In this document: piece after piece, positions 1-64,000 of the stretch | How the letters are laid out: each line of letters opens with the position of its first letter | Numbering within the stretch: position 1 is the first letter of the stretch | NCBI GenBank assembly: GCA_014799925.1 | Contig: JAAVHC010000047.1 | Location: 1 to 64,000 of the forward strand | Origin: Oscillibacter sp. | GTDB taxonomy: Bacteria > Bacillota > Clostridia > Oscillospirales > Oscillospiraceae | Reading direction: 5' to 3' | Length of the DNA: 64,000 nt | Translations under genes and position numbers: made by a program | Notes under the pieces: model-generated | The model's database searches: none | Seen by the model: the letters and a program-made list of their open reading frames with translations, nothing else | Told to the model about the DNA's origin: nothing

Positions 1-1375
1 CGCCGGCCAGCTGCTGCCACTCGTCGCCGGGCATCTTGCCCCGGACGCTGCCCTTCATGTGGACCACCTCGTCATGGCTCAGGGGAAGGACGTAGTTCTC
101 GGAGAAGGCGTAGAACATGGAGAATGTGATGTCTTTATGGTTGCCCTGGCGGAACCAGGGGTCCATCTTCAGATAGTGGCACATGTCGTTCATCCAGCCC
201 ATGTTCCACTTCAGGTTGAAGCCCAGGCCGCCGAAGCCGTTGGGACCGGTGACGTCGCTGGGCTTGGTCACCAGGGGCCAGGCGGTGGACTCCTCCGCCA
301 CCATCAGCGCGCAGGGGTTGACCTGGAACGCGGTCCTGTTCAGCGCCTGGAGGAACTCGATAGCCTCCAGGTGCTCCTTGCCGCCGTACCGGTTGGCCAC
401 CCACTCGCCGTCCTTGCGGTCATAGTCCAGATACAGCATGGAGGCCACCGCGTCCACCCGGATGCCGTCAATATGGTACTCCTTCAGCCAGAAGGCGGCG
501 GAGGACAGGAGGAAGCTCTTCACCTCCGGCCGGCCGTAGTCAAAGACGCGGGTGCCCCAGGAGGCGTGCTCCCCCTTGCGCCGGTCGGGATACTCATAGC
601 AGGGAGCGCCGTCGAACTCGTAAAGTCCGTGGGCGTCCTTGCAGAAGTGAGCGGGGACCCAGTCCAGAATGATGCCGATGCCGTGCTGGTGCATCCGGTC
701 CACGAAGTACATGAAGTCCTCCGGCGTGCCGTACCGGGAGGTGGGGGCGTAGTAGCCGGTGACCTGATAGCCCCAGCTGGGATCATAGGGGTACTCGGTG
801 ACGGGCATCAGCTCAATAAAGTTGAACCCCATGTCCCTGACGTAGGGGGCCAGCTCGTCGGCCAGGCTGCGGTAGTCGTAGAAGTCCCCGTTCTCCCGGC
901 GCTTCCAGGAGCCCAGATGGACCTCGTAGATGTTCAGCGGGGCGCTGTAAACGGGGGCGTCCCGCCGGCTCTCTCGCCAGGCGGCGTCGCCCCACTGGTA
1001 GCCGTCGATGGAATAGAGCTTGCTGGCGTTGCCGGGGCGGGTCTCGGCGTGGAAGGCGTAGGGGTCGGCCTTCATCCGCTGTACGCCGTCCACGCCGGTG
1101 ATGGCGAACTTGTAGGCGTCATAGGTCTGTCCGCCGGGAATGAAGCGCTCCCAGATCTCGTCGGAGATCCTGTCCATGGGGTGGGCCTCGGTATCCCATG
1201 AATTGAAATCCCCCACCACGGAGACAGCCTGGGCCCGCGGCGCCCAGACGCGGAACATATAGCCGTTGGCTCCGTCACGGGCAACAGGGTGGGCGCCCAG
1301 AAATTCGTAAGCGCTGATATCTGTCCCTTGATGAAAATAGTAGACACTATTGTGATCTGCTTCTCTGTAGGGCAT
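1..1375 (-). CDS. glgB: 1,4-alpha-glucan (glycogen) branching enzyme, 3' end outside the window
   Basis: This enzyme makes alpha-1,6 branches in glycogen. About 458 residues are visible; the C-terminal part runs off the left edge. The N-terminal part (about residues 25-110) is a carbohydrate-binding module 48 fold, followed by the GH13 barrel. All four GH13 regions are present: DWVPAHF (near 236), GIRVDAVASML with the Asp nucleophile (near 303), AEEST with the acid/base Glu (near 358) and LPLSHDEVVH (near 430). The ATG at 1375 is preceded by GGAGG, and a sigma-A-like promoter lies upstream. It is transcribed divergently from the YerC-like gene. No other glycogen gene is in the window. Confidence 0.95.
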   Translation of the reverse strand, partial: MPYREADHNSVYYFHQGTDISAYEFLGAHPVARDGANGYMFRVWAPRAQAVSVVGDFNSWDTEAHPMDRISDEIWERFIPGGQTYDAYKFAITGVDGVQRMKADPYAFHAETRPGNASKLYSIDGYQWGDAAWRESRRDAPVYSAPLNIYEVHLGSWKRRENGDFYDYRSLADELAPYVRDMGFNFIELMPVTEYPYDPSWGYQVTGYYAPTSRYGTPEDFMYFVDRMHQHGIGIILDWVPAHFCKDAHGLYEFDGAPCYEYPDRRKGEHASWGTRVFDYGRPEVKSFLLSSAAFWLKEYHIDGIRVDAVASMLYLDYDRKDGEWVANRYGGKEHLEAIEFLQALNRTAFQVNPCALMVAEESTAWPLVTKPSDVTGPNGFGGLGFNLKWNMGWMNDMCHYLKMDPWFRQGNHKDITFSMFYAFSENYVLPLSHDEVVHMKGSVRGKMPGDEWQQLAG

Positions 1376-1446
1376 GTCGGATCCTCCATTGTAGATTGAC
1401 GGTATATCGGCCGCTGGCAAAAATCGCCAGCGTCCATACTGCACCT

Positions 1447-1476
1447 ATTATACCCCACCGACTTGCCCAGCGTCAA
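1447..1476 (-). promoter_or_regulatory. promoter for glgB
   Basis: TTGACG and TATAAT are separated by 18 bp on the minus strand, about 75 bp before the glgB start. The 1376-1767 gap otherwise holds only this promoter, the opposite-facing one and an A/T-rich stretch; I see no gene in it. Confidence 0.7.
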
Positions 1477-1651
1477 GGCGGCTTGAAACAGTTTTCCATG
1501 GTAAAACCGACAAAAAAAAGGGGCGAATCACGGCTATTTTGCCAAACGCCTCCGAACAGCGGCATCAGCTGTCTGTCTATTTTCGCTATATCCTCTTGGC
1601 GGAATCACGGGCAAGGCAAAAAAAGGGGGGCGCGGATTTTGTGGAAAAGTG

Positions 1652-1680
1652 TTTACTTTCGCCGGTTGAAATGATATAGT
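1652..1680 (+). promoter_or_regulatory. promoter for the YerC-like gene and methyltransferase
   Basis: TTTACT and TATAGT are separated by 17 bp, about 90 bp before the ATG at 1768. Confidence 0.6.
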
Positions 1681-1767
1681 GAAGAAAACGGGGGAAGGAC
1701 CGCTTCCGTACGCGCGCGGAGGGAAGCGGCGCCTCCTGAAAGCACCCAACCAATGGAGGATATTCTG

Positions 1768-2091
1768 ATGGCAAGGATTACCAGAAAAGAAAAGAGCGAC
1801 GGCCTGTATCAGGCCATTCTCACCATGAAAACAGAGGAAGAGGTCTATGACTTCTTTCAGGATCTGTGTACCGTGACGGAGCTGCGGGCCATGGAGCAGC
1901 GCTTCGAGGTTGCCATGCTGCTCCGGCAGGGCATGATCTATAACGATATCCTGGAGAGGACGGGAGCCTCCAGCGCCACCATCAGCCGGGTGAACCGGTC
2001 TCTGACCTTCGGCCACGGGGGCTATCAGATCTTCTTTGACCGCCAGACCCAGCTGGAGCCGCCGGAGAAACCGCCGGAGGACAAGACATGA
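1768..2091 (+). CDS. YerC/YecD-family TrpR-like DNA-binding protein
   Basis: This 107-residue protein is full length for the YerC/YecD family, which has a TrpR-like helix-turn-helix fold. The core reads VTELRAMEQRFEVAMLL, and the recognition helix region is GASSATISRVNRSL. The target is unknown. An ATG at 1753 overlaps the GGAGG ribosome site; the ATG at 1768, 8 bp after that site, is the better start. It overlaps the next gene by ATGA, so the two are probably translationally coupled. Confidence 0.9.
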   Translation: MARITRKEKSDGLYQAILTMKTEEEVYDFFQDLCTVTELRAMEQRFEVAMLLRQGMIYNDILERTGASSATISRVNRSLTFGHGGYQIFFDRQTQLEPPEKPPEDKT

Positions 2092-2837
2092 ACGCCTATG
2101 AGGCCCTGGCGGGCGTCTATGACGCGCTGACCGGGGACGTGGGCTACGAGCGGCGGGCGGATTATCTGGAAAAGCTGTTCCGCCGCAGTCAGATCCCGGT
2201 CCACACCGTTCTGGATCTGGCCTGCGGCACAGGGGAGATGACCGCCGTCCTGACGGAGCGGGGGTATGAGCTTATCGCGGCGGACGCCAGCCCGGACATG
2301 CTGGCCAGGGCCAGGGAGAAGGCGGCGGGCCTCGCCGGCGAGCCTCCGGTGTTTCTCAACCAGTCCATGCCGGCGCTGGATCTCTACGGCACGGTGGACG
2401 CCGCCGTCTGCTGTCTGGACAGCGTCAATTATCTCACCAGTCCCAGGGACGTGCAGAAGACCTTCCAGCGGCTCCATCTGTTCATCGCCCCCGGCGGGGT
2501 GCTGGTGTTTGACATCAACAGCATGGAAAAGCTCGCTTCTCTGGATGGACAGGTCTTTCTGGACGAGACGGACGACGTCTACTGTGTCTGGCGGACGGAA
2601 TATGAAAAGCGGAGCAGGATCTGCTCCTATTGGGTGGATCTCTTTACCCGCCGTCCCGACGGCACGTGGGACCGGGCCGGGGAGGAGCACCGGCAGAGGG
2701 CTTATGACGTGGACGAGCTGAAGGTCTGGCTCATGGAGGCCGGCTTTACCCGCGTCCGGACCTATGGGGACTGCCGGATGAGCGCCCCCCGGGAGGGGGA
2801 GCAGAGGATTTATTTTTCCGCGATTCGCGGGAAATAA
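2088..2837 (+). CDS. class I SAM-dependent methyltransferase
   Basis: A 249-residue Rossmann-fold methyltransferase. Motif I is VLDLACGTGEMT (near 43-54), the acidic end of strand 2 is LIAADASPDML, and motif IV-like VDAAVCCLDSVNYL follows. The family often has unassigned small-molecule or protein substrates, so the substrate cannot be named. The start overlaps the stop of the YerC-like gene (ATGA), indicating one operon. The gene ends about 20 bp before a dispersed repeat. Confidence 0.85.
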   Translation: MNAYEALAGVYDALTGDVGYERRADYLEKLFRRSQIPVHTVLDLACGTGEMTAVLTERGYELIAADASPDMLARAREKAAGLAGEPPVFLNQSMPALDLYGTVDAAVCCLDSVNYLTSPRDVQKTFQRLHLFIAPGGVLVFDINSMEKLASLDGQVFLDETDDVYCVWRTEYEKRSRICSYWVDLFTRRPDGTWDRAGEEHRQRAYDVDELKVWLMEAGFTRVRTYGDCRMSAPREGEQRIYFSAIRGK

Positions 2838-2956
2838 GGCTTTGATTTCTGTGGGGGGAACGGGTGTACTTTTCCCGCAAGGGAAAAGTACCAAAAGCTT
2901 GCACAAGGGGGCCCGCCCCCTTGTGTATCCCCTGAGTGTTTTGTTTTTGTTTTTCG

Positions 2957-3295
2957 CTACGACCTGTTGGACCGTCCTTCCCGCGCCGGTGCCTCGGGCC
3001 GCCAGCAGTGCTTACTCCTGCGGATGCGCGCGATTGCCGCCCTCCGACCAGCCCTGTGGCGCGGTGCGTATTGGTGCGGCTGGCGAACCAGAATTCCTGC
3101 CACCTGCCGGAGCTCTCCCACATGCTGGTCGATATAGTCTGTCAGGCGCTTTACACTGGAGGCTATGTATTCTTCAGGAAATCCCGTCTCCTCTTCCCGC
3201 GCCAGCAGCACCGCCTCCAACATCAGCAGGTTCTCCCCAAGGTCGTTGTAGTTTTGGTTTATCTCTTCAATATATTCTTTTATGTTCGCGCTCAT
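2957..3295 (-). CDS. small protein of unknown function, divergent from an XRE regulator
   Basis: A 112-residue product starting at ATG 3295 with TAGGAGG upstream, so it is likely translated. Residues 1-70 look like a genuine acidic helical protein (for example ENLLMLEAVLLAREEE). The last 35-40 residues are Arg-rich and read into sequence of the surrounding repeat, so the natural C-terminus may have been lost. I do not recognise a family. It is divergent from the XRE gene, with a roughly 100-bp A/T-rich gap that must hold both promoters, and it may be a regulator partner or cargo. Confidence 0.55.
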   Translation of the reverse strand: MSANIKEYIEEINQNYNDLGENLLMLEAVLLAREEETGFPEEYIASSVKRLTDYIDQHVGELRQVAGILVRQPHQYAPRHRAGRRAAIARIRRSKHCWRPEAPAREGRSNRS

Positions 3296-3398
3296 TTTTA
3301 GTACCTCCTATTGTTATACACCGGGATTCTTCTATACCTACATTATACACCTTCGTTCTTGTATGTCAATAGATTTTTTGAAATATGTGGAGAATTTT

Positions 3399-3737
3399 AT
3401 GCTTCGATATAAGATGAATTTACAACAGGAGCTAAAAAAAGCTGGTTACTCTACTTATCGCCTCCGCCAGGAGAGAATTATACCAGAAAGTACCTTGCAA
3501 AAATTACGTTCAGGAAATACTGCTATTACATTAGAAAGCTTTAATACAATCTGCAACATCCTCCAATGCCAGCCCGGCGACATATTGGAGTGGGTGCCGG
3601 AGGACGGCATCTTCGGGAGGACCCAAAGCGGAACGGTAGGGACTGCCGGTAAGAATGCTGAAATAGGGACGGGAGACCTGTACGCGGACGGCAGTCCGAG
3701 CGGCAAACCGGACTGTGCCGCGGGCGCAAGAAAATAA
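3399..3737 (+). CDS. XRE (Cro/C1)-type small helix-turn-helix regulator with a repeat-derived tail
   Basis: Residues 1-67 form a compact Cro/C1-type DNA-binding domain: MNLQQELKKAG, then RIIPESTLQKLRSGN as the recognition region, then ICNILQCQPGDILEWVPED, the usual C-terminus of such regulators. The remaining 45 or so residues, rich in Gly and Thr, are translated from repeat copy A, so the native stop appears lost. ATG 3399 is chosen because GTGGAG lies 6 bp upstream; an in-frame ATG at 3363 has no such site. The region is markedly more A/T-rich than the neighbours, which suggests acquisition. A likely role is control of its divergent partner. Confidence 0.75.
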   Translation: MLRYKMNLQQELKKAGYSTYRLRQERIIPESTLQKLRSGNTAITLESFNTICNILQCQPGDILEWVPEDGIFGRTQSGTVGTAGKNAEIGTGDLYADGSPSGKPDCAAGARK

Positions 3738-3866
3738 CCCCCGTCATGAAGGAGGATTCTTAAGGAACGTAGTTCCTTAAGTGGTTTTTTGCCTGCTTTT
3801 TGTCCACACAAAAAGCAGGCCGCCGTCCGGGCGCGGGAGCCCGGGCCACTGCTGTCCATGCCGCAC

Positions 3867-3895
3867 TTGACAAGGGGCGGAAAGGTGGATATAAT
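3867..3895 (+). promoter_or_regulatory. near-perfect sigma-A promoter
   Basis: TTGACA and TATAAT are both consensus and are 17 bp apart. Transcription from about 3902 would run antisense through the 28-residue peptide gene (3979-4065) and could continue to hslO at 4231. It either makes an antisense RNA or a 330-nt leader for hslO. Confidence 0.8.
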
Positions 3896-3978
3896 AAAGG
3901 ACAGAAGGGCACTGCTGCGGCGGTCAGCCCGTCATACTAGTCAACAAACAGTTGACCGCTCGGGGCCGATCCGGGCGG

Positions 3979-4065
3979 TCAACACGCTGTTGTGGTCAGT
4001 AAACATATCGTTACCGCCGCAAACACTAAGGTAAGCAGCAGCTTGAACAGCTTCTCTTTCCACAT
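3979..4065 (-). CDS. candidate 28-residue hydrophobic peptide (possible type I toxin)
   Basis: ATG at 4065 follows GGGAGGGG. The peptide has a charged start (MWKEKLFK) and then a single hydrophobic stretch (LLLTLVFAAVTICLL), the layout of type I toxins and other small membrane peptides. A weak promoter (TTGACA/TATGTT, 17 bp) lies at 4176-4204, giving a roughly 100-nt leader. A consensus promoter on the opposite strand (3867-3895) would produce an RNA overlapping this message. No sequence family is recognised; the gene could be fortuitous. Confidence 0.4.
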   Translation of the reverse strand: MWKEKLFKLLLTLVFAAVTICLLTTTAC

Positions 4066-4175
4066 CCGCTTCACCCCTCCCATTACAGGTCTTTGCGTGG
4101 GAGTCAGTGAGCTGACCGCTTATGTAGACAGTGTCCTCCTGCCCTTCGCCGTACATGGTACGGGTCAGCAATATC

Positions 4176-4204
4176 AACATACACGATTTGCCGTTTCCTG
4201 TCAA
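4176..4204 (-). promoter_or_regulatory. possible promoter of the 28-residue peptide gene
   Basis: TTGACA is exact and TATGTT is a weak -10, 17 bp apart on the minus strand. It sits just before hslO, facing away from it. Confidence 0.4.
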
Positions 4205-4230
4205 ATTTTCCACGAAAGGAACCAACTGAT

Positions 4231-5130
4231 ATGGACAGACTCGTCCGCGCCATCACCGCCGACGGCGCCGTAAAAGCCGTCGCTGTTACAACAAAGGACC
4301 TCACCGAGCGTGTCAGGAACATCCACAAGACCCTCCCTGTGGCAACCGCTGCCCTGGGCCGCGCCCTGGCGGCGGCGTCCATGATGGGCAACGCCCTGAA
4401 GGAGGAAAGCGCCTCCCTGACCCTGCAAATCAAGGGCGGCGGCCCTTTGGGCGCCGTGCTGGCCGTCTCCGACCACCTGGGCAATGTCCGGGGTTACGTC
4501 CAGAATCCCCAGGTGGACCTCCCTCTCCGGGAAGACGGGAAATTAAATGTAGGGGCCGCCGTGGGCGCGGACGGCACCCTGACGGTCATCCGGGACCTGG
4601 GGATGAAGGAGCCCTACATCGGCTCCGTGGGCCTGCTGGGCGGTGAGATCGCCGAGGACCTGGCCGCCTATTTCGTGGAGAGCGAGCAGATTCCCACCGC
4701 CTGCGCCCTGGGCGTCCTGGTGGACCGGGACCAGAGCGTGAGGGCCGCCGGGGGATATATCATCCAGCTCCTCCCCGGCGCGGAGGAGGACGTCATCGCC
4801 AGGGTGGAGGGCGGCGTGCTGGCCGCCGGGGCGGTCACGGCCCTGCTGGACCGGGACCCCGACCCTGAGGCCATGCTGCGCACGGTGCTCAGCGGCTTCG
4901 AGGTGGAGCTCCTGGAGACCTCCCCCATTGAATACAAGTGCTATTGCAGCCGGGACCGGGTGGAACGGGCCCTGATCAGCATGGGCGTTCACGAACTGGA
5001 GGACCTGCTGGCGGAGCGGGGCGGGTGTGAGCTGGGATGCCAGTTCTGCGACCACATCTACCGCTATACGGCGGAGGAGCTGCAAGAGCTGATCCACCGG
5101 CTGAAGGCGCAGAAAGAGGAAGAAGCGTAG
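4231..5130 (+). CDS. hslO: Hsp33 redox-regulated chaperone
   Basis: Hsp33 is a cytoplasmic holdase switched on by oxidation of a zinc-binding cysteine cluster. The 299-residue length is normal. The substrate-binding domain starts at MDRLVRAI and includes IKGGGPLGAVLAVSD. The C-terminal zinc switch is visible as Cys237-Tyr-Cys239 and Cys270-Gln-Phe-Cys273; an additional Cys lies at 266. A moderate AAAGGAA site precedes the ATG. It is followed by a strong terminator and is a single-gene unit. Confidence 0.97.
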   Translation: MDRLVRAITADGAVKAVAVTTKDLTERVRNIHKTLPVATAALGRALAAASMMGNALKEESASLTLQIKGGGPLGAVLAVSDHLGNVRGYVQNPQVDLPLREDGKLNVGAAVGADGTLTVIRDLGMKEPYIGSVGLLGGEIAEDLAAYFVESEQIPTACALGVLVDRDQSVRAAGGYIIQLLPGAEEDVIARVEGGVLAAGAVTALLDRDPDPEAMLRTVLSGFEVELLETSPIEYKCYCSRDRVERALISMGVHELEDLLAERGGCELGCQFCDHIYRYTAEELQELIHRLKAQKEEEA

Positions 5131-5135
5131 GAAAA

Positions 5136-5170
5136 TCCCCCGGACCGAGGTCCGGGGGGTTGGTTTTTAT
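5136..5170 (+). terminator. Rho-independent terminator of hslO
   Basis: A stem CCCCCGGACC/GGTCCGGGGG with a 3-nt loop is followed by TTGGTTTTTA, 6 bp after the stop codon. Confidence 0.9.
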
Positions 5171-5209
5171 ACGATTTCTCAATGAAAAGCGCAATGCCGT
5201 CATGCGGAA

Positions 5210-5338
5210 GAGAGCGGGACTGGCCGTCCGCCCAGGACCTTTTTCTTTCAATTATAGGTATCAGATGTTACCGTGCGGCAGGCTTAGTTAAGCTGCGCAG
5301 AAAAGAGCGGATTTGGCCGTCCGCCCAGGACCTTTTTT
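5210..5338. repeat. pair of direct repeats of about 35 bp
   Basis: Two copies starting near 5210 and 5303 share GGCCGTCCGCCCAGGACC followed by a T run, and both are preceded by GAGCGG. They are about 93 bp apart, between hslO and the 3' end of the convergent helicase gene. They may be terminator-associated for the minus-strand gene. No gene is seen in this gap. Confidence 0.7.
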
Positions 5339-5350
5339 CGAGAAAAAGTA

Positions 5351-7504
5351 TCAGGCCTTTTCCAGCTTTGCCCGGAAGGAGATCCGCCGCGGGGTCTCCA
5401 TCCCGTCGAACCGCACCACATAGGCGCTCTTGTCCATATCCACGTCCGTCACCGTCCCCGGGCCGAAAGCGAAGTGCCGCACCCGCTGGCCGATGGGGAG
5501 GGAGACGGTCTCCTCGCTCTCCGGCAGATATTTTTCGCTGAGGGCGATGGCTCCCCTGGCGTCCCGGATCAGTCCCTCCGGCGGCTCCCGGGTAAAGGCC
5601 AGCAGCTCCGGCGCGATGTCCAGCAGGAACCGGGAGGGGTATCTGGGCGAGCTGTCAAAATTCCGGCCGTCCGCCTCCGAGAGGTACAGACCCTTTTCGG
5701 CCCGCGTCATGGCGACGAAGGCCAGACGCCGCTCCTCCTCCATCCCCTGGAGGGTCCGCACCTTCCGGGAGGGGAAGATGCCCTCGTTCATGCCGCACAG
5801 GAACACATAGGGGAACTCCAGGCCCTTGGCGGCGTGGACGGTCATCAGCTTTACCTGGTCTCCGTCCGTCTGGGCGTCGCTGTTGGTGAACAGGGCCGCA
5901 TGGGACAGATAGTGCTCCAGCGTGACCTCCTCGCCGCAGGAAATTTCATAGTCATAGACGGACTGCTTCAGCTCCGCCAGGTTGTCCAGCCGCTCCTGAC
6001 TGCCCGCCGTGCGGAGGGCCTTTTCATAGCCGCTTTTGTCCAGAACGGCGGACAGCACCTCGGAAACGGGCCGGCCCTCGCAGTCGGAGGAGAAGCTGTC
6101 GATCAGGGCGGCGAACTGCCGGGCGCCGGTGCCCTTGAGGATGTCCTCGCCCAGGTTGTCCTTCAGCGCCTGGTACAGGGAGCGCTGCCGTCCGGCGGCG
6201 TACTCCCGCAGAAATTCCATGCGCCGCTTGCCCAGGTTCCGCTTCGGCGCGTTGGCGACCCGCAGGAAGGAGAGATCGTCCTGATAGGCGATCATACGGA
6301 GGTAGGAGAGCGCGTCCTTGATTTCCATCCGGTTGAAAAACTGGGTGCCGCTGTAAATCGCGTAGGGGAGCTTCGCCTGGAGGAAGACCTCCTCCACCGT
6401 CCGGGTCACATAGTGGGCCCGGTACAGCACGGTCATATCCCGGTATGGAACGCCCTGTTCCCGCAGGAGCCCGATCTGCCCGGCGATCCAGGCGGCCTCC
6501 TCCGTCTGGCTTCCGGCGAAATGGCAGACCACGGCGGGGCCGTCCGGGCGCGTGGGCAGCAACTCCTTTTTGATCCGGTATTTGTTGGCGTCGATCAGGG
6601 AGTTGGCGGCCGCCAGGATCTGGGGCGAGGAGCGGTAGTTGCGCACCATCATGATGGTCCGGACCTGGGGGAACGCCTTGTCGAAGTCCAGCAGATAGTT
6701 GACGTTGGCGCCCCTCCAGGTGTAAATGGTCTGATCCGGGTCGCCCACGATGAACAGATTCTTATGGTAGCCGCACAGGACCGTCATGAGCTGGTATTGA
6801 ATCTGGTCGATATCCTGGAACTCGTCGATCATGATGTATTCCAGGCGCTGCTGCCATTTCAGCCGGATGCCCTCGTCCCGCTGGAAAATATGGAGGGAGA
6901 ACTTGATCAGATCGTTGTAATCCAGGCCGAAGCATTTCTTTTCCTGGTACAGGTAGCCGTAAAAGATGATGTCCCTGGCCTGAACCGCGTCCAGATATTT
7001 TTGCCGCAGGTCCTCCAGGGACATGGCGGTCATGTCCTCGTAATAATCCGGCTCCTGAAAGAGCTTCCGAATCTCGATCATGTCTCTGGCGGCGCTGAAG
7101 GTCATGTCCCGCAGGCTCAGACCGCGCTCGTCATAGATGATTTGCAGCATGGCGTCGATGTCCCCGTTGTCCAGCACCAGGAAGCTTTTGGGGTACTGCA
7201 CCGCGTGGCTGTCCTCCTGGAGGATGGAGACGCAGAAGCCGTGGAAGGTGTTGATGTAGCCGGTGTCGTTGTCGCCGGTCAGCTGGTGGATGCGCTGGCG
7301 CATCTCATTGGCGGATTTGTTGGTAAAGGTCACGCAGAGGATGTTTTCCGGTAAAATACCGGCCTCGTTGACCAGATAGGCAAAGCGGTGGGCCAGCGCC
7401 CGCGTCTTGCCGGAGCCGGCTCCGGCGATCACGCGGACGAATCCCTCGGTGCGGGTGACCGCCTCCCGCTGGGCGTCGTTCAGGTCCTGTAGAATATCCG
7501 TCAT
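5351..7504 (-). CDS. UvrD/PcrA-type superfamily 1 DNA helicase
   Basis: A 717-residue ATP-dependent 3'-5' DNA helicase. Visible motifs in order are GAGSGKT (Walker A, near 28), VTFTNKSANEM (motif Ia), IDEFQDID (Walker B), VGDPDQTIYTWRGA (motif III), NYRSSPQIL (motif IV), MTVHAAKGLEF (motif V) and FVAMTRAE (motif VI). The C-terminus FGPGTVTDVD resembles the Tudor-like domain that PcrA uses to contact RNA polymerase. It is slightly shorter than B. subtilis PcrA, so it may be a second UvrD paralogue. The start is ATG at 7504. It is transcribed after the flavodoxin-like gene on the same strand with a 65-bp gap. Confidence 0.93.
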   Translation of the reverse strand: MTDILQDLNDAQREAVTRTEGFVRVIAGAGSGKTRALAHRFAYLVNEAGILPENILCVTFTNKSANEMRQRIHQLTGDNDTGYINTFHGFCVSILQEDSHAVQYPKSFLVLDNGDIDAMLQIIYDERGLSLRDMTFSAARDMIEIRKLFQEPDYYEDMTAMSLEDLRQKYLDAVQARDIIFYGYLYQEKKCFGLDYNDLIKFSLHIFQRDEGIRLKWQQRLEYIMIDEFQDIDQIQYQLMTVLCGYHKNLFIVGDPDQTIYTWRGANVNYLLDFDKAFPQVRTIMMVRNYRSSPQILAAANSLIDANKYRIKKELLPTRPDGPAVVCHFAGSQTEEAAWIAGQIGLLREQGVPYRDMTVLYRAHYVTRTVEEVFLQAKLPYAIYSGTQFFNRMEIKDALSYLRMIAYQDDLSFLRVANAPKRNLGKRRMEFLREYAAGRQRSLYQALKDNLGEDILKGTGARQFAALIDSFSSDCEGRPVSEVLSAVLDKSGYEKALRTAGSQERLDNLAELKQSVYDYEISCGEEVTLEHYLSHAALFTNSDAQTDGDQVKLMTVHAAKGLEFPYVFLCGMNEGIFPSRKVRTLQGMEEERRLAFVAMTRAEKGLYLSEADGRNFDSSPRYPSRFLLDIAPELLAFTREPPEGLIRDARGAIALSEKYLPESEETVSLPIGQRVRHFAFGPGTVTDVDMDKSAYVVRFDGMETPRRISFRAKLEKA

Positions 7505-7569
7505 GCCGCGACCCTCCCTCGATCTGTTTCAAATAAGTACGCTATGGATTCCGCGCGGCGGCCGGGGCG

Positions 7570-8907
7570 CTATCGCTTCGGCTTCGCCGCCGCGACGACT
7601 TTTTTGTAAGGGGCCGCCATGCCCTCGTTCATTTTGTTTCCCATCTTCGCGCTGATCTTCGGGTTGCGGACCATGGCGCCGAGGGCGCACATCGCGAGCA
7701 TCCTGCCCCGCTGCTTCTGCGGAAAATCGTAAATGCCATGGGCCTTGTAAAATTCGTGATCCGCTTTCATGATCCCGCGCATCAGCCAGATCAGGTCCCG
7801 GAAAATCTTCATGCCGCCCACCCCGTAAAAGTTTCTGGGCGGAACATATTTGTGCTCCAGGGCGTAGGCCAGCCGCCGGGACATGGCGGAAATCGCCGCG
7901 CCGTCCGTCCCCATCCCGGCCAGGAAGTTGTGTCCGACTTCGCCGCGGGCTTCTATGATCATGCGCAGATTCGGCTCGCTGTCCAGATCGCCGCTGATGA
8001 GGTATCCGAAGGGCATTCCCTCCGTGACGGTGCGGTGGCCGTTGCAGAACTGCCGGTCATCGTAGGTCTTGAACACCGGTCCCATGGAGTGGTCGCGGAT
8101 GGTGAAGGCATAGACCACGGCGTCCGCCCGCTGGATATTTTCCCGGAGGAAGGCGTCGAACCCGTCCCTGTAGACGCACTTTCCTTCCCCGGCGCAGCGG
8201 AAGCAGCCCAGGCATCCGCCCTGGAACGGGTACTCCGCGAGGTTGACCAGCCGGGTGGGATAGGGATAGGCGGCCTCAAAATCAGCGATCATGTTCCGCA
8301 GATTTTTGTCATCCGGCCGCAGATCCGCCACAATAACCGTGTCGAATTTCTCCTCCTTTTTCACGGAGGGCAGAGACGGCGCATACTCAGCCGCCGGCCT
8401 GGGCGCGTACGCGGGCGGGGCCTCGTGAACGTCGCTGCCGATGCACCAGAGCGCGTATTCAAAAAATGCCTCCGCGTCCTTCCGGCCCTGGGGGGTAGTC
8501 AGATCCTCCATGTCGGCGGACAGGCCGCGGATCACCTTCATTCCCAGATCGTGGCAGTTGTCCTCTATGTACCGGTGAGCCGTCACGTCATAGAAGTGCT
8601 TGGAGGTGGTGATCTGGGTGGCGAATTTGCCGGAGAGGTCCGCGCCGCTTGTCTTCAGCGCCGCGATAAAGCGGTGAAGCTGGCTGGGGGCGATAAAGGT
8701 GTATACCGGGTAGGCGAAAATAATGAGGTCCGCGTCGTTCATGGCGCGAAGGGCTTCCGTCATATCCTTTTCCAGGGCGCGGATTTTGGCGCCCGCATGG
8801 ATGACCTTGAAGCTGTGGGCCGGGTAGCGTTTCTGAAGATACAGCACGGTATGCAGGGTGGTGCTGTAGGTTCCTCTGGGAGAACCGTTCAATACACAGA
8901 TTTTCAT
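7570..8907 (-). CDS. tandem flavodoxin-like NAD(P)H/FMN oxidoreductase
   Basis: A 445-residue protein with two flavodoxin-like modules. The first starts at residue 1 (KICVLNGSPRGTYSTTL, the FMN phosphate loop of NADPH-dependent FMN reductases). The second begins near 205 (KFDTVIVADLRPDDKN) and contains CLGCFRCAGEGKC, a cysteine spacing seen in iron-sulfur flavoproteins. The start ATG 8907 has GGAGG upstream; the reading frame is open further upstream but without a ribosome site. Substrate and electron partner are unknown. The fused layout is less common than single-domain versions. Confidence 0.8.
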   Translation of the reverse strand: MKICVLNGSPRGTYSTTLHTVLYLQKRYPAHSFKVIHAGAKIRALEKDMTEALRAMNDADLIIFAYPVYTFIAPSQLHRFIAALKTSGADLSGKFATQITTSKHFYDVTAHRYIEDNCHDLGMKVIRGLSADMEDLTTPQGRKDAEAFFEYALWCIGSDVHEAPPAYAPRPAAEYAPSLPSVKKEEKFDTVIVADLRPDDKNLRNMIADFEAAYPYPTRLVNLAEYPFQGGCLGCFRCAGEGKCVYRDGFDAFLRENIQRADAVVYAFTIRDHSMGPVFKTYDDRQFCNGHRTVTEGMPFGYLISGDLDSEPNLRMIIEARGEVGHNFLAGMGTDGAAISAMSRRLAYALEHKYVPPRNFYGVGGMKIFRDLIWLMRGIMKADHEFYKAHGIYDFPQKQRGRMLAMCALGAMVRNPKISAKMGNKMNEGMAAPYKKVVAAAKPKR

Positions 8908-9104
8908 ACTTTTCCTCCGCCATCTTTCATAGGGAACGCGGGCCGGGCCGCGCCGGCTCACGGGAGCGGACGGCGTCCTGTTCGGAACGGCGGCCTGCGC
9001 CTCCCCTTCCGGGGAACAGTATAGCAGACGCCGGGTGGAAAAGCAAGGACAGGACGGCCCCGGTAAAAAACGCGGGGCCGCCGTGGGAAAAGTCGCCGCC
9101 CTGG

Positions 9105-9133
9105 TTGTATTTTCCAACGGTCTGTGCTATAAT
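9105..9133 (+). promoter_or_regulatory. promoter of the ParB-like gene and murF
   Basis: TTGTAT and TATAAT are 17 bp apart, about 37 bp before the start codon at 9170. Confidence 0.75.
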
Positions 9134-9169
9134 ATACTTTATATTGATGCAGATTTGAAGGAGAGAACC

Positions 9170-9802
9170 ATGGAAATACGACGAATCAATACGTACGCGG
9201 ACTCCCGCTTTCCCCAGGAGGTGCTGTACCAGCACGGGGCGTTCCTGGTGGACGGCGCGCCCTGGGCCTTCCGGGTCATCTCGGACCATGAGGCCGTCAT
9301 CAGCGCGGAGGCGCTGAACCCGGCGGAGGCGGAAGAGGTGATAAAGGATTTCCGCTTCTACGCCGAGCATATCACGACATTCTATGACGAGGCGGGGAAC
9401 TGTCTCCTGCGTCTGCCGCCTGTGGCGCGGCGGGCGGTGGAGATCGACAGCCTCCAGCCCTCCCAGTTTTCCGTGGACCGGGAGAAGTGCGCGGCGGTGG
9501 GACATTTCATCCACGCCGCCGCCGACGTGGTGATTCCGGTGACAACGCTGGAGGATGATACGCTGTGCGTGCTGGACGGCCATACCCGGCTGTATGAGGC
9601 GTGGCGGAAGGGTCTCCGCACGGCAATGGTCGTTGACGTTCCCGGATGGATCGGGGTTGACAGCTTCGTCCGGGAGGCAAGAAAGCGGAACATATTTCAT
9701 ATCCGGGACATGGCCCTCTACAGTCCCCGGGAGCAGAAGGAGAAGTGGCACGACTGGTGCGCCGCCCATTTCAAGACAAAGAACCGGACCGGGGAGGAAT
9801 GA
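9170..9802 (+). CDS. orphan protein with a ParB/sulfiredoxin-like motif
   Basis: A 210-residue protein. The stretch VIPVTTLEDDTLCVLDGHTRLYEAW resembles, in pieces such as LDGHTRLYEA, the ParB/sulfiredoxin-like fold that binds nucleotide. The N-terminal half is not recognised. No ParA and no helix-turn-helix is nearby, so chromosome partitioning is unlikely. ATG 9170 follows GAAGGAGAG. It ends 3 bp before murF and has its own promoter, so the two are probably co-transcribed. The function is unknown. Confidence 0.6.
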   Translation: MEIRRINTYADSRFPQEVLYQHGAFLVDGAPWAFRVISDHEAVISAEALNPAEAEEVIKDFRFYAEHITTFYDEAGNCLLRLPPVARRAVEIDSLQPSQFSVDREKCAAVGHFIHAAADVVIPVTTLEDDTLCVLDGHTRLYEAWRKGLRTAMVVDVPGWIGVDSFVREARKRNIFHIRDMALYSPREQKEKWHDWCAAHFKTKNRTGEE

Positions 9803-9805
9803 CCC

Positions 9806-11182
9806 ATGATCACCGTGACTGCCGCGCAGATTTGCGCCGCCGCGCAGGGCGTTCTGTTCGGTGATGAACATACGGCCGTTACCGCCGTCTCAACCGACAG
9901 CCGGACCATCGCCCGGGGGGCGTGGTTCGTCCCGCTGACGGGAGAGCGGTTCGACGGACACGACTATATTGATATGGCCCTGGAGAAGGGGGCGGCGGGG
10001 TGCTTCTGCGCAAGGCTGCCGCGGAAGGTCCGGGACGACAGGACGTATATTCTGGTGGAGGACACCAGACGGGCCCTGAGGGACCTCTCCGCCTGGTATC
10101 GGGACCAGTTCGATATCCCCATTGTCCAGATCACCGGCAGCATGGGGAAAACCACCCTGAAGGAGCTGCTGGCGGGTATTCTGTCCCAGCGGTATTGCAC
10201 CCTCAGGACCCCCGGCAATCTCAACGGCGACATCGGCGCGCCGCTGACGCTGCTGTCCCTGATGCCGGAGCACCAGACGGCGGTCATTGAGACGGGCATG
10301 GATGAATTCGGGCAGATCCGCGCTCTGGGTCAGGCCATCCGGCCCGACGCGGCGATCATTACCATTATCGACGACGTTCACCTCTCCCACTTTGGCAGCC
10401 GGGAGGATATTCTCCGCGCCAAGGCGGAGATCTTCGAGAATCTCCGTCCCGGCGGACTGGCGATCCTCAACGGGGACGACGAATTGCTGAATACCCTCCA
10501 TCCGGACTGCGAGACGGTCCGCTGCGGTTCGCTGCCGGACTGCGCCGTCCGGATCACCGAGCTGGAGGACCTGGGCCTGGAGGGCGTCCGCTGCACTATC
10601 GTTACGCGGAAGGAGCGCTATCCCCTGACCATCCCGGCCCCCGGCGTGCATATGGCGACGCTGGCCGCGCTGGCCGCCGCCGCCGCGGAGCGCCTGGGGC
10701 TGACGAAGGAGGAGATCGTGAGCGGCGTTGCCTCCTATGTCCCGGCGGACAACCGCCTGCGCATTGAGCGCCTGCCCGGCGGCAGAATCATGATCAACGA
10801 CAGCTACAACGCCAATCCCCGGTCCGTCCGGGCGGATGTGAAAATTCTCTCCCGGCACAAGGGCGGGAAGAAAATCGCCATGCTGGGCGATATGACGGAG
10901 CTGGGCTCCGCCGAGGCTCCCGGCCACCGCTCCGTGGGCGAGCTGGTGGGACAGCTGGGCATCGACGTCCTGCTGGCCGTCGGGCCCAGGAGCGGGGAGC
11001 ACATGGTCCCCGCCGCCCGGGCGGCGGGATGTCCGGACGTCCGGTGGTATCCCGACCGGGAGGCGGCGAAGGAGGACCTGCTGGCTCTCTTCGCGCCCGG
11101 CGACGCGGTTTTACTGAAAGCGTCCCACTTCTTTGGGCGGTTTGACCTGATGGCGGATTATCTGAGGGAGTATCCGTTTTAA
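9806..11182 (+). CDS. murF: UDP-N-acetylmuramoyl-tripeptide--D-alanyl-D-alanine ligase
   Basis: MurF adds D-Ala-D-Ala to UDP-MurNAc-tripeptide in the cytoplasmic phase of peptidoglycan synthesis. The 458 residues match the family length. The ATP loop is ITGSMGKTTLKELL (near 110-123); the Mur-ligase signatures TPGNLNGDIGAP and DSYNANPRSVRA are present, as is the C-terminal IAMLGDMTELG motif. It directly follows the ParB-like gene and is not in a dcw cluster here. A dispersed repeat lies right after it. Confidence 0.96.
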   Translation: MITVTAAQICAAAQGVLFGDEHTAVTAVSTDSRTIARGAWFVPLTGERFDGHDYIDMALEKGAAGCFCARLPRKVRDDRTYILVEDTRRALRDLSAWYRDQFDIPIVQITGSMGKTTLKELLAGILSQRYCTLRTPGNLNGDIGAPLTLLSLMPEHQTAVIETGMDEFGQIRALGQAIRPDAAIITIIDDVHLSHFGSREDILRAKAEIFENLRPGGLAILNGDDELLNTLHPDCETVRCGSLPDCAVRITELEDLGLEGVRCTIVTRKERYPLTIPAPGVHMATLAALAAAAAERLGLTKEEIVSGVASYVPADNRLRIERLPGGRIMINDSYNANPRSVRADVKILSRHKGGKKIAMLGDMTELGSAEAPGHRSVGELVGQLGIDVLLAVGPRSGEHMVPAARAAGCPDVRWYPDREAAKEDLLALFAPGDAVLLKASHFFGRFDLMADYLREYPF

Positions 11183-11214
11183 GGCGTCTCTGCCGGGATG
11201 GGACCCCGGGGGCT

Positions 11215-11690
11215 TCTCGCCCCCGGACCCTGCGGTTACTTTTTGTGTGAACAAAAAGTAACCAAAAAATCACTTAAACCTACGGTTTAAGAATCCCTTA
11301 TAATTACGAAGAGTATTTGTTTTGCGCCCATGGCTCGGTCTTGCTCGTCTACCATACTGCCGGCCGCTTCGCCCACCTTCTGCCTCTGTTTCAGTGTGGT
11401 CATCGGCAGCCCCTACCGTATCGCTTCGGGTCCTCCCGGCGATAAGCTGCGCATGTCTGGCGATGGCCAGGCAGCAGACCGAGAAGCGGCTCAGCCTCTC
11501 TGGCTCCCGTTAGAACTCGTGGGTAGACGAACCATCCGGCGCGTTCTGATTGGTGCTGTCGATAGGACTAAACCAGTCAGGTCGTAGCGTAAATAAACAA
11601 AACATTCAGGGGATTCTCAAGGGGGTCCGCCCCCTTGAGCAAACTTTTGGTACTTTTCCTTTGGGGGAAAAGTACACCCCCGTCTCCCGC
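11215..11690 (-). repeat. hairpin-capped dispersed repeat, copy B
   Basis: In reverse orientation relative to copies A and D. Its ends show an outer hairpin GGTTACTTTTTGT with complement (11234-11263), an inner hairpin CTTAAACC/GGTTTAAG (11273-11291), and at the other side CTCAAGGGGG with complement (11616-11639) and GTACTTTTCC with complement (11650-11675). The 320-bp interior matches copies C and D. It fills the gap between murF and the ABC-F gene; open frames inside it are low-complexity and not supported as genes. Confidence 0.85.
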
Positions 11691-11764
11691 GGCGGCAGCC
11701 GCGAAACCGAATTTAGCATCGAGGTCCCGCGGCCTAATGGGGCCGCACGGAAACGGAACAGGCA

Positions 11765-13666
11765 ATGATAGAGATAAGTGTAAGCAATTTAAAAAAATCC
11801 TTTGAGATAGGAAACAACATCCTGGACGGCATCACCTTCCAGGTGGAAACCGGCGAGCGCGTCGGCCTTCTGGGCCGCAACGGCGCGGGAAAATCCACCC
11901 TCTTCCGGATTCTCACAGGCGAGCTGGAGGCCGACGAGGGCGAGGTGGTGGTTGCCAAAAACAGCCGCGTCGGCCTGATCTCCCAGATCCCCGTATATCC
12001 GGAGGGGTACACGGTGGACGACGTGCTCCACACCGCCTTTGCCAGACACCGGAAGCTGGCGGAGGAGATGGAGCGGCTGGCCGCCGCCATGGCGGCCGGG
12101 GACAGCGGCGAGCAGACCCTGCGTCGCTATGGCGAGCTGTCCGCCAAGTTCGAGGGCATCGGCGGCTACGATACCGATACCGCCGTCAACAAGGTGGCGG
12201 CGGGGCTATCCATTCCCCCGGAAATGCGCGCTCAGCTCTTTGACCGCCTTTCCGGCGGGGAAAAGACGCGGGTGAACCTGGGGCGGCTGATCCTGGAGGA
12301 CACCGACATCCTCCTGCTGGACGAGCCCACCAACCACCTGGACCTCCACGCCGTGGAATGGCTGGAGGACTATGTCCGCCGGTTTAAGGGAACAGTGGTT
12401 GCCATCAGCCATGACCGCTATTTCCTGGACAGGACCGTGAGCCGCGTGGTGGAGATCCTGGACGGCAAGGCGGAGTTCTACCCCGGCAACTATACGTTCT
12501 ATGCCATTGAGAAGGAGCGGCGGTATCAGGAAAAGCTGAAGCGGTACGAGAAGGAGCAGGCCAAGATCAAGCAGCTCCAGGAGGCGGCGGACAATCTCCA
12601 CCTGTGGGCCTTCATGGGCAGCGACAAGCTCCACAAGCGGGCCTTCTCCATGGAGCGCCGCATTGAGCGCATCCGCCAGACGGAACGGCCCACGAAAGCC
12701 CGCGCCATGACCCAGCGCTTCGGTGAAAAAGAGTTCTCCGGCGACGAGGTCATGCACATCAGGGATCTGGAGAAATCCTTTGGAGAGCGCCGTTTGTTCC
12801 ACGACCTGGATTTGCTGGTGGAGGGCGGCGAGCGGATCGCCCTGATGGGGGACAACGGCGCCGGAAAATCCACCCTGCTGAAGATCCTCATGGGCGAGGA
12901 GCAGCCGGACGACGGGCGGGTCCGCTTCGGCCCCGCCGTCCGGGTGGCCTATCTGCCCCAGATCATCCGCTTTGACAATCCCAACCGCAGTCTGGTGGAT
13001 ACCATGCTCTACGCCAAGCGGGGCATCACCACCCAGGCCGCCCGGGACCGTCTGGGCGCGTTCAACTTCCGGGGGGAGGACGTGTTCAAGCCCGTGTCCG
13101 TCCTCTCCGGCGGAGAGCAGAGCCGCCTGCGGCTGTGCATGCTGATGGACGAGGAGATCAATTTCCTGATCCTGGACGAGCCCACCAACCATCTGGACAT
13201 TGCCAACCGGGAATGGATCGAGGAGGCGGTGGAGGCTTACGAGGGCGCGCTGCTGTTCGTCAGCCATGACCGGTACTTCATCAACCGCTTTGCCACCCGC
13301 ATCTGGGAACTGGAAAACGGCGTGATCACGGATTATCCGGTGCCCTTCGCCCGGTATAAGGAGATCAGGGAGCGGGAAAAGACCCTGGCGCAGTCCCAGT
13401 CCCGGCAGGAGAAAAAAGAGGAGAAGCCGAAGGCCGCGCCAAAAGGCAGCCGCGCCCAGCAGAACGCCCGCAGGCAGCTGACCATCTGCGAACGGGACAT
13501 GGAGAAGCTGGAGGCCGAAATCAGGGAGGTAGAGGCCGAGATGGAGCGGAGCGCCTGCGACTATGAAAAATACAGCGAAGCCTACGCCAGGAAGGAAGAA
13601 CTGGACGGCAAGCTTCTGGAGCTGATGGACCGCTGGGAGAAGCTGGCCGAGGAGGCGGAGGCGTGA
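11765..13666 (+). CDS. ABC-F family ATPase (ribosome-associated type)
   Basis: A 633-residue soluble protein with two ABC ATPase domains and no membrane segments. First domain: GRNGAGKST, LSGGEKTR, LLLDEPTNHLD. Second domain: GDNGAGKST, LSGGEQSR, LILDEPTNHLD. The linker between them is basic and helical, and the C-terminus (about 545-630) is a charged coiled coil. ABC-F proteins act on ribosomes in translation or antibiotic protection; which role applies here cannot be told. It overlaps the next gene by 4 bp. Confidence 0.93.
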   Translation: MIEISVSNLKKSFEIGNNILDGITFQVETGERVGLLGRNGAGKSTLFRILTGELEADEGEVVVAKNSRVGLISQIPVYPEGYTVDDVLHTAFARHRKLAEEMERLAAAMAAGDSGEQTLRRYGELSAKFEGIGGYDTDTAVNKVAAGLSIPPEMRAQLFDRLSGGEKTRVNLGRLILEDTDILLLDEPTNHLDLHAVEWLEDYVRRFKGTVVAISHDRYFLDRTVSRVVEILDGKAEFYPGNYTFYAIEKERRYQEKLKRYEKEQAKIKQLQEAADNLHLWAFMGSDKLHKRAFSMERRIERIRQTERPTKARAMTQRFGEKEFSGDEVMHIRDLEKSFGERRLFHDLDLLVEGGERIALMGDNGAGKSTLLKILMGEEQPDDGRVRFGPAVRVAYLPQIIRFDNPNRSLVDTMLYAKRGITTQAARDRLGAFNFRGEDVFKPVSVLSGGEQSRLRLCMLMDEEINFLILDEPTNHLDIANREWIEEAVEAYEGALLFVSHDRYFINRFATRIWELENGVITDYPVPFARYKEIREREKTLAQSQSRQEKKEEKPKAAPKGSRAQQNARRQLTICERDMEKLEAEIREVEAEMERSACDYEKYSEAYARKEELDGKLLELMDRWEKLAEEAEA

Positions 13667-14412
13667 AGCGTTCGGAAATCATTTGCTATGTTCTTGCCGC
13701 TTTGAGCCTGATTCTGGGCTTGATGATGCGATTTATCTTCACCGCCGTGCGGTTTACCGGGGTTCTGTTTCTCTGCGCGGCGGCGGCGCTGGTGATTTTC
13801 GCGCTGCTGACCCGGTGGAAGGAAAAGCGCCGCTGGGCTTTGTGGCTCAGAAGGATTTTTCTGGTCCTGCTGGCGGCGGGATTCGCGTTCTTCGCCGTGC
13901 TGGAGGTCAGGGTCCTCTCCTGGGCGAGGACGGACGATGAGACGCCGGTCACGGCTGTCATCGTTCTGGGCGCGGGCGTCAATGGGCGGTCGCCGTCCCT
14001 GAGCCTGTGGACCCGGCTGGAGGCCGCGCTGGCCTACGTCCAGGACAGGCCGGGGGTTCCCATCATCGTCTCCGGGTCCCAGGGACAGGGAGAGGATATT
14101 TCCGAGGCCCGGTGCATGGCCGACTGGCTGATTGCCAGAGGCGTGGAACCGGAACGGGTCTGGCTGGAGGAACAGGCGGACAACACCCGGGAGAATATAT
14201 GGTATTCCCTGGCAATGCTGTCGGAGCGCGGCATGGATACGACCGCCAATATCGCCGTCGTATCCAGCGACTACCACCTGTGCCGGGCGTCCATGTATAT
14301 GGTGGACAACATGGTCCCGGTGGCGGCGCGTATGCCGGCGCGGTATTGGCCCCTGACACTGAACTATTACGTCCGCGAAGCCTTTGGCGTTGCGGCGGAG
14401 ATTGTTTTTTAA
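13663..14412 (+). CDS. YdcF/SanA-like DUF218 membrane protein
   Basis: A 249-residue protein with a GTG start at 13663 overlapping the stop of the ABC-F gene. Three hydrophobic segments (about residues 6-25, 28-47 and 63-82) precede a DUF218 domain with the opening strand AVIVLGAGV, IIVSGSQGQGEDISEA and the histidine motif VVSSDYHLCRA. DUF218 proteins are linked to envelope functions such as peptidoglycan integrity. It sits in a tight run with the flavodoxin and prfA. Confidence 0.88.
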   Translation: MKRSEIICYVLAALSLILGLMMRFIFTAVRFTGVLFLCAAAALVIFALLTRWKEKRRWALWLRRIFLVLLAAGFAFFAVLEVRVLSWARTDDETPVTAVIVLGAGVNGRSPSLSLWTRLEAALAYVQDRPGVPIIVSGSQGQGEDISEARCMADWLIARGVEPERVWLEEQADNTRENIWYSLAMLSERGMDTTANIAVVSSDYHLCRASMYMVDNMVPVAARMPARYWPLTLNYYVREAFGVAAEIVF

Positions 14413-14423
14413 GGAGGCGTCCT

Positions 14424-14927
14424 ATGCCATACACTTTGTGCGTTTACTACAGCAGAACCGGCGCGACGGAAAAACTGATGCGTGAGATCGCGGCTGAGCT
14501 GAAATGCGAGATCGTGAAGCTGGACGACGGCGTGAACCGTTCCGGACTGTGGGGGTGGCTCCGCAGCGGGATGCAGGCCATGGCCCGCCGGGTGCCGGCG
14601 GTGAAGCCCATCCGGACCGCCTTTCCGCTGGATGTCTATGACCTGGTCATTATCGGAAGCCCCGTTTGGGCGGGACGCTGCTCGGCCCCGGTGCGCAGCT
14701 TTTTACTGCGGCACGGCGATGAGCTGAGAAGGACCGCCTACGTCATTACCCGCAGCAGCGACGTCCGTTATGAGGAGGTCTTTGACCAGATGGATATGTA
14801 TGTCAGATCCCCCAGGGTATCCGCCGTCACCATCCGGCCCAACTCGGTGGGGGCCGCCTTTTGGCGGGACGAGTTCCTCACCAGCGTCCGGGACGGCGGA
14901 AAGGAGAAAGCCGACCATGATGGATAA
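14424..14927 (+). CDS. flavodoxin-like protein
   Basis: A 167-residue flavodoxin fold. The FMN phosphate loop is YYSRTGATEKLM (residues 8-19), and the isoalloxazine side is IIGSPVWAGRCSAPVR. ATG 14424 has AAGGAGG upstream; the frame is open further upstream but overlaps the previous gene. Its 3' end overlaps the prfA start by a few bases, so it is probably co-translated with it. The electron partner is unknown. Confidence 0.85.
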   Translation: MPYTLCVYYSRTGATEKLMREIAAELKCEIVKLDDGVNRSGLWGWLRSGMQAMARRVPAVKPIRTAFPLDVYDLVIIGSPVWAGRCSAPVRSFLLRHGDELRRTAYVITRSSDVRYEEVFDQMDMYVRSPRVSAVTIRPNSVGAAFWRDEFLTSVRDGGKEKADHDG

Positions 14928-15984
14928 GCTGAAGGCCGTTTCGGACCGTCTGGCGGCGATCGTCGCCCAGATGGAGGACCCCGCCACCTACGGCGACCCG
15001 GACCTGCTGCGCCGGCTGACCCGCGAGCAGAAGGAGCTGGAGCCGGTGGCGGAGGCTTACCGCGCCTACGGCCGGGCGGAGGCGGACCTGGCCTCCGCCC
15101 AGGAGCTGCTGAGCGACCCGGAGATGAAGGAGATGGCTCAGGAGGAGATCCAGCGGGCCAGGGCGGACATGGAGCGGCTGCGGGAGGAGCTGAGGCTCCT
15201 GCTGCTGCCCCGGGACCCCAACGACGGGAAGAACGTGGTCATGGAGATCCGCGGCGGCGTAGGCGGCGAGGAGGCCATGCTGTTTGCGGCGGACCTCTTC
15301 CGGATGTACGCCATGTACGTGGAGAGCCGGGGCTGGAAGCTGGAGGTGACCAGCCGCAGCGAGACGGAGCTGGGGGGCGTCAAGACCATTGAGTTCATTG
15401 TGGAGGGCGAGGGGGCCTGGTCCCGTCTCAAGTACGAGAGCGGGGCCCACCGGGTCCAGCGGGTGCCGGTGACGGAGTCGTCGGGCCGCATCCAGACCAG
15501 CGCCGCCACCGTGGCGGTGCTGCCGGAGGCGGAGGAGGTGGACTTCCACATTGACCCCGGCGATCTGAAAATCGACACCTTCCGCTCCTCCGGCGCGGGC
15601 GGACAGCACATCAACAAGACGGAGTCCGCCATCCGCATCACCCACCTGCCCACCGGCGTGGTGGTGGAGTGCCAGGACGAGCGGAGCCAGTACAAGAACA
15701 AGGACCGGGCCATGCAGATCCTGCGCACCCGGCTGTACGAGGCGGAACTGGAGAAGCAGAACGCCGCCATCGCCGCCCAGCGGAAGAGCCAGGTGGGCTC
15801 CGGGGACCGGTCCGAGCGCATCCGGACCTACAATTTCCCCCAGGGGCGGGTGACGGACCACCGGCTGACGGGGGACGGGAAGAATTTTGCCATTGATTCC
15901 GTCATCAACGGCGGGCTGGACCCCATCATCGACGCGCTGACCACCGCCGACCAGGCGGCGAAGCTGGCGGAGGCGGGGGAGTAA
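14917..15984 (+). CDS. prfA: peptide chain release factor 1
   Basis: RF1 reads UAA and UAG stop codons and triggers peptide release. The 355-residue length is standard. The catalytic GGQ is at 228-230 in GAGGQHINK, and the stop-codon-recognition tripeptide P-V-T is at 184-186. Two adjacent ATGs (14917, 14920) are possible starts; AAGGAGA lies upstream. The methyltransferase gene prmC that often follows prfA is absent here; a GNAT gene takes its place before tsaC. Confidence 0.97.
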   Translation: MMDKLKAVSDRLAAIVAQMEDPATYGDPDLLRRLTREQKELEPVAEAYRAYGRAEADLASAQELLSDPEMKEMAQEEIQRARADMERLREELRLLLLPRDPNDGKNVVMEIRGGVGGEEAMLFAADLFRMYAMYVESRGWKLEVTSRSETELGGVKTIEFIVEGEGAWSRLKYESGAHRVQRVPVTESSGRIQTSAATVAVLPEAEEVDFHIDPGDLKIDTFRSSGAGGQHINKTESAIRITHLPTGVVVECQDERSQYKNKDRAMQILRTRLYEAELEKQNAAIAAQRKSQVGSGDRSERIRTYNFPQGRVTDHRLTGDGKNFAIDSVINGGLDPIIDALTTADQAAKLAEAGE

Positions 15985-15988
15985 TCCT

Positions 15989-16669
15989 ATGAGCAGAAAT
16001 ACCAAAAATGCCCTGGCAATCGTCATTGGATTCATTGCGCTGTGGTACGCAGGCGCCATGTTCAACTTTTTCCCATTCATGGGGAATGATCTGGCGGTCA
16101 GCGCCGTGGGCTATACCGGACTTTTGCTCTGTATTGTTCTGGTGATCTGCGCCTGTTGGATCATTGACGAGGTGAACAGAGCGGGAAAAACCGCAAAGCC
16201 GGGCAGAGGCGGACTGACGGTCGCAAAGATGGAGCAGTCCGAAGCGGTGGAAATTGCGGACCGCTGGAAATATGACGGCGAGTACGCTTTCTACGACATG
16301 ACGGCGGACCCGGAGGATTATAAGGAGCTCGTGACCCCGGAGCTGCGGGGAGACCGGTACTTTTCCGTGCTGGATGGTGGCGAGCTGGTGGGCTTTTTCT
16401 GTGTGAAGCAGGAGGCCGGGGACGTCGAAATTGGCCTGGGTCTGCGGCCCGACCTGACCGGACAGGGACGGGGCGGCGCCTTTTTGAACGAAATTCTCCG
16501 GTTTGTGAAGGAAAACTACCAATTTGAGAAAATCTGTATGGATGTTGCGTCCTTCAACCAAAGGGCGATCAAGGTGTACGAGCGGGCGGGCTTTGTGAAA
16601 ACCGGGACCGCTCAGGTGCCCACCAACGGCGGGATATACGATTTTACTTTTATGGAATGGAAGAAATAG
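15989..16669 (+). CDS. GNAT acetyltransferase with an N-terminal membrane anchor
   Basis: A 226-residue protein. Residues 8-31 and 40-60 are two hydrophobic segments, followed by a short basic linker. Residues 75-226 are a GNAT acetyltransferase: the acetyl-CoA loop is LRPDLTGQGRGGAF and the end carries NQRAIKVYERAGF, typical of ribosomal-protein-type acetyltransferases. It lies between prfA and tsaC with spacings of 4 and 0 bp. A membrane-anchored GNAT is unusual. The substrate is unknown. Confidence 0.8.
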   Translation: MSRNTKNALAIVIGFIALWYAGAMFNFFPFMGNDLAVSAVGYTGLLLCIVLVICACWIIDEVNRAGKTAKPGRGGLTVAKMEQSEAVEIADRWKYDGEYAFYDMTADPEDYKELVTPELRGDRYFSVLDGGELVGFFCVKQEAGDVEIGLGLRPDLTGQGRGGAFLNEILRFVKENYQFEKICMDVASFNQRAIKVYERAGFVKTGTAQVPTNGGIYDFTFMEWKK

Positions 16670-17698
16670 ATGAAAACCACACTTCTGACAGAACGGGATA
16701 TCGAGACCGCCGCCGCCATCCTTCGGGATGGCGGTTTGTTGGGCATCCCCACGGAGACCGTCTACGGCCTGGGGGCCGACGGCCTGAACGCCGACGCGGT
16801 CCGCCGCATTTTTGAGGCCAAGGGCCGTCCCCAGGACAACCCGCTGATCCTCCATATCCCGGAGGCGTCCTGGCTGGAGCGGTACTGCCGGAACATTCCG
16901 GCGGCGGCGTATACGCTGGCGGAGAAATTCTGGCCGGGGCCGCTGACCATGGTCCTCCGGCGGCGGGCGAACGTGCCCAACGCCGTCACCTGCGGGCTGA
17001 ACACCGTGGGGATGCGGTGCCCGGACCATCCGGTGACGCTGGCGATCATCCGGGCGGCGGGCGTGCCGGTGGCGGCTCCCAGCGGCAACCGCTCCGGGCG
17101 GCCCAGCCCCACCTGCGCGTCCCATATGCTGGAGGACATGGACGGGCGGATCGACGCCATTGTGGACGGCGGAAGCTGCGGCGTGGGGGTGGAATCCACC
17201 ATCATTGACCTGACGGCCCCCGTTCCCCGGCTGCTTCGTCCCGGCGGACTGCCGCTGGAGGCGCTGCGGGAGGTGCTGGGGGAGGTTGAGGTGGACAGGG
17301 CGGTGCTGGCGCCGCTGAGCGCCGGAGAGAAGCCGAAAGCGCCGGGGATGAAGTACCGCCACTACGCCCCCAGGGCTCCCGTCACCGTGGTTACCGGCGA
17401 GAGCCGCCGTACCGCGCGGTATATTCGGCGGCGGCTGGGAGAACATACGGGGGTCATCTGCTTTGACGAGTATACATCGGAATTCCCCGGCTGTGTGGTG
17501 GAGTCCATCGGCTCTGTGGAGGACAGGGAGGAGCAGGCCCGGCGGGTGTTCGACGCTCTGCGGGCCTTTGACGAAACCAACGTGGACGCCATCTATGCCC
17601 AGTGTCCCGGGGACGCGGGGCTGGGGCTGGCGGTGGCCAACCGGCTGAAAAAGGCGGCGGGCTTCCAGATCGTGGACGCGGGGGAGGCGGAGGCATGA
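16670..17698 (+). CDS. L-threonylcarbamoyladenylate synthase (Sua5 type)
   Basis: Makes threonylcarbamoyl-AMP for the t6A37 modification of tRNAs reading ANN codons. The 342 residues comprise a YrdC domain (GIPTETVYGLGADG, then SGNRSGRPSPT) and a Sua5 C-terminal domain (about 210-342), with the linker motif PGMKYRHYAPRAPV. This marks it as the long Sua5/YwlC form and not the short TsaC. It starts immediately after the GNAT stop and overlaps coaE by ATGA. Confidence 0.95.
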   Translation: MKTTLLTERDIETAAAILRDGGLLGIPTETVYGLGADGLNADAVRRIFEAKGRPQDNPLILHIPEASWLERYCRNIPAAAYTLAEKFWPGPLTMVLRRRANVPNAVTCGLNTVGMRCPDHPVTLAIIRAAGVPVAAPSGNRSGRPSPTCASHMLEDMDGRIDAIVDGGSCGVGVESTIIDLTAPVPRLLRPGGLPLEALREVLGEVEVDRAVLAPLSAGEKPKAPGMKYRHYAPRAPVTVVTGESRRTARYIRRRLGEHTGVICFDEYTSEFPGCVVESIGSVEDREEQARRVFDALRAFDETNVDAIYAQCPGDAGLGLAVANRLKKAAGFQIVDAGEAEA

Positions 17699-18357
17699 TT
17701 GTCATCGGCATCACCGGACCCACCGGCGCGGGGAAGACCACCGCCCTGGAGGTCCTGGCGGAAATGGACTTTGAGATCGTGGACTGCGACGCGCTGTACT
17801 ATCAGCTGCTGCGGACGGACGGGACGCTGCGGCGGGGACTGCGGGACGCCTTCGGCGAGGTGTTCCTGCCGGACGGAAGCCTGGACCGAAGGGCGGTGGC
17901 GGCGCGGGTATTCAGCGATGAGCGGGAGCTGGAGAAGCTCAATGCCATTGTTTTTCCCGCCGTGTCCGCGGCAGTAAGACAAAAAATTTGTAAATGTTCA
18001 CAAAAAGGGCTTGCTATTGATGCCATCAATCTGCTAGAATCCGGTATGGGACGGCTGTGCCGCGCCACGGTGGCCGTGACGGCGGCGCCCGCCGTCCGGC
18101 TGAAACGCATCATGGCCAGAGACGGCCTCACTGAGGAGCAGGCCAGGTCCAGGATCGAGGCGCAGAAGCCGGCGGACTGGTACCGGGACAACTGCGCCTG
18201 CCTGCTGGAGAACCAGGAGGAGGACAGGGAGGCTTTTGCGGCGCAGGTGCGCGCATTCTTCCAAAACCTGTTGAAAATGATTGATAAAGGAGAGGATTGC
18301 AGTGGAAGCGAAGGAATGGAAGGAGACACTCCTGATGGAGAAAAAGAACGGCTATGA
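17695..18357 (+). CDS. coaE: dephospho-CoA kinase
   Basis: CoaE phosphorylates dephospho-CoA in the last step of coenzyme A synthesis. The P-loop is GITGPTGAGKTT (residues 5-16), and DCDALYYQLL follows as the substrate region. At 220 residues it is slightly longer than usual, because the last 18 or so residues overlap the next gene in another frame. ATG 17695 overlaps the Sua5 stop codon. Confidence 0.92.
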   Translation: MIVIGITGPTGAGKTTALEVLAEMDFEIVDCDALYYQLLRTDGTLRRGLRDAFGEVFLPDGSLDRRAVAARVFSDERELEKLNAIVFPAVSAAVRQKICKCSQKGLAIDAINLLESGMGRLCRATVAVTAAPAVRLKRIMARDGLTEEQARSRIEAQKPADWYRDNCACLLENQEEDREAFAAQVRAFFQNLLKMIDKGEDCSGSEGMEGDTPDGEKERL

Positions 18358-19687
18358 CCGGATGCCCGCCGGTGAGCGGGAAGCGATGGAGACGTACTGT
18401 CAGGGCTACAAGGCGTTTATGAACGCCGCCAGGACCGAGCGGGAGTGCGTTCGGGAGGGCATCCGACTGGCCGAGGAGAAGGGCTTCCGGGCCTATGAGC
18501 GGGGCATGAAGCTGAAGGCCGGGGACAGGGTGTACCGGAACAACCGGGACAAGATGCTGCTGCTGGCGGTGATCGGACAGAAATCCCTGGCGGAGGGCGT
18601 GCAGATCGCCGCCGCCCATATCGACAGCCCCCGGCTGGATCTGAAGCCGAGCCCCCTCTATGAGGACAGCGAGCTGGCGTACCTCAAGACCCACTACTAC
18701 GGCGGCATCCGGAAATACCAGTGGGTGACCGTCCCGCTGGAGATCCACGGCGTCGTGGCGCTGAAGGACGGGAAGAGCGTCGATGTGGTCATCGGCGAGG
18801 GCGACGAGCCCAAGCTGGTCGTCAACGACCTGCTGCCCCACCTGGCGGGAGAACAGCGCAAGAAGACGCTGGACGAGGGCATCGCCGGGGAGCAGCTGAA
18901 CATTCTGGCAGGCAGCGAGCCCATGGAGGGCGAGGAGAAGGACCGGGTGAAGCTGGCCGTCATGAAGCGGCTGTATGAGAAGTACGGCTTCACCGAGGCG
19001 GACTTTATTTCCGCCGAGCTGGAGGCGGTGCCGGCGGCCAGGGCCATGGACATCGGTCTGGACGCCAGCATGGTCGGCGCTTACGGCCAGGATGACCGGG
19101 TGTGCGGCTACGCCGCGCTGAAGGCGCTGCTGGATCTCGGCGAAATTCCCGGCAGGACGGCCGTGTGCGTGCTGGCGGACAAGGAGGAGATCGGCTCCGT
19201 GGGCGTATCCGGGATGAACACGAAGGCCTTCGATACCTTCATGGAGGACCTGTGCGATAGTCAGGACGTGCCTGTCCGGGCCTGCCTGGAGAAGAGCTTC
19301 TGCCTGTCCGCCGATGTGACGGCTGCCTATGACCCCAACTTCGGCGATGCGTATGAGAAGCGGAATGCCTCCTTTTTGAATTACGGCGTCGGCCTGTGCA
19401 AGTACACCGGCAGCCGGGGCAAGAGCGGCGCGTCCGACGCCTCCGCCGAGCTGGTGGCCTACGTCCGCCGGATCTTTGACGACAGTGGCGTGATCTGGCA
19501 GATGGCGGAACTGGGCAGGGTGGACGCCGGAGGCGGCGGCACCGTGGCGGGCTTTATGGCCAACCGCAATATCGACACGCTGGACGCCGGCGTGCCGGTG
19601 CTGGCTATGCACGCCCCCTTTGAGGTGACGGCGAAGCTGGACTGCTACATGGCCTATAAGGGCATGGCGGCGGTGTATCGGAACTGA
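18302..19687 (+). CDS. M18-family aminopeptidase
   Basis: A 461-residue zinc metallopeptidase of family M18, which removes N-terminal residues, often acidic ones. Metal-site motifs are AAHIDSPRLDLKP (His), VVNDLLPHLAG (bridging Asp), LADKEEIGSVG (catalytic Glu pair) and AMHAPFEV near the C-terminus. GTG 18302 is chosen because AAAGGAGAGG precedes it at 18287-18296; upstream in-frame starts would lie inside coaE without a site. It is followed by a terminator. Confidence 0.93.
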   Translation: MEAKEWKETLLMEKKNGYDRMPAGEREAMETYCQGYKAFMNAARTERECVREGIRLAEEKGFRAYERGMKLKAGDRVYRNNRDKMLLLAVIGQKSLAEGVQIAAAHIDSPRLDLKPSPLYEDSELAYLKTHYYGGIRKYQWVTVPLEIHGVVALKDGKSVDVVIGEGDEPKLVVNDLLPHLAGEQRKKTLDEGIAGEQLNILAGSEPMEGEEKDRVKLAVMKRLYEKYGFTEADFISAELEAVPAARAMDIGLDASMVGAYGQDDRVCGYAALKALLDLGEIPGRTAVCVLADKEEIGSVGVSGMNTKAFDTFMEDLCDSQDVPVRACLEKSFCLSADVTAAYDPNFGDAYEKRNASFLNYGVGLCKYTGSRGKSGASDASAELVAYVRRIFDDSGVIWQMAELGRVDAGGGGTVAGFMANRNIDTLDAGVPVLAMHAPFEVTAKLDCYMAYKGMAAVYRN

Positions 19688-19696
19688 TAAAGTGCA

Positions 19697-19732
19697 AAAC
19701 CCGCTTCTTCCGGCTTTGGAAGGAGCGGGTTT
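19697..19732 (+). terminator. terminator after the M18 aminopeptidase
   Basis: A stem AAACCCGCT/AGCGGGTTT with an imperfect inner arm is followed by a T-rich tail. It separates the upstream operon from the OLE promoter. Confidence 0.75.
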
Positions 19733-19783
19733 CTGGTTTGTCATGAATACAGTGCAAATATATAGAAAAACTTGTATAGTCTC

Positions 19784-19812
19784 TTGAATATTCAAACCGG
19801 ATATGGTATACT
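19784..19812 (+). promoter_or_regulatory. promoter of the OLE RNA
   Basis: TTGAAT and TATACT are 17 bp apart with an extended -10 (TGG before the hexamer). Transcription would start near 19819, with no coding frame following. Confidence 0.8.
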
Positions 19813-19818
19813 ATGCCT

Positions 19819-20500
19819 GCTGAACGACGGCGCAGTATCCTAGTCAGATCTGCCGCTTCCGAAGAAGGGCCTAAAAATCCTTTAAAGGGCATAGCTGTGA
19901 AACCCCTGGTGCCTGCTGCAAACGCCCAGTTTGGGGTGGGTGCTGGGCGGAAAGCGCGGACTCCCCGCGCTTGCGGCCGTAGGGCGTTCCCCAATGGCAT
20001 GGGGAAGCCGACCCTGCGGTCGTGGAGACCTGTTTTTGTGCATGGGCGTACTCCCTTTGCGGTACCTCGACCCATGTACGACTCAGGGTAGAAACCTGTA
20101 TTGCGGTGCTACCCGGCCCTGAGCCGTGAACGCTGTGTGCAGATGTAGCCTGCCTTGCGTGGGCATGGCGGATCGGAGAACGACCCAGTTTTTCCCCGGC
20201 CAGGGAGAGGCTGCTATTGCTCCGTGAAACCCTGGCTGCAAAAGAGGCTAAGAAGCGGTTTGACTGTGGTGGAAAACACCTAGGCTGTCGTCACTGGGCA
20301 GATGAGGGATTGCAGTGCGGACTAAGTGGCAGTCGGGCAGCGCGGTGGGCAACGCCGCGCCGGGGCGCCGAAAGGGAAACCGCCCGATCGGCAACGAGGG
20401 GTGCGCCCCGGGGAAATCCAGCCCGTACCTAAGCCGTAAGATTTACTTCATTTGCTGCCGGCGTTTGGCGCTTTTGCGAGGGCTTCGCCCTCGCCTCATT
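19819..20500 (+). ncRNA. ole: OLE RNA (ornate large extremophilic RNA)
   Basis: The region from 19819 to about 20500 has its own promoter, many short stems (for example around 19925-20010 and 20340-20420) and no convincing protein frame. It ends in a hairpin GCGAGGGC/GCCCTCGC at 20476-20494. OLE RNAs are about 600 nt, occur in anaerobic and extremophilic Firmicutes, and are encoded beside genes for the membrane partner OapA and isoprenoid synthesis, often near dxs, tlyA, argR and recN. Here an OapA-like gene precedes dxs and the rest follow. The class call rests on size, context and structure, not on an alignment. Known OLE RNA acts at the membrane in stress and metal homeostasis. RNase P, tmRNA and SRP RNA were excluded. 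Confidence 0.78.
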
Positions 20501-20619
20501 TGTATATTGGTACTATTCCTTGATTAGAAGCGCAATATCGCTGCCGTGCGGAAACGCGGGAATTGCAGGGCGTTAAAGAGCGATAGCAAAGTATGAGGCG
20601 GATTGGAGGACAGGAACGG

Positions 20620-22953
20620 ATGAAAACCGGAGGAAAACAGGCTTTGACCCTGCTGCTGGCGGCGGCCCTGCTGCTGGGCCTCGCGGCCTGCGGAAAAGAG
20701 GCGGAAGAGGAGAAGGAGCCGGACCGCTACGGCGGCGTCCGCTACGTCCCGGAGTTTCACACGCTGGACACGGATGTAGAGGAGTTCCAGAGCGGCTGCG
20801 TCATGGGAGACTATGTGTATCTGGCCGGGTCCGCGGTCACAAACGAGGACTACAACGACCGGGAGTCCCGGCTGCTGCGTATCCCGCTGGAGGGCGGCGA
20901 AGTCGAGCCTCTGCCCGGCTGCGAGCCGCCCAGCGGGGACAGGAACGTCATGAGCTCCGCCGAGTGCCTCGCCATCGCCGCCGGGGAGGAGGAAACCCTG
21001 TGGATGCTGGAGACCGTGAGGCGCTGGTACTATGCGTTTCCGGAAGATTTCGACCCGTATGATATGTCGTCCGGGACCCGCGGACAATATTATATCAGCA
21101 GTGAGGGCAGCTATGTCCTGCGCCGGCTGGACGGGGACGGAAGCGAGCTTTTCCGGCAGGAGTGGCCGATCAAGGAGCTGGAGAGTCAGCTTGGCCTTGA
21201 CTTTGTCAGTGAAATATTCATCGGCGCGGGAGGAGACGTCACCTTCTGTGACCGTTCAATGTCCTGTCAGATGGTGACCATGGATAAAACCGGCGCGCTG
21301 CTGGGCCGGGTGAACCCGAAGGATACCGGCCTGGAGTGGCAGGGCGAGGTGCGCCTGGGCGACGGGCGGCTGGCCGTGTGGGGGTTGTGTCAGGAAAACG
21401 GGGAGTACCGCGCGGGCCTGCAGGCGCTCTCGCTGAAAGGCGATACCTGGGAAGATAGCTGGACGCTGCCCGCCTGGTCCACTGTTTACAGCGGCGATGC
21501 AAATACGCTCTTTTACTATAACGCGGGCAGCGATCTGCTGGCCTGGAAGGCCCCCGCGTCTGCGGAGGAGGAAGAGACGGCGGAGAATACGCCGCTTCTG
21601 AGCTGGGTCAATACGGGTCTGGACGGCGGCGGGGAGCGCGTATTGACAGAATTCCTGCCTGACGGCCGGCTGGTGATCGTACAGGGCGGCGGCATATGGA
21701 GCGAGGGCGAACCGGCGGAGCTGGTGGTGCTGACGCCCACCGACGATCCGCCGGAGAAAACCGTCATAACGCTTGGCACGCCGGAGCTGTTCAGCAGCAT
21801 GGAGAAAGCCGTCCGGGACTTCAACCGGACGAATCCGGACTATCAGATCGAGGTCCGGGAGTATATGGACTACAGCGAAGGATATGACCGGGAGGCGGCG
21901 ATGACACGTCTGGCGACAGAAGTCGGCGCGGGAAAAATCCCGGATATTCTGGACACATACGGAATGCCTCTGGCCGGCTGGGCGTCCTCCGGCATACTGG
22001 AGGACCTGTGGCCCTGGATCGACCTGGACCGGGACATCGACCGGGAGGATCTGATGCTGCGGGTCCTGGAAGCGGATTCCATCGACGGCAGGCTCTATGA
22101 AATCTCCGACGGTTTTTCTTTCCATACCGTAGTGGGCGCGGAGGACGTGGTAGGCGGCCGGATCGCCTGGACGGCGGAGGACATGTGGGCGGCTCTGGAG
22201 AATATGCCGGAGGGGTGTGCCGCGATGCCCTATGGAAAGGAGCAGCTGCTGCGTGAGATGCTGATGACGTTCTGGGACCGTCTTGTGGACAGGAAGAAGG
22301 GAACGTGCGATTTTGACGGAGAGGAATTCCGGCAGGTGCTGGAGTTTTGCGGCCGGTTTCCGGAGAAGGGCCTGACCTACAGCGAACAGGGGGAAATGCT
22401 CCGTGACCGTGAGCTGATGCTGCAATGCCTCTCTCCGGACAGCTTCTGGGCGCTCCAGGAGATCCGGTCAGATTTCCGCGAAAGCATCTCCCTTGTTGGC
22501 CTCCCCAACCCCTGGGGCGAGACGGGAACCAGCTTCAGCCTCAGCGGCGGTCTGGCCATGTCCAGCGGCGGAAAGAACAAGGAGGGGGCGTGGGCTTTCC
22601 TGCGGACGATGCTCCTGCCCCATAAACAGCTTCGGTTTGAGCGCCGCTTCCCCATCAATAAGGAATCCTTTGAGGAGTCGGCCGCCAGGGATGGGAATTT
22701 GTCCGGCGGCCGCCGCTACGGCTACTCGGACAGCGCCGGGAACTTCCATGCCTACCGCCAGGTGTCGCAGAAGGAATACGACCAGGTCATGGCGCTGTAC
22801 GAGGCGGTGGACAGCGTGTACCGCTGGGACGACAGTCTGGGGGAGATCATCATAGAGATCGCCGGGGCTTATTTTGCCGGGGACAAGACGCTGGATGAAA
22901 CGGCGGCGCTGATCCAGAACCGGGCCAATCTGTATATCAATGAACAGAAATGA
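20620..22953 (+). CDS. extracellular solute-binding lipoprotein with a long N-terminal domain
   Basis: A 777-residue lipoprotein. The signal peptide ends in LLLGLAAC, with lipidation at the Cys. Residues 30-375 hold repeated short strands (PLEGGEVEPLPG-like, with tyrosine and aspartate motifs) suggesting a beta-propeller. Residues 380-777 resemble a family 1 ABC solute-binding protein (VITLGTPELFSSMEKAV, IPDILDTYGMPLAGW, GLAMSSGGKNKEGAWAFL). ATG 20620 has GGAGGA 9 bp upstream. No permease is adjacent. It lies between OLE RNA and the OapA-like gene, where the two would normally be neighbours. The ligand is unknown. Confidence 0.75.
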   Translation: MKTGGKQALTLLLAAALLLGLAACGKEAEEEKEPDRYGGVRYVPEFHTLDTDVEEFQSGCVMGDYVYLAGSAVTNEDYNDRESRLLRIPLEGGEVEPLPGCEPPSGDRNVMSSAECLAIAAGEEETLWMLETVRRWYYAFPEDFDPYDMSSGTRGQYYISSEGSYVLRRLDGDGSELFRQEWPIKELESQLGLDFVSEIFIGAGGDVTFCDRSMSCQMVTMDKTGALLGRVNPKDTGLEWQGEVRLGDGRLAVWGLCQENGEYRAGLQALSLKGDTWEDSWTLPAWSTVYSGDANTLFYYNAGSDLLAWKAPASAEEEETAENTPLLSWVNTGLDGGGERVLTEFLPDGRLVIVQGGGIWSEGEPAELVVLTPTDDPPEKTVITLGTPELFSSMEKAVRDFNRTNPDYQIEVREYMDYSEGYDREAAMTRLATEVGAGKIPDILDTYGMPLAGWASSGILEDLWPWIDLDRDIDREDLMLRVLEADSIDGRLYEISDGFSFHTVVGAEDVVGGRIAWTAEDMWAALENMPEGCAAMPYGKEQLLREMLMTFWDRLVDRKKGTCDFDGEEFRQVLEFCGRFPEKGLTYSEQGEMLRDRELMLQCLSPDSFWALQEIRSDFRESISLVGLPNPWGETGTSFSLSGGLAMSSGGKNKEGAWAFLRTMLLPHKQLRFERRFPINKESFEESAARDGNLSGGRRYGYSDSAGNFHAYRQVSQKEYDQVMALYEAVDSVYRWDDSLGEIIIEIAGAYFAGDKTLDETAALIQNRANLYINEQK

Positions 22954-22976
22954 CGGGAAAGTGAGGAGAGGATTCC

Positions 22977-23561
22977 TTGGACGCGGGGGATAATAAGGAT
23001 AATCGGAGGAAACCGAAAAAAAAGGGGAAGCCGGAGCGCTCCCCGGGCCGCTGGGCGGTGGAGGTATTCTTCATCGCGGTGGCGCTGTCCGCCGTGCTGA
23101 GCCTGGCTTCGGACCGGGCGCTGAACGGGGCGGGGCTGATCGCGGCCTTCGCGGTGCTGCTGGCGTTTGTTCTGCTGGGGATTTTCTTTGACGTCATCGG
23201 CGTGGCGGTGACGGCGGCGGACGAAAAGCCCTTTCATTCCATGGCGGCCCGCAAGACCCCGGGGGCGCGGGAGGCCATCTCCCTGATCCGCAGGGCCGAC
23301 AAGGTATCCAGCTTCTGCAACGACGTGGTGGGGGACATCTGCGGCATCATCGCCGGTTCCACCGTGGCGGTGATCGTGGTGCGCGCGCAGACCGCCTTCG
23401 GCTCGTCCGCCATGGTCACGTCCCTGCTGACGACGGCCCTGGCCTCCGGCCTGACCATCGGCGGCAAGGCTCTGGGCAAGAGCTTCGCCATTGCCAGGAG
23501 CACCCAGGTGCTCCAGCTGGTAGGGCGGTTCTTACATCTGTTTTCCCGAAAGAAGAGGTGA
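22977..23561 (+). CDS. oapA: OapA-like OLE-associated membrane protein
   Basis: A 194-residue protein with a basic N-terminus (RRKPKKKGK), four predicted membrane segments (about 26-45, 52-77, 118-137 and 143-160) and a conserved-looking central segment with DKVSSFCNDVVGDICG. OapA binds OLE RNA and tethers it to the membrane; it is described as a small membrane protein with similarity to DUF21/CNNM domains. Size, topology and position 7 bp before dxs fit. The start is TTG 22977, with GAGGAGAG 6 bp upstream. It starts 23 bp after the lipoprotein stop, so both are likely in one transcript. Confidence 0.75.
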   Translation: MDAGDNKDNRRKPKKKGKPERSPGRWAVEVFFIAVALSAVLSLASDRALNGAGLIAAFAVLLAFVLLGIFFDVIGVAVTAADEKPFHSMAARKTPGAREAISLIRRADKVSSFCNDVVGDICGIIAGSTVAVIVVRAQTAFGSSAMVTSLLTTALASGLTIGGKALGKSFAIARSTQVLQLVGRFLHLFSRKKR

Positions 23562-23568
23562 CCTTTTC

Positions 23569-25413
23569 TTGATTTTGGAGAATATTTCCTCCCCGGCGGA
23601 CATCAAACGCCTGGATGGGCCGGAGCTGGCCAGATTGTGCGGCGAGCTGCGGGAGTTCCTGGTAAACTCCGTTTCTCAAACGGGGGGGCATCTGGCCTCC
23701 AACCTGGGGGCGGTAGAGCTGACCGTGGCCCTCCACCGGGTCTATGACACGGAAACGGACCGGCTGGTTTTTGACGTGGGCCATCAGTGCTACGTCCACA
23801 AGGCCCTCACCGGGCGGCGGGAACTGTTCGGCACCCTGCGGCAGCTGGGGGGCATCTCCGGCTTCCCCAAGCCGGAGGAGAGCGGCCATGACGCCTTTGT
23901 GGCGGGTCACGCCTCCAACTCCGTCTCCGTGGCCCTGGGCATGGCCCGGGCCCGGACCCTGATGGGGGAGGGCTACAGCGTGGCGGCGCTGATCGGCGAC
24001 GGGGCGCTGACCGGCGGGCTGGCCTACGAGGGCCTCAACGACGCGGGCGCGTCGGGGGAGCCGCTGGTGGTGATCCTCAACGACAACGGCATGTCCATCG
24101 ACCCCAACGTGGGCGGCATCGCCGCCCATCTCAGCCGTCTGCGCCTGCGTCCCGGCTACTACCGGTTCAAGAAGGGCTACCGGGCGGTGCTCAGCCATCT
24201 TCCCGGCGGGCGGAAGTTATACAGATTCAATCACAGCGTCAAGACCGGCATCAAGAAGGCCATCTATCCCTGCTCCATGTTTGAGGATATGGGCTTTACC
24301 TACCTGGGCCCGGTAAATGGACACAATGTGGAGCAGCTCTGCACCACCCTGGCCTGGGCCAGGGAGATGGGCTGTCCGGTGCTGCTCCATGTGCGCACGG
24401 TGAAGGGCAAGGGCTACGCCCCCGCTGAGTCCCGGCCGGAGCTGAGCCACGGGGTATCCCCCTTTGATCCGGCCGTGGGGCCGGGGCAGGAGCGGAAGGT
24501 GGACTTTTCTTACATCTTCGGCCACGAGCTGGTGGAGCTGGCGGGGAAGGATAAGCGGATCTGCGCCGTCACCGCCGCCATGGCGGAGGGAACGGGCCTG
24601 CAGGAGTTCGCCTCCGCCTGGCCCAAACGGTTTTTTGACGTGGGCATCGCCGAGGGCCACGCCGTGGCCATGTCGGCGGGACTGGCGAAGCAGGGAATGG
24701 TCCCGGTGTTCGCGGTGTATTCCAGCTTTTTGCAGCGGGGCTTCGATATGCTGCTCCATGACGTGGCCCTCCAGCGGCTCCATGTAGTGCTGGCGGTGGA
24801 CCGCGCGGGGCTGGTGGGGGCCGACGGCCCCACCCACCACGGCTGTCAGGACGTGGGATATCTGACCCAGATCCCCGGCATGACGGTGCTGTGCCCGGCG
24901 TGCTTTGGGGAGCTGAAGGCCATGCTGCGCCATGCCGTCGGCATGGACGGCCCGGTGGCCGTCCGGTATCCCCGCGGCGGCGAGGGGAGGCAGTACCCCG
25001 GCTGGACGGGGGAGAGCGCGTCCGTCCTCCGGCAGGGGACGGATGCAACCCTGGCCGCCTATGGGACGCTGACGGATGAGATCCTGACGGCGGCGGAGCT
25101 GCTGGCGCAAAAAGGCGTCAGCGCGGAGGTGGTGAAGCTCCACCGCATCGCGCCGCTGGACGGGTCGCTGGTGCTGGAATCCGTCCGGCGGACCGGGCGG
25201 CTGCTGGTGCTGGAGGACTGCAACGAGAACGGCTGCGTGGGCCAGCAGCTGGCGGCGGCGCTGGTTCAGGCGGGGATCGCGCCCAGGATGCTGATCCTGC
25301 GGAATCTGAAGAGCGCCTTCGCCCCTCAGGGGACGGTGGCCCAGCTGCGGAAAAAGCTGGGCCTGGACGCCGGAAGCGTGGCGGCGGCGGTTCTGGAGGA
25401 ATTGAAAAGATGA
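23569..25413 (+). CDS. dxs: 1-deoxy-D-xylulose-5-phosphate synthase
   Basis: DXS joins pyruvate and glyceraldehyde 3-phosphate in the first step of the MEP isoprenoid pathway, using thiamine diphosphate. The 614-residue length is standard. The ThDP/Mg motif GDGALTGG is near residues 144-151; the catalytic Glu region DVGIAEGHAVAMSAG and the motif DRAGLVGADGPTHHG are present. The start is TTG 23569, with AAGAGGTG upstream. It overlaps the next gene by ATGA. IspA is not in the window. Confidence 0.97.
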   Translation: MILENISSPADIKRLDGPELARLCGELREFLVNSVSQTGGHLASNLGAVELTVALHRVYDTETDRLVFDVGHQCYVHKALTGRRELFGTLRQLGGISGFPKPEESGHDAFVAGHASNSVSVALGMARARTLMGEGYSVAALIGDGALTGGLAYEGLNDAGASGEPLVVILNDNGMSIDPNVGGIAAHLSRLRLRPGYYRFKKGYRAVLSHLPGGRKLYRFNHSVKTGIKKAIYPCSMFEDMGFTYLGPVNGHNVEQLCTTLAWAREMGCPVLLHVRTVKGKGYAPAESRPELSHGVSPFDPAVGPGQERKVDFSYIFGHELVELAGKDKRICAVTAAMAEGTGLQEFASAWPKRFFDVGIAEGHAVAMSAGLAKQGMVPVFAVYSSFLQRGFDMLLHDVALQRLHVVLAVDRAGLVGADGPTHHGCQDVGYLTQIPGMTVLCPACFGELKAMLRHAVGMDGPVAVRYPRGGEGRQYPGWTGESASVLRQGTDATLAAYGTLTDEILTAAELLAQKGVSAEVVKLHRIAPLDGSLVLESVRRTGRLLVLEDCNENGCVGQQLAAALVQAGIAPRMLILRNLKSAFAPQGTVAQLRKKLGLDAGSVAAAVLEELKR

Positions 25414-25958
25414 ATCAGAAGGACATGCGCCGCAGCGACTGGCAGCGTATCCTCCGGCGGGAGTATGTCAGCCGGGACTGCCGGATGCACGGGCGCAGAG
25501 GAAAGGAAAGCCTGCTGGTCATCCGGGAGGTGACCGGGCCGCTGGTTGTCCACGATGCGGGAGAGGACGTGCTGATTGCTGAAAAGGACTACGCCTGGGT
25601 GCAGATCGCGCTGGAGGGGCTGCCCTTCTGGCTGACGGCCATGTACGACGCGCAGGGGCGGCTTATCCAGATTTATTTCGATATTACCGGCGGAAACCGG
25701 TTTGATGACCCGGAGAACCCGACGTTTGTGGATATGTATCTGGACATCGTGGTGAACAGCCGGGGAGAGTTATACATCATGGACCGGGATGAGCTGGACG
25801 AAGCCCTGACGGAAGGCGTTATCACGCGGGAAGAGCGGGACGCGGCAAACGCGGCCTGCGCGCGTTTGTACGCCTATCTGGAGGAGAACCGGGAGGCCGT
25901 GGCTGAGTTGTGCGGCCGGGTATACCGGGAGCTGTGGGAGCGGCTGGCTTCCCGGTGA
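25410..25958 (+). CDS. DUF402 domain protein
   Basis: A 182-residue DUF402 protein. The domain core includes YDAQGRLIQIYFDITGGNR and FVDMYLDIVVNSRGELYIMD, with conserved acidic residues that bind metal in relatives, some of which are nucleoside diphosphatases or RNA-related enzymes. The role is not known. It overlaps dxs by ATGA and precedes the GNAT gene. Confidence 0.8.
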   Translation: MNQKDMRRSDWQRILRREYVSRDCRMHGRRGKESLLVIREVTGPLVVHDAGEDVLIAEKDYAWVQIALEGLPFWLTAMYDAQGRLIQIYFDITGGNRFDDPENPTFVDMYLDIVVNSRGELYIMDRDELDEALTEGVITREERDAANAACARLYAYLEENREAVAELCGRVYRELWERLASR

Positions 25959-25977
25959 GAGGAGGGAGAGCGAAAAC

Positions 25978-26508
25978 ATGATAGAAGTTCGGGAGATCGG
26001 CGCGGCCCGTAAGGCCGATATCAACCTTCCAAACGAGCCTTTTGCGCTGTTCGGAAGGATGGTGCCCTCCTATATTGAGGAACAGTGGGGGTACCGGACG
26101 ATTTTTTTTGATGAAAAAGATGTGTCGGAAATGTGTTTTCCAGATGAAAACTATGATTATGAGGCCATGAAGGAGAACCACGTGTTCCTGGGAGCCTATG
26201 ACGGCGATACCTGCGTGGGGCTGGCGATTCTCCGGGATAAATGGCTCAAGTATATGTATCTCTATGACCTGAAGGTGTCCGGGGCCTGCCGGGGGCAGGG
26301 CGTGGGACACGCGCTGATAGAAAAAGCGAAAGAGGTCGCTAGGGCCAGGGGCTACATCGGCCTGTATACCCAGGGTCAGGATAACAACCTGCGAGCCTGT
26401 GAGTTCTACATCAGGACAGGCTTCCATATCGGCGGGCTGGACACCAACATATATAAGGGCACCAGCCAGGAAGGGAAAGCGGATATCGTGTTTTACATGG
26501 ATATCTAA
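25978..26508 (+). CDS. GNAT acetyltransferase
   Basis: A 176-residue GNAT protein. The acetyl-CoA loop is DLKVSGACRGQGVGHALI; NNLRACEFYIRTGF is the usual C-terminal strand-helix. A GAGAG site precedes the ATG. It belongs to the dxs run, 20 bp downstream of the DUF402 gene. The substrate is unknown. Confidence 0.85.
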   Translation: MIEVREIGAARKADINLPNEPFALFGRMVPSYIEEQWGYRTIFFDEKDVSEMCFPDENYDYEAMKENHVFLGAYDGDTCVGLAILRDKWLKYMYLYDLKVSGACRGQGVGHALIEKAKEVARARGYIGLYTQGQDNNLRACEFYIRTGFHIGGLDTNIYKGTSQEGKADIVFYMDI

Positions 26509-26525
26509 GAAAACGGAGAGAGAAA

Positions 26526-27290
26526 ATGCTGTTACATGAATTTGACCCCAGCCCGATAGCGGTCATCAACCCGCCCGACATTTATAAGCCTGTTGAGGGC
26601 TGTCCCGGTGTGGCGGTATCCTGCTTCGAGCGGGGGACCTTTGGCAGGATGGTACAGCGGCTGGGAGCGGAGGAGATTGCACTGACCAGGTGCGCGAATA
26701 TGGAGATTCCTGTCTACCGGGCGGAATATAGGGGAACGCCGATTGCTCTGTACGAGGCGTATGTAGGCGCGGCGGGCTGTGTGGGGATGCTGGAGGATCT
26801 GTTTGCCGCCGGGGTGGAGAAGCTGGTGCTGTTCGGGACCTGCGGGGTGCTGGACCGGTCGATCAGGGACTGCGGCATCATTATCCCCACTTCCGCGCTG
26901 CGGGACGAGGGAACCAGTTTCCACTATGCGCCGCCGTCGGACGAGATTGCGGTCAACCTGAAATACCGGGAAGAGTTTATTGAGATATTGGACCGCCACA
27001 AATGTGGTTACACCATGGGAAAGGTCTGGACCACGGATGCTATGTACCGTGAGACGGCAGAAAAAATGGTCCGGCGGAAATCCCAGGGGTGTATTTGCGT
27101 AGACATGGAGTGCTCGGCGGTGGCCGCGCTGGCGCAGTTCCGTGGGAAAGCAGTTTTTCAGTTCTTCCACGCGGCGGACAACCTGGACGGCGAGGCCTGG
27201 GATGCCAGGAGCCTCGGCGGCGGCGCCAACATCACCGGGAAGGATAAGGCCGCGCTGCTGGCTCTGGAGCTGGCGGCCCGGATTGGATGA
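26526..27290 (+). CDS. nucleoside phosphorylase (PNP/UDP family)
   Basis: A 254-residue phosphorylase that splits a nucleoside with phosphate. The family motifs LVLFGTCGVLDRSI, the loop VDMECSAVAALAQF with the catalytic-site Glu, and the opening GTFGRMVQRLG are visible. Purine versus uridine specificity cannot be told. It lies 17 bp after the GNAT gene and 3 bp before tlyA. Confidence 0.88.
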   Translation: MLLHEFDPSPIAVINPPDIYKPVEGCPGVAVSCFERGTFGRMVQRLGAEEIALTRCANMEIPVYRAEYRGTPIALYEAYVGAAGCVGMLEDLFAAGVEKLVLFGTCGVLDRSIRDCGIIIPTSALRDEGTSFHYAPPSDEIAVNLKYREEFIEILDRHKCGYTMGKVWTTDAMYRETAEKMVRRKSQGCICVDMECSAVAALAQFRGKAVFQFFHAADNLDGEAWDARSLGGGANITGKDKAALLALELAARIG

Positions 27291-27293
27291 ATT

Positions 27294-28100
27294 ATGGCAA
27301 AAAAAATAAGACTGGACGTTTTTCTGACGGAAAAAGGCTTGCAGGAAAGCCGTCAGAAGGCCCAGGCTACCATTATGAGCGGGCTGGTGTACGTCAACGG
27401 CCAGCGGGTGGACAAGCCGGGGACCTCTGTTGACCGGTCGGCGGAAATTGAGATTCGGGGGAACACCCTGAAATATGTCAGCCGGGGCGGACTGAAACTG
27501 GAAAAGGCCATGGCCGTCTGGCCCATTGAATTGACGGACAAAATCTGCATGGACGTGGGCGCGTCCACCGGGGGATTCACGGACTGCATGCTGCAAAACG
27601 GGGCGGCAAAGGTCTACGCGGTGGACGTGGGCTATGGGCAGCTTGCCTGGAGTCTGCGGAGCGATGAACGGGTGGTGTGCCTGGAGCGCACCAACGCCCG
27701 GTATCTGGACCATACGGTCATCCCGGAGGAGCCGGATTTTTCCAGCGTGGATGTGAGCTTTATTTCCCTGAAATTGATCCTCCCCGCCATTGCCAATGTC
27801 CTGAAGGGCGGCGGCGAGGCGGTCTGCCTCGTCAAGCCCCAGTTCGAGGCCGGGAAGGAGAAGGTGGGGAAGAAGGGCGTGGTCCGGGACCCTGCCGTCC
27901 ACCGGGAGGTGCTGGAGCATTTTCTGGAGCATGCCAGAGAGAGCGGGTTTACCGTGCTGGATCTGAGCTATTCCCCCGTCCGGGGACCGGAAGGGAATAT
28001 TGAGTACCTGGGCTGGCTGCGGAAGGCGGCGTGGGAAGAAAAGTCCTTCGATCTGGCCGCGCTGGTGGAGGCGTCCCATAGCGAGCTGGAACAAAAATAA
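27294..28100 (+). CDS. tlyA: TlyA-family rRNA methyltransferase
   Basis: A 268-residue protein. Residues 1-60 form an S4 RNA-binding domain (RLDVFLTEKGLQESRQKA). The rest is an FtsJ-type methyltransferase with the SAM loop CMDVGASTGGFTDCML and the K-D-K-type core GKKGVVRDPAVH. Relatives 2'-O-methylate rRNA; the gene is a regular member of the dxs-argR-recN series. Older annotations call it hemolysin, which is misleading. Confidence 0.92.
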   Translation: MAKKIRLDVFLTEKGLQESRQKAQATIMSGLVYVNGQRVDKPGTSVDRSAEIEIRGNTLKYVSRGGLKLEKAMAVWPIELTDKICMDVGASTGGFTDCMLQNGAAKVYAVDVGYGQLAWSLRSDERVVCLERTNARYLDHTVIPEEPDFSSVDVSFISLKLILPAIANVLKGGGEAVCLVKPQFEAGKEKVGKKGVVRDPAVHREVLEHFLEHARESGFTVLDLSYSPVRGPEGNIEYLGWLRKAAWEEKSFDLAALVEASHSELEQK

Positions 28101-28247
28101 TACGCAAAACGGAGTTTTGCGTAAAAGCTTTTATGATGCTTTTCTTGGGGCGGAACCATGATTGACCGCTATTTGCTTCGACTATAGTTCCCGCCGGGCG
28201 TGGTACCCGCCCGGCCTGCGCTAAAAATGTGCCGCCGGCACATTTTC
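28101..28247. other. three consecutive hairpins between tlyA and nadK
   Basis: Inverted repeats are ACGCAAAAC/GTTTTGCGT (28101-28123, possibly a terminator), GCCGGGCG/CGCCCGGC (about 28191-28216) and AAATGTGCCG/CGGCACATTT (about 28225-28247). The 196-bp gap interrupts an otherwise tight gene series; no small gene is apparent. Confidence 0.6.
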
Positions 28248-28296
28248 TTAACGCTGCGGCAAAGAAAAGTATGTATACCTTAGGGAGGTATGTGTC

Positions 28297-29172
28297 ATGA
28301 AGCGCGTGATCTTATGCCCGAACCCCTACCGGGACAAGGGCCTTGCCGCGGCGAAGGCGGCGGAGAGCATCCTGCGGAGCGCGGGGCTGAGCACGGTGTA
28401 CTGCCTGCCCTTCAAGCCGGAGGGCGGGGAGGCGCAGTTCGACGTGCCCTGCCGCCCGCTCCAGCAGGAGCTGCGGCGCAGCGACCTGGTGGTGGCCTTC
28501 GGCGGAGACGGAACCATCCTGCATCTGGCCAGGGCGGCCTCCATGAGGGGCGTCCCGGTGCTGGGAGTGAACCTGGGAAGCCTTGGGTTTATGTCCGACC
28601 TGGAGGCGGGCGAGCTGGAGCTGCTGAAAAATCTGGCGGGCGGACACTACCGAAAGGAAAAGCGGATGATGCTGGACGTGTCCGTCCTGCGGGATGGGCG
28701 GACGGTATATACCAGCGGCGCCCTCAATGACGCGGTGGTGACCAAGGGGGCCATGGCCCGTGTGATACGCCTCCAGGTGACCACGGGAGAGGAGCAGATG
28801 GGCATCTTCGCCGGGGACGGCGTGGTGGTGGCCACGCCCACGGGGTCCACGGGCTACTCGCTGTCGGCGGGAGGGCCCATCGTGGAGCCCACGGCCCAGA
28901 ACTTCGTCATCAGCCCCATCTGCGCGCACGCGGTGTTCAGCAAATCCTTCGTGCTGTCGGCGGCGGGAACGGTGACGGTGGCTCCGGCGGAGCTGAACCG
29001 GAAGCAGGTCTATCTGTCGGTGGACGGCGGGAAGGCGTTCGCCCTGCGCCAGGGGGACAAAGTGCGCATCTGCCGCTCGCGGTATGAGACGGAACTGCTG
29101 CGGCTGACCGATAAAAGCATCTATGAGATTCTCAGGACAAAAATGACAGGAGGCATCGGCCATGAAAAATGA
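28297..29172 (+). CDS. nadK: NAD kinase
   Basis: Phosphorylates NAD to NADP. The 291-residue protein has the ATP-NAD kinase signature AFGGDGTILHLA, then NLGSLGFM and the second signature TPTGSTGYSLSAGG. GGGAGG lies before the ATG at 28297. It overlaps argR by 11 bp. Confidence 0.95.
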   Translation: MKRVILCPNPYRDKGLAAAKAAESILRSAGLSTVYCLPFKPEGGEAQFDVPCRPLQQELRRSDLVVAFGGDGTILHLARAASMRGVPVLGVNLGSLGFMSDLEAGELELLKNLAGGHYRKEKRMMLDVSVLRDGRTVYTSGALNDAVVTKGAMARVIRLQVTTGEEQMGIFAGDGVVVATPTGSTGYSLSAGGPIVEPTAQNFVISPICAHAVFSKSFVLSAAGTVTVAPAELNRKQVYLSVDGGKAFALRQGDKVRICRSRYETELLRLTDKSIYEILRTKMTGGIGHEK

Positions 29173-29614
29173 TCGTCAGAGGAGAATTTTGGAAATTGTG
29201 GAGCGGGAGCCTATCGACACCCAGGAGAAGCTTCAGCAGCGTTTGAAGGAGCAGGGCGTGAACTGTACCCAGGCGACCATTTCCCGGGACATCAAGCAGC
29301 TGCATCTGATCAAGGAGCCAATGGGGCAGGGGCAGTACCGCTATATGGTGTCCAGCCAGCGCAACCGGCTGAATGTGGCGGACAAGCTGCGGGGGATTTT
29401 CCGGGAGAGCATTGTCAGCGTGGATTTCGCCCAGAACATCGTGGTCATCAAGACCATGGCGGGACTTGCCAACGCGGCGGCCGCCGCGCTGGACAGCATG
29501 AGCGTCCCCGACATGGTGGGGACCCTGGCGGGAGACGATACGGCGTTCCTTGTGATGAGGGATGTGGAAGCGGCGAAAGGCTTCTGCGAGGAAATTCACG
29601 AGATGCTGAAGTAA
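29162..29614 (+). CDS. argR: arginine repressor ArgR/AhrC
   Basis: A 150-residue protein with an N-terminal winged helix-turn-helix (CTQATISRDIKQLHL, near residues 37-52) and a C-terminal hexamer/arginine-binding domain containing AGDDTAFLVM. It represses arginine synthesis and activates catabolism. It overlaps nadK, with GGAGG just upstream of its ATG. The next gene recN is separated by a repeat. Confidence 0.93.
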   Translation: MKNDRQRRILEIVEREPIDTQEKLQQRLKEQGVNCTQATISRDIKQLHLIKEPMGQGQYRYMVSSQRNRLNVADKLRGIFRESIVSVDFAQNIVVIKTMAGLANAAAAALDSMSVPDMVGTLAGDDTAFLVMRDVEAAKGFCEEIHEMLK

Positions 29615-29839
29615 AGGGAGCGCTGTTCGGTTGTCAAGGAGCGCTTTGCACAACCTTTTGGTTAGCCCGGCGTGCGATCCGGTACCTGGATCGGGGTTCG
29701 ACTTGCTTTCGTACGTGACTAACGCGGAGGTTTGTCTTCCCTCAAATTGAGGCAGAAAAAGCGGGACAAGTTGCCGGACAGGGCGCAACCCTCTGTGAGC
29801 TTTTTCTGATAGCAGGCTTGGCGCGGGGCGCGGCGGGGC

Positions 29840-30307
29840 GTTACTTTTCCCTCGTGGGAAAAGTAACCAAAAGCACGCTAAAGGGGTCATGACCCCTTTA
29901 GAATCCCCGAATGTTTTGTTTATTTACGCTACGACCCGGCTGGTTTGATTCTGTCGATAGCGCTCTCCCAGATGCGCCGGACTTCTGCGCCTACCCACTT
30001 GTTCTAACGGGAGCCAGAGGAAGCTAAGCCGCTTCTCGGCCTGCTGCCTGGCCATCGCCAGACATGCGCAGCTTATCGCCGGGAGGGCCCAAAGCAATGC
30101 GGTAGGGACTGCCGATGACCACGCTCAAGTAGAAGCAGAAGAGGAGCGAAGCGGCCGGCAGTACGGTAGACAAGCAAGACCGGGCCATGGGCGCAAAACA
30201 AAATACCCCCGTAATATAAGGGAATCCAAAACCGTATGGTTTTGGTGGCTTTTTGCCTACTTTTTGTCCACACAAAAAGTAGGCCGCCGTCCGGGCGCGG
30301 GAGCCCG
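29840..30307 (+). repeat. hairpin-capped dispersed repeat, copy D
   Basis: The most complete short copy (about 468 bp). Left: outer hairpin GTTACTTTTCCC with complement (29840-29867), inner hairpin CTAAAGGGG with complement (29878-29901). Right: CCAAAACC/GGTTTTGG (30226-30245) and CTACTTTTTGT with complement (30257-30282), then a G/C-rich flank. The interior matches copies B and C. Together with the unannotated 29615-29839 stretch, where I see no gene, it separates argR from recN. Confidence 0.85.
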
Positions 30308-30371
30308 GAGTAACGAATAGAAATAATCCCCGTGCGGCCCGGAGGGCCGCGGAGAAACGGAGGAACGGACT

Positions 30372-32048
30372 ATGCTGCAACTGCTGCATATCGAAAACAT
30401 CGCCGTGATTGAGGAAGCGGACATCACCTTTGACAGCGGCTTCAACGCCCTGACCGGAGAGACCGGCGCCGGCAAGAGCATTGTCATCGACGCCATGGGG
30501 GCCGTGCTGGGCCAGCGGACCAGCAGGGACCTGATCCGCACCGGCGCGGCCAAGGCGTTTGTCAGCGCGGTGTTCACCGGCGTACCGTCCCTGGCGGCGC
30601 TGGAGGAATGCGGCGCCGAACCGGAGGAGGGAGAGCTGCTGCTCCAGCGGGAGGTCTACGCCGACGGCAAAAACGTCTGCCGGGTGGGCGGACGTCCCGT
30701 CACCGTGGCGCAGCTGCGGAAGATCGGGAACTCCCTGCTGAACATCCATGGGCAGCATGATGGACAGCAGCTGCTGGACGAGGAGCAGCACGGGGCCTAC
30801 CTGGACAGCTTTGGGCGGGTGGACCGGGAGCTGGCGGCGTACACCGCCTGCTACGAGGCCATGGAGGCCACCCGCCGGAAGCTGAAAAGCCTCCAGATGG
30901 ATGAGGCGGAAAAGGAACGCCGGGTGGACAGCCTGAATTTCCAGATCAATGAGCTGGAGCGGGCGGAGCTGAAGCCCGGAGAGGAGGAAGCCCTGCTCCA
31001 GCGGCGGAACCTGCTGCGCAACAGCGAGAAATTCATGTCCGCCATCCAGGGCGCTGTGTGGAACCTGTCGGGCGGCGACGACGGCGGCGGCGCGGTGCCG
31101 TCGCTGCGGGAGGCCGCGGGAGCGCTCTCCGGCGCGAAGCATCTGGACGAGCAGTTTTCTCAGCTCCATGAGAGACTGGAAAGCCTGTACTCCGAGGCTT
31201 ATGACGTGGCGGAGACCCTTCGGGATCTGGAGGATGCCTTTGATTTCAGCCCCCAGGAGCTGGACGAGCTGGAGGGCCGGGCGGATCAGCTCTACCGGCT
31301 GAAAAAGAAGTACGGCCCCACCGTGGAGGACATGCTGGCATATCTGGAGCAGCGGAAGGAAGAGCTGGAGCAGATCACCTTCGCCGCCGACACCGCCGCG
31401 AGACTGGAAAAGCAGCAGGAAAAGGAGCGCAGGCAGGTCATGAAGGCCGCCGGATCGCTGTCCGAGGCCCGGAAGACGGCGGCAAAGGCGCTGGAGGAAC
31501 GGATCCAGGAGGAGCTGAGGCAGCTGGATATGCCCAAGGTCCGGTTTGCCATCTGCTTCGGGGAGAAGGAGCCGGACGCCGGAGGCATCGACGTGGTGCG
31601 CTTTCTCATGTCCGCCAATGTGGGCGAGGAGCTGCGGCCCATCAACAAGGTGGCCTCCGGCGGCGAGCTGGCGCGGATCATGCTGGCGCTGAAAAACGTG
31701 CTGGCGGAGAACGAGCTCATCGGCACGCTGGTTTTTGACGAGGTGGACACCGGCGTCAGCGGACGGGCGGCCCAGAAGGTGGCGGCCAAGCTTGCCCAGG
31801 TCAGCCGCCGGAAGCAGGTCCTGTGCGTCACCCATCTGCCCCAGCTGGCGGCCATGGCCGACACCCATTTCTCCGTGGAGAAGGGCGAGAGCAGGGGGCG
31901 GACCTATACCAGGGTCCTGCGGCTGGACCGGGAGCAAAGAAAGCAGGAGCTGGCCCGTCTGACCGGCGGCGAGCACCTCACGCCCGCCATGCTGGCGGGC
32001 GCGGAGGAGCTGCTGGACGCGGCGGAAGCGTATAAGAAGGGCGTTTGA
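30372..32048 (+). CDS. recN: DNA repair ATPase RecN
   Basis: An SMC-like protein acting early at double-strand breaks. The 558-residue protein has the Walker A motif TGETGAGKS near residue 30, long coiled-coil arms, the signature NKVASGGELARIML, and the Walker B/D-loop DEVDTGVSG. The repeat copy D lies upstream. A palindrome of repeat family 2 follows the stop. Confidence 0.95.
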   Translation: MLQLLHIENIAVIEEADITFDSGFNALTGETGAGKSIVIDAMGAVLGQRTSRDLIRTGAAKAFVSAVFTGVPSLAALEECGAEPEEGELLLQREVYADGKNVCRVGGRPVTVAQLRKIGNSLLNIHGQHDGQQLLDEEQHGAYLDSFGRVDRELAAYTACYEAMEATRRKLKSLQMDEAEKERRVDSLNFQINELERAELKPGEEEALLQRRNLLRNSEKFMSAIQGAVWNLSGGDDGGGAVPSLREAAGALSGAKHLDEQFSQLHERLESLYSEAYDVAETLRDLEDAFDFSPQELDELEGRADQLYRLKKKYGPTVEDMLAYLEQRKEELEQITFAADTAARLEKQQEKERRQVMKAAGSLSEARKTAAKALEERIQEELRQLDMPKVRFAICFGEKEPDAGGIDVVRFLMSANVGEELRPINKVASGGELARIMLALKNVLAENELIGTLVFDEVDTGVSGRAAQKVAAKLAQVSRRKQVLCVTHLPQLAAMADTHFSVEKGESRGRTYTRVLRLDREQRKQELARLTGGEHLTPAMLAGAEELLDAAEAYKKGV

Positions 32049-32062
32049 TAATTTTTCTTTCA

Positions 32063-32146
32063 ATGGCAGGTATTACTTCCGGCCTTAAAGGCCGGAAGTA
32101 ATACCTGCCATGTTTTGCGGTTGCCGCCGTGAACGGCGGCGAGCAA
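32063..32146. repeat. palindrome family 2, copy after recN
   Basis: A perfect 22-bp inverted repeat (ATGGCAGGTATTACTTCCGG... with complement) and a 5-nt loop TTAAA at 32063-32111, followed by TGTTTTGCGG and a second hairpin GCCGCC/GGCGGC ending at GAGCAAA. The same layout occurs at 40857-40933. No T run follows, so it is not a classical terminator. It lies between the convergent recN and alpha-galactosidase genes. Confidence 0.85.
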
Positions 32147-32158
32147 AGAGGAACCGTA

Positions 32159-34363
32159 TCAGACCTGCTCATCCTCCGCCTGGATATACAATTGCATGCC
32201 CTGGTAATCTCCCGGCAGTATGGGCAGCGGATATCCCGCCCGCATCAGCACGTCCCCGCCGTACAGCGTCCCGCCTCCGTTGACCCGGTAGCGCAGCGCC
32301 GGGTCAAGGCCCCGGATTTGCAGCGCCAGGAAGGGAGGCGCGCCGTGGAACTGGCCGGTAACCAGGCTGACCAGGGCCTCCCGCCGGTCATGGGACACGT
32401 GCTCCCAGGCGGTGAAGCGGCCATTCTGGAAGGGATCGCTGAGGCGGTAGTAGTCCCCGTCCTGGATCAAATCGTAATGCTCCTTAAAGATGGCTGCCTG
32501 CCGCCGGATGATCTCCTTCTCCTCCGGGGTGCATTTGCTCAGGTCCATCTCATAGCCGAAGGTGCCCGACATGGCTACCACGCCCCGGGTCTCCATGGGC
32601 GTCACGCGGCCGGTGCATCCATTGGGCACGGCGGAGACGTGGGCCCCCATGGTGGACACCGGATAGCAGAAGGAGGTGCCGTACTGGATGCGCAGGCGGT
32701 CCACCGCGTCGGTGTTGTCGCTGCACCAGATCTGGGGGGTGTAGTAGAGCATCCCGCCGTCAAAGCGACCGCCGCCGCCGGCGCAGCCCTCAATGAGAAT
32801 ATGGGGGAAGTCCCGGCGCATGCGCTCCGCGAACTCGTACACCCCCAGGACGTACCGGTGGTAGACCTCGCCCTGACGGCCAGCTGGCAGGGCGGCGGAC
32901 CAGACCTCGGTAAGACTCCGGTTCATGTCCCATTTCACATAGGAGATGTCCGCGCTGGAGAGAACAGCTTTGATCTGGCCGTAAATATGATCCCGCACGT
33001 CCCCGCGGGAGAAGTCCAGGACCAGCTGGTTCCGGCCCCTGGAGCTCTTGCGCCCCGGCACGTTCAAAGTCCAGTCGGGATGGGCGCGGTAGAGCTCGCT
33101 GTCCTCGTTGACCATCTCCGGCTCAATCCAGATGCCGAACTCCATGCCCAGCGCCTTGATGCGCTCCACCAGGGCCTCCAGGCCGCCGGGGAGCTTTTCC
33201 TCGTTGACAAGCCAGTCTCCCAGACCGGCGTTGTCGTCGTTCCGCCGGCCAAACCAGCCGTCGTCCATGACGAACAGCTCCAGGCCCAGCTCAGGGGCCT
33301 CCCGCGCGATGTCCACCAGCCGGTCGGCGGTGAAGTCTGCCTCCGTGGCCTCCCAGTGGTTGATGAGCACCGGCTTGCGGCGGTCCGCCCAGGGGTCGCG
33401 GATCAGATTCTTCCGGATGGCCCTGTGGAACTGACGGCTCATCTGGCCAAAGCCCGCGGGGGAGCAGACCATGGCCGCCTCCGGAGCGGTGAAGACCGCG
33501 CCCGGCTCCAGGGTCCAGGTAAAGTGGTAGGGGTTGAGTCCCATCACCAGGCGGGCGTTCTCAAACTGGTCCCGCTCCGCCGCCGCCTGGAAATTGCCGC
33601 TGTAGAGCAGCATGGCGCCATAGCACAGGCCGCAGTCCTCTCCGGCTGTCTTGTCGCAGAGGACGACGAAGGGGTTATGCTGGTGGCTGGAGGCGCCCCG
33701 GACGCTGTCCACGCTCTGGATGCCGGGCCGCAGAGGGGCGCGGCTGGGACAGCGTTCCATCACGTGCGCACCGTTGAAGGTGATGAAATCCAGGTCCGCG
33801 CGCGTAAAATCCAGACACAGGGAGGCGCAGCGGCAGAGCCGGATCGCAGTATCCCCCACGTTCCGCACCAGGACGGCACGGGTGATGAGGTCGTATTCTT
33901 CCAACACGCCGTAGAGCAGCTCCACCTCCACCTGGGCGGCGGCGTCCCGCAGGACGATGCGGAGGGTCTCCCACTCCTCCTCGTCTCCGTGGAAGGCGGG
34001 CAGGCCCTCCAGGACGTACTTGCCCCGCCGGATCTCACACTTTATGTACCGCAGGTCCGCCGTACGGCTCCCGCTGGGCAGTTCCAGCTCAATGGAGGGC
34101 AGACGGTAGTCGCCCACGCCGCAGGTGGAATATTCCTGGGGAAAGGTGTCCAGGGAGAAGGTGCGGTCTCCGCCCGCCTCGCTGGGATTGGGGGAAAATC
34201 CCCGATCCGAACGGCGGAACAGATAAGACAGGTCGTCACTGCCTGCAAGCCGTGGACCGTAATAGGTGTGAAGCAGTATATGGTAATCCCACACCTTCAT
34301 CTGATAGGTGGAGTTTCGGGTGTGCAGGGTACAGGTCTTGTCCTGCGCGTTGTAAAGAATCAT
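32159..34363 (-). CDS. GH36 alpha-galactosidase
   Basis: Hydrolyses terminal alpha-galactose from melibiose or raffinose-type sugars; no signal peptide, so it is cytoplasmic. The 734-residue length and both catalytic Asp residues match GH36: nucleophile Asp479 in YVKWDMNRS and acid/base Asp549 in CSDNTDAVDR. ATG 34363 has AAGGAGGG upstream. It lies downstream of, and in the same direction as, the ABC transporter genes, but has its own promoter. Confidence 0.95.
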   Translation of the reverse strand: MILYNAQDKTCTLHTRNSTYQMKVWDYHILLHTYYGPRLAGSDDLSYLFRRSDRGFSPNPSEAGGDRTFSLDTFPQEYSTCGVGDYRLPSIELELPSGSRTADLRYIKCEIRRGKYVLEGLPAFHGDEEEWETLRIVLRDAAAQVEVELLYGVLEEYDLITRAVLVRNVGDTAIRLCRCASLCLDFTRADLDFITFNGAHVMERCPSRAPLRPGIQSVDSVRGASSHQHNPFVVLCDKTAGEDCGLCYGAMLLYSGNFQAAAERDQFENARLVMGLNPYHFTWTLEPGAVFTAPEAAMVCSPAGFGQMSRQFHRAIRKNLIRDPWADRRKPVLINHWEATEADFTADRLVDIAREAPELGLELFVMDDGWFGRRNDDNAGLGDWLVNEEKLPGGLEALVERIKALGMEFGIWIEPEMVNEDSELYRAHPDWTLNVPGRKSSRGRNQLVLDFSRGDVRDHIYGQIKAVLSSADISYVKWDMNRSLTEVWSAALPAGRQGEVYHRYVLGVYEFAERMRRDFPHILIEGCAGGGGRFDGGMLYYTPQIWCSDNTDAVDRLRIQYGTSFCYPVSTMGAHVSAVPNGCTGRVTPMETRGVVAMSGTFGYEMDLSKCTPEEKEIIRRQAAIFKEHYDLIQDGDYYRLSDPFQNGRFTAWEHVSHDRREALVSLVTGQFHGAPPFLALQIRGLDPALRYRVNGGGTLYGGDVLMRAGYPLPILPGDYQGMQLYIQAEDEQV

Positions 34364-34396
34364 AAGGAGTCCCTCCTTGGTAAAATATCACAGCCA

Positions 34397-34425
34397 ATTC
34401 TAAAGGATTTTGTTCCGATGCGCAA
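34397..34425 (-). promoter_or_regulatory. promoter of the alpha-galactosidase gene
   Basis: TTGCGC and TAGAAT are 17 bp apart on the minus strand, about 34 bp before the start codon. Confidence 0.6.
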
Positions 34426-34479
34426 CTGTTCTAAGCAGATAAATATCATCCGGCGGCGGGCGGGGGCCTTTGTGTAATG

Positions 34480-34518
34480 TGACAGCCCCGGCGGCCAGAA
34501 TTGTCGCCGGGGCTGTCT
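34480..34518. terminator. strong hairpin between the ABC transporter and alpha-galactosidase genes
   Basis: A stem ACAGCCCCGGCG/CGCCGGGGCTGT with a 9-nt loop lies downstream of the permease genes. Little T run follows on the minus strand, so it may act as a processing or attenuation site. The 34364-34669 gap also holds a stretch at 34607-34640 resembling the toxin leader at 61562-61605. Confidence 0.55.
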
Positions 34519-34606
34519 GAAAAGGGGAAGGGGAAGAAAACGGAGAAATCGGCCTTTTGGCTCAGGGACCGTCATCGCGCCGTTTCGCACAGGGCCGCCG
34601 CTGGTC

Positions 34607-34640
34607 TTCGACCAACGACCGGCCCGGCTGCCTGCGATCG
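34607..34640 (+). repeat. sequence resembling the type I toxin leader
   Basis: CTGGTCTTCGACCAA, GACCGG, CCGGC and GCC occur in the same order and spacing as in the minus-strand leader of the toxin gene near 61562-61605, with a few differences. No toxin frame follows. It looks like a remnant or a shared leader module. Confidence 0.5.
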
Positions 34641-34669
34641 GTCCCGGCAGTGTCGCTTCGCGCCGCTGC

Positions 34670-35506
34670 TTACTTGCCGCCGGTACCCGCGATGCCTTCC
34701 ACGAACTGACGCTGGAAAATCAGGTACAGCACCACCATGGGCAGCATGGCCAGCAGGGAGCCGGACATCAGCACCGGGAAGTTGGTGGTAAACTGGCCCT
34801 TCAGGGTGGACAGGCCGGAGGACAGGGTCATCATCTTCAGATCGGAGTTGACCACCAGGGGCCACATCAGGTCGCCGTAAGCGAACACGGCGGTGAAGAT
34901 GGTCAGAGCGGCCACGGAGGTGCCCGTCAGGGGGAACATGATCTTATAGAAGGTCACCCACTGGTTGCACCCGTCCAGATAGGCGGCCTCTCCCACCTCG
35001 TCGGGGATGCTCAGATAGGTCTGGCGCAGGAAGAACACGCCGAAGGCGCTGACCAGGCCGGGGAACACCAGCGCGAAAATGGTGTTGGCCATACCCATCT
35101 TGGCCACCATCTGGTACTGGGGGATGATGAAAATCTGGCTGGGCAGGGACATCTGGACCAGCACGATGCCGAAGAGCAGATTCTTGAAGCGGAACTTCAG
35201 CTTGGCAAAGGCATAGCCCGCCATGGAGCTGAAGAAGATGGCGCAGATGACGCGGAAGAATACCATCAGCGCGGTGTTGAGGTACAGCCGGTCAAAGGGC
35301 AGGGAGTCCATGGCATCCCTGAAGTTGTCCCACATAATCTGCGCGGGAAGGATGGTGGCCGGGATCTGCATGCTTTCGGGGACCGTTTTGAAGCTGGTGA
35401 AGATCATCCACAGGAAGGGAAAGATCATGATGATCGAACCCAGGATCAGGAAGAAATAGGTAACGAACTTGGTCATCATATAGGAGCGGTGCAAAGAATC
35501 TTTCAT
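34670..35506 (-). CDS. carbohydrate ABC transporter permease (MalG type)
   Basis: A 278-residue inner-membrane permease with six membrane segments. The EAA loop that contacts the ATPase is DEVGEAAYLDGCNQWVTFYK. Residues 8-30 form the first segment. AAGGAGGG lies before the ATG at 35506. It forms a set with the permease (35519-36409) and binding protein (36424-37707); no ATP-binding subunit is nearby, so a shared MsmK-like ATPase is likely. Confidence 0.92.
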   Translation of the reverse strand: MKDSLHRSYMMTKFVTYFFLILGSIIMIFPFLWMIFTSFKTVPESMQIPATILPAQIMWDNFRDAMDSLPFDRLYLNTALMVFFRVICAIFFSSMAGYAFAKLKFRFKNLLFGIVLVQMSLPSQIFIIPQYQMVAKMGMANTIFALVFPGLVSAFGVFFLRQTYLSIPDEVGEAAYLDGCNQWVTFYKIMFPLTGTSVAALTIFTAVFAYGDLMWPLVVNSDLKMMTLSSGLSTLKGQFTTNFPVLMSGSLLAMLPMVVLYLIFQRQFVEGIAGTGGK

Positions 35507-35518
35507 GATAAACCCTCC

Positions 35519-36409
35519 TTAAATATCGTAGGTGACCCACTTCTTCTGGCCCCAGAACTGGATCAGGGTCACAAGCAGGATAACGAAGACGGTCCATACC
35601 ACGATAGCGGAGCCATACCCGCGGTCGCCCGCCACGAAGGAGGAGCGGTAGAACAGGTACATCAGGCTCTGCATATCCGTCAGCGCGGGGTTGGTTTCAT
35701 CAGCCATCATGTAGATCAGATCATACACCTTCAGGGAGGCCATCAGGCGCATGATGAGCACGGAGAACAGCGTGGGGGAAACCATGGGCAGGGTGATGGT
35801 GAAGAACTGGCGGACCTTGCCCGCGCCGTCGATGCTGTTGGCCTCGTACAGGGTCTTGGGGATGTTCTGAAGACCGGCCAGCAGCAGCACCGCGTCATAG
35901 CCCACGCTGCTCCACACGGAGACAATCGCGATCGCCAGTACTGCGGTTTTGGAGTTGGTGATCCACTGGATGTTGGCGCCCAGCAGCTGGTTAAGGATGC
36001 CGTACTCGCCGTTGAAGATCCACCGCCACACCATGGCCACGGCCGCGGGGGCGCAGACCAGGGGCAGGAAGAAGATGGTGCGGAAGCCGCCCTTGAACTT
36101 TACCTTTGCGTTGAGCATGATGGCAATGAACAGGGCCAGGATGATGCCCACGGGCACCGTCAGGATACAGAACCAGACGGTATTCCAGGTGGCTTTCCAG
36201 AACTCGCGGTTGCCGAACATGTCGATATAGTTCTGGATGCCGATGAATTGATAGTGGCCGAAGCCCAGGTGTTCGCAGAAGCTGGCGTATATTGTCTGGA
36301 CAAAGGGCCACAGATTCAGGATACACAGGCCGATGATGGTGGGAGCCACCATAATCCAGCCCCAGTTTTCCTCGCGCCGCTCGGCGACGGACAGTTTTGG
36401 CTTATTCAC
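35519..36409 (-). CDS. carbohydrate ABC transporter permease (MalF type)
   Basis: A 296-residue permease with six membrane segments; the EAA loop is LYEANSIDGAGKVRQFFTITL. The best start is GTG 36409, 6 bp after GAGGAGGG; an upstream in-frame GTG at 36427 overlaps the binding-protein gene. It pairs with the MalG-type permease 12 bp downstream. Confidence 0.92.
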   Translation of the reverse strand: MNKPKLSVAERREENWGWIMVAPTIIGLCILNLWPFVQTIYASFCEHLGFGHYQFIGIQNYIDMFGNREFWKATWNTVWFCILTVPVGIILALFIAIMLNAKVKFKGGFRTIFFLPLVCAPAAVAMVWRWIFNGEYGILNQLLGANIQWITNSKTAVLAIAIVSVWSSVGYDAVLLLAGLQNIPKTLYEANSIDGAGKVRQFFTITLPMVSPTLFSVLIMRLMASLKVYDLIYMMADETNPALTDMQSLMYLFYRSSFVAGDRGYGSAIVVWTVFVILLVTLIQFWGQKKWVTYDI

Positions 36410-36423
36410 AAAATACCCTCCTC

Positions 36424-37707
36424 TCACTTGTCATACGCGTCGGCCAGAGCCTGCATTTTCGCCAGGCCGGTCTCGATGCTCTGGTCGCCGGAGTAAATCT
36501 TGACCATCTCGTCGGCGGCGTTGGACTTCCACTTGCGCCGGGAGGCGTTGTTGATGTACTGGACGGCATGGTCGAACTGGCTGTAGATCTGGTCCAGATC
36601 CAGCATATAGCTGTAGTCATGGAACTTGGTGGACCAGGTATCCTCCAGGCCCTGGTAGGCGGGGATGGCCGCGCCGCTCTCGCCCTGGATGCGCTGGCCC
36701 TCTTCGCTGCCGAAGAAGCGGAGCACGTCCTTGACCGCCTCAAGGTTCTTGCCCCTGGCGGCGGTGGAGTAGCACAGGCCGTTGGAGATGGTGCCGCGGC
36801 CGTCGCCGCTGGCAGGATTGGGACACTTGGGCAGCATGGCCACGTCCCACTTGCCCACCATGCCGGGATAGCTCTTCATCTCATTGAGCAGGTTCCAGCT
36901 GCCCTCGAAGAACATGGAGCAGATCTCGGAGAAGAAGGCGGTGCCGGGACTGGTTTCGGCAAAATAGGTCTGGTCGGGGCACCACTCGTTCTTCTGGATA
37001 TTGACGTAGTACTCGATGGCCTCGGCGGTGGCGGGCTGGGTGTACCCGGCGTGGAGGTTGGTCTCCGGATCAAGGATATAGCCGCCGTTCTGGTAGACAA
37101 AGTTCCAGTAGCCAATCTGCTCGTCGTTGTAGGCCATGTAGCCGTACTTGCCGGTGGCGTCATAGATCTTCTGGGAGGCGTCCATCAGGTCGTCCCAGGT
37201 CCAGTTTTCGTCGGGGTACGCCACCCCGGCGGCGTCGAACATCTCCTTGTTGTAGACCAGGACGATGTTGTCCTTGTCCTTGGGAACGCCGTAGACCTTG
37301 CCGTCGGTGCCGCTGGCGTTGCCGATGGAGATATCGGAGTAGTGATTCTGGTAGTAGTTGGCCTCTACGCCGTCATAGAGGTCTGTCAGGTCCGCCAGCA
37401 TGCCGAAGTCGGCGTAGTAGAGGATCTGGTCGGTGTGCATCCAGAAGATGTCGGGCATGGTGTTGGACTCGGCGGCAGCCTCCAGCTTGGTCCAGTACTC
37501 GCTCCAGCTGGTGACCTGTACCTCGATTTCAACATCGGGGTGCTGAGCGGTATAGGCTTTGCACATGGCGTCCATACCGTCTCTTTGGGCCACGTCCCAG
37601 ATCTGGAAGGTCAGGTGGGTCTTGCCGTCGGCAGAACCGCACCCGGCCAGCGACAGCAGCAGGACCAACGCCATGGCCGCCGCTATCATACGGGGAATCT
37701 TCTTCAT
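36424..37707 (-). CDS. sugar ABC transporter substrate-binding lipoprotein
   Basis: A 427-residue lipoprotein. The signal peptide ends in LLSLAGC, with Cys lipidation. The fold is family 1 solute-binding protein (THLTFQIWDVAQRDGM, PDIFWMHTDQILYYADFG, YGVPKDKDNIVLVYNKEM). ATG 37707 follows AAAGGAGTGG; the longer in-frame start has no site. The gene leads the three-gene uptake operon upstream of the alpha-galactosidase, which suggests an alpha-galactoside ligand (inference). Confidence 0.92.
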   Translation of the reverse strand: MKKIPRMIAAAMALVLLLSLAGCGSADGKTHLTFQIWDVAQRDGMDAMCKAYTAQHPDVEIEVQVTSWSEYWTKLEAAAESNTMPDIFWMHTDQILYYADFGMLADLTDLYDGVEANYYQNHYSDISIGNASGTDGKVYGVPKDKDNIVLVYNKEMFDAAGVAYPDENWTWDDLMDASQKIYDATGKYGYMAYNDEQIGYWNFVYQNGGYILDPETNLHAGYTQPATAEAIEYYVNIQKNEWCPDQTYFAETSPGTAFFSEICSMFFEGSWNLLNEMKSYPGMVGKWDVAMLPKCPNPASGDGRGTISNGLCYSTAARGKNLEAVKDVLRFFGSEEGQRIQGESGAAIPAYQGLEDTWSTKFHDYSYMLDLDQIYSQFDHAVQYINNASRRKWKSNAADEMVKIYSGDQSIETGLAKMQALADAYDK

Positions 37708-37767
37708 AACTCCACTCCTTTTCGTTTTTCCGCGCGGCCGCACAGCATGGACAGCGCAGTTTTATTT

Positions 37768-37797
37768 ACTATAATATGAAGCGAATATATCTGTAAA
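37768..37797 (-). promoter_or_regulatory. promoter of the sugar ABC transporter operon
   Basis: TTTACA and TATAGT are 18 bp apart on the minus strand. The 37708-38130 gap is A/T-rich and otherwise holds only the divergent promoter at 38072; I see no credible gene. Confidence 0.5.
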
Positions 37798-38071
37798 TGC
37801 CATATTGTGTGCAAAATATTCGCAGATTTTGGAAAACGCCGCTTTTTCTATAAAGTGTCACGCATTTTTATATATTTTCAAAAAAACTGTTATATTCAAC
37901 AGAGATACGCCCCCCGTTTTTGTGCAAAAAACAGAAGCAGGGAGCCCCGGCCTTTCTCACCGCGCCGCCTTCTTTCCCGTATTCCCAGACTTTTGAGCAG
38001 CGCATATATGCGTAGATGCGCTCTTTTCACGCCTCGCGTCTGCGGACCGCGGCGCCCGCCTTTTTTCCAGG

Positions 38072-38100
38072 TTGCATTCCGACGGCGGATATGATAGACT
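38072..38100 (+). promoter_or_regulatory. promoter of the DUF624 gene
   Basis: TTGCAT and TAGACT are 17 bp apart, about 31 bp before the start codon. Confidence 0.55.
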
Positions 38101-38130
38101 GATTATACAAAATGGAAAGGAGGCCGCGTC

Positions 38131-38811
38131 ATGTTTTTCCCGGATGACTTTGATACCCCGGAGGAGCCGCTCCCCAGGGCCGCCGGGCCCCGTCTCTTTT
38201 TCCGGCTTCTGGGCCAGGAGACCGTCGCGCTGCTGCTGCTCAATGTGATTTTTCTGCTCAGCTGTATTCCTGTGCTCACCATTCCGCCTGCCGTGCTGGC
38301 TCTGTGGCGGGTGATCCGGCGGGTCCTGACCAACCGCGGCATCCACGCCTGGCAGCACTACCGGGAGGCTTTCCGCCAGACCTGGAAGCAGGGGTACGCC
38401 GCCTTTGCGCTGACCGGTCTGCCTCTGCTGCTGGCGGGATATGGGGCGTGGTTCTATCTGCGGCTCGCGGAGACAAATTTCCTGTGCTATCTGCCCTTTC
38501 TGTTCTGCTCCACCGTGTTTCTGACCGCGCTGCTGACCTCGCCCTATTTGTACGGCCTTCTGGCCGCCGGCCGGCCGCTGAACCGGGAGACGGCCCTGCT
38601 GTCGCTGAAGCTGGGGCTGGGGAAGCCCCTCCGGGCGATTCTGGCGGCGGTGGGCTGGCACGGAGCGCTGGCGGCGGCAATTCTCCTGCTTCCCCTCAGC
38701 GGGCTGTGGCTGCTTATGGCGGGCATCTCCGTGCCCTGTCTGCTGGCGCAGTTTCTGATCCGGACGGTGCTGGAACGCTTTGCGCCGGAGGAATCTGATA
38801 CGTTTTGCTGA
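38131..38811 (+). CDS. DUF624/YesL-like membrane protein
   Basis: A 226-residue protein with about five membrane segments. The N-terminus has FFRLLGQETVALLLLNVIFLL and the proline-containing SCIPVLTIPPAVLALW, typical of YesL-like DUF624 proteins. These are often found beside sugar ABC transporters, as here (divergent from the binding-protein gene). The function is unknown. GGAAAGGAGG precedes the ATG. Confidence 0.8.
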   Translation: MFFPDDFDTPEEPLPRAAGPRLFFRLLGQETVALLLLNVIFLLSCIPVLTIPPAVLALWRVIRRVLTNRGIHAWQHYREAFRQTWKQGYAAFALTGLPLLLAGYGAWFYLRLAETNFLCYLPFLFCSTVFLTALLTSPYLYGLLAAGRPLNRETALLSLKLGLGKPLRAILAAVGWHGALAAAILLLPLSGLWLLMAGISVPCLLAQFLIRTVLERFAPEESDTFC

Positions 38812-38847
38812 AAAAAGTATCTGTTGGCACCCGAAGAAGAATCAATG

Positions 38848-38886
38848 AAATCCCTGGTACGGCGGCAAACCATACCAGGGATTTTT
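38848..38886. terminator. terminator between the convergent DUF624 and Na/Pi genes
   Basis: A stem AAATCCCTGGTA/TACCAGGGATTT with a 12-nt loop is followed by TTTTT on the plus strand. Confidence 0.85.
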
Positions 38887-38925
38887 CTATGAGGAAAGTA
38901 TGCTGTTTCTCATTCAAATAAAGCA

Positions 38926-40710
38926 TCAGGCGCGCTGAGAATCGTTCACGCGCTCTTTTGCCACGGCGAACTGGCCGCGGTAGCTGTTGAACGCGGCGCG
39001 GAAGGCGGCGTCGCCGCTGTTTTTCAGCGCGTTGAGGTACTCGTGGGCCTGATACAGGTTCTGGGCCGTCTCAATCTGGGCCACGGCGATATTGGAGCAG
39101 TGGTCGCTGACGCGCTCGCAGTTGGTCAGCAGGTCGGAGAGGACGAATCCCATCTCAATCGTGCAGTGTCCCTTCTGGAGGCGGGCGATGTGGTTGGACT
39201 TGATGTCCGCCACCAGGCCGTCGATGACCTGCTCCAGCGGCTCCACGCGGGCCGCCAGATCCAGGTCGCCCTCGGCGTAGGCCCTGGTCGTAAGGGTCAG
39301 GATCTCCTTTAACGCGCCCAGCAGGACGCGGAGCTCGTCAGAGGCCGGGCCGGAGAATTGGATGGACTTCTCGTGGATCTCTTGGGCGGTTTTCAGCAGA
39401 TTGACCGCGTGGTCGCCGATGCGCTCAAAATCGCCGATGGAGTGCAGCTGCTTGGAGATGTTCCGGCTGTCCTCGTCGGAGAGGGACTTGCCGCTGAGCT
39501 GGACCAGCAGAGTGCCCAGCCGGTCCTCGTACAGGTCCAGCCGGTCCTCCTGCTGGATGATCTCCTCCGCCGTCTTCTCATCATACTTCTCCAGCAGGGA
39601 CAGGGAACGGAGGATGGTCTTCTCCGCCAGCCGGGCCATGTCCACGGTTTTGGCGGCGCACTCGGCGATGGCGACCGACGGGGTGGCCAGCAGACGCTCG
39701 TCAATAAAGGCCAGCTTTTCCTCCTTCTCCCCGTCATCCTCCCGGACCACCAGGAAGGCCAGCCGCTCCAGCTGCCTGGAGAAGGGCAGCAGCAGCAGGG
39801 TGGTGGCTATGTTGAAGATGCTGTGGACCACGGCGATGCCCGCGGGATTGATGAGCCGGTCCATGAAGGCGTATTCGATGAACATGCCGCTGCCGTAGAA
39901 GACCAGCAGGCCGATGGCCGTGCCGATGAGGTTGAAGGACACGTGGATGACGGACACCCGCCGGGCGTTGCGGCTGCCTCCGATGCTGCTCATCAGGGCG
40001 GTCATGCAGGTGCCGATGTTCTGACCCATGATAATGGGCAGGGCCATGCCGTAGGTGATGCCGCCGGTCATGGAGAGGGCCTGCAAAATGCCCACTGAGG
40101 CGGCGGAGGAGTGGAGCAGCGCCGTCAGCGCCGCGCCCACGATCACGCCGATAAAGGGGTTGGTGAAGGCGGTGAGAATGGAGGTAAACTCCGGCATGTC
40201 CGCCAGAGGGCTGACGGAGTTTTTCATCATCGTCGTGCCGTACATCAGGATGGCGAAGCCCACCATGATGGAGCCGGCGCTGTGCTTCTTCCCGCTCTTG
40301 TGAACCGTGCGCAGGATCACGCCCGCCAGGGCCACCAGAGGAGAGAAATTCTCCGGCTTGAGCAGCTGGAGCCAGAAGGAGTCGCTGTCGATGCCGGACA
40401 GAGAGAGGATCCAGGCCGTCAGAGTGGTGCCCACATTGGAGCCCATGATGATGCCGATGCTCTGGCCCAGCTCCAGGATGCCGGAGTTGACCAGGCCCAC
40501 CAACATCACCGTCACCGCGCCGGAGGACTGGATGGCGATGGTGATGCCCGCGCCCAGCAGCAGCCCCTTGATGGGGGTGGAGGTCATCTTTTTCAGCAGC
40601 TGCTCCATCCGGCCGCCGGCCAGCTTCTCCAGCCGGGAGGACATGAGGGACATGCCGTACAGAAAGAAGGCGATGCCGCCGCAGAGAGTGAATAAGGAAA
40701 AAATGTTCAT
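38926..40710 (-). CDS. Na/Pi cotransporter family protein with PhoU-like domain
   Basis: A 594-residue protein with an N-terminal transporter of the NptA/Na-Pi cotransporter II type, showing the paired QSS motifs AIQSSGAVTVMLVG and LLHSSAASVGILQAL, and a C-terminal PhoU-like helical domain (from about residue 360). It probably imports phosphate with sodium, or controls phosphate flux. ATG 40710 follows GGAGTACGGA. Confidence 0.92.
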   Translation of the reverse strand: MNIFSLFTLCGGIAFFLYGMSLMSSRLEKLAGGRMEQLLKKMTSTPIKGLLLGAGITIAIQSSGAVTVMLVGLVNSGILELGQSIGIIMGSNVGTTLTAWILSLSGIDSDSFWLQLLKPENFSPLVALAGVILRTVHKSGKKHSAGSIMVGFAILMYGTTMMKNSVSPLADMPEFTSILTAFTNPFIGVIVGAALTALLHSSAASVGILQALSMTGGITYGMALPIIMGQNIGTCMTALMSSIGGSRNARRVSVIHVSFNLIGTAIGLLVFYGSGMFIEYAFMDRLINPAGIAVVHSIFNIATTLLLLPFSRQLERLAFLVVREDDGEKEEKLAFIDERLLATPSVAIAECAAKTVDMARLAEKTILRSLSLLEKYDEKTAEEIIQQEDRLDLYEDRLGTLLVQLSGKSLSDEDSRNISKQLHSIGDFERIGDHAVNLLKTAQEIHEKSIQFSGPASDELRVLLGALKEILTLTTRAYAEGDLDLAARVEPLEQVIDGLVADIKSNHIARLQKGHCTIEMGFVLSDLLTNCERVSDHCSNIAVAQIETAQNLYQAHEYLNALKNSGDAAFRAAFNSYRGQFAVAKERVNDSQRA

Positions 40711-40806
40711 TCCGTACTCCTACCTTTTTATATCTCGTTGCACAAATTATCCCATGATACGTTTTCATTGTACCATGCCGCGTGGCACGTCCGCAAGAGG
40801 AAACAG

Positions 40807-40836
40807 AAAAATCACCGGAATTTTCCGGTGATTTTT
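40807..40836 (-). terminator. terminator of trmO
   Basis: A perfect palindrome AAAAATCACCGG/CCGGTGATTTTT with a 6-nt loop, ending in a T run on either strand, downstream of trmO. Confidence 0.8.
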
Positions 40837-40856
40837 CCAATTTCTTACTTTGAGAT

Positions 40857-40981
40857 ATTACTTCCGACCTTAAAGGCCGGAAGTAATAGATGCCATGTTT
40901 TGCGGTTGCCGCCGGTTTCGGCGGCGAGCAAAACGGCTCAAATCAAATGTATTATTTCCGAGCTTTAGGCTCGGAAATAAT
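40857..40981. repeat. palindrome family 2, two units at the trmO 3' end
   Basis: Unit 1 is ATTACTTCCGACC/GGCCGGAAGTAAT with loop TTAAA (40857-40887, one mismatch), then a hairpin with GCCGCC/GGCGGC ending at GAGCAAAA (40898-40933). Unit 2 is a different palindrome, ATTATTTCCGAGC/GCTCGGAAATAAT (40951-40981), which encodes the last residues and stop codon of TrmO. Confidence 0.8.
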
Positions 40982-41653
40982 ATCCACCACCGTCAGGATC
41001 TCTCCCGCCACGGTGAATCTGACCTCCACTCCGGCGAAGGCCATGCCGTAGACCCGGTCCGGGTCCGACTGGTAGGAGGGCCGGGGGTCCTCCGCCAACA
41101 CGCCCAGCAGGGCGTCCCGCTTCTCCGGCGGGACACGCGCCAGCAGCGCCTCCGGACAGCGGGTCTCCAGCCGCCGCCGGGGCGTCTGGTCCGTGAAGCC
41201 TCCCAGGGCCTCCGGGTGAGCGTCGGCATAAGGGAGGTAGGGCTTCACGTCATAGATAGGCGTACCGTCCAGCAGGTCCGCGCCGGTGACGTGGAGCACC
41301 GGCCCCAGAGCGTGGTCGATCTCCACCCGCTCCAGCCCTGCCACGGACAGGCCCAGAGCGTTGGGCCGGAAGGGTGACCGGGTGGCGAACACCCCCAGCC
41401 GCCGGTTGCCCCCCAGCCGGGGCGGACGCACCGTGGGGGACCAGTCCTCCCGGACCGCCCGGGAGAACTGCCAGATGAGCCAGATATGGGAAAACTCCTC
41501 CAGTCCCCGCACCGCCTCCGCTACCCGGTACTCCGGCTCAAAGACCACCCTGGCCCGAAGGGCGTCCACCAGGCCGCTCTGCCGGGGGATGCCGAATTTT
41601 GAGGGGAAATCGCTGTGAATGCGGGCAATGACCCGCAGGGTATGCCGCTCCAT
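40952..41653 (-). CDS. trmO: tRNA (adenine-N6)-methyltransferase TrmO
   Basis: TrmO methylates t6A37 in threonine tRNA to m6t6A. The 233-residue protein has the YaeB/TrmO fold: opening RVIARIHSDFPSKFGIPRQ, then ATRSPFRPNALGLSV with the SAM-binding loop, and DGTPIYDVKPYLPYAD. The C-terminus IISEPKARK is encoded by a family 2 palindrome. GAGGGAGG lies before the ATG. The gene pairs functionally with the Sua5-type t6A gene at 16670-17698. Confidence 0.93.
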   Translation of the reverse strand: MERHTLRVIARIHSDFPSKFGIPRQSGLVDALRARVVFEPEYRVAEAVRGLEEFSHIWLIWQFSRAVREDWSPTVRPPRLGGNRRLGVFATRSPFRPNALGLSVAGLERVEIDHALGPVLHVTGADLLDGTPIYDVKPYLPYADAHPEALGGFTDQTPRRRLETRCPEALLARVPPEKRDALLGVLAEDPRPSYQSDPDRVYGMAFAGVEVRFTVAGEILTVVDIISEPKARK

Positions 41654-41665
41654 GGGTTTCCTCCC

Positions 41666-42745
41666 TCAGTAATAGGCCACCAGCAGGTCCACCACCGTGC
41701 CGTAGCTCTGGATGCCCGCGGTCTGACCGTAGGACCGCAGGGACGTGTCGTAAATTCTGGTGCTGACCTTGGCGGTGAGTCCGTCAAACTGGGCCCAGTA
41801 GGCGCTGTGGTAGCGCAGGTCCGCCAGCACCGTCTCCGGCAGCGTTTCATACACCGCCGCCCAGCGGTCCCGGTCCGCCCGGTAGAGGGCGTTGGACAGC
41901 TGTATGTACCCCATGAGATAGCCGGAATATTGGTAGACCACGCTGTCCGACGCCGTGGCGGCGGCGATGGCCAGAAAGTTGCACTCCTGCTCCGAGGCAA
42001 TGCCCCGCTGGTGGGCCAGCTCATGGGCGATGTTGGCGGGCAGCAGGCAGGCGGGACTGTCCACGTTCAGGTTGGACTCCCCGGTGTAGGGACTGTAGAA
42101 TCCCGTAAAGTTCATGGCGGAGAACAGGCGGGAGAAGAGCATCTTCTTCGGCACCCGGTCGGTCCGCGCCAGAAAGGGAAACTCCTTCGTGAGATTCTCA
42201 TAGACGCCGGTGCTGGCAGCGAAAATCTCGTCCCGGTCCACGGCGAACACGCCGTTCTCATCCCGCTCCACCTGTCCCGCCGTCTCCCCCAGCTTTTGGG
42301 TGAACAGCAAGGCCACCCGCTCCAGCTCGTCCACCGTTACCGGCCGGGCGTATACGCCGCTTTTTTCCTGGAAGCCGTCGGCGTAGTAGTTCACCCCCCA
42401 GCCCACGCAGTAGAGACCATAGGTCGTGAGGCACAGGCAGGCCAGGCCCAGCACGCCGCCATAGGCGATCCGCCGCCGCCGTCCTTTCCCGGTCCGCAGC
42501 CGGTGAAACAGCGCCGCCAGCCAGGCAAACACCCCCAGGATGAACGCAGCGTAGAACCACTCCACCACGGAGAAGGGAAAGAGATACCAGAAGCCCGCGT
42601 ATCCGTCCTTCACCGCCTGGGTCACCGCGGAGACGGCGTTGGCCGCCCCGCGGGAGCTGATTCCGTACCAGTATACCCCAAACAGCGCCAGCACCCCCAG
42701 CGCCCAGAGGTGTACGCCCAGGTGCCGCTTGAAAAATGCCCTCAT
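41666..42745 (-). CDS. DUF3810 family membrane protein with HExxH motif
   Basis: A 359-residue protein. Residues 9-30, 53-74 and 88-109 are hydrophobic segments, and the rest is a DUF3810 domain with HELAHQRGIASEQECNF, a metallopeptidase-like zinc motif. Protease activity is not established for this family. ATG 42745 has GGAGAGG upstream; the frame continues upstream without a ribosome site. A promoter at 42780-42808 carries a flanking inverted repeat. Confidence 0.8.
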   Translation of the reverse strand: MRAFFKRHLGVHLWALGVLALFGVYWYGISSRGAANAVSAVTQAVKDGYAGFWYLFPFSVVEWFYAAFILGVFAWLAALFHRLRTGKGRRRRIAYGGVLGLACLCLTTYGLYCVGWGVNYYADGFQEKSGVYARPVTVDELERVALLFTQKLGETAGQVERDENGVFAVDRDEIFAASTGVYENLTKEFPFLARTDRVPKKMLFSRLFSAMNFTGFYSPYTGESNLNVDSPACLLPANIAHELAHQRGIASEQECNFLAIAAATASDSVVYQYSGYLMGYIQLSNALYRADRDRWAAVYETLPETVLADLRYHSAYWAQFDGLTAKVSTRIYDTSLRSYGQTAGIQSYGTVVDLLVAYY

Positions 42746-42779
42746 GCCATCCTCTCCGTTTCGATGTTTTTCTATAAAC

Positions 42780-42816
42780 AGTATAACCTCCTGACAATTA
42801 TTTGCCAAGAGGTTAT
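42780..42816 (-). promoter_or_regulatory. promoter with operator-like inverted repeat before the DUF3810 gene
   Basis: TTGGCA (42803-42808) and TATACT (42780-42785) are 17 bp apart. An 8-bp inverted repeat ATAACCTC/GAGGTTAT at 42783-42790 and 42809-42816 flanks the spacer, a layout suited to a repressor site. The rest of the 42746-43403 gap holds the lys promoter, riboswitch and terminator; no other gene is seen. Confidence 0.55.
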
Positions 42817-43065
42817 AGATGGAAATTAGGAGAACTTCATCAAATTGCCGGCAGCCGGAAAACGGTATTGCCTTTTTCTGCATTTATCTGTAGAATATGC
42901 AGGGAATGATACGGGGGATATGCGGGCGGGCCCTTCCGTGTTCCAATCATACGCTTTATTCGGCCCGATCCTGTGTGATCTGGGCAATAAAGAAAAAAAG
43001 TCTTTTCGATGCCATCTGCGACTTGGGTTTTTTGTCGGGTCTCCATGATTTTATGTATTTTCCCC

Positions 43066-43094
43066 TTGCCAACTGCGAAAAACTATGATATGGT
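43066..43094 (+). promoter_or_regulatory. promoter of the lysine operon
   Basis: TTGCCA and TATGGT are 17 bp apart, just before the riboswitch. Confidence 0.65.
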
Positions 43095-43101
43095 ATGTAG
43101 C

Positions 43102-43245
43102 AACACGATAGAGGTTGCGGACGCGAAGAAGCTGTGGGAGCCGGCGGGCTGGGAGCACAGCGGAGGCAAGTCCGCCGAATCCGCAGTCCAGGCATGGGCC
43201 GCGGATGGGGACGGAGGGAATACCTCCGTCACTGTCTGAGGAACC
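43102..43245 (+). promoter_or_regulatory. lysine riboswitch (L-box)
   Basis: GATAGAGGTTGCG begins the aptamer (like GATAGAGGTGCG in B. subtilis lysC), GGCAAGTCCGCCGAA is the conserved lysine-binding junction, and CACTGTC closes the first stem. A terminator follows and then dapA. Binding of lysine should favour the terminator and lower dapA-dapB-dapH expression. Confidence 0.85.
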
Positions 43246-43292
43246 TGACGGTCCCTTAGTTGCGCTATCTGCTCGCATGAAGCACGACTTTC

Positions 43293-43330
43293 ATGACCGG
43301 TGGATGCGTTCACCGGCCATTTTATTATTT
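43293..43330 (+). terminator. riboswitch-controlled terminator
   Basis: A stem CCGGTG/CACCGG, extended by ATG/CAT, is followed by TTTTATTATTT, about 75 bp before dapA. Confidence 0.8.
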
Positions 43331-43403
43331 CCGCGCTGAAGCACGGGAATAATTGCGAGAGCCGGCCGGATATCGTTCCAAATGATTCAGGAGGAATATA
43401 CCA

Positions 43404-44294
43404 ATGGACATCCGCAATCTGAAGGGCTCCGTCGTGGCCCTGGTGACCCCTTTCCACGCCGACGGTTCGGTGAACTTTGAAAAACTCGCCGAGCTGGTTG
43501 AGTGGCACATCGAAAATAAGACCGACGCCATTCTGGCTCTCGGCACCACCGGCGAGAGCTCCACCATGACCCATGAGGAGGACGACGCCGTTCTCCGCCG
43601 CGTCATCGAGACGGCGGCGGGCCGGGTCCCCGTCATCGCCGGCACCGGCTCCAACTCCACCCAGACCATGCTGGAGAAGAGCCTGCGGGCCGAAAAGCTG
43701 GGGGCGGACGGCCTGCTGCTCATCACTCCCTACTACAACAAGGGCAACCCGGAGGGCATTTACCGCCATTTTGTCTCCGTGGCGGACGCGGTAAGCATCC
43801 CCTGCATCCTCTACAACGTGCCGGGGCGCACGGGCTGCGCCATCTCGGCGAAGAACGTGGAAAAACTGGCGAAGCACCCCAACATCTGCGGCATCAAGGA
43901 GGCCAGCGGGGACATGTCCTACGCCATGAAGATCGCCCACTGCGTGGGACCGGACTTCGCCCTCTGGTGCGGCAACGACGACATCACGCTGCCCCTGCTG
44001 TCCATCGGCGGCAGCGGCGTGATCTCCGTATGGGCCAACATCATGCCAAGAGAGTGCCACGACATGGTGATGGATTATCTGGAAGGCCGCAGGGAACAGG
44101 CCGCGGCGGCGGCGGTGAAGTATCTGGACCTGATGAACGGCCTCTTTATGGAGGTCAACCCCATCCCCGTCAAGACCGCCCTGAACCTCATGGGCAGGGA
44201 CGCGGGCCCCTTCCGCCTGCCGCTGTGCGGGATGACCGAGGCCCACACCGCCCAGCTGCGGGCGCTGCTGGAGAAAGCGGGGCTGGTGGGATGA
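43404..44294 (+). CDS. dapA: 4-hydroxy-tetrahydrodipicolinate synthase
   Basis: DapA condenses pyruvate with aspartate semialdehyde in the diaminopimelate/lysine pathway. The 296-residue protein has GTTGESSTMTHEE, the tyrosine motif ILYNVPGRTGC, and Schiff-base Lys165 in CGIKEASGD. GGAGG precedes the ATG. It overlaps dapB by ATGA and is controlled by the upstream lysine riboswitch. Confidence 0.97.
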   Translation: MDIRNLKGSVVALVTPFHADGSVNFEKLAELVEWHIENKTDAILALGTTGESSTMTHEEDDAVLRRVIETAAGRVPVIAGTGSNSTQTMLEKSLRAEKLGADGLLLITPYYNKGNPEGIYRHFVSVADAVSIPCILYNVPGRTGCAISAKNVEKLAKHPNICGIKEASGDMSYAMKIAHCVGPDFALWCGNDDITLPLLSIGGSGVISVWANIMPRECHDMVMDYLEGRREQAAAAAVKYLDLMNGLFMEVNPIPVKTALNLMGRDAGPFRLPLCGMTEAHTAQLRALLEKAGLVG

Positions 44295-45019
44295 AAATTC
44301 TGCTGATCGGCCATGGCCGCATGGGGCAGATGATTGAGCGCACCGCCCTGGCGGCGGGGGATTCCATCGGGGGGATCATTGACATCGGCAGCGTCGCCGA
44401 TCTGGAGGCCATCGGCCGGGTGGCGGACGTGGCCATCGACTTCTCCGCCCCTGCCGCTTTGCCCGCCATCGCCCGCTATGTACGCAATACCGGCACACCC
44501 CTGCTGTCCGGGGTCACGGGATTCAGCGGGCCGGAGCTGGCCGTCTTTGACGACCTGGGCCGTTTCGCCCCGGTGATCCACTCCGCCAACTACTCTCTGG
44601 GCGTGGCGGTGTTCCGCCGGGCCCTGGAGGAGGTGGCCGGGGTGCTGAAGCCGGATTTTGACATCGAAATCGTGGAGACCCACCACAACCAGAAGGCGGA
44701 CGCCCCCAGCGGCACCGCCAGGCTGCTGCTGGACGCGGTGGACCCGGACCACGAGTACGCCCCGGTCTATGGCCGCCAGGGCCGTCCCGGCCCCAGGGAC
44801 CGGAAGGAGATTGGCGTCCACGCCCTCCGGGGCGGCACCGAGGCCGGGACCCATACCGTCAGCTTCTTCGGTCCCGACGAGGTGCTGGAGATTACCCACC
44901 GGGCGTCCTCCCGACAGATCTTTGTCAATGGGGCGCTGCGCGCCGCCCGGCAGCTGGTGCGGATGCCCAAGGGGCGTTATGAGCTGCGGGACTTGCTGTT
45001 TGGAGGGAAGAACGGATGA
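44291..45019 (+). CDS. dapB: 4-hydroxy-tetrahydrodipicolinate reductase
   Basis: DapB reduces the dapA product with NAD(P)H. The 242-residue protein has the dinucleotide loop [11 protein letters not shown], the substrate motif [16 protein letters not shown] and [14 protein letters not shown] 44291 overlaps the dapA stop codon; the frame is open farther upstream inside dapA, but that is not used. Confidence 0.95.
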
Positions 45020-45714
45020 TGAACGCGCAGGAGATCATCGCCTATATCGGCGCGGCGGAAAAGAAGACGCCGGTAAAGATTTATGTCAACGAAAAGGAAG
45101 CCGTGGACTACGGTCCCGCCCAGGTCTTCGGCGAGGGGCGCAGCAGGGTGGTCTTCGGCGACTGGCGGGAGCTGGGGCCCATTCTGGAGGCCAACGCGGA
45201 TAAAATCGCGGACCTGGTGGTGGAGAACGACCGCCGCAACAGCGCCATCCCCCTGCTGGACATGCGGAACATCAACGCCCGCATCGAGCCCGGCGCCATC
45301 ATCCGGGAACAGGTGGAGATCGGCGACAACGCCGTCATTATGATGGGGGCCGTCGTCAACATCGGAGCGGTCGTCGGCGCGGGCACCATGATCGACATGG
45401 GGGCTGTCCTGGGCGGACGGGCCACCGTGGGGAAGAACTGCCATATTGGAGCCGGAGCCGTTCTGGCCGGGGTCATCGAGCCCGCCAGCGCCGTACCCGT
45501 CGTCGTGGAGGACGGGGTGCTGGTGGGGGCCAACGCCGTGGTGATCGAGGGCGTCCGCGTAGGGAAAAATGCCGTGGTGGCCGCCGGCGCGGTGGTCATT
45601 GAGGACGTGCCGGAGAACGCCGTGGTGGTCGGATGCCCCGCGCGGGTCATCAAGATGAAGGACGAGGGCACCACCCAGAAAACCGCCCTGGAGGCGGCGC
45701 TGAGACAGATCTGA
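45016..45714 (+). CDS. dapH: tetrahydrodipicolinate N-acetyltransferase
   Basis: A 232-residue left-handed beta-helix acetyltransferase, with hexapeptide repeats such as [19 protein letters not shown], and an N-terminal DapH domain (residues 1-80). It indicates the N-acetyl branch of diaminopimelate synthesis in place of the succinylase or aminotransferase routes. Two adjacent ATG codons (45016, 45019) are possible starts. dapL/dapE-type deacylation genes are not in the window; lysA is at 61682. Confidence 0.93.
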
Positions 45715-45757
45715 CCAGGGCCGCCGGAGAAAATCAGAAACTTTCCTCAATCCCCCC

Positions 45758-45795
45758 AAAAAAGGAAGACACGCTAAAGCGTGTCTTCCTTTTTG
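45758..45795 (+). terminator. terminator of the dap operon
   Basis: A stem AAGGAAGACACGC/GCGTGTCTTCC with loop TAAA and a T run. Confidence 0.93.
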
Positions 45796-45933
45796 AAACC
45801 AGCCAGCACGATATAGTCAACACAGTTGAGAACGAGTAAGCGTTGGGCTTCGCCCAAACCCACCAGGGCTTTGCCCCGGCCCAAACTTTACTGATTTTGA
45901 ACTGCGGTTGCTATAGATGCCGGTTGGCTGCGC

Positions 45934-46752
45934 TCAATCCTTCAGAAAACCGTCCAGCTTTTTCAGCGCCAGAGCATCATGCTTCCTTGAAAACCCATGA
46001 GCTCCGCCCTCGATCATCTCCAGGCGGACCGATGCCTCTGAAGCGGGCCTTTTTAAGTACGCTTCGAGGGCTTGCTGTGAGTAGTCCGGGTGAACAATGT
46101 TGTCATCGGTCCCATGGACGATCAGCACCGGGCCGGGATAGGAGATGATCTCCGCAAACGGGTCCATATCCAACACATCGGTTACATAGCGCCGCCCTAA
46201 CTTCATAGGACCGCAGCTGATGCGTTCCGGGACATTGCGCGGATCAAATCTGGCGAATATCATTTTCCCGGCACGGGCATCATCCGGGATGCAGAGGGCG
46301 GGATAAAACAGCACCAGCCGTGAAATCTGAGCTTTTCTTTTGGCGGCGGCCAACGCGGAGACAAATCCGCCCTGGCTGCAACCCATCAGAACCACGCCTT
46401 TATCACTGTCGATATGCGGGAGTTGAAGGACATGATCAATCACCGCCTCCAGATCCATCACCTCGGTCAGCACAGACATATCAATGGTCTTTCCATCACT
46501 TTTACTGCCCGTAACACTCCCGCCATTAAAATCGAAGCAGCAGGCGGCGTAACCCGTTTTTGCCAGGTGCCTGGCATAGTGACGGACGGTATTCTGATTG
46601 ACCATAAAGCCGTGACAGACGATAGCCGCCGGTAAATTGCTGCCAGCGGGACGATATTCCGTTCCCCGGATCGTCAGTCCCTCCCGGCTGCATGAAAAGC
46701 TGCTTTCCGAAATATCCGGGCTGCGTCTCGTCTTTAGAAGTCCTGTTAGCAT
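45934..46752 (-). CDS. alpha/beta hydrolase
   Basis: A 272-residue serine hydrolase: nucleophile in LMGCSQGGFVSAL, Asp in VHGTDDNIVHP, His in EGGAHGFSRKHD, and oxyanion-type CHGFMVNQNT. It resembles dipeptidyl-peptidase-like or BAAT-like hydrolases; the substrate is unknown. ATG 46752 has AGGAAA 6 bp upstream. An upstream in-frame extension encodes a piece of a kptA gene, so it is not part of this protein. Confidence 0.82.
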   Translation of the reverse strand: MLTGLLKTRRSPDISESSFSCSREGLTIRGTEYRPAGSNLPAAIVCHGFMVNQNTVRHYARHLAKTGYAACCFDFNGGSVTGSKSDGKTIDMSVLTEVMDLEAVIDHVLQLPHIDSDKGVVLMGCSQGGFVSALAAAKRKAQISRLVLFYPALCIPDDARAGKMIFARFDPRNVPERISCGPMKLGRRYVTDVLDMDPFAEIISYPGPVLIVHGTDDNIVHPDYSQQALEAYLKRPASEASVRLEMIEGGAHGFSRKHDALALKKLDGFLKD

Positions 46753-46775
46753 TTGGTTTTCCTGCCTTTCCATGA

Positions 46776-46963
46776 AAAAATACTCAGGCGCTACATACCC
46801 GCAAAGCCACACACCGTTTTCCGACAGACAGAAGGTCACCCCATCATGCGCCATAGCCTCCGCGCTGATTGTGATGACCAAGGCGAACCATGCCGGCGGC
46901 CTACCTCCACTGCGGTCTGAAAATCGCCGGAGAGATGAACGTATTGACGGTTCATCTTCCTGA
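46776..46963 (-). pseudogene. kptA: RNA 2'-phosphotransferase (kptA) fragment with a frameshift
   Basis: In one frame, MNRQYVHLSGDFQTAVEVG and RRHG match the middle of KptA/Tpt1. In another frame, ITISAEAMAHDGVTFCLSEN and GVWLCGYVAPEYF match its C-terminal part. About the N-terminal two thirds is missing, and the 5' boundary coincides with a family 2 palindrome (46977-47007). A frameshift lies near 46880. KptA removes the 2'-phosphate left by tRNA splicing in eukaryotes; bacterial copies are often mobile or dispensable. Confidence 0.75.
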
Positions 46964-46976
46964 TCCCTTCCTGGCT

Positions 46977-47007
46977 ATTACTTCCGGGCTTTAAGCTCGG
47001 GAATAAT
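46977..47007. repeat. palindrome family 2, single unit
   Basis: ATTACTTCCGGGC pairs with GCTCGGGAATAAT around loop TTTAA (one G-T pair). It sits between the S41 gene stop codon and the kptA fragment. Confidence 0.75.
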
Positions 47008-47010
47008 ATA

Positions 47011-48354
47011 TCAGCGGCCCTCCTCAATGGCCCGCAGGCAGACCTCCAGCGCGTCCCCGCCCTCCGGAACCACGATGTCAGGCTCGGTGCCCATCTCCTC
47101 GCTGCTGCCGCCGTCCAGGTTCAGGCCGTTCACGGTAGAGAATTGATAGACAATCCCCGAATTTGGCAGGACACAGATCATAGGGTCAACGCCGATCCCG
47201 TCCCCGCCAGTGGTCCGCCCCACCAAAGCGGCAAAGCCGGTATCTTTGCAGAGTACAGCGAAATATTCGCTGGCAGAGTAGACCCTGGGGCTGACTAACA
47301 GCCAGAATTTGCCTGAAAACGCAGGAGCATCCGGATAATTTATGCCCGACGATGTTCCAATATACATTGACGTACAGTGTGTGATTCCTTTCAAATCGTC
47401 CTGTTCCAAAGCCGGCAAGCTGTCCAGATCCAGCTCTTCAATCGGACGCAGTTCCGGCACAAAGTACATTGCATCACGGTTTCTCACATTGTAGTAATCC
47501 AGTGTTTCCGCCCCTCCCTTGATCAGCGCGTCATGCGTCTTACCCAGGGCCTCTGTCAGGTTCGGAGCGAGCAGCAGCAGCTCACTATATATATTGCTCC
47601 CGCCGCCGTTGCGCCTGATGTCGATTATACAGTTCTCGTAACCTTCCGCTTCAATCGTTTGGAAGAAATTCAGCAGAAGCGCCTGGTCACGGTGGAATCC
47701 TTCCCCAAAAGAAGACAGCATCGACCGTACCTCCACATAGGCCGCGCTCTGTTCCGGGTAGTAGGCGAAGGTCAGATTATCACCCGCCGCCGCGCTTCCG
47801 GAATCGGAGCCGCTCACGCCGGAAGCTGAAGGCTTCTCCTCTTCCCCTGACCAGTGATAGACGCTTCTGGACTGCTCGCTTCCCAGAAGCTCCGCATAAT
47901 ACTGGAAATACGCACTTTCTCCTGCCCCAAGAAGCGCGCTTCCATATGTGGAAGCGTATCTGTCCGCATGGAACACCATCATATGCCCGGTATATCCAAA
48001 ACTGTTTGAAACCATTTGGAGCACCCGCAGCAGGTCCGCCGCCGAGTTCGCCCGCTGCGCCATGTCATGGTACTGCAGCTCCAAATCCTTCAAGCGGCTC
48101 CCGGTAGCGCGGTACAGCACGCCCTCATAGGGGTAGTTCTCCTCCAGCGTTTTCCAGAACAGGTTCCAGTCCTCCATCCACGGGCTGAGTTCTTCCGGTT
48201 CCTCCGGTCCTTCCGGGGTCTCCGCCGGAGCGGCGCCAGCCACAGCGGGTTCCGACTCGCCGGGGGACGGCTCCCCCTCTCCGGCGGCGGGAGAACAGCC
48301 GCTCAGCAGCAGGGCCAGCGCCAGCAGAAATGAGGAAATTTGCCTGTATTTCAT
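47011..48354 (-). CDS. S41 peptidase-like lipoprotein
   Basis: A 447-residue lipoprotein; the signal peptide ends in LALALLLSGC. Residues 30-60 are a Pro/Glu/Ala linker. The S41 core includes GYENCIIDIRRNGGGSN and the catalytic-Ser region LVSPRVYSASEYFAVLC, then FAALVGRTTGGDGIG. A PDZ domain is not evident, so it is a minimal S41 member. The substrate is unknown. AAAGGAG precedes the ATG. Confidence 0.8.
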   Translation of the reverse strand: MKYRQISSFLLALALLLSGCSPAAGEGEPSPGESEPAVAGAAPAETPEGPEEPEELSPWMEDWNLFWKTLEENYPYEGVLYRATGSRLKDLELQYHDMAQRANSAADLLRVLQMVSNSFGYTGHMMVFHADRYASTYGSALLGAGESAYFQYYAELLGSEQSRSVYHWSGEEEKPSASGVSGSDSGSAAAGDNLTFAYYPEQSAAYVEVRSMLSSFGEGFHRDQALLLNFFQTIEAEGYENCIIDIRRNGGGSNIYSELLLLAPNLTEALGKTHDALIKGGAETLDYYNVRNRDAMYFVPELRPIEELDLDSLPALEQDDLKGITHCTSMYIGTSSGINYPDAPAFSGKFWLLVSPRVYSASEYFAVLCKDTGFAALVGRTTGGDGIGVDPMICVLPNSGIVYQFSTVNGLNLDGGSSEEMGTEPDIVVPEGGDALEVCLRAIEEGR

Positions 48355-48518
48355 CGAAATTGCTCCTTTCTATAACGCCCGGTTTGAATGGTCAATTACC
48401 TTATTTAACCGTTTATTCGCTTCTATTGCCTGCGTACCCGAGCCGCCGCCGCATAAAAATACTTTCATTTTGTCATATCGCGATGTCCGCCGCAACGGCA
48501 TCGGTGAAAAGAAAAGCA

Positions 48519-49001
48519 TTATATCTTCACGCGCTCCACCACCAGCCCGCCGGCGGCGCCGACGGCAATCCCGGCCAGGGTTCCGCTGACCAGCAGCGCC
48601 GGCAGATACCATCCCAGCCGCGCCGTCTCCAGCACGGCCATGGCAACCAGCAGCTGGCCCATATTGTGGCATACGCCGCCGGCGATGCTGACGCCCAGGA
48701 TGGAAAACCGGTCCAGCTTTTTCAGCGCCGCCATCACCGCCAGGCTCAGCGCCGCCCCCGCCAGGGAGTAGGCGAAGCTGTAGGCGCTGCCGAAGGTCAT
48801 GGAAACCAGCGCAACCCGGATCAGAGAGAGCCACGCCGCGTCCCGGAGGCCCAGCCGGTACAGGGCGAACAGCACCACCAGATTGGTCAGCCCGACCTTC
48901 ATCCCCGGCAGCAGCCCCGGCAGGACGATCAGGCTCTCCAGCCAGCTCAGGGTCATGGCGAGAGCAACCAGAAGCGCGTACCGCGCCGCATGCTTTCTCA
49001 T
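48519..49001 (-). CDS. Gx transporter family membrane protein
   Basis: A 160-residue protein with about five membrane segments and the conserved motif LPGMKVGLTNLVVLFALY of the Gx transporter / HepS1-like family. It is usually paired with the NusG-II domain gene, as here (12 bp apart), near FMN-binding or ApbE proteins in related bacteria. The transported substrate is not established. Confidence 0.83.
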   Translation of the reverse strand: MRKHAARYALLVALAMTLSWLESLIVLPGLLPGMKVGLTNLVVLFALYRLGLRDAAWLSLIRVALVSMTFGSAYSFAYSLAGAALSLAVMAALKKLDRFSILGVSIAGGVCHNMGQLLVAMAVLETARLGWYLPALLVSGTLAGIAVGAAGGLVVERVKI

Positions 49002-49012
49002 GGCGTCCCTCC

Positions 49013-49378
49013 TTATCCCGCTTCCGCGTCGAAGAGCGGCGCCTCGCCGCCCTCGATCCGGACGATCAGACGGTGGGGCAGGCAGACGATGACCTCGCCC
49101 TCCCGGGAGATCTTTCCCATGCGGACGCAGGTGTGATCGCCGCAGTTGGCGCTGGTGATCTCCGCCGCCCCGCGGCGGATAACCAGGACATTGTAGTCCG
49201 CGTCCCCGATGGTGACGGTTTGATCCTTCGACAGCTCATAGCGGGCGGCTTCTTCGCCGTCCACCGTCACCACCGCCCAGGCTCCGTCCCCGCCGGGACG
49301 GAGAAACAGGTACAGGACCCCCGCCAGCAGCAGCAGGCCCGCCGCCAGCAGGAGGTCACGCTTGCGGTTTTGCTCCAT
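49013..49378 (-). CDS. NusG domain II-containing membrane-anchored protein
   Basis: A 121-residue protein with one N-terminal membrane segment (about 8-27) and an external NusG-II domain containing ANCGDHTCVRMGKIS and VVCLPHR-like VIVCLPHRLIVR. It is always seen with the Gx transporter in many Firmicutes; the joint role is unknown. It starts at ATG 49378. Confidence 0.85.
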   Translation of the reverse strand: MEQNRKRDLLLAAGLLLLAGVLYLFLRPGGDGAWAVVTVDGEEAARYELSKDQTVTIGDADYNVLVIRRGAAEITSANCGDHTCVRMGKISREGEVIVCLPHRLIVRIEGGEAPLFDAEAG

Positions 49379-49454
49379 GGAAAAAGCTCCTTTGCATAGT
49401 TTTCCCTTCTTTTGGGCAGATTACAGCCAAAACTGTCAAAAAAGAGGGATGCGT

Positions 49455-50009
49455 ATGACTGGTTTCGCGGCTTCGTTCCGCCGGGAGGCGGCGCTGGAGA
49501 AATGGCTGCTGCTGTTTTTCCTCTTTTCCGCCGCCGGATGGGTGTGGGAGGTCCTGCTGACGGCCATTACCACCGGGCAGTGGGTGAACCGCGGGCTGCT
49601 CCACGGCCCGTGGCTGCCCATATACGGCGCGGGCGGGACGCTGATGGCGGCGGCGGCGGGCCGCCTTCGCAGGCAATGGGCCGCGCCGCTGCTGGGGATG
49701 CTGTCCGGCGGCGCGGTGGAGTACGGAACGTCCCTGGCGCTGGAGGGCTGGTTCCATCAGCGGTGGTGGGACTACGCCGGTCAGGCGGGAAGCCTGGGAG
49801 GACGGATCTGCCTGGCCAGCCTGCTGGGCTTCGCCCTGGCGGGCTGGGCCCTGGTCCGGCTGGGGCCCGCGCTGGAGCAATGGCTCGAGGGACTGTCCGG
49901 CGGCGTCCGGACCGCCGTCTGCCGGAGCGTGAGCCTCCTCGTTGCGCTGGACTGGGCGCTGTCGCTGCTGCACCCAAACACCGGGGCCGGCATCAGCTGC
50001 CCGCTGTAA
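49455..50009 (+). CDS. putative ABC-transporter-like permease (DUF1113)
   Basis: A 184-residue membrane protein with five hydrophobic segments and the family signature FSAAGWVWEVLL, GLLHGPWLPIYGAGG and EGWFHQRWWDYAG. The function is unknown despite the family name. ATG 49455 is 6 bp beyond an ATG at 49449 that lies too close to the GAGGG site. It is divergent from the NusG-II gene. Confidence 0.8.
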   Translation: MTGFAASFRREAALEKWLLLFFLFSAAGWVWEVLLTAITTGQWVNRGLLHGPWLPIYGAGGTLMAAAAGRLRRQWAAPLLGMLSGGAVEYGTSLALEGWFHQRWWDYAGQAGSLGGRICLASLLGFALAGWALVRLGPALEQWLEGLSGGVRTAVCRSVSLLVALDWALSLLHPNTGAGISCPL

Positions 50010-50029
50010 TGCTTTTTCAGGGAAAAGCA

Positions 50030-50935
50030 TCAGAATTCCCGCTGGTCCAGCACCCGCCGCACAATCTGAATAAATCCGGCGGCGTACCTGGGCAGAGGAT
50101 GCTCCCTGGGGTAGCAGGCGTAGAAGTGCCGGTGGTTTTCATAGTCCTCCAGGGGGTAGAAGGCCCCGTGGCGGCGCACCATGTCGTCCACGTAGATGTC
50201 GGAGCACAGCATACAGCTGCCGGTGCCCAGGGCAACCCGCTTGGCCACTTCCAGGGAGTCCGTCTCCAGCAGGACCTTGGGCTCCAGCCCGTAACGGTGG
50301 AAGAGCAGATTCTGGACCACGCGGATGCTGTGTCCCTCCTTGAGGCTGACAAAGGAGTCCCGGCCGGCCGCCTCCAGCTTTACCGCCGTTCCCGGCGGGA
50401 ACCGGCCGGCCAGGAACGACCCATCACCCGCCAGAATGCCGATGACCTCCTCCTCAATGAGCTCATAGGCCAATCGGGAGCTGGTGGACTCGATAGCCGC
50501 CAGGGCCAGATCGACCGCGCCGCGGCTTACCAGCTCCTCCAGGTCGGCGCTGCCCCGTTCCGTGAGCTCCAGAGACACGTGGGGATACTGCATGGCGAAC
50601 CAGGGAAGAGCCAGGGGCAGCACCTGTCCCGCCCGCTGCACGCTGATGCCCAGCCGCAGGCGGCCGCTGCCTTCTTCCCGGATCTCCTGAAGCTGATTTT
50701 CCAGACGCTCATGAGCGGAGAGGATCACCTCCGCGGTCTCCAGATATTTCTCCCCGGCGTAGGTCAGACGGAAGGGGGCCACGCTCCGGTCGAAGAGCGC
50801 CACTCCCAGTTCCTCCTCCACCTGCCGGAGCATCTGGCTGAGGGCGGGCTGGCTGACGTACAGCTTCCGGGCGGCGGCGGTGACCCCGCCCTCCCGGGCG
50901 ATGGCGCAGATATAGCGGGCTTGCTTCAGATTCAT
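50030..50935 (-). CDS. LysR-family regulator of the citrate genes
   Basis: A 301-residue LysR protein: HTH at residues 18-37 (GGVTAAARKLYVSQPALSQM) and a co-inducer domain from about 90. It is divergent from citDEF, which makes control of that operon likely. ATG 50935 follows GGGAGG; a longer frame exists upstream. A candidate co-inducer is citrate, which is inference from context. Confidence 0.9.
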   Translation of the reverse strand: MNLKQARYICAIAREGGVTAAARKLYVSQPALSQMLRQVEEELGVALFDRSVAPFRLTYAGEKYLETAEVILSAHERLENQLQEIREEGSGRLRLGISVQRAGQVLPLALPWFAMQYPHVSLELTERGSADLEELVSRGAVDLALAAIESTSSRLAYELIEEEVIGILAGDGSFLAGRFPPGTAVKLEAAGRDSFVSLKEGHSIRVVQNLLFHRYGLEPKVLLETDSLEVAKRVALGTGSCMLCSDIYVDDMVRRHGAFYPLEDYENHRHFYACYPREHPLPRYAAGFIQIVRRVLDQREF

Positions 50936-51032
50936 GACGGGGCCTCCCTTGCCGGATTCCGAACGCGCGTAAAAGGAACGCGCGATATAGGGGCGCTTTT
51001 GCGGCACATGGCACAAATAGCATAACTAAATT

Positions 51033-51103
51033 ATTATTTTTATTATAATATTTACGCCGCAATTTTGTCAATACATTTCTTTCATAATAAAAATATTATT
51101 CAG
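51033..51103. promoter_or_regulatory. A/T-rich operator-like inverted repeats between lysR and cit genes
   Basis: ATTATTTTTATTAT at 51034-51047 is inverted as ATAATAAAAATATTAT near 51086-51101, spaced by about 40 bp. The two face the divergent lysR promoter (TTGACA and TTATAA, 51043-51071, minus) and lie upstream of the cit promoter. This is the kind of repeated site LysR proteins bind. Confidence 0.5.
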
Positions 51104-51121
51104 CAATCAGGGATTTTGTAT

Positions 51122-51150
51122 TTGTCCTATGGAAAAATATGTGCTATGAT
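51122..51150 (+). promoter_or_regulatory. promoter of the citrate lyase operon
   Basis: TTGTCC and TATGAT are 17 bp apart, about 50 bp before citD. Confidence 0.6.
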
Positions 51151-51200
51151 GCGCCCATGGACCCCTGGGAGAAGAATACAGATTTGAAGGAGGAAACGGC

Positions 51201-51503
51201 ATGGAAATCCTGAAACCCGCCGCGGCGGGGACCCTGGAATCCAGCGACGCCCAGGTCACCGTGGAGCCCGGCGAAAACGGCATCGAGCTGGACCTGACCA
51301 GCTCCGTCATGAACCAGTACGGGCGGCAGATCAAGGCTACGGTGCTGGAAACCCTGGAACGGCTGGAGGTCCGGAACGCCCGGGTCACAGTGGTGGACAA
51401 GGGCGCGCTGGACTGCACACTGAAGGCCCGCGTGGAGTGCGCGGTGCTGCGCAGCTGCGGCAGGTCCGCGGAAAATATCCCCTGGGGAGGTGCGATTCGA
51501 TGA
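51201..51503 (+). CDS. citD: citrate lyase gamma subunit (acyl carrier protein)
   Basis: CitD carries the phosphoribosyl-dephospho-CoA group of citrate lyase. The 100-residue protein has the attachment Ser at position 14 in AGTLESSDAQV. GAAGGAGG precedes the ATG. It overlaps citE by ATGA. Confidence 0.95.
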   Translation: MEILKPAAAGTLESSDAQVTVEPGENGIELDLTSSVMNQYGRQIKATVLETLERLEVRNARVTVVDKGALDCTLKARVECAVLRSCGRSAENIPWGGAIR

Positions 51504-52414
51504 TTCCTCGTCCCAAGCCTGAGCGGTTCCGGCTGCGCCGGACCATGATGTTCATGAACGCCCAGAAGCCCGGCCTCATCAAGGACGCCTACATCTACGG
51601 CTGCGACTCCATCATGCTGGACCTGGAGGACGCGGTGGCGGAAAACCAGAAGGACGCCGCCCGGTTCTCCCTGTACCACGCCCTGAAATCGGTGGATTAC
51701 GGCGGCACCGAGGTTATCGTCCGTATCAACGGACTGGACACCCCCCACTGGAAGGAGGACATCCGCGTCTGTGTGGCGGGCGGGGCCGACGGCATCCGCA
51801 TCGCCAAGTGCGAGAGCGCACAGGACGTGAAAACGGTGGAGGAGGCCGTGGAGAAGGCTGAGGAGGAGTTCGGCGCGGAGAAGGGCCGCACGCTTCTCAT
51901 GGCCGCGCTGGAGAGCCCCAAGGGCATCCTCAACGCCTATGAGATCTGCACCGCCTCCGACCGGCTCTTCGGCGTGGCCATCTCCGGCGGCGACTTCCGC
52001 AAGTGTATGCAGACCAGGTTCCAGCCCGACGGCGTGGACATGCTGGCGGCCCGGGGGCAGATGCTCATCGCCGCCAGAGCCGCCGGAGTCCAGTGCTTCG
52101 ACACCGTGTTTACCGACCTGGACGACGCGGAAGGCTTCGAGGCCGAGGTCCGGCAGAACAAGGCCATGGGCTTCGACGGCAAGAGCCTCATCAACCCCAA
52201 GCAGATCCGTCTGGTCCACCAGATCTTCGCTCCCACGGAGAAGGAGGTCATCCAGGCTGAGAAGATCGTCCGGGCCTATCAGGAGCAGTCCAGGGCGGGC
52301 GTGGGCGTGTTCACCGTGGACGGGAAGATGATCGACATCGCCTTCATCCCCGGCGCGGAGCGTACCCTGCGGCTTGCAAAGGCCTGCAATATGTATGAGG
52401 GAGATCTGGTATGA
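51500..52414 (+). CDS. citE: citrate lyase beta subunit (citryl-ACP lyase)
   Basis: CitE splits citryl-ACP into oxaloacetate and acetyl-ACP. The 304-residue TIM-barrel has the Mg and substrate residues in DSIMLDLEDAVAENQKD and ALESPKGILNAYEI. It overlaps citD and citF by ATGA, giving tight coupling. Confidence 0.96.
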   Translation: MIPRPKPERFRLRRTMMFMNAQKPGLIKDAYIYGCDSIMLDLEDAVAENQKDAARFSLYHALKSVDYGGTEVIVRINGLDTPHWKEDIRVCVAGGADGIRIAKCESAQDVKTVEEAVEKAEEEFGAEKGRTLLMAALESPKGILNAYEICTASDRLFGVAISGGDFRKCMQTRFQPDGVDMLAARGQMLIAARAAGVQCFDTVFTDLDDAEGFEAEVRQNKAMGFDGKSLINPKQIRLVHQIFAPTEKEVIQAEKIVRAYQEQSRAGVGVFTVDGKMIDIAFIPGAERTLRLAKACNMYEGDLV

Positions 52415-53973
52415 AGAATGCAGTTGGACGTGAAATTCCCGACTTCCTGCTGAAAGACGGCAAGGAGGTCTATCAGGGCAAGAATTACATGGATGGCAAG
52501 TACATCCGGAAAGCATCCCCCCGGACCCGCCGGTGCGAAAAGCCCCAGGAGAGCAAGATCGTCGGCTCGATCGCCCAGGCCCTCCGGGACTGCGGGGCCA
52601 GGAGCGGCATGACCTTCTCCTTCCACCACCATCTCCGGGACGGGGACTTCGTGGTGAACATGGTCATGCAGGCCGCCATCGAGGAGCTGGGCCTGGAGGA
52701 CCTGACCATCGCCGCCAGCAGTCTGGGCAACGCCCACGACCCCATTGCCGCCTACATCGAGCAGGGCAAGGTGGTGGGCATCCAGACCAGCGGCATCCGG
52801 GGCCGCATGGGCGAGGTGGTTTCCGCCGGGAAGCTGAAGACCCCGGCCATTATCCGCTCCCACGGAGGCCGTCCCAGGGCCATCGAGGGCGGCGAGGTAC
52901 ATATTGACATCGCCTTCATCGCCGCGCCCACCAGCGACTGCGTGGGCAACTGCCGGGGCGTGGGCGGCAAGAGCGACTGCGGCAGCATGGGCTATGCCAT
53001 GACCGACGCCAAGTACGCCGACCACGTGGTGGTGGTTACCGACTGCCTGGTGGACTTCCCCAATATGCCCGCCAGCGTGGAGGCCATCGACGTGGACGCG
53101 GTGGTGGTGGTGGACTCCATCGGCAATCCCAGGAAGATCGCCTCCTCCGCCGCCCGGATTTCCCAGAATCCCCGCGACCTGATGATGGCGGAGGACGTGG
53201 CGAGGGTCATCGCCTCCACCCCCTACTTCAAGGAGGGCTTCTCCTTCCAGACCGGCGTGGGCGGCCCCTCCCTGGCGGCCAACCTGTTTCTGGAGCAGTA
53301 CATGGACCAGCGGGGCATCAGGATGGGCTGGGCCATCGGCGGCATCTGCGGCCCCATGGTGGAGCTTCTCAGGAAGGGCAAGGTGGGCAAGGTCATCGAC
53401 GTGCAGGACTTCGACCTGGACGCGGTGCGGTCCATCAACCAGACCCCAGGCCATTATGAGATGTCCGCCAGCCAGTACGCCAATCCCGCCAACAAGGGCG
53501 CCTTCGTCAACAAGCTGGACTTCGTGGTGCTGGCCGCGCTGGAGATCGACACCGGGTTCAACGTCAACGTGCTCACCGGCTCTGACGGCGTTCTGCGCGG
53601 CGCTCCCGGCGGACACCCCGACACCGCGGCGGGCAGCAAGGTCTGCATCATCGTCACGCCTCTGACCCGCGGGCGGATGGCCACCGTGTGCGAGCATGTG
53701 GTGACCGTGACCACGCCGGGCGACTGTGTGGACGTGCTGGTCACCGACTACGGCATCGCCGTGAACCCCCTGCGTCCGGACCTCATAGAGTGCCTGGACA
53801 ACGCGGGCATCCCCCACGTCACCATCGAGGAGCTGAAGGAAAAAGCCTATTCCCTGGTGGGCCGCCCCGACGATCTGGAGTGGGAGGACCAGGTGGTGGC
53901 CGTGCTGGAGGCCAGAGACGGCACCATTCTGGACGTCATCCGGAAAATCAGGCCCTATAACCCGGAAGCTTAA
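52411..53973 (+). CDS. citF: citrate lyase alpha subunit (citrate:acetyl-ACP transferase)
   Basis: CitF exchanges acetyl-ACP for citryl-ACP. The 520-residue protein has the CoA-transferase-like features TFSFHHHLRDGDFVVN, GAPGGHPDTAAGSK and VTDYGIAVNPLRPDL. No citC ligase, citX or citG follows; these must lie elsewhere for an active enzyme. Confidence 0.96.
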   Translation: MKNAVGREIPDFLLKDGKEVYQGKNYMDGKYIRKASPRTRRCEKPQESKIVGSIAQALRDCGARSGMTFSFHHHLRDGDFVVNMVMQAAIEELGLEDLTIAASSLGNAHDPIAAYIEQGKVVGIQTSGIRGRMGEVVSAGKLKTPAIIRSHGGRPRAIEGGEVHIDIAFIAAPTSDCVGNCRGVGGKSDCGSMGYAMTDAKYADHVVVVTDCLVDFPNMPASVEAIDVDAVVVVDSIGNPRKIASSAARISQNPRDLMMAEDVARVIASTPYFKEGFSFQTGVGGPSLAANLFLEQYMDQRGIRMGWAIGGICGPMVELLRKGKVGKVIDVQDFDLDAVRSINQTPGHYEMSASQYANPANKGAFVNKLDFVVLAALEIDTGFNVNVLTGSDGVLRGAPGGHPDTAAGSKVCIIVTPLTRGRMATVCEHVVTVTTPGDCVDVLVTDYGIAVNPLRPDLIECLDNAGIPHVTIEELKEKAYSLVGRPDDLEWEDQVVAVLEARDGTILDVIRKIRPYNPEA

Positions 53974-54009
53974 TGATAGACGGGCCATTCCCGTTTCCCG
54001 CCAGGCCCG

Positions 54010-54042
54010 TGCGGAGCCGGGCGCCGCTCGCCCCGCACGGAT
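54010..54042 (+). other. hairpin between citF and the citrate transporter gene
   Basis: CGTGCGG pairs with CCGCACG around an internal GGGCG/CGCCC-like arm. No T run follows. It may set relative expression of the transporter versus the lyase. Confidence 0.5.
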
Positions 54043-54081
54043 GAACCAAACAAAAATGAAAGAAAGAGCGAGGAATTATTC

Positions 54082-55449
54082 ATGTCTGAAATAGTCGTTG
54101 GCATCCTTGGCTTTGTGTGTATCATCGCCATTGTGGTGACCCTGTTCCAGAGCAAGACCCTTCCCAGCATCGCGTTCATTGTGTTCCCCTTCATCCTGGC
54201 AGTTATTCTGGTGCTGGGCGGCTACTACTCCGTGGGCAACGTAGGCAGTCTGATCAAGTCCGGCTTCAGTTCCACCTCGCCCACCGCGGCGCTGTTCGTG
54301 TTCTCGGTACTGTTTTTCGGCATCATGACCGACGCCGGCATGTTCGACGTGATCATCGGCAGGCTCATGAAGCTGGTGGGCAACAGCGTCATCGGCGTGA
54401 CGGTCATGTCCACCGTCATCGCCCTCATCGGCCATCTGGACGGCGGCGGCGCGTCCACCTTCTGCATCGTGATCCCCGCCATGCTGCCGGTGTATAAGAA
54501 AATGCACATGCGTCCCACAACCCTGCTGCGGGTCAGCGTACTGGCTATGGGCGTGCTCAACCTGATGCCCTGGTCCGGCCCCACCGCCCGGGCGGCCACC
54601 GTGCTGGGCATTGAGGCCAGCGCGCTGTGGAGCACCCTGCTGCCCATCCAGGCCTTCGGCGTTGTGCTGTGCCTGGCCCACGCCGTGCTGGCGGGCTGGC
54701 AGGAGCAGAAGCGGGGCGCCGGTCTCAACGGCAAGCTGGCGCAGCTGGAGGGCGACGTGGTGCTGGACGCCGCCGCCCAGGCTGAGCACAACGAGCTGGC
54801 CCGTCCCAAGCTGTTTCTCTTCAACGTGGTCCTGACCATCGGCGTCATCGCCCTGCTGATCTGGGACGAGTTCCCCAGCTACGTGCCCTTCATGCTGGGC
54901 GTGGCTGCCGCCATCCTGGTCAACTACGGCCTTGATTCCAAGATGCACAAGAAGATCATCAACCTCCACGCCGGTCCCGCCCTCATGATGTGCTCCACCC
55001 TGATGGGCGCGGCGGTGCTGATGGGCGTGCTGGTCAAGAGCGTTACGGTGAACGACGTGGAAGTCGCCAGCGTAGTCACCTGCATGTCCAATCTCATCAA
55101 GATGGTGCTGCCCGCCTTCCTGGGCCGCCACCTGCCCATCGTCATCGGCATCCTGTCCGTGCCCCTGGCGCTGGCCTTCGACACCGACAGCTACTTCTAT
55201 GGCATGCTGCCCGTCATGATCGGCATCGGCGAGGGCTTCGGCATCGCGGCGCTGCCCATCGCGGTGGCCATGGTGGTCTGCCGCAACTGCGCCACCTTCA
55301 TCAGCCCCATGGTGCCCGCCACCCTGCTGGGCGTTGGCCTTGCGGACGTGGATATCAAGGACCATATCAAGTGCAGCTTCATGTACGTCTGGGGATTCTC
55401 CATCCTGTGCATGATCGTGGCGATTATCCTCAATATCATGCCTCTGTAA
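54082..55449 (+). CDS. citrate transporter (CitMHS family)
   Basis: A 455-residue membrane protein with about 12 segments; the family core includes IALIGHLDGGGASTFCIVIP, LNLMPWSGPTARAATV, and the C-terminal FDTDSYFYGMLPVMIG. CitMHS proteins import metal-citrate complexes with protons. Its place after citF supports citrate uptake for fermentation. GAGGAA precedes the ATG. Confidence 0.9.
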   Translation: MSEIVVGILGFVCIIAIVVTLFQSKTLPSIAFIVFPFILAVILVLGGYYSVGNVGSLIKSGFSSTSPTAALFVFSVLFFGIMTDAGMFDVIIGRLMKLVGNSVIGVTVMSTVIALIGHLDGGGASTFCIVIPAMLPVYKKMHMRPTTLLRVSVLAMGVLNLMPWSGPTARAATVLGIEASALWSTLLPIQAFGVVLCLAHAVLAGWQEQKRGAGLNGKLAQLEGDVVLDAAAQAEHNELARPKLFLFNVVLTIGVIALLIWDEFPSYVPFMLGVAAAILVNYGLDSKMHKKIINLHAGPALMMCSTLMGAAVLMGVLVKSVTVNDVEVASVVTCMSNLIKMVLPAFLGRHLPIVIGILSVPLALAFDTDSYFYGMLPVMIGIGEGFGIAALPIAVAMVVCRNCATFISPMVPATLLGVGLADVDIKDHIKCSFMYVWGFSILCMIVAIILNIMPL

Positions 55450-55476
55450 TTTACCGCATTCTTCTCCCTTTTCTCC

Positions 55477-55512
55477 CCCTGGCGCCGCCCTTGTGGCGGC
55501 GTCAGGGGGCTT
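55477..55512 (+). terminator. terminator of the cit operon
   Basis: A stem CCCCCTGGCGCCGCC with GGCGGCGTCAGGGGG (one mismatch) after the transporter gene; the T run is weak. Confidence 0.75.
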
Positions 55513-55523
55513 ACCGCTTCAAG

Positions 55524-55569
55524 ACAAAAATGCAGGCGGCCTCCCCCGGAAACCGGAGGAGGCCGCCTG
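55524..55569 (-). terminator. terminator of mgtE
   Basis: On the minus strand AGGCGGCCTCC pairs with GGAGGCCGCCT, followed by GCATTTTTGTC, just after the mgtE stop codon. Confidence 0.88.
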
Positions 55570-55584
55570 GTAAAGCGCCAGACA

Positions 55585-56964
55585 CTATAATTTCAAAAGC
55601 CATGTGGCGAACTGGAAATAGATGAGCAGGCTCAGTACGTCCACGATGGTGGTGATGAAGGGACCCGCCACCACCGCCGGGTCCAGCTTCAGCCTGGCGG
55701 AGATCATGGGCATGAGGCAGCCAACAATCTTCGCACAGAACACGGTGAACACCAGCGTCAGGCAGATGACCGCCGCCACGATGATCGTGATCTCGCTGTT
55801 GCGCAGCAGCAGCCGGTCGATGAGCATCAGTTTGCCGAAGTTGCACGCGGCCAGAATGGCCCCGCAGGTCACGGACACCCGGATCTCCTTCCAGAGGACG
55901 GCGGGCAGGTCGCTGAAATGCACCTCATCCAGACTCAGGGAGCGGATCAGGGCCACGCTGGACTGGTTGCCGGAGTTGCCGCCGGTGTCCATGAGCATGG
56001 GGATAAATACGGTCAGCACATAACAGGCGGACAAAGCGTCCTCGAACCCCGCCAGTACCATTCCGGTAAAGGTGGCGGACAGCATCAGCAGCAACAGCCA
56101 GGGGATGCGGCTCTTCACCGTCTCCCACACGCCGGTGCGGAGGTAGGGCTTGTCCGTATGGGTCATACCGGCGATGTGCTCGAAGTCCTCGGTGGTCTCC
56201 TCCTCGATAACGTCGATGGCGTCGTCGATGGTGACGATGCCCACCAGCCGGTGCTCATCGTCCACCACGGGCATGGCCAGGAAGTCGTACTTGCTCAGGT
56301 CCTGGGCCACGTCCTCCCGGTCGTCCATGGTGGAGGCGGAGATGATATTGGTCTCCATGATGTCCTCGATCACGTCGTCCTGGTCGGCCAGCAGGAGGGT
56401 CCGGATGGATACCAGTCCCAGCAGATGGCGGCTGGGGTCGGTGACATAGCAGATATTGATGGTCTCTTTGTCCACGCCGGTGCGGCGGATGCGCTTGATG
56501 GCGGCCTCCACGGTCATGTCCCGCTTCAGGTCCACGAACTCGGTGGTCATGATGGAGCCGGCGGAGTCCTCGGGGTACTTGAGAATCTCGTTGACGCTGC
56601 GGCGGGTCTCCGGGTCGGTATGCTGGAGAATGCGCTTGACCACGGAGGCGGGCATCTCCTCGATCAGGTCAACGGTATCGTCTACGTACAGCTCGTCCAG
56701 AACTTCCTTCAGCTCGGCATCGGAAAAGGTCTGAATCAGCAGCTCCTGCTCCTCCGGTTCCATCTCCACGAAGGTCTCAGCGGCCAGCTCCTTGGGGAGC
56801 AGCCGGTAGAGCAGGGGAAGCCGGTCCGCCGGCAGCTCCGCCAGGATGGCGGCGATGTCGGCGGGCTCAAAGAGGAGGAGCATGTCCCGGATTTCCTGCC
56901 ATCGCTTTCGGAGGGATAATTCCTCTATTTCTTCCATGACGCGGCTGTTCTCTAAATCTAACAT
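55585..56964 (-). CDS. mgtE: magnesium transporter MgtE
   Basis: A 459-residue Mg channel: N-terminal superhelical domain, paired CBS domains (IMTTEFVDLKRDMTVEAA and onward), and five membrane segments with PMLMDTGGNSGNQSS, which lines the pore. ATG 56964 follows AAAGGAGGAG. Repeat copy C lies about 60 bp upstream and may contain or block its promoter. No Mg riboswitch is seen. Confidence 0.95.
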   Translation of the reverse strand: MLDLENSRVMEEIEELSLRKRWQEIRDMLLLFEPADIAAILAELPADRLPLLYRLLPKELAAETFVEMEPEEQELLIQTFSDAELKEVLDELYVDDTVDLIEEMPASVVKRILQHTDPETRRSVNEILKYPEDSAGSIMTTEFVDLKRDMTVEAAIKRIRRTGVDKETINICYVTDPSRHLLGLVSIRTLLLADQDDVIEDIMETNIISASTMDDREDVAQDLSKYDFLAMPVVDDEHRLVGIVTIDDAIDVIEEETTEDFEHIAGMTHTDKPYLRTGVWETVKSRIPWLLLLMLSATFTGMVLAGFEDALSACYVLTVFIPMLMDTGGNSGNQSSVALIRSLSLDEVHFSDLPAVLWKEIRVSVTCGAILAACNFGKLMLIDRLLLRNSEITIIVAAVICLTLVFTVFCAKIVGCLMPMISARLKLDPAVVAGPFITTIVDVLSLLIYFQFATWLLKL

Positions 56965-57024
56965 GGCGCTCCTCCTTTCTTTTCCGTGCGTCCCGCGGAC
57001 GCAGGATAGTGATTGCTGTTCGAC

Positions 57025-57357
57025 AGCCCGGGGCCTGCGCGGCCCCGGACCCTGCGGGTACTTTTTGTGTGGACAAAAAGTAGGCAAAAAGCCACCAAAA
57101 CCATACGGTTTTGGATTCCCTTATGATTACGGGGGTTATTTGTTTTTCGCTGATCCTGTAGACTGTTTGGACTAAACCGGGCTGCGGGTGTGGTTTGATG
57201 AGCGAAGCGTCTACCCAACGATGTTGTCGGCAGCCCCTACCGTATTGCTTGGGGCTCTCCCGGTGCCCGCTGCGCACGTCTGGCGATGGCGAGGCAGCGG
57301 ACAGAGAAGCAGTTTAGCCTCTCTGGCTATCGTTAGAACTCGTGGGCAGACAAAAAT
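57025..57357 (-). repeat. hairpin-capped dispersed repeat, copy C (one end missing)
   Basis: The right-hand end is intact: outer hairpin TACTTTTTGT with complement (57059-57082) and inner hairpin CCAAAACC/GGTTTTGG (57095-57114). The interior follows copy B and D to about 57351 and then stops, 30 bp before the RNase J stop codon. The CCCCTTG-type end is lost. Confidence 0.8.
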
Positions 57358-57379
57358 CCTCTGCCTCGGCAAGGGACAA

Positions 57380-59035
57380 TCACAGCCGGTTGACCACCGG
57401 AATCACCATCGGACTGCGCTTTGTGTGCTTGAACAAATACCCGCTGATGGCCGACTTCACCGAGCTCTTCAGCTCGGCCATATCCCGCCCGCCCTTGCCA
57501 AGGGCGGACATGGCCGCGGAGGAGGCCACCTCCGTCAGCTCCCGCATCAGTTCCTCGTTCTCCTTTACATAGATGAACCCGCGGGTGATGATCTCCGGCT
57601 CGCTGATGAGCTGGCCGTGCTGGACATTCAGAATGGCCACCACCATGCCGTCCTCGGCGAGGATCTTTCTGTCCCGCAGGACCACCGCGCCCACGTCGCC
57701 CACGCCGCTGCCGTCCACCAGCACCGAACCGGAGGGAACGGAGGCTTCCGCCAGCTTGATGGTCTTGGTGGTCAGCTCAATCACATTGCCGATGTCCGCC
57801 AGAACAATGCTCTTGCGATTCATGCCCATTTCCATAGCCAGCTCCATATGCCGGCGGAGCATCCGCTGCTCGCCGTGGAGGGGTACGAAGAACCTGGGCC
57901 GTGTCAGGGCGTGGATAATCTTGAGCTCCTCCTGGCAGGCGTGGCCGGAGACGTGGAGGGGATCGGAGCGGTCGTAGATGACGTCCACACCCTTCCGGAA
58001 CAGCTCGTTGATGACCCGGCCGATGGTCTTTTCGTTGCCGGGGATGGCGCTGGCGGAGATGATGACCCGGTCGCCGGGCCCCACGTCGATCTGCCGGTGC
58101 TGGGAGAAGGCCATGCGGTATAGGGCGCTCATTTCCTCCCCCTGGCTGCCGGTGGTCACCAGGACCTGCTGTTCCAGAGGCAGGGATTTGATCTTGCCCA
58201 GGTCCACCACCGTGTTCTTGGGGAGCTTCATATAGCCCAGCTCGGTGGCCACCTTCATGATGTTCTCCATGCTGCGGCCTGTGACGGCAACCTTCCGCCC
58301 GCAGGCGGCGGCCGCGTCGATGACCTGCTGGATGCGATGGACGTTGGACGCGAAGGTGGTGACAATGATCCGCTGCTTACAGCCCGTAAACAGCCGGTCA
58401 AAGGTCTTGCCCACGATGGACTCGCTCATGGTGTAGCCGGGCCGCTCCACGTTGGTGGAGTCCGCCAGCAGGGCCAGTACGCCCTCCTTCCCCAGCTCGC
58501 CGAACCGGCCCAGGTCGATCACGTCCCCGTCGATGGGGGTTGAGTCGATCTTGAAGTCGCCGGTGTGGATGATGACGCCCATGCTGGTATGAATGGCAAA
58601 GGCAACCGAGTCGGCGATGGAGTGGTTGACATGGATGAACTCCACGTAGAACTTGCCCACCCGGATCATCTCGCCGGCCTCCACGGTAATGAGCTTGGTC
58701 TGCTTGAGGAGGCCGTGCTCCTCCAGCTTCAGCTCAATGAGCCCCGCCGTGAGCCTGGTGCAGTACACCGGCATGTTCACCTGCTTGAGGATATAGGGAA
58801 TGGCCCCGATGTGGTCCTCATGGCCATGGGTGATGAAGAGGCCCCGGATCCGTGCCCGGTTCTTTACCAGATAGGTCACGTCGGGGATCACCAGGTCGAT
58901 GCCGTACATGTCGTCGTCCGGGAAGCCCATGCCGCAGTCCACCACGATGATCTCGCCGCCGTGCTCGTAAACCGTAATATTCTTGCCGATCTCGTTGAGA
59001 CCGCCAAGAGGGATGATTTTCATTTTTTCCGCCAA
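57380..59035 (-). CDS. rnj: ribonuclease J
   Basis: A 551-residue metallo-beta-lactamase/beta-CASP RNase with 5'-exonuclease and endonuclease roles in mRNA decay and rRNA maturation. The zinc motif is THGHEDHIGA; further ligands are in VNHSIADSV, HTGDFKID and HVSGHACQEE. The start is TTG 59035, with AAAGGAG about 9 bp upstream. A long leader precedes it, see 59036-59650. Confidence 0.96.
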   Translation of the reverse strand: MAEKMKIIPLGGLNEIGKNITVYEHGGEIIVVDCGMGFPDDDMYGIDLVIPDVTYLVKNRARIRGLFITHGHEDHIGAIPYILKQVNMPVYCTRLTAGLIELKLEEHGLLKQTKLITVEAGEMIRVGKFYVEFIHVNHSIADSVAFAIHTSMGVIIHTGDFKIDSTPIDGDVIDLGRFGELGKEGVLALLADSTNVERPGYTMSESIVGKTFDRLFTGCKQRIIVTTFASNVHRIQQVIDAAAACGRKVAVTGRSMENIMKVATELGYMKLPKNTVVDLGKIKSLPLEQQVLVTTGSQGEEMSALYRMAFSQHRQIDVGPGDRVIISASAIPGNEKTIGRVINELFRKGVDVIYDRSDPLHVSGHACQEELKIIHALTRPRFFVPLHGEQRMLRRHMELAMEMGMNRKSIVLADIGNVIELTTKTIKLAEASVPSGSVLVDGSGVGDVGAVVLRDRKILAEDGMVVAILNVQHGQLISEPEIITRGFIYVKENEELMRELTEVASSAAMSALGKGGRDMAELKSSVKSAISGYLFKHTKRSPMVIPVVNRL

Positions 59036-59650
59036 ATTATTGCACTCCTTTTTGTTCGATCAATGAATTTTTCAGTTGAAAAGAGCAACGAAAACAGACG
59101 GGAAGGGATTCCCGCCTCTTGACCGCACCTCGCATCGTGGGTCCCCGGAGAACCGCCGCCCGTTATGTACCAGTTGCTTTTTCGATGCCGTGCCGCACGC
59201 GGCGCACGGTATCCCTTTTTTATCACAGGTCCGCCCCGGCGGCCTGGAAAAAACAGCAGAAGGGCCTGGCGCGGGACCCGCGCAGCAGACCAGTTTAATA
59301 TTTTGGCTGATACGGTAATTGCCAAGATATTAAAATTTGATTGAAAGCCGTTTTGCCAGCCCCTGCGGGGCGGCCGCGATTCTGCAACAGCCGCATCCGC
59401 GGGCCGGCCTCCGGCCGGCTTAGCCGACAGGCCGCCGCAGGCGGCCAAAGCGCTGAGACAACCGCGCTGCGGCTGTTCACGGCTAAAAGCGCCGCCTTGC
59501 GGCGCTTCACGGAGCGGCTGTGCAGAATTCAATTTCGCATGACCACTCGATGTGGCCATTGCGAAATCCGCGAAACATGGCCTTTATTACTCCGGCAGCG
59601 CAAGTCCTCTGCAAACATTCAGATTGTCTGATTGCCGTAGTAATAATATA
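59036..59650 (-). other. long hairpin-rich leader upstream of RNase J
   Basis: About 600 bp without a supported gene. On the minus strand an extended -10 promoter (TGTGG TATACT) lies near 59647-59662. Stems include GGCCGGC repeats (59410-59425), GCCGCC/GGCGGC arms, GCGCCGCC/GGCGGCGC (59490-59508) and ATTTCGCA/TGCGAAAT (about 59531-59567). A stretch GCCATGTTTCGCGG near 59560-59580 resembles palindrome family 2. Open frames here are Arg/Ala-rich and not believable. Confidence 0.5.
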
Positions 59651-59793
59651 GTATACCACAGCTTTTTCAAAAAGTATACATAAATTTTTCCATCAGACTG
59701 GAAACCGGGCGGTTTGCCGGGATGGAGGGGAAACACCCCTGTTTTTTTGGGGAATTTGACCGGGAAAGTTGAGGAAAAGAGGGCAAAAACCTC

Positions 59794-59822
59794 TTGTAAA
59801 AACCGGCTTCCGGCGGTATAAT
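59794..59822 (+). promoter_or_regulatory. promoter of asnS
   Basis: TTGTAA and TATAAT are 17 bp apart, about 53 bp before the ATG. No T-box is present in the leader. Confidence 0.8.
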
Positions 59823-59874
59823 ACACCTAATCTGGATTTTTGCGCCAATTCTATAGAAACGCAGGTGAAAACAT

Positions 59875-61269
59875 ATGGAGCGAATCAAAATTGCGGCGGT
59901 TTACGCCGACGCGCAGCGGCTGGACGGCCGGACCGTTACGGTCATGGGCTGGGCCCGCACCATCCGGGACATGAAAACCTTCGGTTTTATTGAACTCAAC
60001 GACGGCTCCTGCTTCCGCAACTTGCAGGTAGTTATGGATGCCAACGTCCTGCCGAACTACAGGGAGATCGCCGGGCAGAACGTGGGCGCGGCCCTCATCG
60101 TCACCGGTACGCTGGTCCTTACCCCTGAGGCCAAGCAGCCCCTGGAGGTCAAGGCGGAGAAAATCGAGGTGGAGGGCGTCTCCTCTCCGGAGTACCCCTT
60201 GCAGAAGAAGCGCCACAGCGTGGAGTATCTGCGCACCATCGCCCATCTGCGGCCCCGGACGAACCTGTTTTCCGCCGCTTTCCGTGTGCGGAGCGTGGCG
60301 GCCCACGCCATCCACTGCTTCTTCCAGGACCGGGGGTTTGTTTACGTTCACACCCCCATCATCACCGCCAGCGACTGCGAGGGCGCGGGGGAGATGTTCC
60401 AGGTGACCACTCTGGATATGGCCAACCCGCCCCGGACGGAGGACGGGCAGATCGACTACAGCCAGGACTTCTTCGGCAAGCGGGCCAACCTGACTGTCTC
60501 CGGCCAGCTCAACGGCGAGAACTTCGCCATGGCATTCGGTGATATCTACACCTTCGGCCCCACCTTCCGGGCGGAGAACTCCAACACCCAGCGCCATGCC
60601 GCCGAGTTCTGGATGATCGAGCCGGAGATGGCCTTCTGCGACCTGGCAGGGGACATGGACGTGGCCGAGGCCATGATCAAGCACATCATCCGCACCGTCA
60701 TGGAGAAATGCCCCCAGGAGATGGCCTTCTTCAACAGCTTCGTGGACAAGGGACTTATCGAGCGCCTGGAGCACGTGGCCTCCTCCGACTTTGGCCGGGT
60801 GACCTACACCGAGGCGGTGGAGCTGCTGAAAAAGAACAACGACAACTTCGACTATAAGGTGGAGTGGGGCTGCGACCTCCAGACGGAGCACGAGCGCTAC
60901 CTCACTGAGCAGGTCTTCAAGCGCCCCGTGTTCGTCACGGACTATCCCAAGGACATCAAGGCGTTCTATATGCGCCTCAACGACGACGGAAAGACCGTGG
61001 CCGCGGCGGACTGCCTGGTGCCCGGCATCGGGGAGATCATCGGCGGAAGCCAGCGCGAGGAGCGCATCGACGTGCTGGAGGAGCGCATCAAGGAGCTGGG
61101 CATGAACCCCGAGGACTACTGGTGGTACTGCGACCTGCGGCGCTACGGCTCCTGCCGCCATGCCGGGTTCGGCCTGGGCTTCGAGCGGATGGTCATGTAC
61201 CTCACCGGCGTCAGCAATATCCGCGACGTGCTGCCCCATCCCCGCACGGTTGGCACGGCGGATTTCTAA
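59875..61269 (+). CDS. asnS: asparaginyl-tRNA synthetase
   Basis: A 464-residue class II synthetase charging tRNA-Asn. It has an N-terminal OB fold ([18 protein letters not shown]), class II motif 2 in [20 protein letters not shown], and motif 3 [17 protein letters not shown] 59875 is downstream of a clear promoter. Confidence 0.97.
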
Positions 61270-61305
61270 ATTGAATAGGCTCCGGGCAGAGAAATCAAAT
61301 TTCTC

Positions 61306-61334
61306 TTGCAACTGGCGCGGCGGTGTGGTATACT
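61306..61334 (+). promoter_or_regulatory. promoter of the antitoxin RNA
   Basis: TTGCAA and TATACT are 17 bp apart with TGG before the -10, directly after asnS. Confidence 0.8.
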
Positions 61335-61340
61335 AAAGAT

Positions 61341-61416
61341 GCCAGTTAATATTTCCATTATGCCAACCCCGCAAAAAGAGCCCCCGGAGAGGTAGTGACT
61401 CTCCGGGGGCTTTTTG
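61341..61416 (+). ncRNA. antisense antitoxin RNA of a type I toxin-antitoxin locus
   Basis: A roughly 75-nt RNA from the promoter at 61306 to the bidirectional terminator. Its 5' part (61351-61374) carries TGCCAGTT, then AATATTTCCAT, then TGCCAACCCC. The same series is found in the antisense sense of the toxin start (complement of the toxin ribosome site and start, 61521-61547: AATATCTCCAT, TTGCCACCCCC) and of its leader (GCCAGTT near 61553). These direct repeats would let the RNA pair with the toxin initiation region, as RNA II does in Fst systems. Confidence 0.75.
61372..61416. terminator. bidirectional terminator shared by toxin and antitoxin
   Basis: A stem AGCCCCCGGAGAG/CTCTCCGGGGGCT with a 7-nt loop has a T run on the plus strand and, at the other side, an A run (T run on the minus strand). 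Confidence 0.9.
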
Positions 61417-61427
61417 CTGGGACTGGC

Positions 61428-61532
61428 TTACTGCCCCTTGCGGCCATTGCCGCTGCGGTCAAGCCATTTGCAGATGTAATTGGCGATTACACCCGCCGAG
61501 ACCGACACAAAAAAGCCAGCCAATATCTCCAT
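61428..61532 (-). CDS. 34-residue hydrophobic type I toxin peptide
   Basis: MEILAGFFVSVSAGVIANYI is followed by CKWLDRSGNGRKGQ: one membrane segment and a basic tail. Small peptides ending in a YYICKWLD-like motif are common in Clostridia. A GGGGGTGG site lies 6 bp before the ATG at 61532. Its promoter at 61629-61657 gives an approximately 90-nt structured leader. Transcription converges on the antitoxin RNA. Confidence 0.75.
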   Translation of the reverse strand: MEILAGFFVSVSAGVIANYICKWLDRSGNGRKGQ

Positions 61533-61628
61533 ATTGCCACCCCCTTTCTGTTGCCAGTTTGGCAGCCGAAGGCTGCCGGACCGGTCATTGGTCGAAGACC
61601 AGTGATGGACCTGGAGGGCAGCAGGCGA

Positions 61629-61657
61629 ATTATACCACAATATAACAGATTCCGCAA
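61629..61657 (-). promoter_or_regulatory. promoter of the toxin gene
   Basis: TTGCGG and TATAAT are 17 bp apart on the minus strand, with TGG before the -10. It is close to, and divergent from, lysA. Confidence 0.8.
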
Positions 61658-61681
61658 CCCCACGGAAACGAGGTAACACCC

Positions 61682-62938
61682 ATGAAAAAGCCCTTTGTAA
61701 CCAAAGCGCAGTTAGACGAAATCGTCAGGCAGCACCCCACGCCCTTCCACCTCTACGACGAGGCGGGCCTGCGCTCCAACGCCCGCAGGGTCAACGCCGC
61801 CTTTGCATGGAACCCCGGCTTCAAGGAATATTTCGCCGTCAAGGCCACTCCCAACCCTTCCCTGCTGAAGCTTTTCCGGGAGGAGGGCTGCGGGGCCGAC
61901 TGCTCCAGCCTCACGGAGCTGATGCTGGCGGAGCGCTGCGGCTTCCTGGGCCACGAGATCATGTTTTCCTCCAACAACACCCTGGCGGAAGAGTACCGGC
62001 TGGCGGACCGCCTGGGGGCCATTATCAACCTGGACGATCTGACCCATGTGGACTTTCTGGAGGAATCCATCGGTCATATTCCGGAGACTGTTTTCTGCCG
62101 CTACAACCCCGGCGGCGTGTTCACCCTGGGGGAGAGCAAAGAGGGCTTTCAGGTCATGGACACCCCCGGCGACGCCAAGTACGGCATGACCCGGCCTCAG
62201 ATCGCGGAGGCATTCAGGGCCCTCCGGGCCAGGGGAGCCAGGTATTTTGGAATCCACTGCTTCCTGGCCTCCAATACCATCTCCAACGACTACTACCCCG
62301 AGCTGGCGGGCATCCTGTTCCGGCTGGCGGCGGAGCTGAAGGAGGAAACCGGGTGCGACATCCGGTACGTCAACCTCTCCGGCGGCATCGGCATCCCCTA
62401 CCGCCCGGAGGAGCCTGCCAACGACATTGCCGTCATCGGCGAGGGCGTGCGGAAGAAATACGAGGAGATCCTGGTCCCTGCCGGGATGGGGAACATGAAG
62501 CTCTGCGGCGAGCTGGGACGGTTCATGACCGGGCCCTACGGCTGCCTGATCACGAAGGTCCTCCACTTCAAGCATATTTATAAAGAGTACGTGGGCGTGG
62601 ACGCCTGCGCGGCGGACCTGATGCGCCCCGCCGTTTACGGGGCCTATCACCACATCACCGCCGCCGGAAAGGAGGACGCGCCCTGCACCCAGACGGTGGA
62701 TGTCACCGGATCTCTGTGCGAGAACTGCGACAAGTTTGCCGTGGACCGGCCTATGCCTCCGCTGGAGCGGGGCGATCTGCTGATTATCCATGACACCGGG
62801 GCGCATGGCCATTCCATGGGGTATAATTACAACGGGAAATTACGCTCCGCAGAGCTTTTGCTCCGAGAGGACGGCTCGGTATGTCTGATCCGCCGGGCGG
62901 AAACGCCGGAGGACTACTTTGCCACGGCGGTCTGGTGA
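61682..62938 (+). CDS. lysA: diaminopimelate decarboxylase
   Basis: LysA converts meso-diaminopimelate to lysine, the last step. The 418-residue PLP barrel has the cofactor Lys in KEYFAVKATPNPSLL, the phosphate-binding glycines in NLSGGIGIPYRPEE, and the active-site Cys in DVTGSLCENCDKF. The product completes the pathway begun by dapA-dapB-dapH. It starts at ATG 61682, GAGG upstream. No riboswitch precedes it; the leader is shared with the toxin locus. Confidence 0.93.
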   Translation: MKKPFVTKAQLDEIVRQHPTPFHLYDEAGLRSNARRVNAAFAWNPGFKEYFAVKATPNPSLLKLFREEGCGADCSSLTELMLAERCGFLGHEIMFSSNNTLAEEYRLADRLGAIINLDDLTHVDFLEESIGHIPETVFCRYNPGGVFTLGESKEGFQVMDTPGDAKYGMTRPQIAEAFRALRARGARYFGIHCFLASNTISNDYYPELAGILFRLAAELKEETGCDIRYVNLSGGIGIPYRPEEPANDIAVIGEGVRKKYEEILVPAGMGNMKLCGELGRFMTGPYGCLITKVLHFKHIYKEYVGVDACAADLMRPAVYGAYHHITAAGKEDAPCTQTVDVTGSLCENCDKFAVDRPMPPLERGDLLIIHDTGAHGHSMGYNYNGKLRSAELLLREDGSVCLIRRAETPEDYFATAVW

Positions 62939-62985
62939 CGAGTCCGCGCTCCGCGGCGCGGGAGAGAGGATGAAAGGAGAAAACG

Positions 62986-64000
62986 ATGGAACATTTTGAT
63001 CTGCTGGTCATTGGCGGCGGACCCGGCGGCTATCTGTGCGCCGAGCGGGCCGCCCAGGGCGGCATGACCGTGGCCCTGTTCGAGGCCGTCCATATGGGCG
63101 GCGCCTGCCTCAACGAGGGCTGCGTCCCCACCAAAACCCTGCTGAACTCCGCCAAGCTCTACCGCCACGCCAGGGAGAGCGCCCCGTTCGGCGTCACCAG
63201 TGAGAACCCGGTCCTGGACCATGCCGCCGTGATGAAGCGGAAGGGGCAGGTGGTCAGGCAGCTGGTCACCGGCGTGGAGGCCGCCATGCGGAATCACAAC
63301 GTCCGGATCATCCGGGCCTTCGCCGTCATCGAGGGCCGGGAGGCGGACGGCTTCCGGGTGTCCGCCGGCGGGGAGAGCTACGCGGGAAAACGCCTGGTCA
63401 TTGCCGCCGGCGCGGATTCGGCGGCGCCGCCGGTGCCCGGTCTGCGGGAGGCGCTGGACAGCGGATTCGCGGTGACCAGCCGGGAGGCGCTGGAGCTGAC
63501 GGCGCTGCCGGAGGAGCTGGCGGTCATCGGCGGCGGCGTCATCGGGCTGGAGATGGCGTATTACTTCGCTATGGCGGGAACCAGGGTCACCGTCATCGAG
63601 ATGCTGCCCAAAATCGCCGGGAATACCGATCCGGAGATCTGTAAGGTCCTGATGGACGACTACAAAAAGCGGGGAATGACCTTCAAGCTGGACTGCAAGG
63701 TGCTGGAGGTCACCCGGAGCGCCGTGGTCTACGAGGAAAAGGGCGAGAGGAAGGAGGCCCCCTGCGGGCTGGTCCTGCTCAGCACCGGACGCCGCCCCGC
63801 CACGGCGGGGCTGGGCCTGGAGACGCTGGGCATCGCCATGGACCGGGCAGCGATCGTGACCGACCGGCATATGCGGACCAATGTGGACGGCGTGTACGCC
63901 GTGGGCGACTGCAACGGCAGGCTGATGCTGGCCCACACCGCCTACCGCGAGGCCGAAGTGGCGGTCAACCACATGCTGGGCGTTCCCGACGAGATGCGCT
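62986..64000 (+). CDS. lpdA: dihydrolipoyl dehydrogenase, 3' end outside the window
   Basis: A FAD enzyme reoxidising dihydrolipoamide. The visible 338 residues have the FAD loop LLVIGGGPGGYLCAERAA, the redox disulfide GACLNEGCVPTK and a second dinucleotide loop VIGGGVIGLEMAYYF. The end carries YAVGDCNGRLMLAHTAYREA. AAAGGAGA precedes the ATG. The rest lies beyond the right edge. Confidence 0.93.
   Translation, partial: MEHFDLLVIGGGPGGYLCAERAAQGGMTVALFEAVHMGGACLNEGCVPTKTLLNSAKLYRHARESAPFGVTSENPVLDHAAVMKRKGQVVRQLVTGVEAAMRNHNVRIIRAFAVIEGREADGFRVSAGGESYAGKRLVIAAGADSAAPPVPGLREALDSGFAVTSREALELTALPEELAVIGGGVIGLEMAYYFAMAGTRVTVIEMLPKIAGNTDPEICKVLMDDYKKRGMTFKLDCKVLEVTRSAVVYEEKGERKEAPCGLVLLSTGRRPATAGLGLETLGIAMDRAAIVTDRHMRTNVDGVYAVGDCNGRLMLAHTAYREAEVAVNHMLGVPDEMR

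Follow-up and report, generated by a model that had tools for sequence, protein, structure and literature searches.

OLE is a large bacterial RNA with a known role in stress responses and, to our knowledge, ranks among the largest structured bacterial RNAs that lack a known biochemical function. In H. halodurans, OLE is anchored to the membrane by OapA and has roles under stress from ethanol, cold, Mg2+ and carbon. According to published surveys, 2,822 Bacillota genomes carry OLE, among them gut lineages, and OLE anticorrelates across the phylum with MpfA, a protein to which OapA is similar (PMC11332333). The published models differ on the k-turn used by the partner protein OapC. Biochemistry first mapped OapC binding to k-turn 1a, formed by J4a/5 with J5/6 plus the left side of P6 (PMC9723947), whereas the cryo-EM structure of C. 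acetobutylicum OLE has k-turn 1b instead, formed by J4a/5 with J6/7 (PMC12286853). A third view is switching, in which the two forms are treated as alternatives that may be influenced by bS21, itself bound by the P6 region in H. halodurans OLE (PMC12054373).

A complete OLE RNA in an Oscillibacter genome

To examine the locus, we scanned positions 15000-28000 of the window (the whole 64,000-nucleotide stretch of Oscillibacter sp. DNA analysed here) against Rfam. The scan returned a single match, to RF01071 (OLE), at 19811-20477 on the forward strand with 404.7 bits (E 4.1e-116), against a gathering score of 50. The match covers model positions 1-616 end to end, with P7, P8, P9 and the P13 region all present in the cmscan alignment, and the scan gave no other RNA family at 19811-20477; this segment is a complete OLE RNA. 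Its score also exceeds 390 bits, the published divide between full-length OLE and variant 1, though 390 belongs to the authors' own model and not to RF01071 (PMC11332333). The features of the transcription unit are as follows.

19784-19812, + strand, putative promoter of ole: TTGAAT, 17-nt spacer, TATACT, with TG before the -10 (extended -10), from a consensus scan
19811-20477, + strand, OLE RNA (Rfam limits), covariance-model match to RF01071
20198-20201, + strand, GGCC palindrome in loop L9.3, equivalent of the kissing loop of the C. acetobutylicum OLE dimer in the cryo-EM structure (PMC12286853)
20476-20494, + strand, terminator-like hairpin after OLE, with a weak T run

Transcription probably begins near 19819, just past the -10; the consensus scan found one promoter-like site in the 1-kb region, against 0.5 expected by chance. 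Open reading frames inside 19784-20500 are short (the longest, 92 aa, at 19813-20091), and since the OLE match runs end to end, the whole segment is accounted for. An initial annotation had proposed an OLE candidate of about 680 bp here, with a clear promoter and no coding frame; its size and coordinates were right, the promoter-like site starts exactly at 19784, and the contrary outcome that it named, no OLE hit or a different large RNA class, did not occur in the Rfam scan. The locus could alternatively be read as a decaying OLE copy or as another large RNA class, and the score is indeed below that of many relatives, which reach up to 583 bits. However, the full coverage of RF01071 with no other family match already refutes another RNA class, and decay is opposed by this coverage, the presence of a promoter, an intact OapA, and compensatory changes that keep the stems in the genus. 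We regard this reading as extremely unlikely.

The genes downstream of the RNA, all on the same strand, are listed below.

20593-22953, + strand, solute-binding-protein-like gene, 786 aa (SBP_bac_1, 26.4 bits, barely above the cut-off)
22977-23561, + strand, oapA, 194 aa (weak CNNM match, DxxxD, fold matches)
23569-25413, + strand, dxs (TIGR00204, 660 bits)
27294-28100, + strand, tlyA (TIGR00478)
28297-29172, + strand, nadK-like, ORF named from its sequence (GGDGT motif)
29162-29614, + strand, argR-like, ORF named from its sequence
30372-32048, + strand, recN-like, ORF named from its sequence

Thus the oapA-dxs-tlyA-argR-recN neighbourhood described in the initial annotation is present in all its members, with nadK in addition, but ole and oapA are not directly adjacent, being separated by the solute-binding-protein-like gene. 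The common ole-oapA gap in related loci is ~37 nt. In four other genomes of the genus, relatives of the intervening gene with 35-40% identity lie at the corresponding site; a gene of this type was observed between ole and oapA in G006, G008 and G017, and G011 has more than one copy there. Between dxs and tlyA, the same strand holds a DUF402 gene, a GNAT gene and a nucleoside-phosphorylase-like gene. The GNAT acetyltransferase (25978-26508) resembles the streptothricin acetyltransferase Sat4, with 102 bits against a model cut-off of 380.

The initial annotation took an OLE copy in a gut Clostridia member to be of interest, OLE being known mainly from extremophiles and anaerobes, but its distribution makes such a host unsurprising. 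Among 99 relatives, OLE is present in 51, OapA in 50 and both in 49, the three mismatches being draft genomes of 67-84% completeness, and samples of the class and of the phylum hold OLE in 158 of 391 and 289 of 398 genomes, respectively, in line with the published gut lineages (PMC11332333). An OLE match accompanies 79 of 80 named OapA loci, which come mostly from Oscillibacter and other Oscillospiraceae, many from guts; the 80th sequence begins 174 nt before oapA. Many Clostridia, Oscillibacter and other Oscillospiraceae among them, carry OLE as a rule, and its presence in a gut member is in itself ordinary. Assembly breaks fall inside ole in five draft genomes of the genus (L138-L142), and OLE may therefore be undercounted in drafts. 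Partial OLE matches in G006, G009, G013, G020 and G024 were considered as degenerate variants and dropped, as they lie at contig ends.

OLE partners and Mg2+ transporters

The DxxxD motif of OapA (D116, D120) is invariant among 16 homologues, and we infer that the two residues correspond to D100 and D104 of the H. halodurans protein. The predicted OapA model (mean pLDDT 76) has CNNM/CorC membrane domains as its five best PDB matches, at probability 1.00 but modest E values of 0.0096-0.22, which agrees with the published OapA-MpfA similarity (PMC11332333). One genome of the order (G065) was observed to carry two OapA homologues, on contigs C41 and C94.

Additionally, the genome encodes an OapB of 96 aa between map and infA, which matches the OapB of PDB 7k9b (E 1.2e-5). 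A KOW match at G000:C12 was also considered as OapB and dropped because of its wrong context. OapC/YbxF (80 aa) adjoins rpsL-rpsG-fusA and is matched by YbxF structures at about 3e-10, and bS21 is encoded in the same genome. A genome search found no CorC_HlyC domain, the mark of MpfA-type transporters. This combination, OapA, OapB, OapC and bS21 without MpfA-type transporters, is the published OLE profile.

The same relation holds among the 99 relatives, where CorC_HlyC occurs in 9 of 51 OLE genomes versus 39 of 48 others, or, in complete genomes only, in 4 of 32 with OLE versus 30 of 32 without, all of these counts ignoring kinship. The anticorrelation within one order repeats the phylum-level report (PMC11332333). 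One genome of the same genus (G014, 98% complete; L143) lacks OLE and OapA and carries two adjacent CorC_HlyC (MpfA-type) genes; set against their absence from the window's genome, this is a within-genus swap that agrees with the published replacement idea.

A covarying hairpin between P5 and P6

Relative to Rfam OLE, the window RNA carries a 21-nt insertion between P5 and P6, which an alignment with OLE RNAs of its relatives shows to be shared. Most Oscillospiraceae OLE RNAs have this insertion.

19903-19950, + strand, stem P5 (Rfam alignment, fold)
19952-19972, + strand, added J5/6 hairpin of 8 pairs (19952-19959 with 19965-19972), loop 19960-19964

For 219 distinct OLE regions of the class, we parsed the segment that runs from J4a/5 to J6/7. 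The search pattern tolerated two mismatches in J6/7 and gave preference to TGAA in J4a/5, which builds in some of the conservation there. The segments fall into two length groups (21-25 or 36-58 nt), with the hairpin in 67 RNAs and none in 152. Most hairpin RNAs (64 of 67) are of Oscillospiraceae type, and the remaining three (L002, L004 and L026) belong to two further families of the order. Two Oscillospiraceae genera are without it (L001, whose RNA is the same as that of Papillibacter L094, and L003); among cultured relatives, Papillibacter lacks the hairpin and Oscillibacter valericigenes has it. On an OLE tree built without the hairpin columns, we count four changes in the trait, of which three or more fall on well-supported branches, and by kinship the 67 RNAs reduce to about three or four origins. 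None of the 59 parsed, better-scoring OLE RNAs from outside the class has the hairpin.

Pairing in the insertion was then compared among 44 distinct Oscillospiraceae hairpins. At the six basal pairs, 95.1% of the cells hold standard pairs, versus 77.6% when partners are shuffled among sequences, and none of 2000 shuffles was as high. Cells changed on both sides number 48, versus 12.8 in the shuffles, and are seen at all six basal pairs, while sliding one arm by 1-3 nt lowers the pairing to 24-47%. The lowest-energy fold of the window RNA places P5, the 8-bp hairpin and the extended P6 side by side (z -5.1). The J5/6 hairpin is a real, covarying stem, which varies in length and loop among RNAs. 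It is not mentioned in the searchable text of the OLE papers, whose figures and supplementary alignments lie beyond that search and may depict it.

The k-turn options and comparison with known systems

To compare the two k-turns, H. halodurans nucleotides were placed on the alignment by our own mapping, derived from the text of the papers and not from their figures, with U84-C85-bulge-GA assigned to AUC-GAU-GAAG of J4a/5, the k-turn 1a partner to AA-GG of J5/6, and the k-turn 1b partner to GA-GA of J6/7. The elements involved are as follows.

19884-19902, + strand, J4a/5, bulged k-turn strand (alignment with related OLE RNAs; mapping from the text of PMC9723947), including the C85 equivalent at 19895, the three-nt bulge at 19896-19898 and GAAA at 19899-19902
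19973-20023, + strand, stem P6, its base extended by C19974-G20022 and G19973-U20023; holds the equivalent of the bS21-bound region
20022-20028, + strand, J6/7 GUGGAGA, second strand of k-turn 1b (model from PMC12286853 and PMC12054373)

In the window RNA, GCGG replaces AAGG in J5/6 and the hairpin is inserted, and k-turn 1a with J4a/5 is not formable. J6/7 can form the k-turn 1b core, that is, the C-G beside the bulge and the tandem G-A, through C19895 and GGAG 20024-20027. Across the class, 148 of 152 hairpin-less RNAs could form a k-turn 1a core, and none of the 67 hairpin RNAs could; for the k-turn 1b core the counts are 149 of 152 and 67 of 67, respectively. Specifically, each of the 64 Oscillospiraceae RNAs has G/A-C at two J5/6 positions, and these pair with the first two positions of J6/7, one pair being C-G throughout and the other G-U in 60, G-C in 2 and A-U in 2; the same two pairs are found in 1 (C-G) and 101 of the 152 hairpin-less RNAs. 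P6 is therefore two pairs longer, and the k-turn 1a strand is consumed. A tree-based sign test of hairpin against A-A-G loss had only 3-4 independent contrasts, which puts significance out of reach.

Of the 64 Oscillospiraceae hairpin RNAs, 42 have lost the second pair of the k-turn 1b C helix, among them the window RNA (G against A). Position 84 is U in 145 of 152 hairpin-less RNAs versus 25 of 67 hairpin RNAs; that U84 was freed by the loss of k-turn 1a was considered and not relied on, as U84 also varies outside the class. There (L296-L360), 7 of 59 OLE RNAs combine C at position 84 with G at the final position of J6/7, and this compensatory change speaks for the second (-2) pair of k-turn 1b.

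K-turn 1a might still form via other nucleotides around or within the new hairpin, since the C and GA of J4a/5 are kept in all RNAs and the folded hairpin could stack on P5. However, neither A-A-G nor G-A-G stands beside P6 in any of the 67 hairpin RNAs, all 64 Oscillospiraceae RNAs carry a C at the former 1n position, which pairs with J6/7, and the predicted fold keeps the three helices side by side. We consider such a rescue of k-turn 1a very unlikely.

Taken together, the locus very probably encodes a functional, full-length OLE serving as a ribonucleoprotein scaffold with a rebuilt P5/P6 switch region, in which OapC, if bound, would use k-turn 1b and a/b switching would not take place. According to this model, the promoter of ole would drive transcription of an RNA of about 660 nt, OapA dimers would anchor the particle to the membrane, OapB, OapC and bS21 would bind its folded domains, and the particle would help the cell cope with stress, Mg2+ above all, the anchoring and stress roles being carried over from the H. 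halodurans work. In the Oscillospiraceae lineage, the 8-bp hairpin in J5/6 and the lengthening of P6 by two pairs have taken away the strand needed for k-turn 1a; OapC, if OLE-bound here, would use the J4a/5-J6/7 k-turn, and the a/b switching proposed for H. halodurans would not occur. The hairpin appears to remove one of the two competing shapes proposed for the protein-binding switch, and the sequence comparison suggests that it has a function, that P5/P6 may no longer toggle and that OapC may sit on k-turn 1b. By analogy with C. acetobutylicum OLE, where the outer helix ends meet in a five-way junction (PMC12286853), the extra hairpin would add an arm to this junction, near the proposed OapA and OapC sites.

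The hairpin could instead be a tolerated, functionless insertion, with the choice of k-turn irrelevant and OapC no longer in the OLE particle of this clade. Several complete genomes with the hairpin lack OapC (G032, 98%; G044, 100%; G019, 92%), and only about 45% of OLE genomes have it (PMC11332333); it is also present in OLE-less genomes, so that its presence is no proof of OLE binding. The variable length and loop of the hairpin and the frequent loss of the second C-helix pair likewise fit this alternative. Conversely, many double changes keep the hairpin paired, the hairpin persists across the whole family, all 67 hairpin RNAs retain the C85 equivalent and GGAG, and 20 of 25 genomes in the genus encode OapC. 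We judge a functionless insertion to be doubtful, though well above marginal.

Our preferred reading, a rebuilt P5/P6 region that retains k-turn 1b, has a broader form, which we advance tentatively, at a little under an even chance: Oscillospiraceae OLE may be a structural subtype with a locked P5/P6 switch, 1a excluded and 1b kept. If so, the J4a/5-J6/7 k-turn, not 1a, would be the universal OapC site, and 1a/1b switching would be dispensable for OLE function. A family in which evolution has removed one k-turn option, with cultured relatives keeping it, would offer a direct test, in effect a natural experiment on the OapC site.

Compared with full-length OLE (RF01071; H. halodurans, C. acetobutylicum), the window RNA has the same 616 model positions, the conserved joining sequences and the L9.3 GGCC, together with its own promoter, the oapA-dxs-tlyA-argR-recN neighbourhood and the partner genes. 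It differs by the added J5/6 hairpin, the loss of the J5/6 A-A-G, a P6 two pairs longer, a J4a/5 changed from AUCGAUGAAG to AGCUGUGAAA, and the solute-binding-protein gene between ole and oapA. OapA resembles the membrane domain of the MpfA/CorC (CNNM) Mg2+ transporters but is without CBS and CorC_HlyC domains, and such transporter genes are absent here and anticorrelate with OLE. OLE variant 1 (TANB77) and variant 2 (RF39) are, like the form described here, lineage-specific OLE forms of uncultured gut Bacillota; those variants are shorter in P7-P9 and linked to the loss of OapB and OapC (PMC11332333), whereas the window OLE is longer, is changed in J5/6, and belongs to a genome that has both OapB and OapC.
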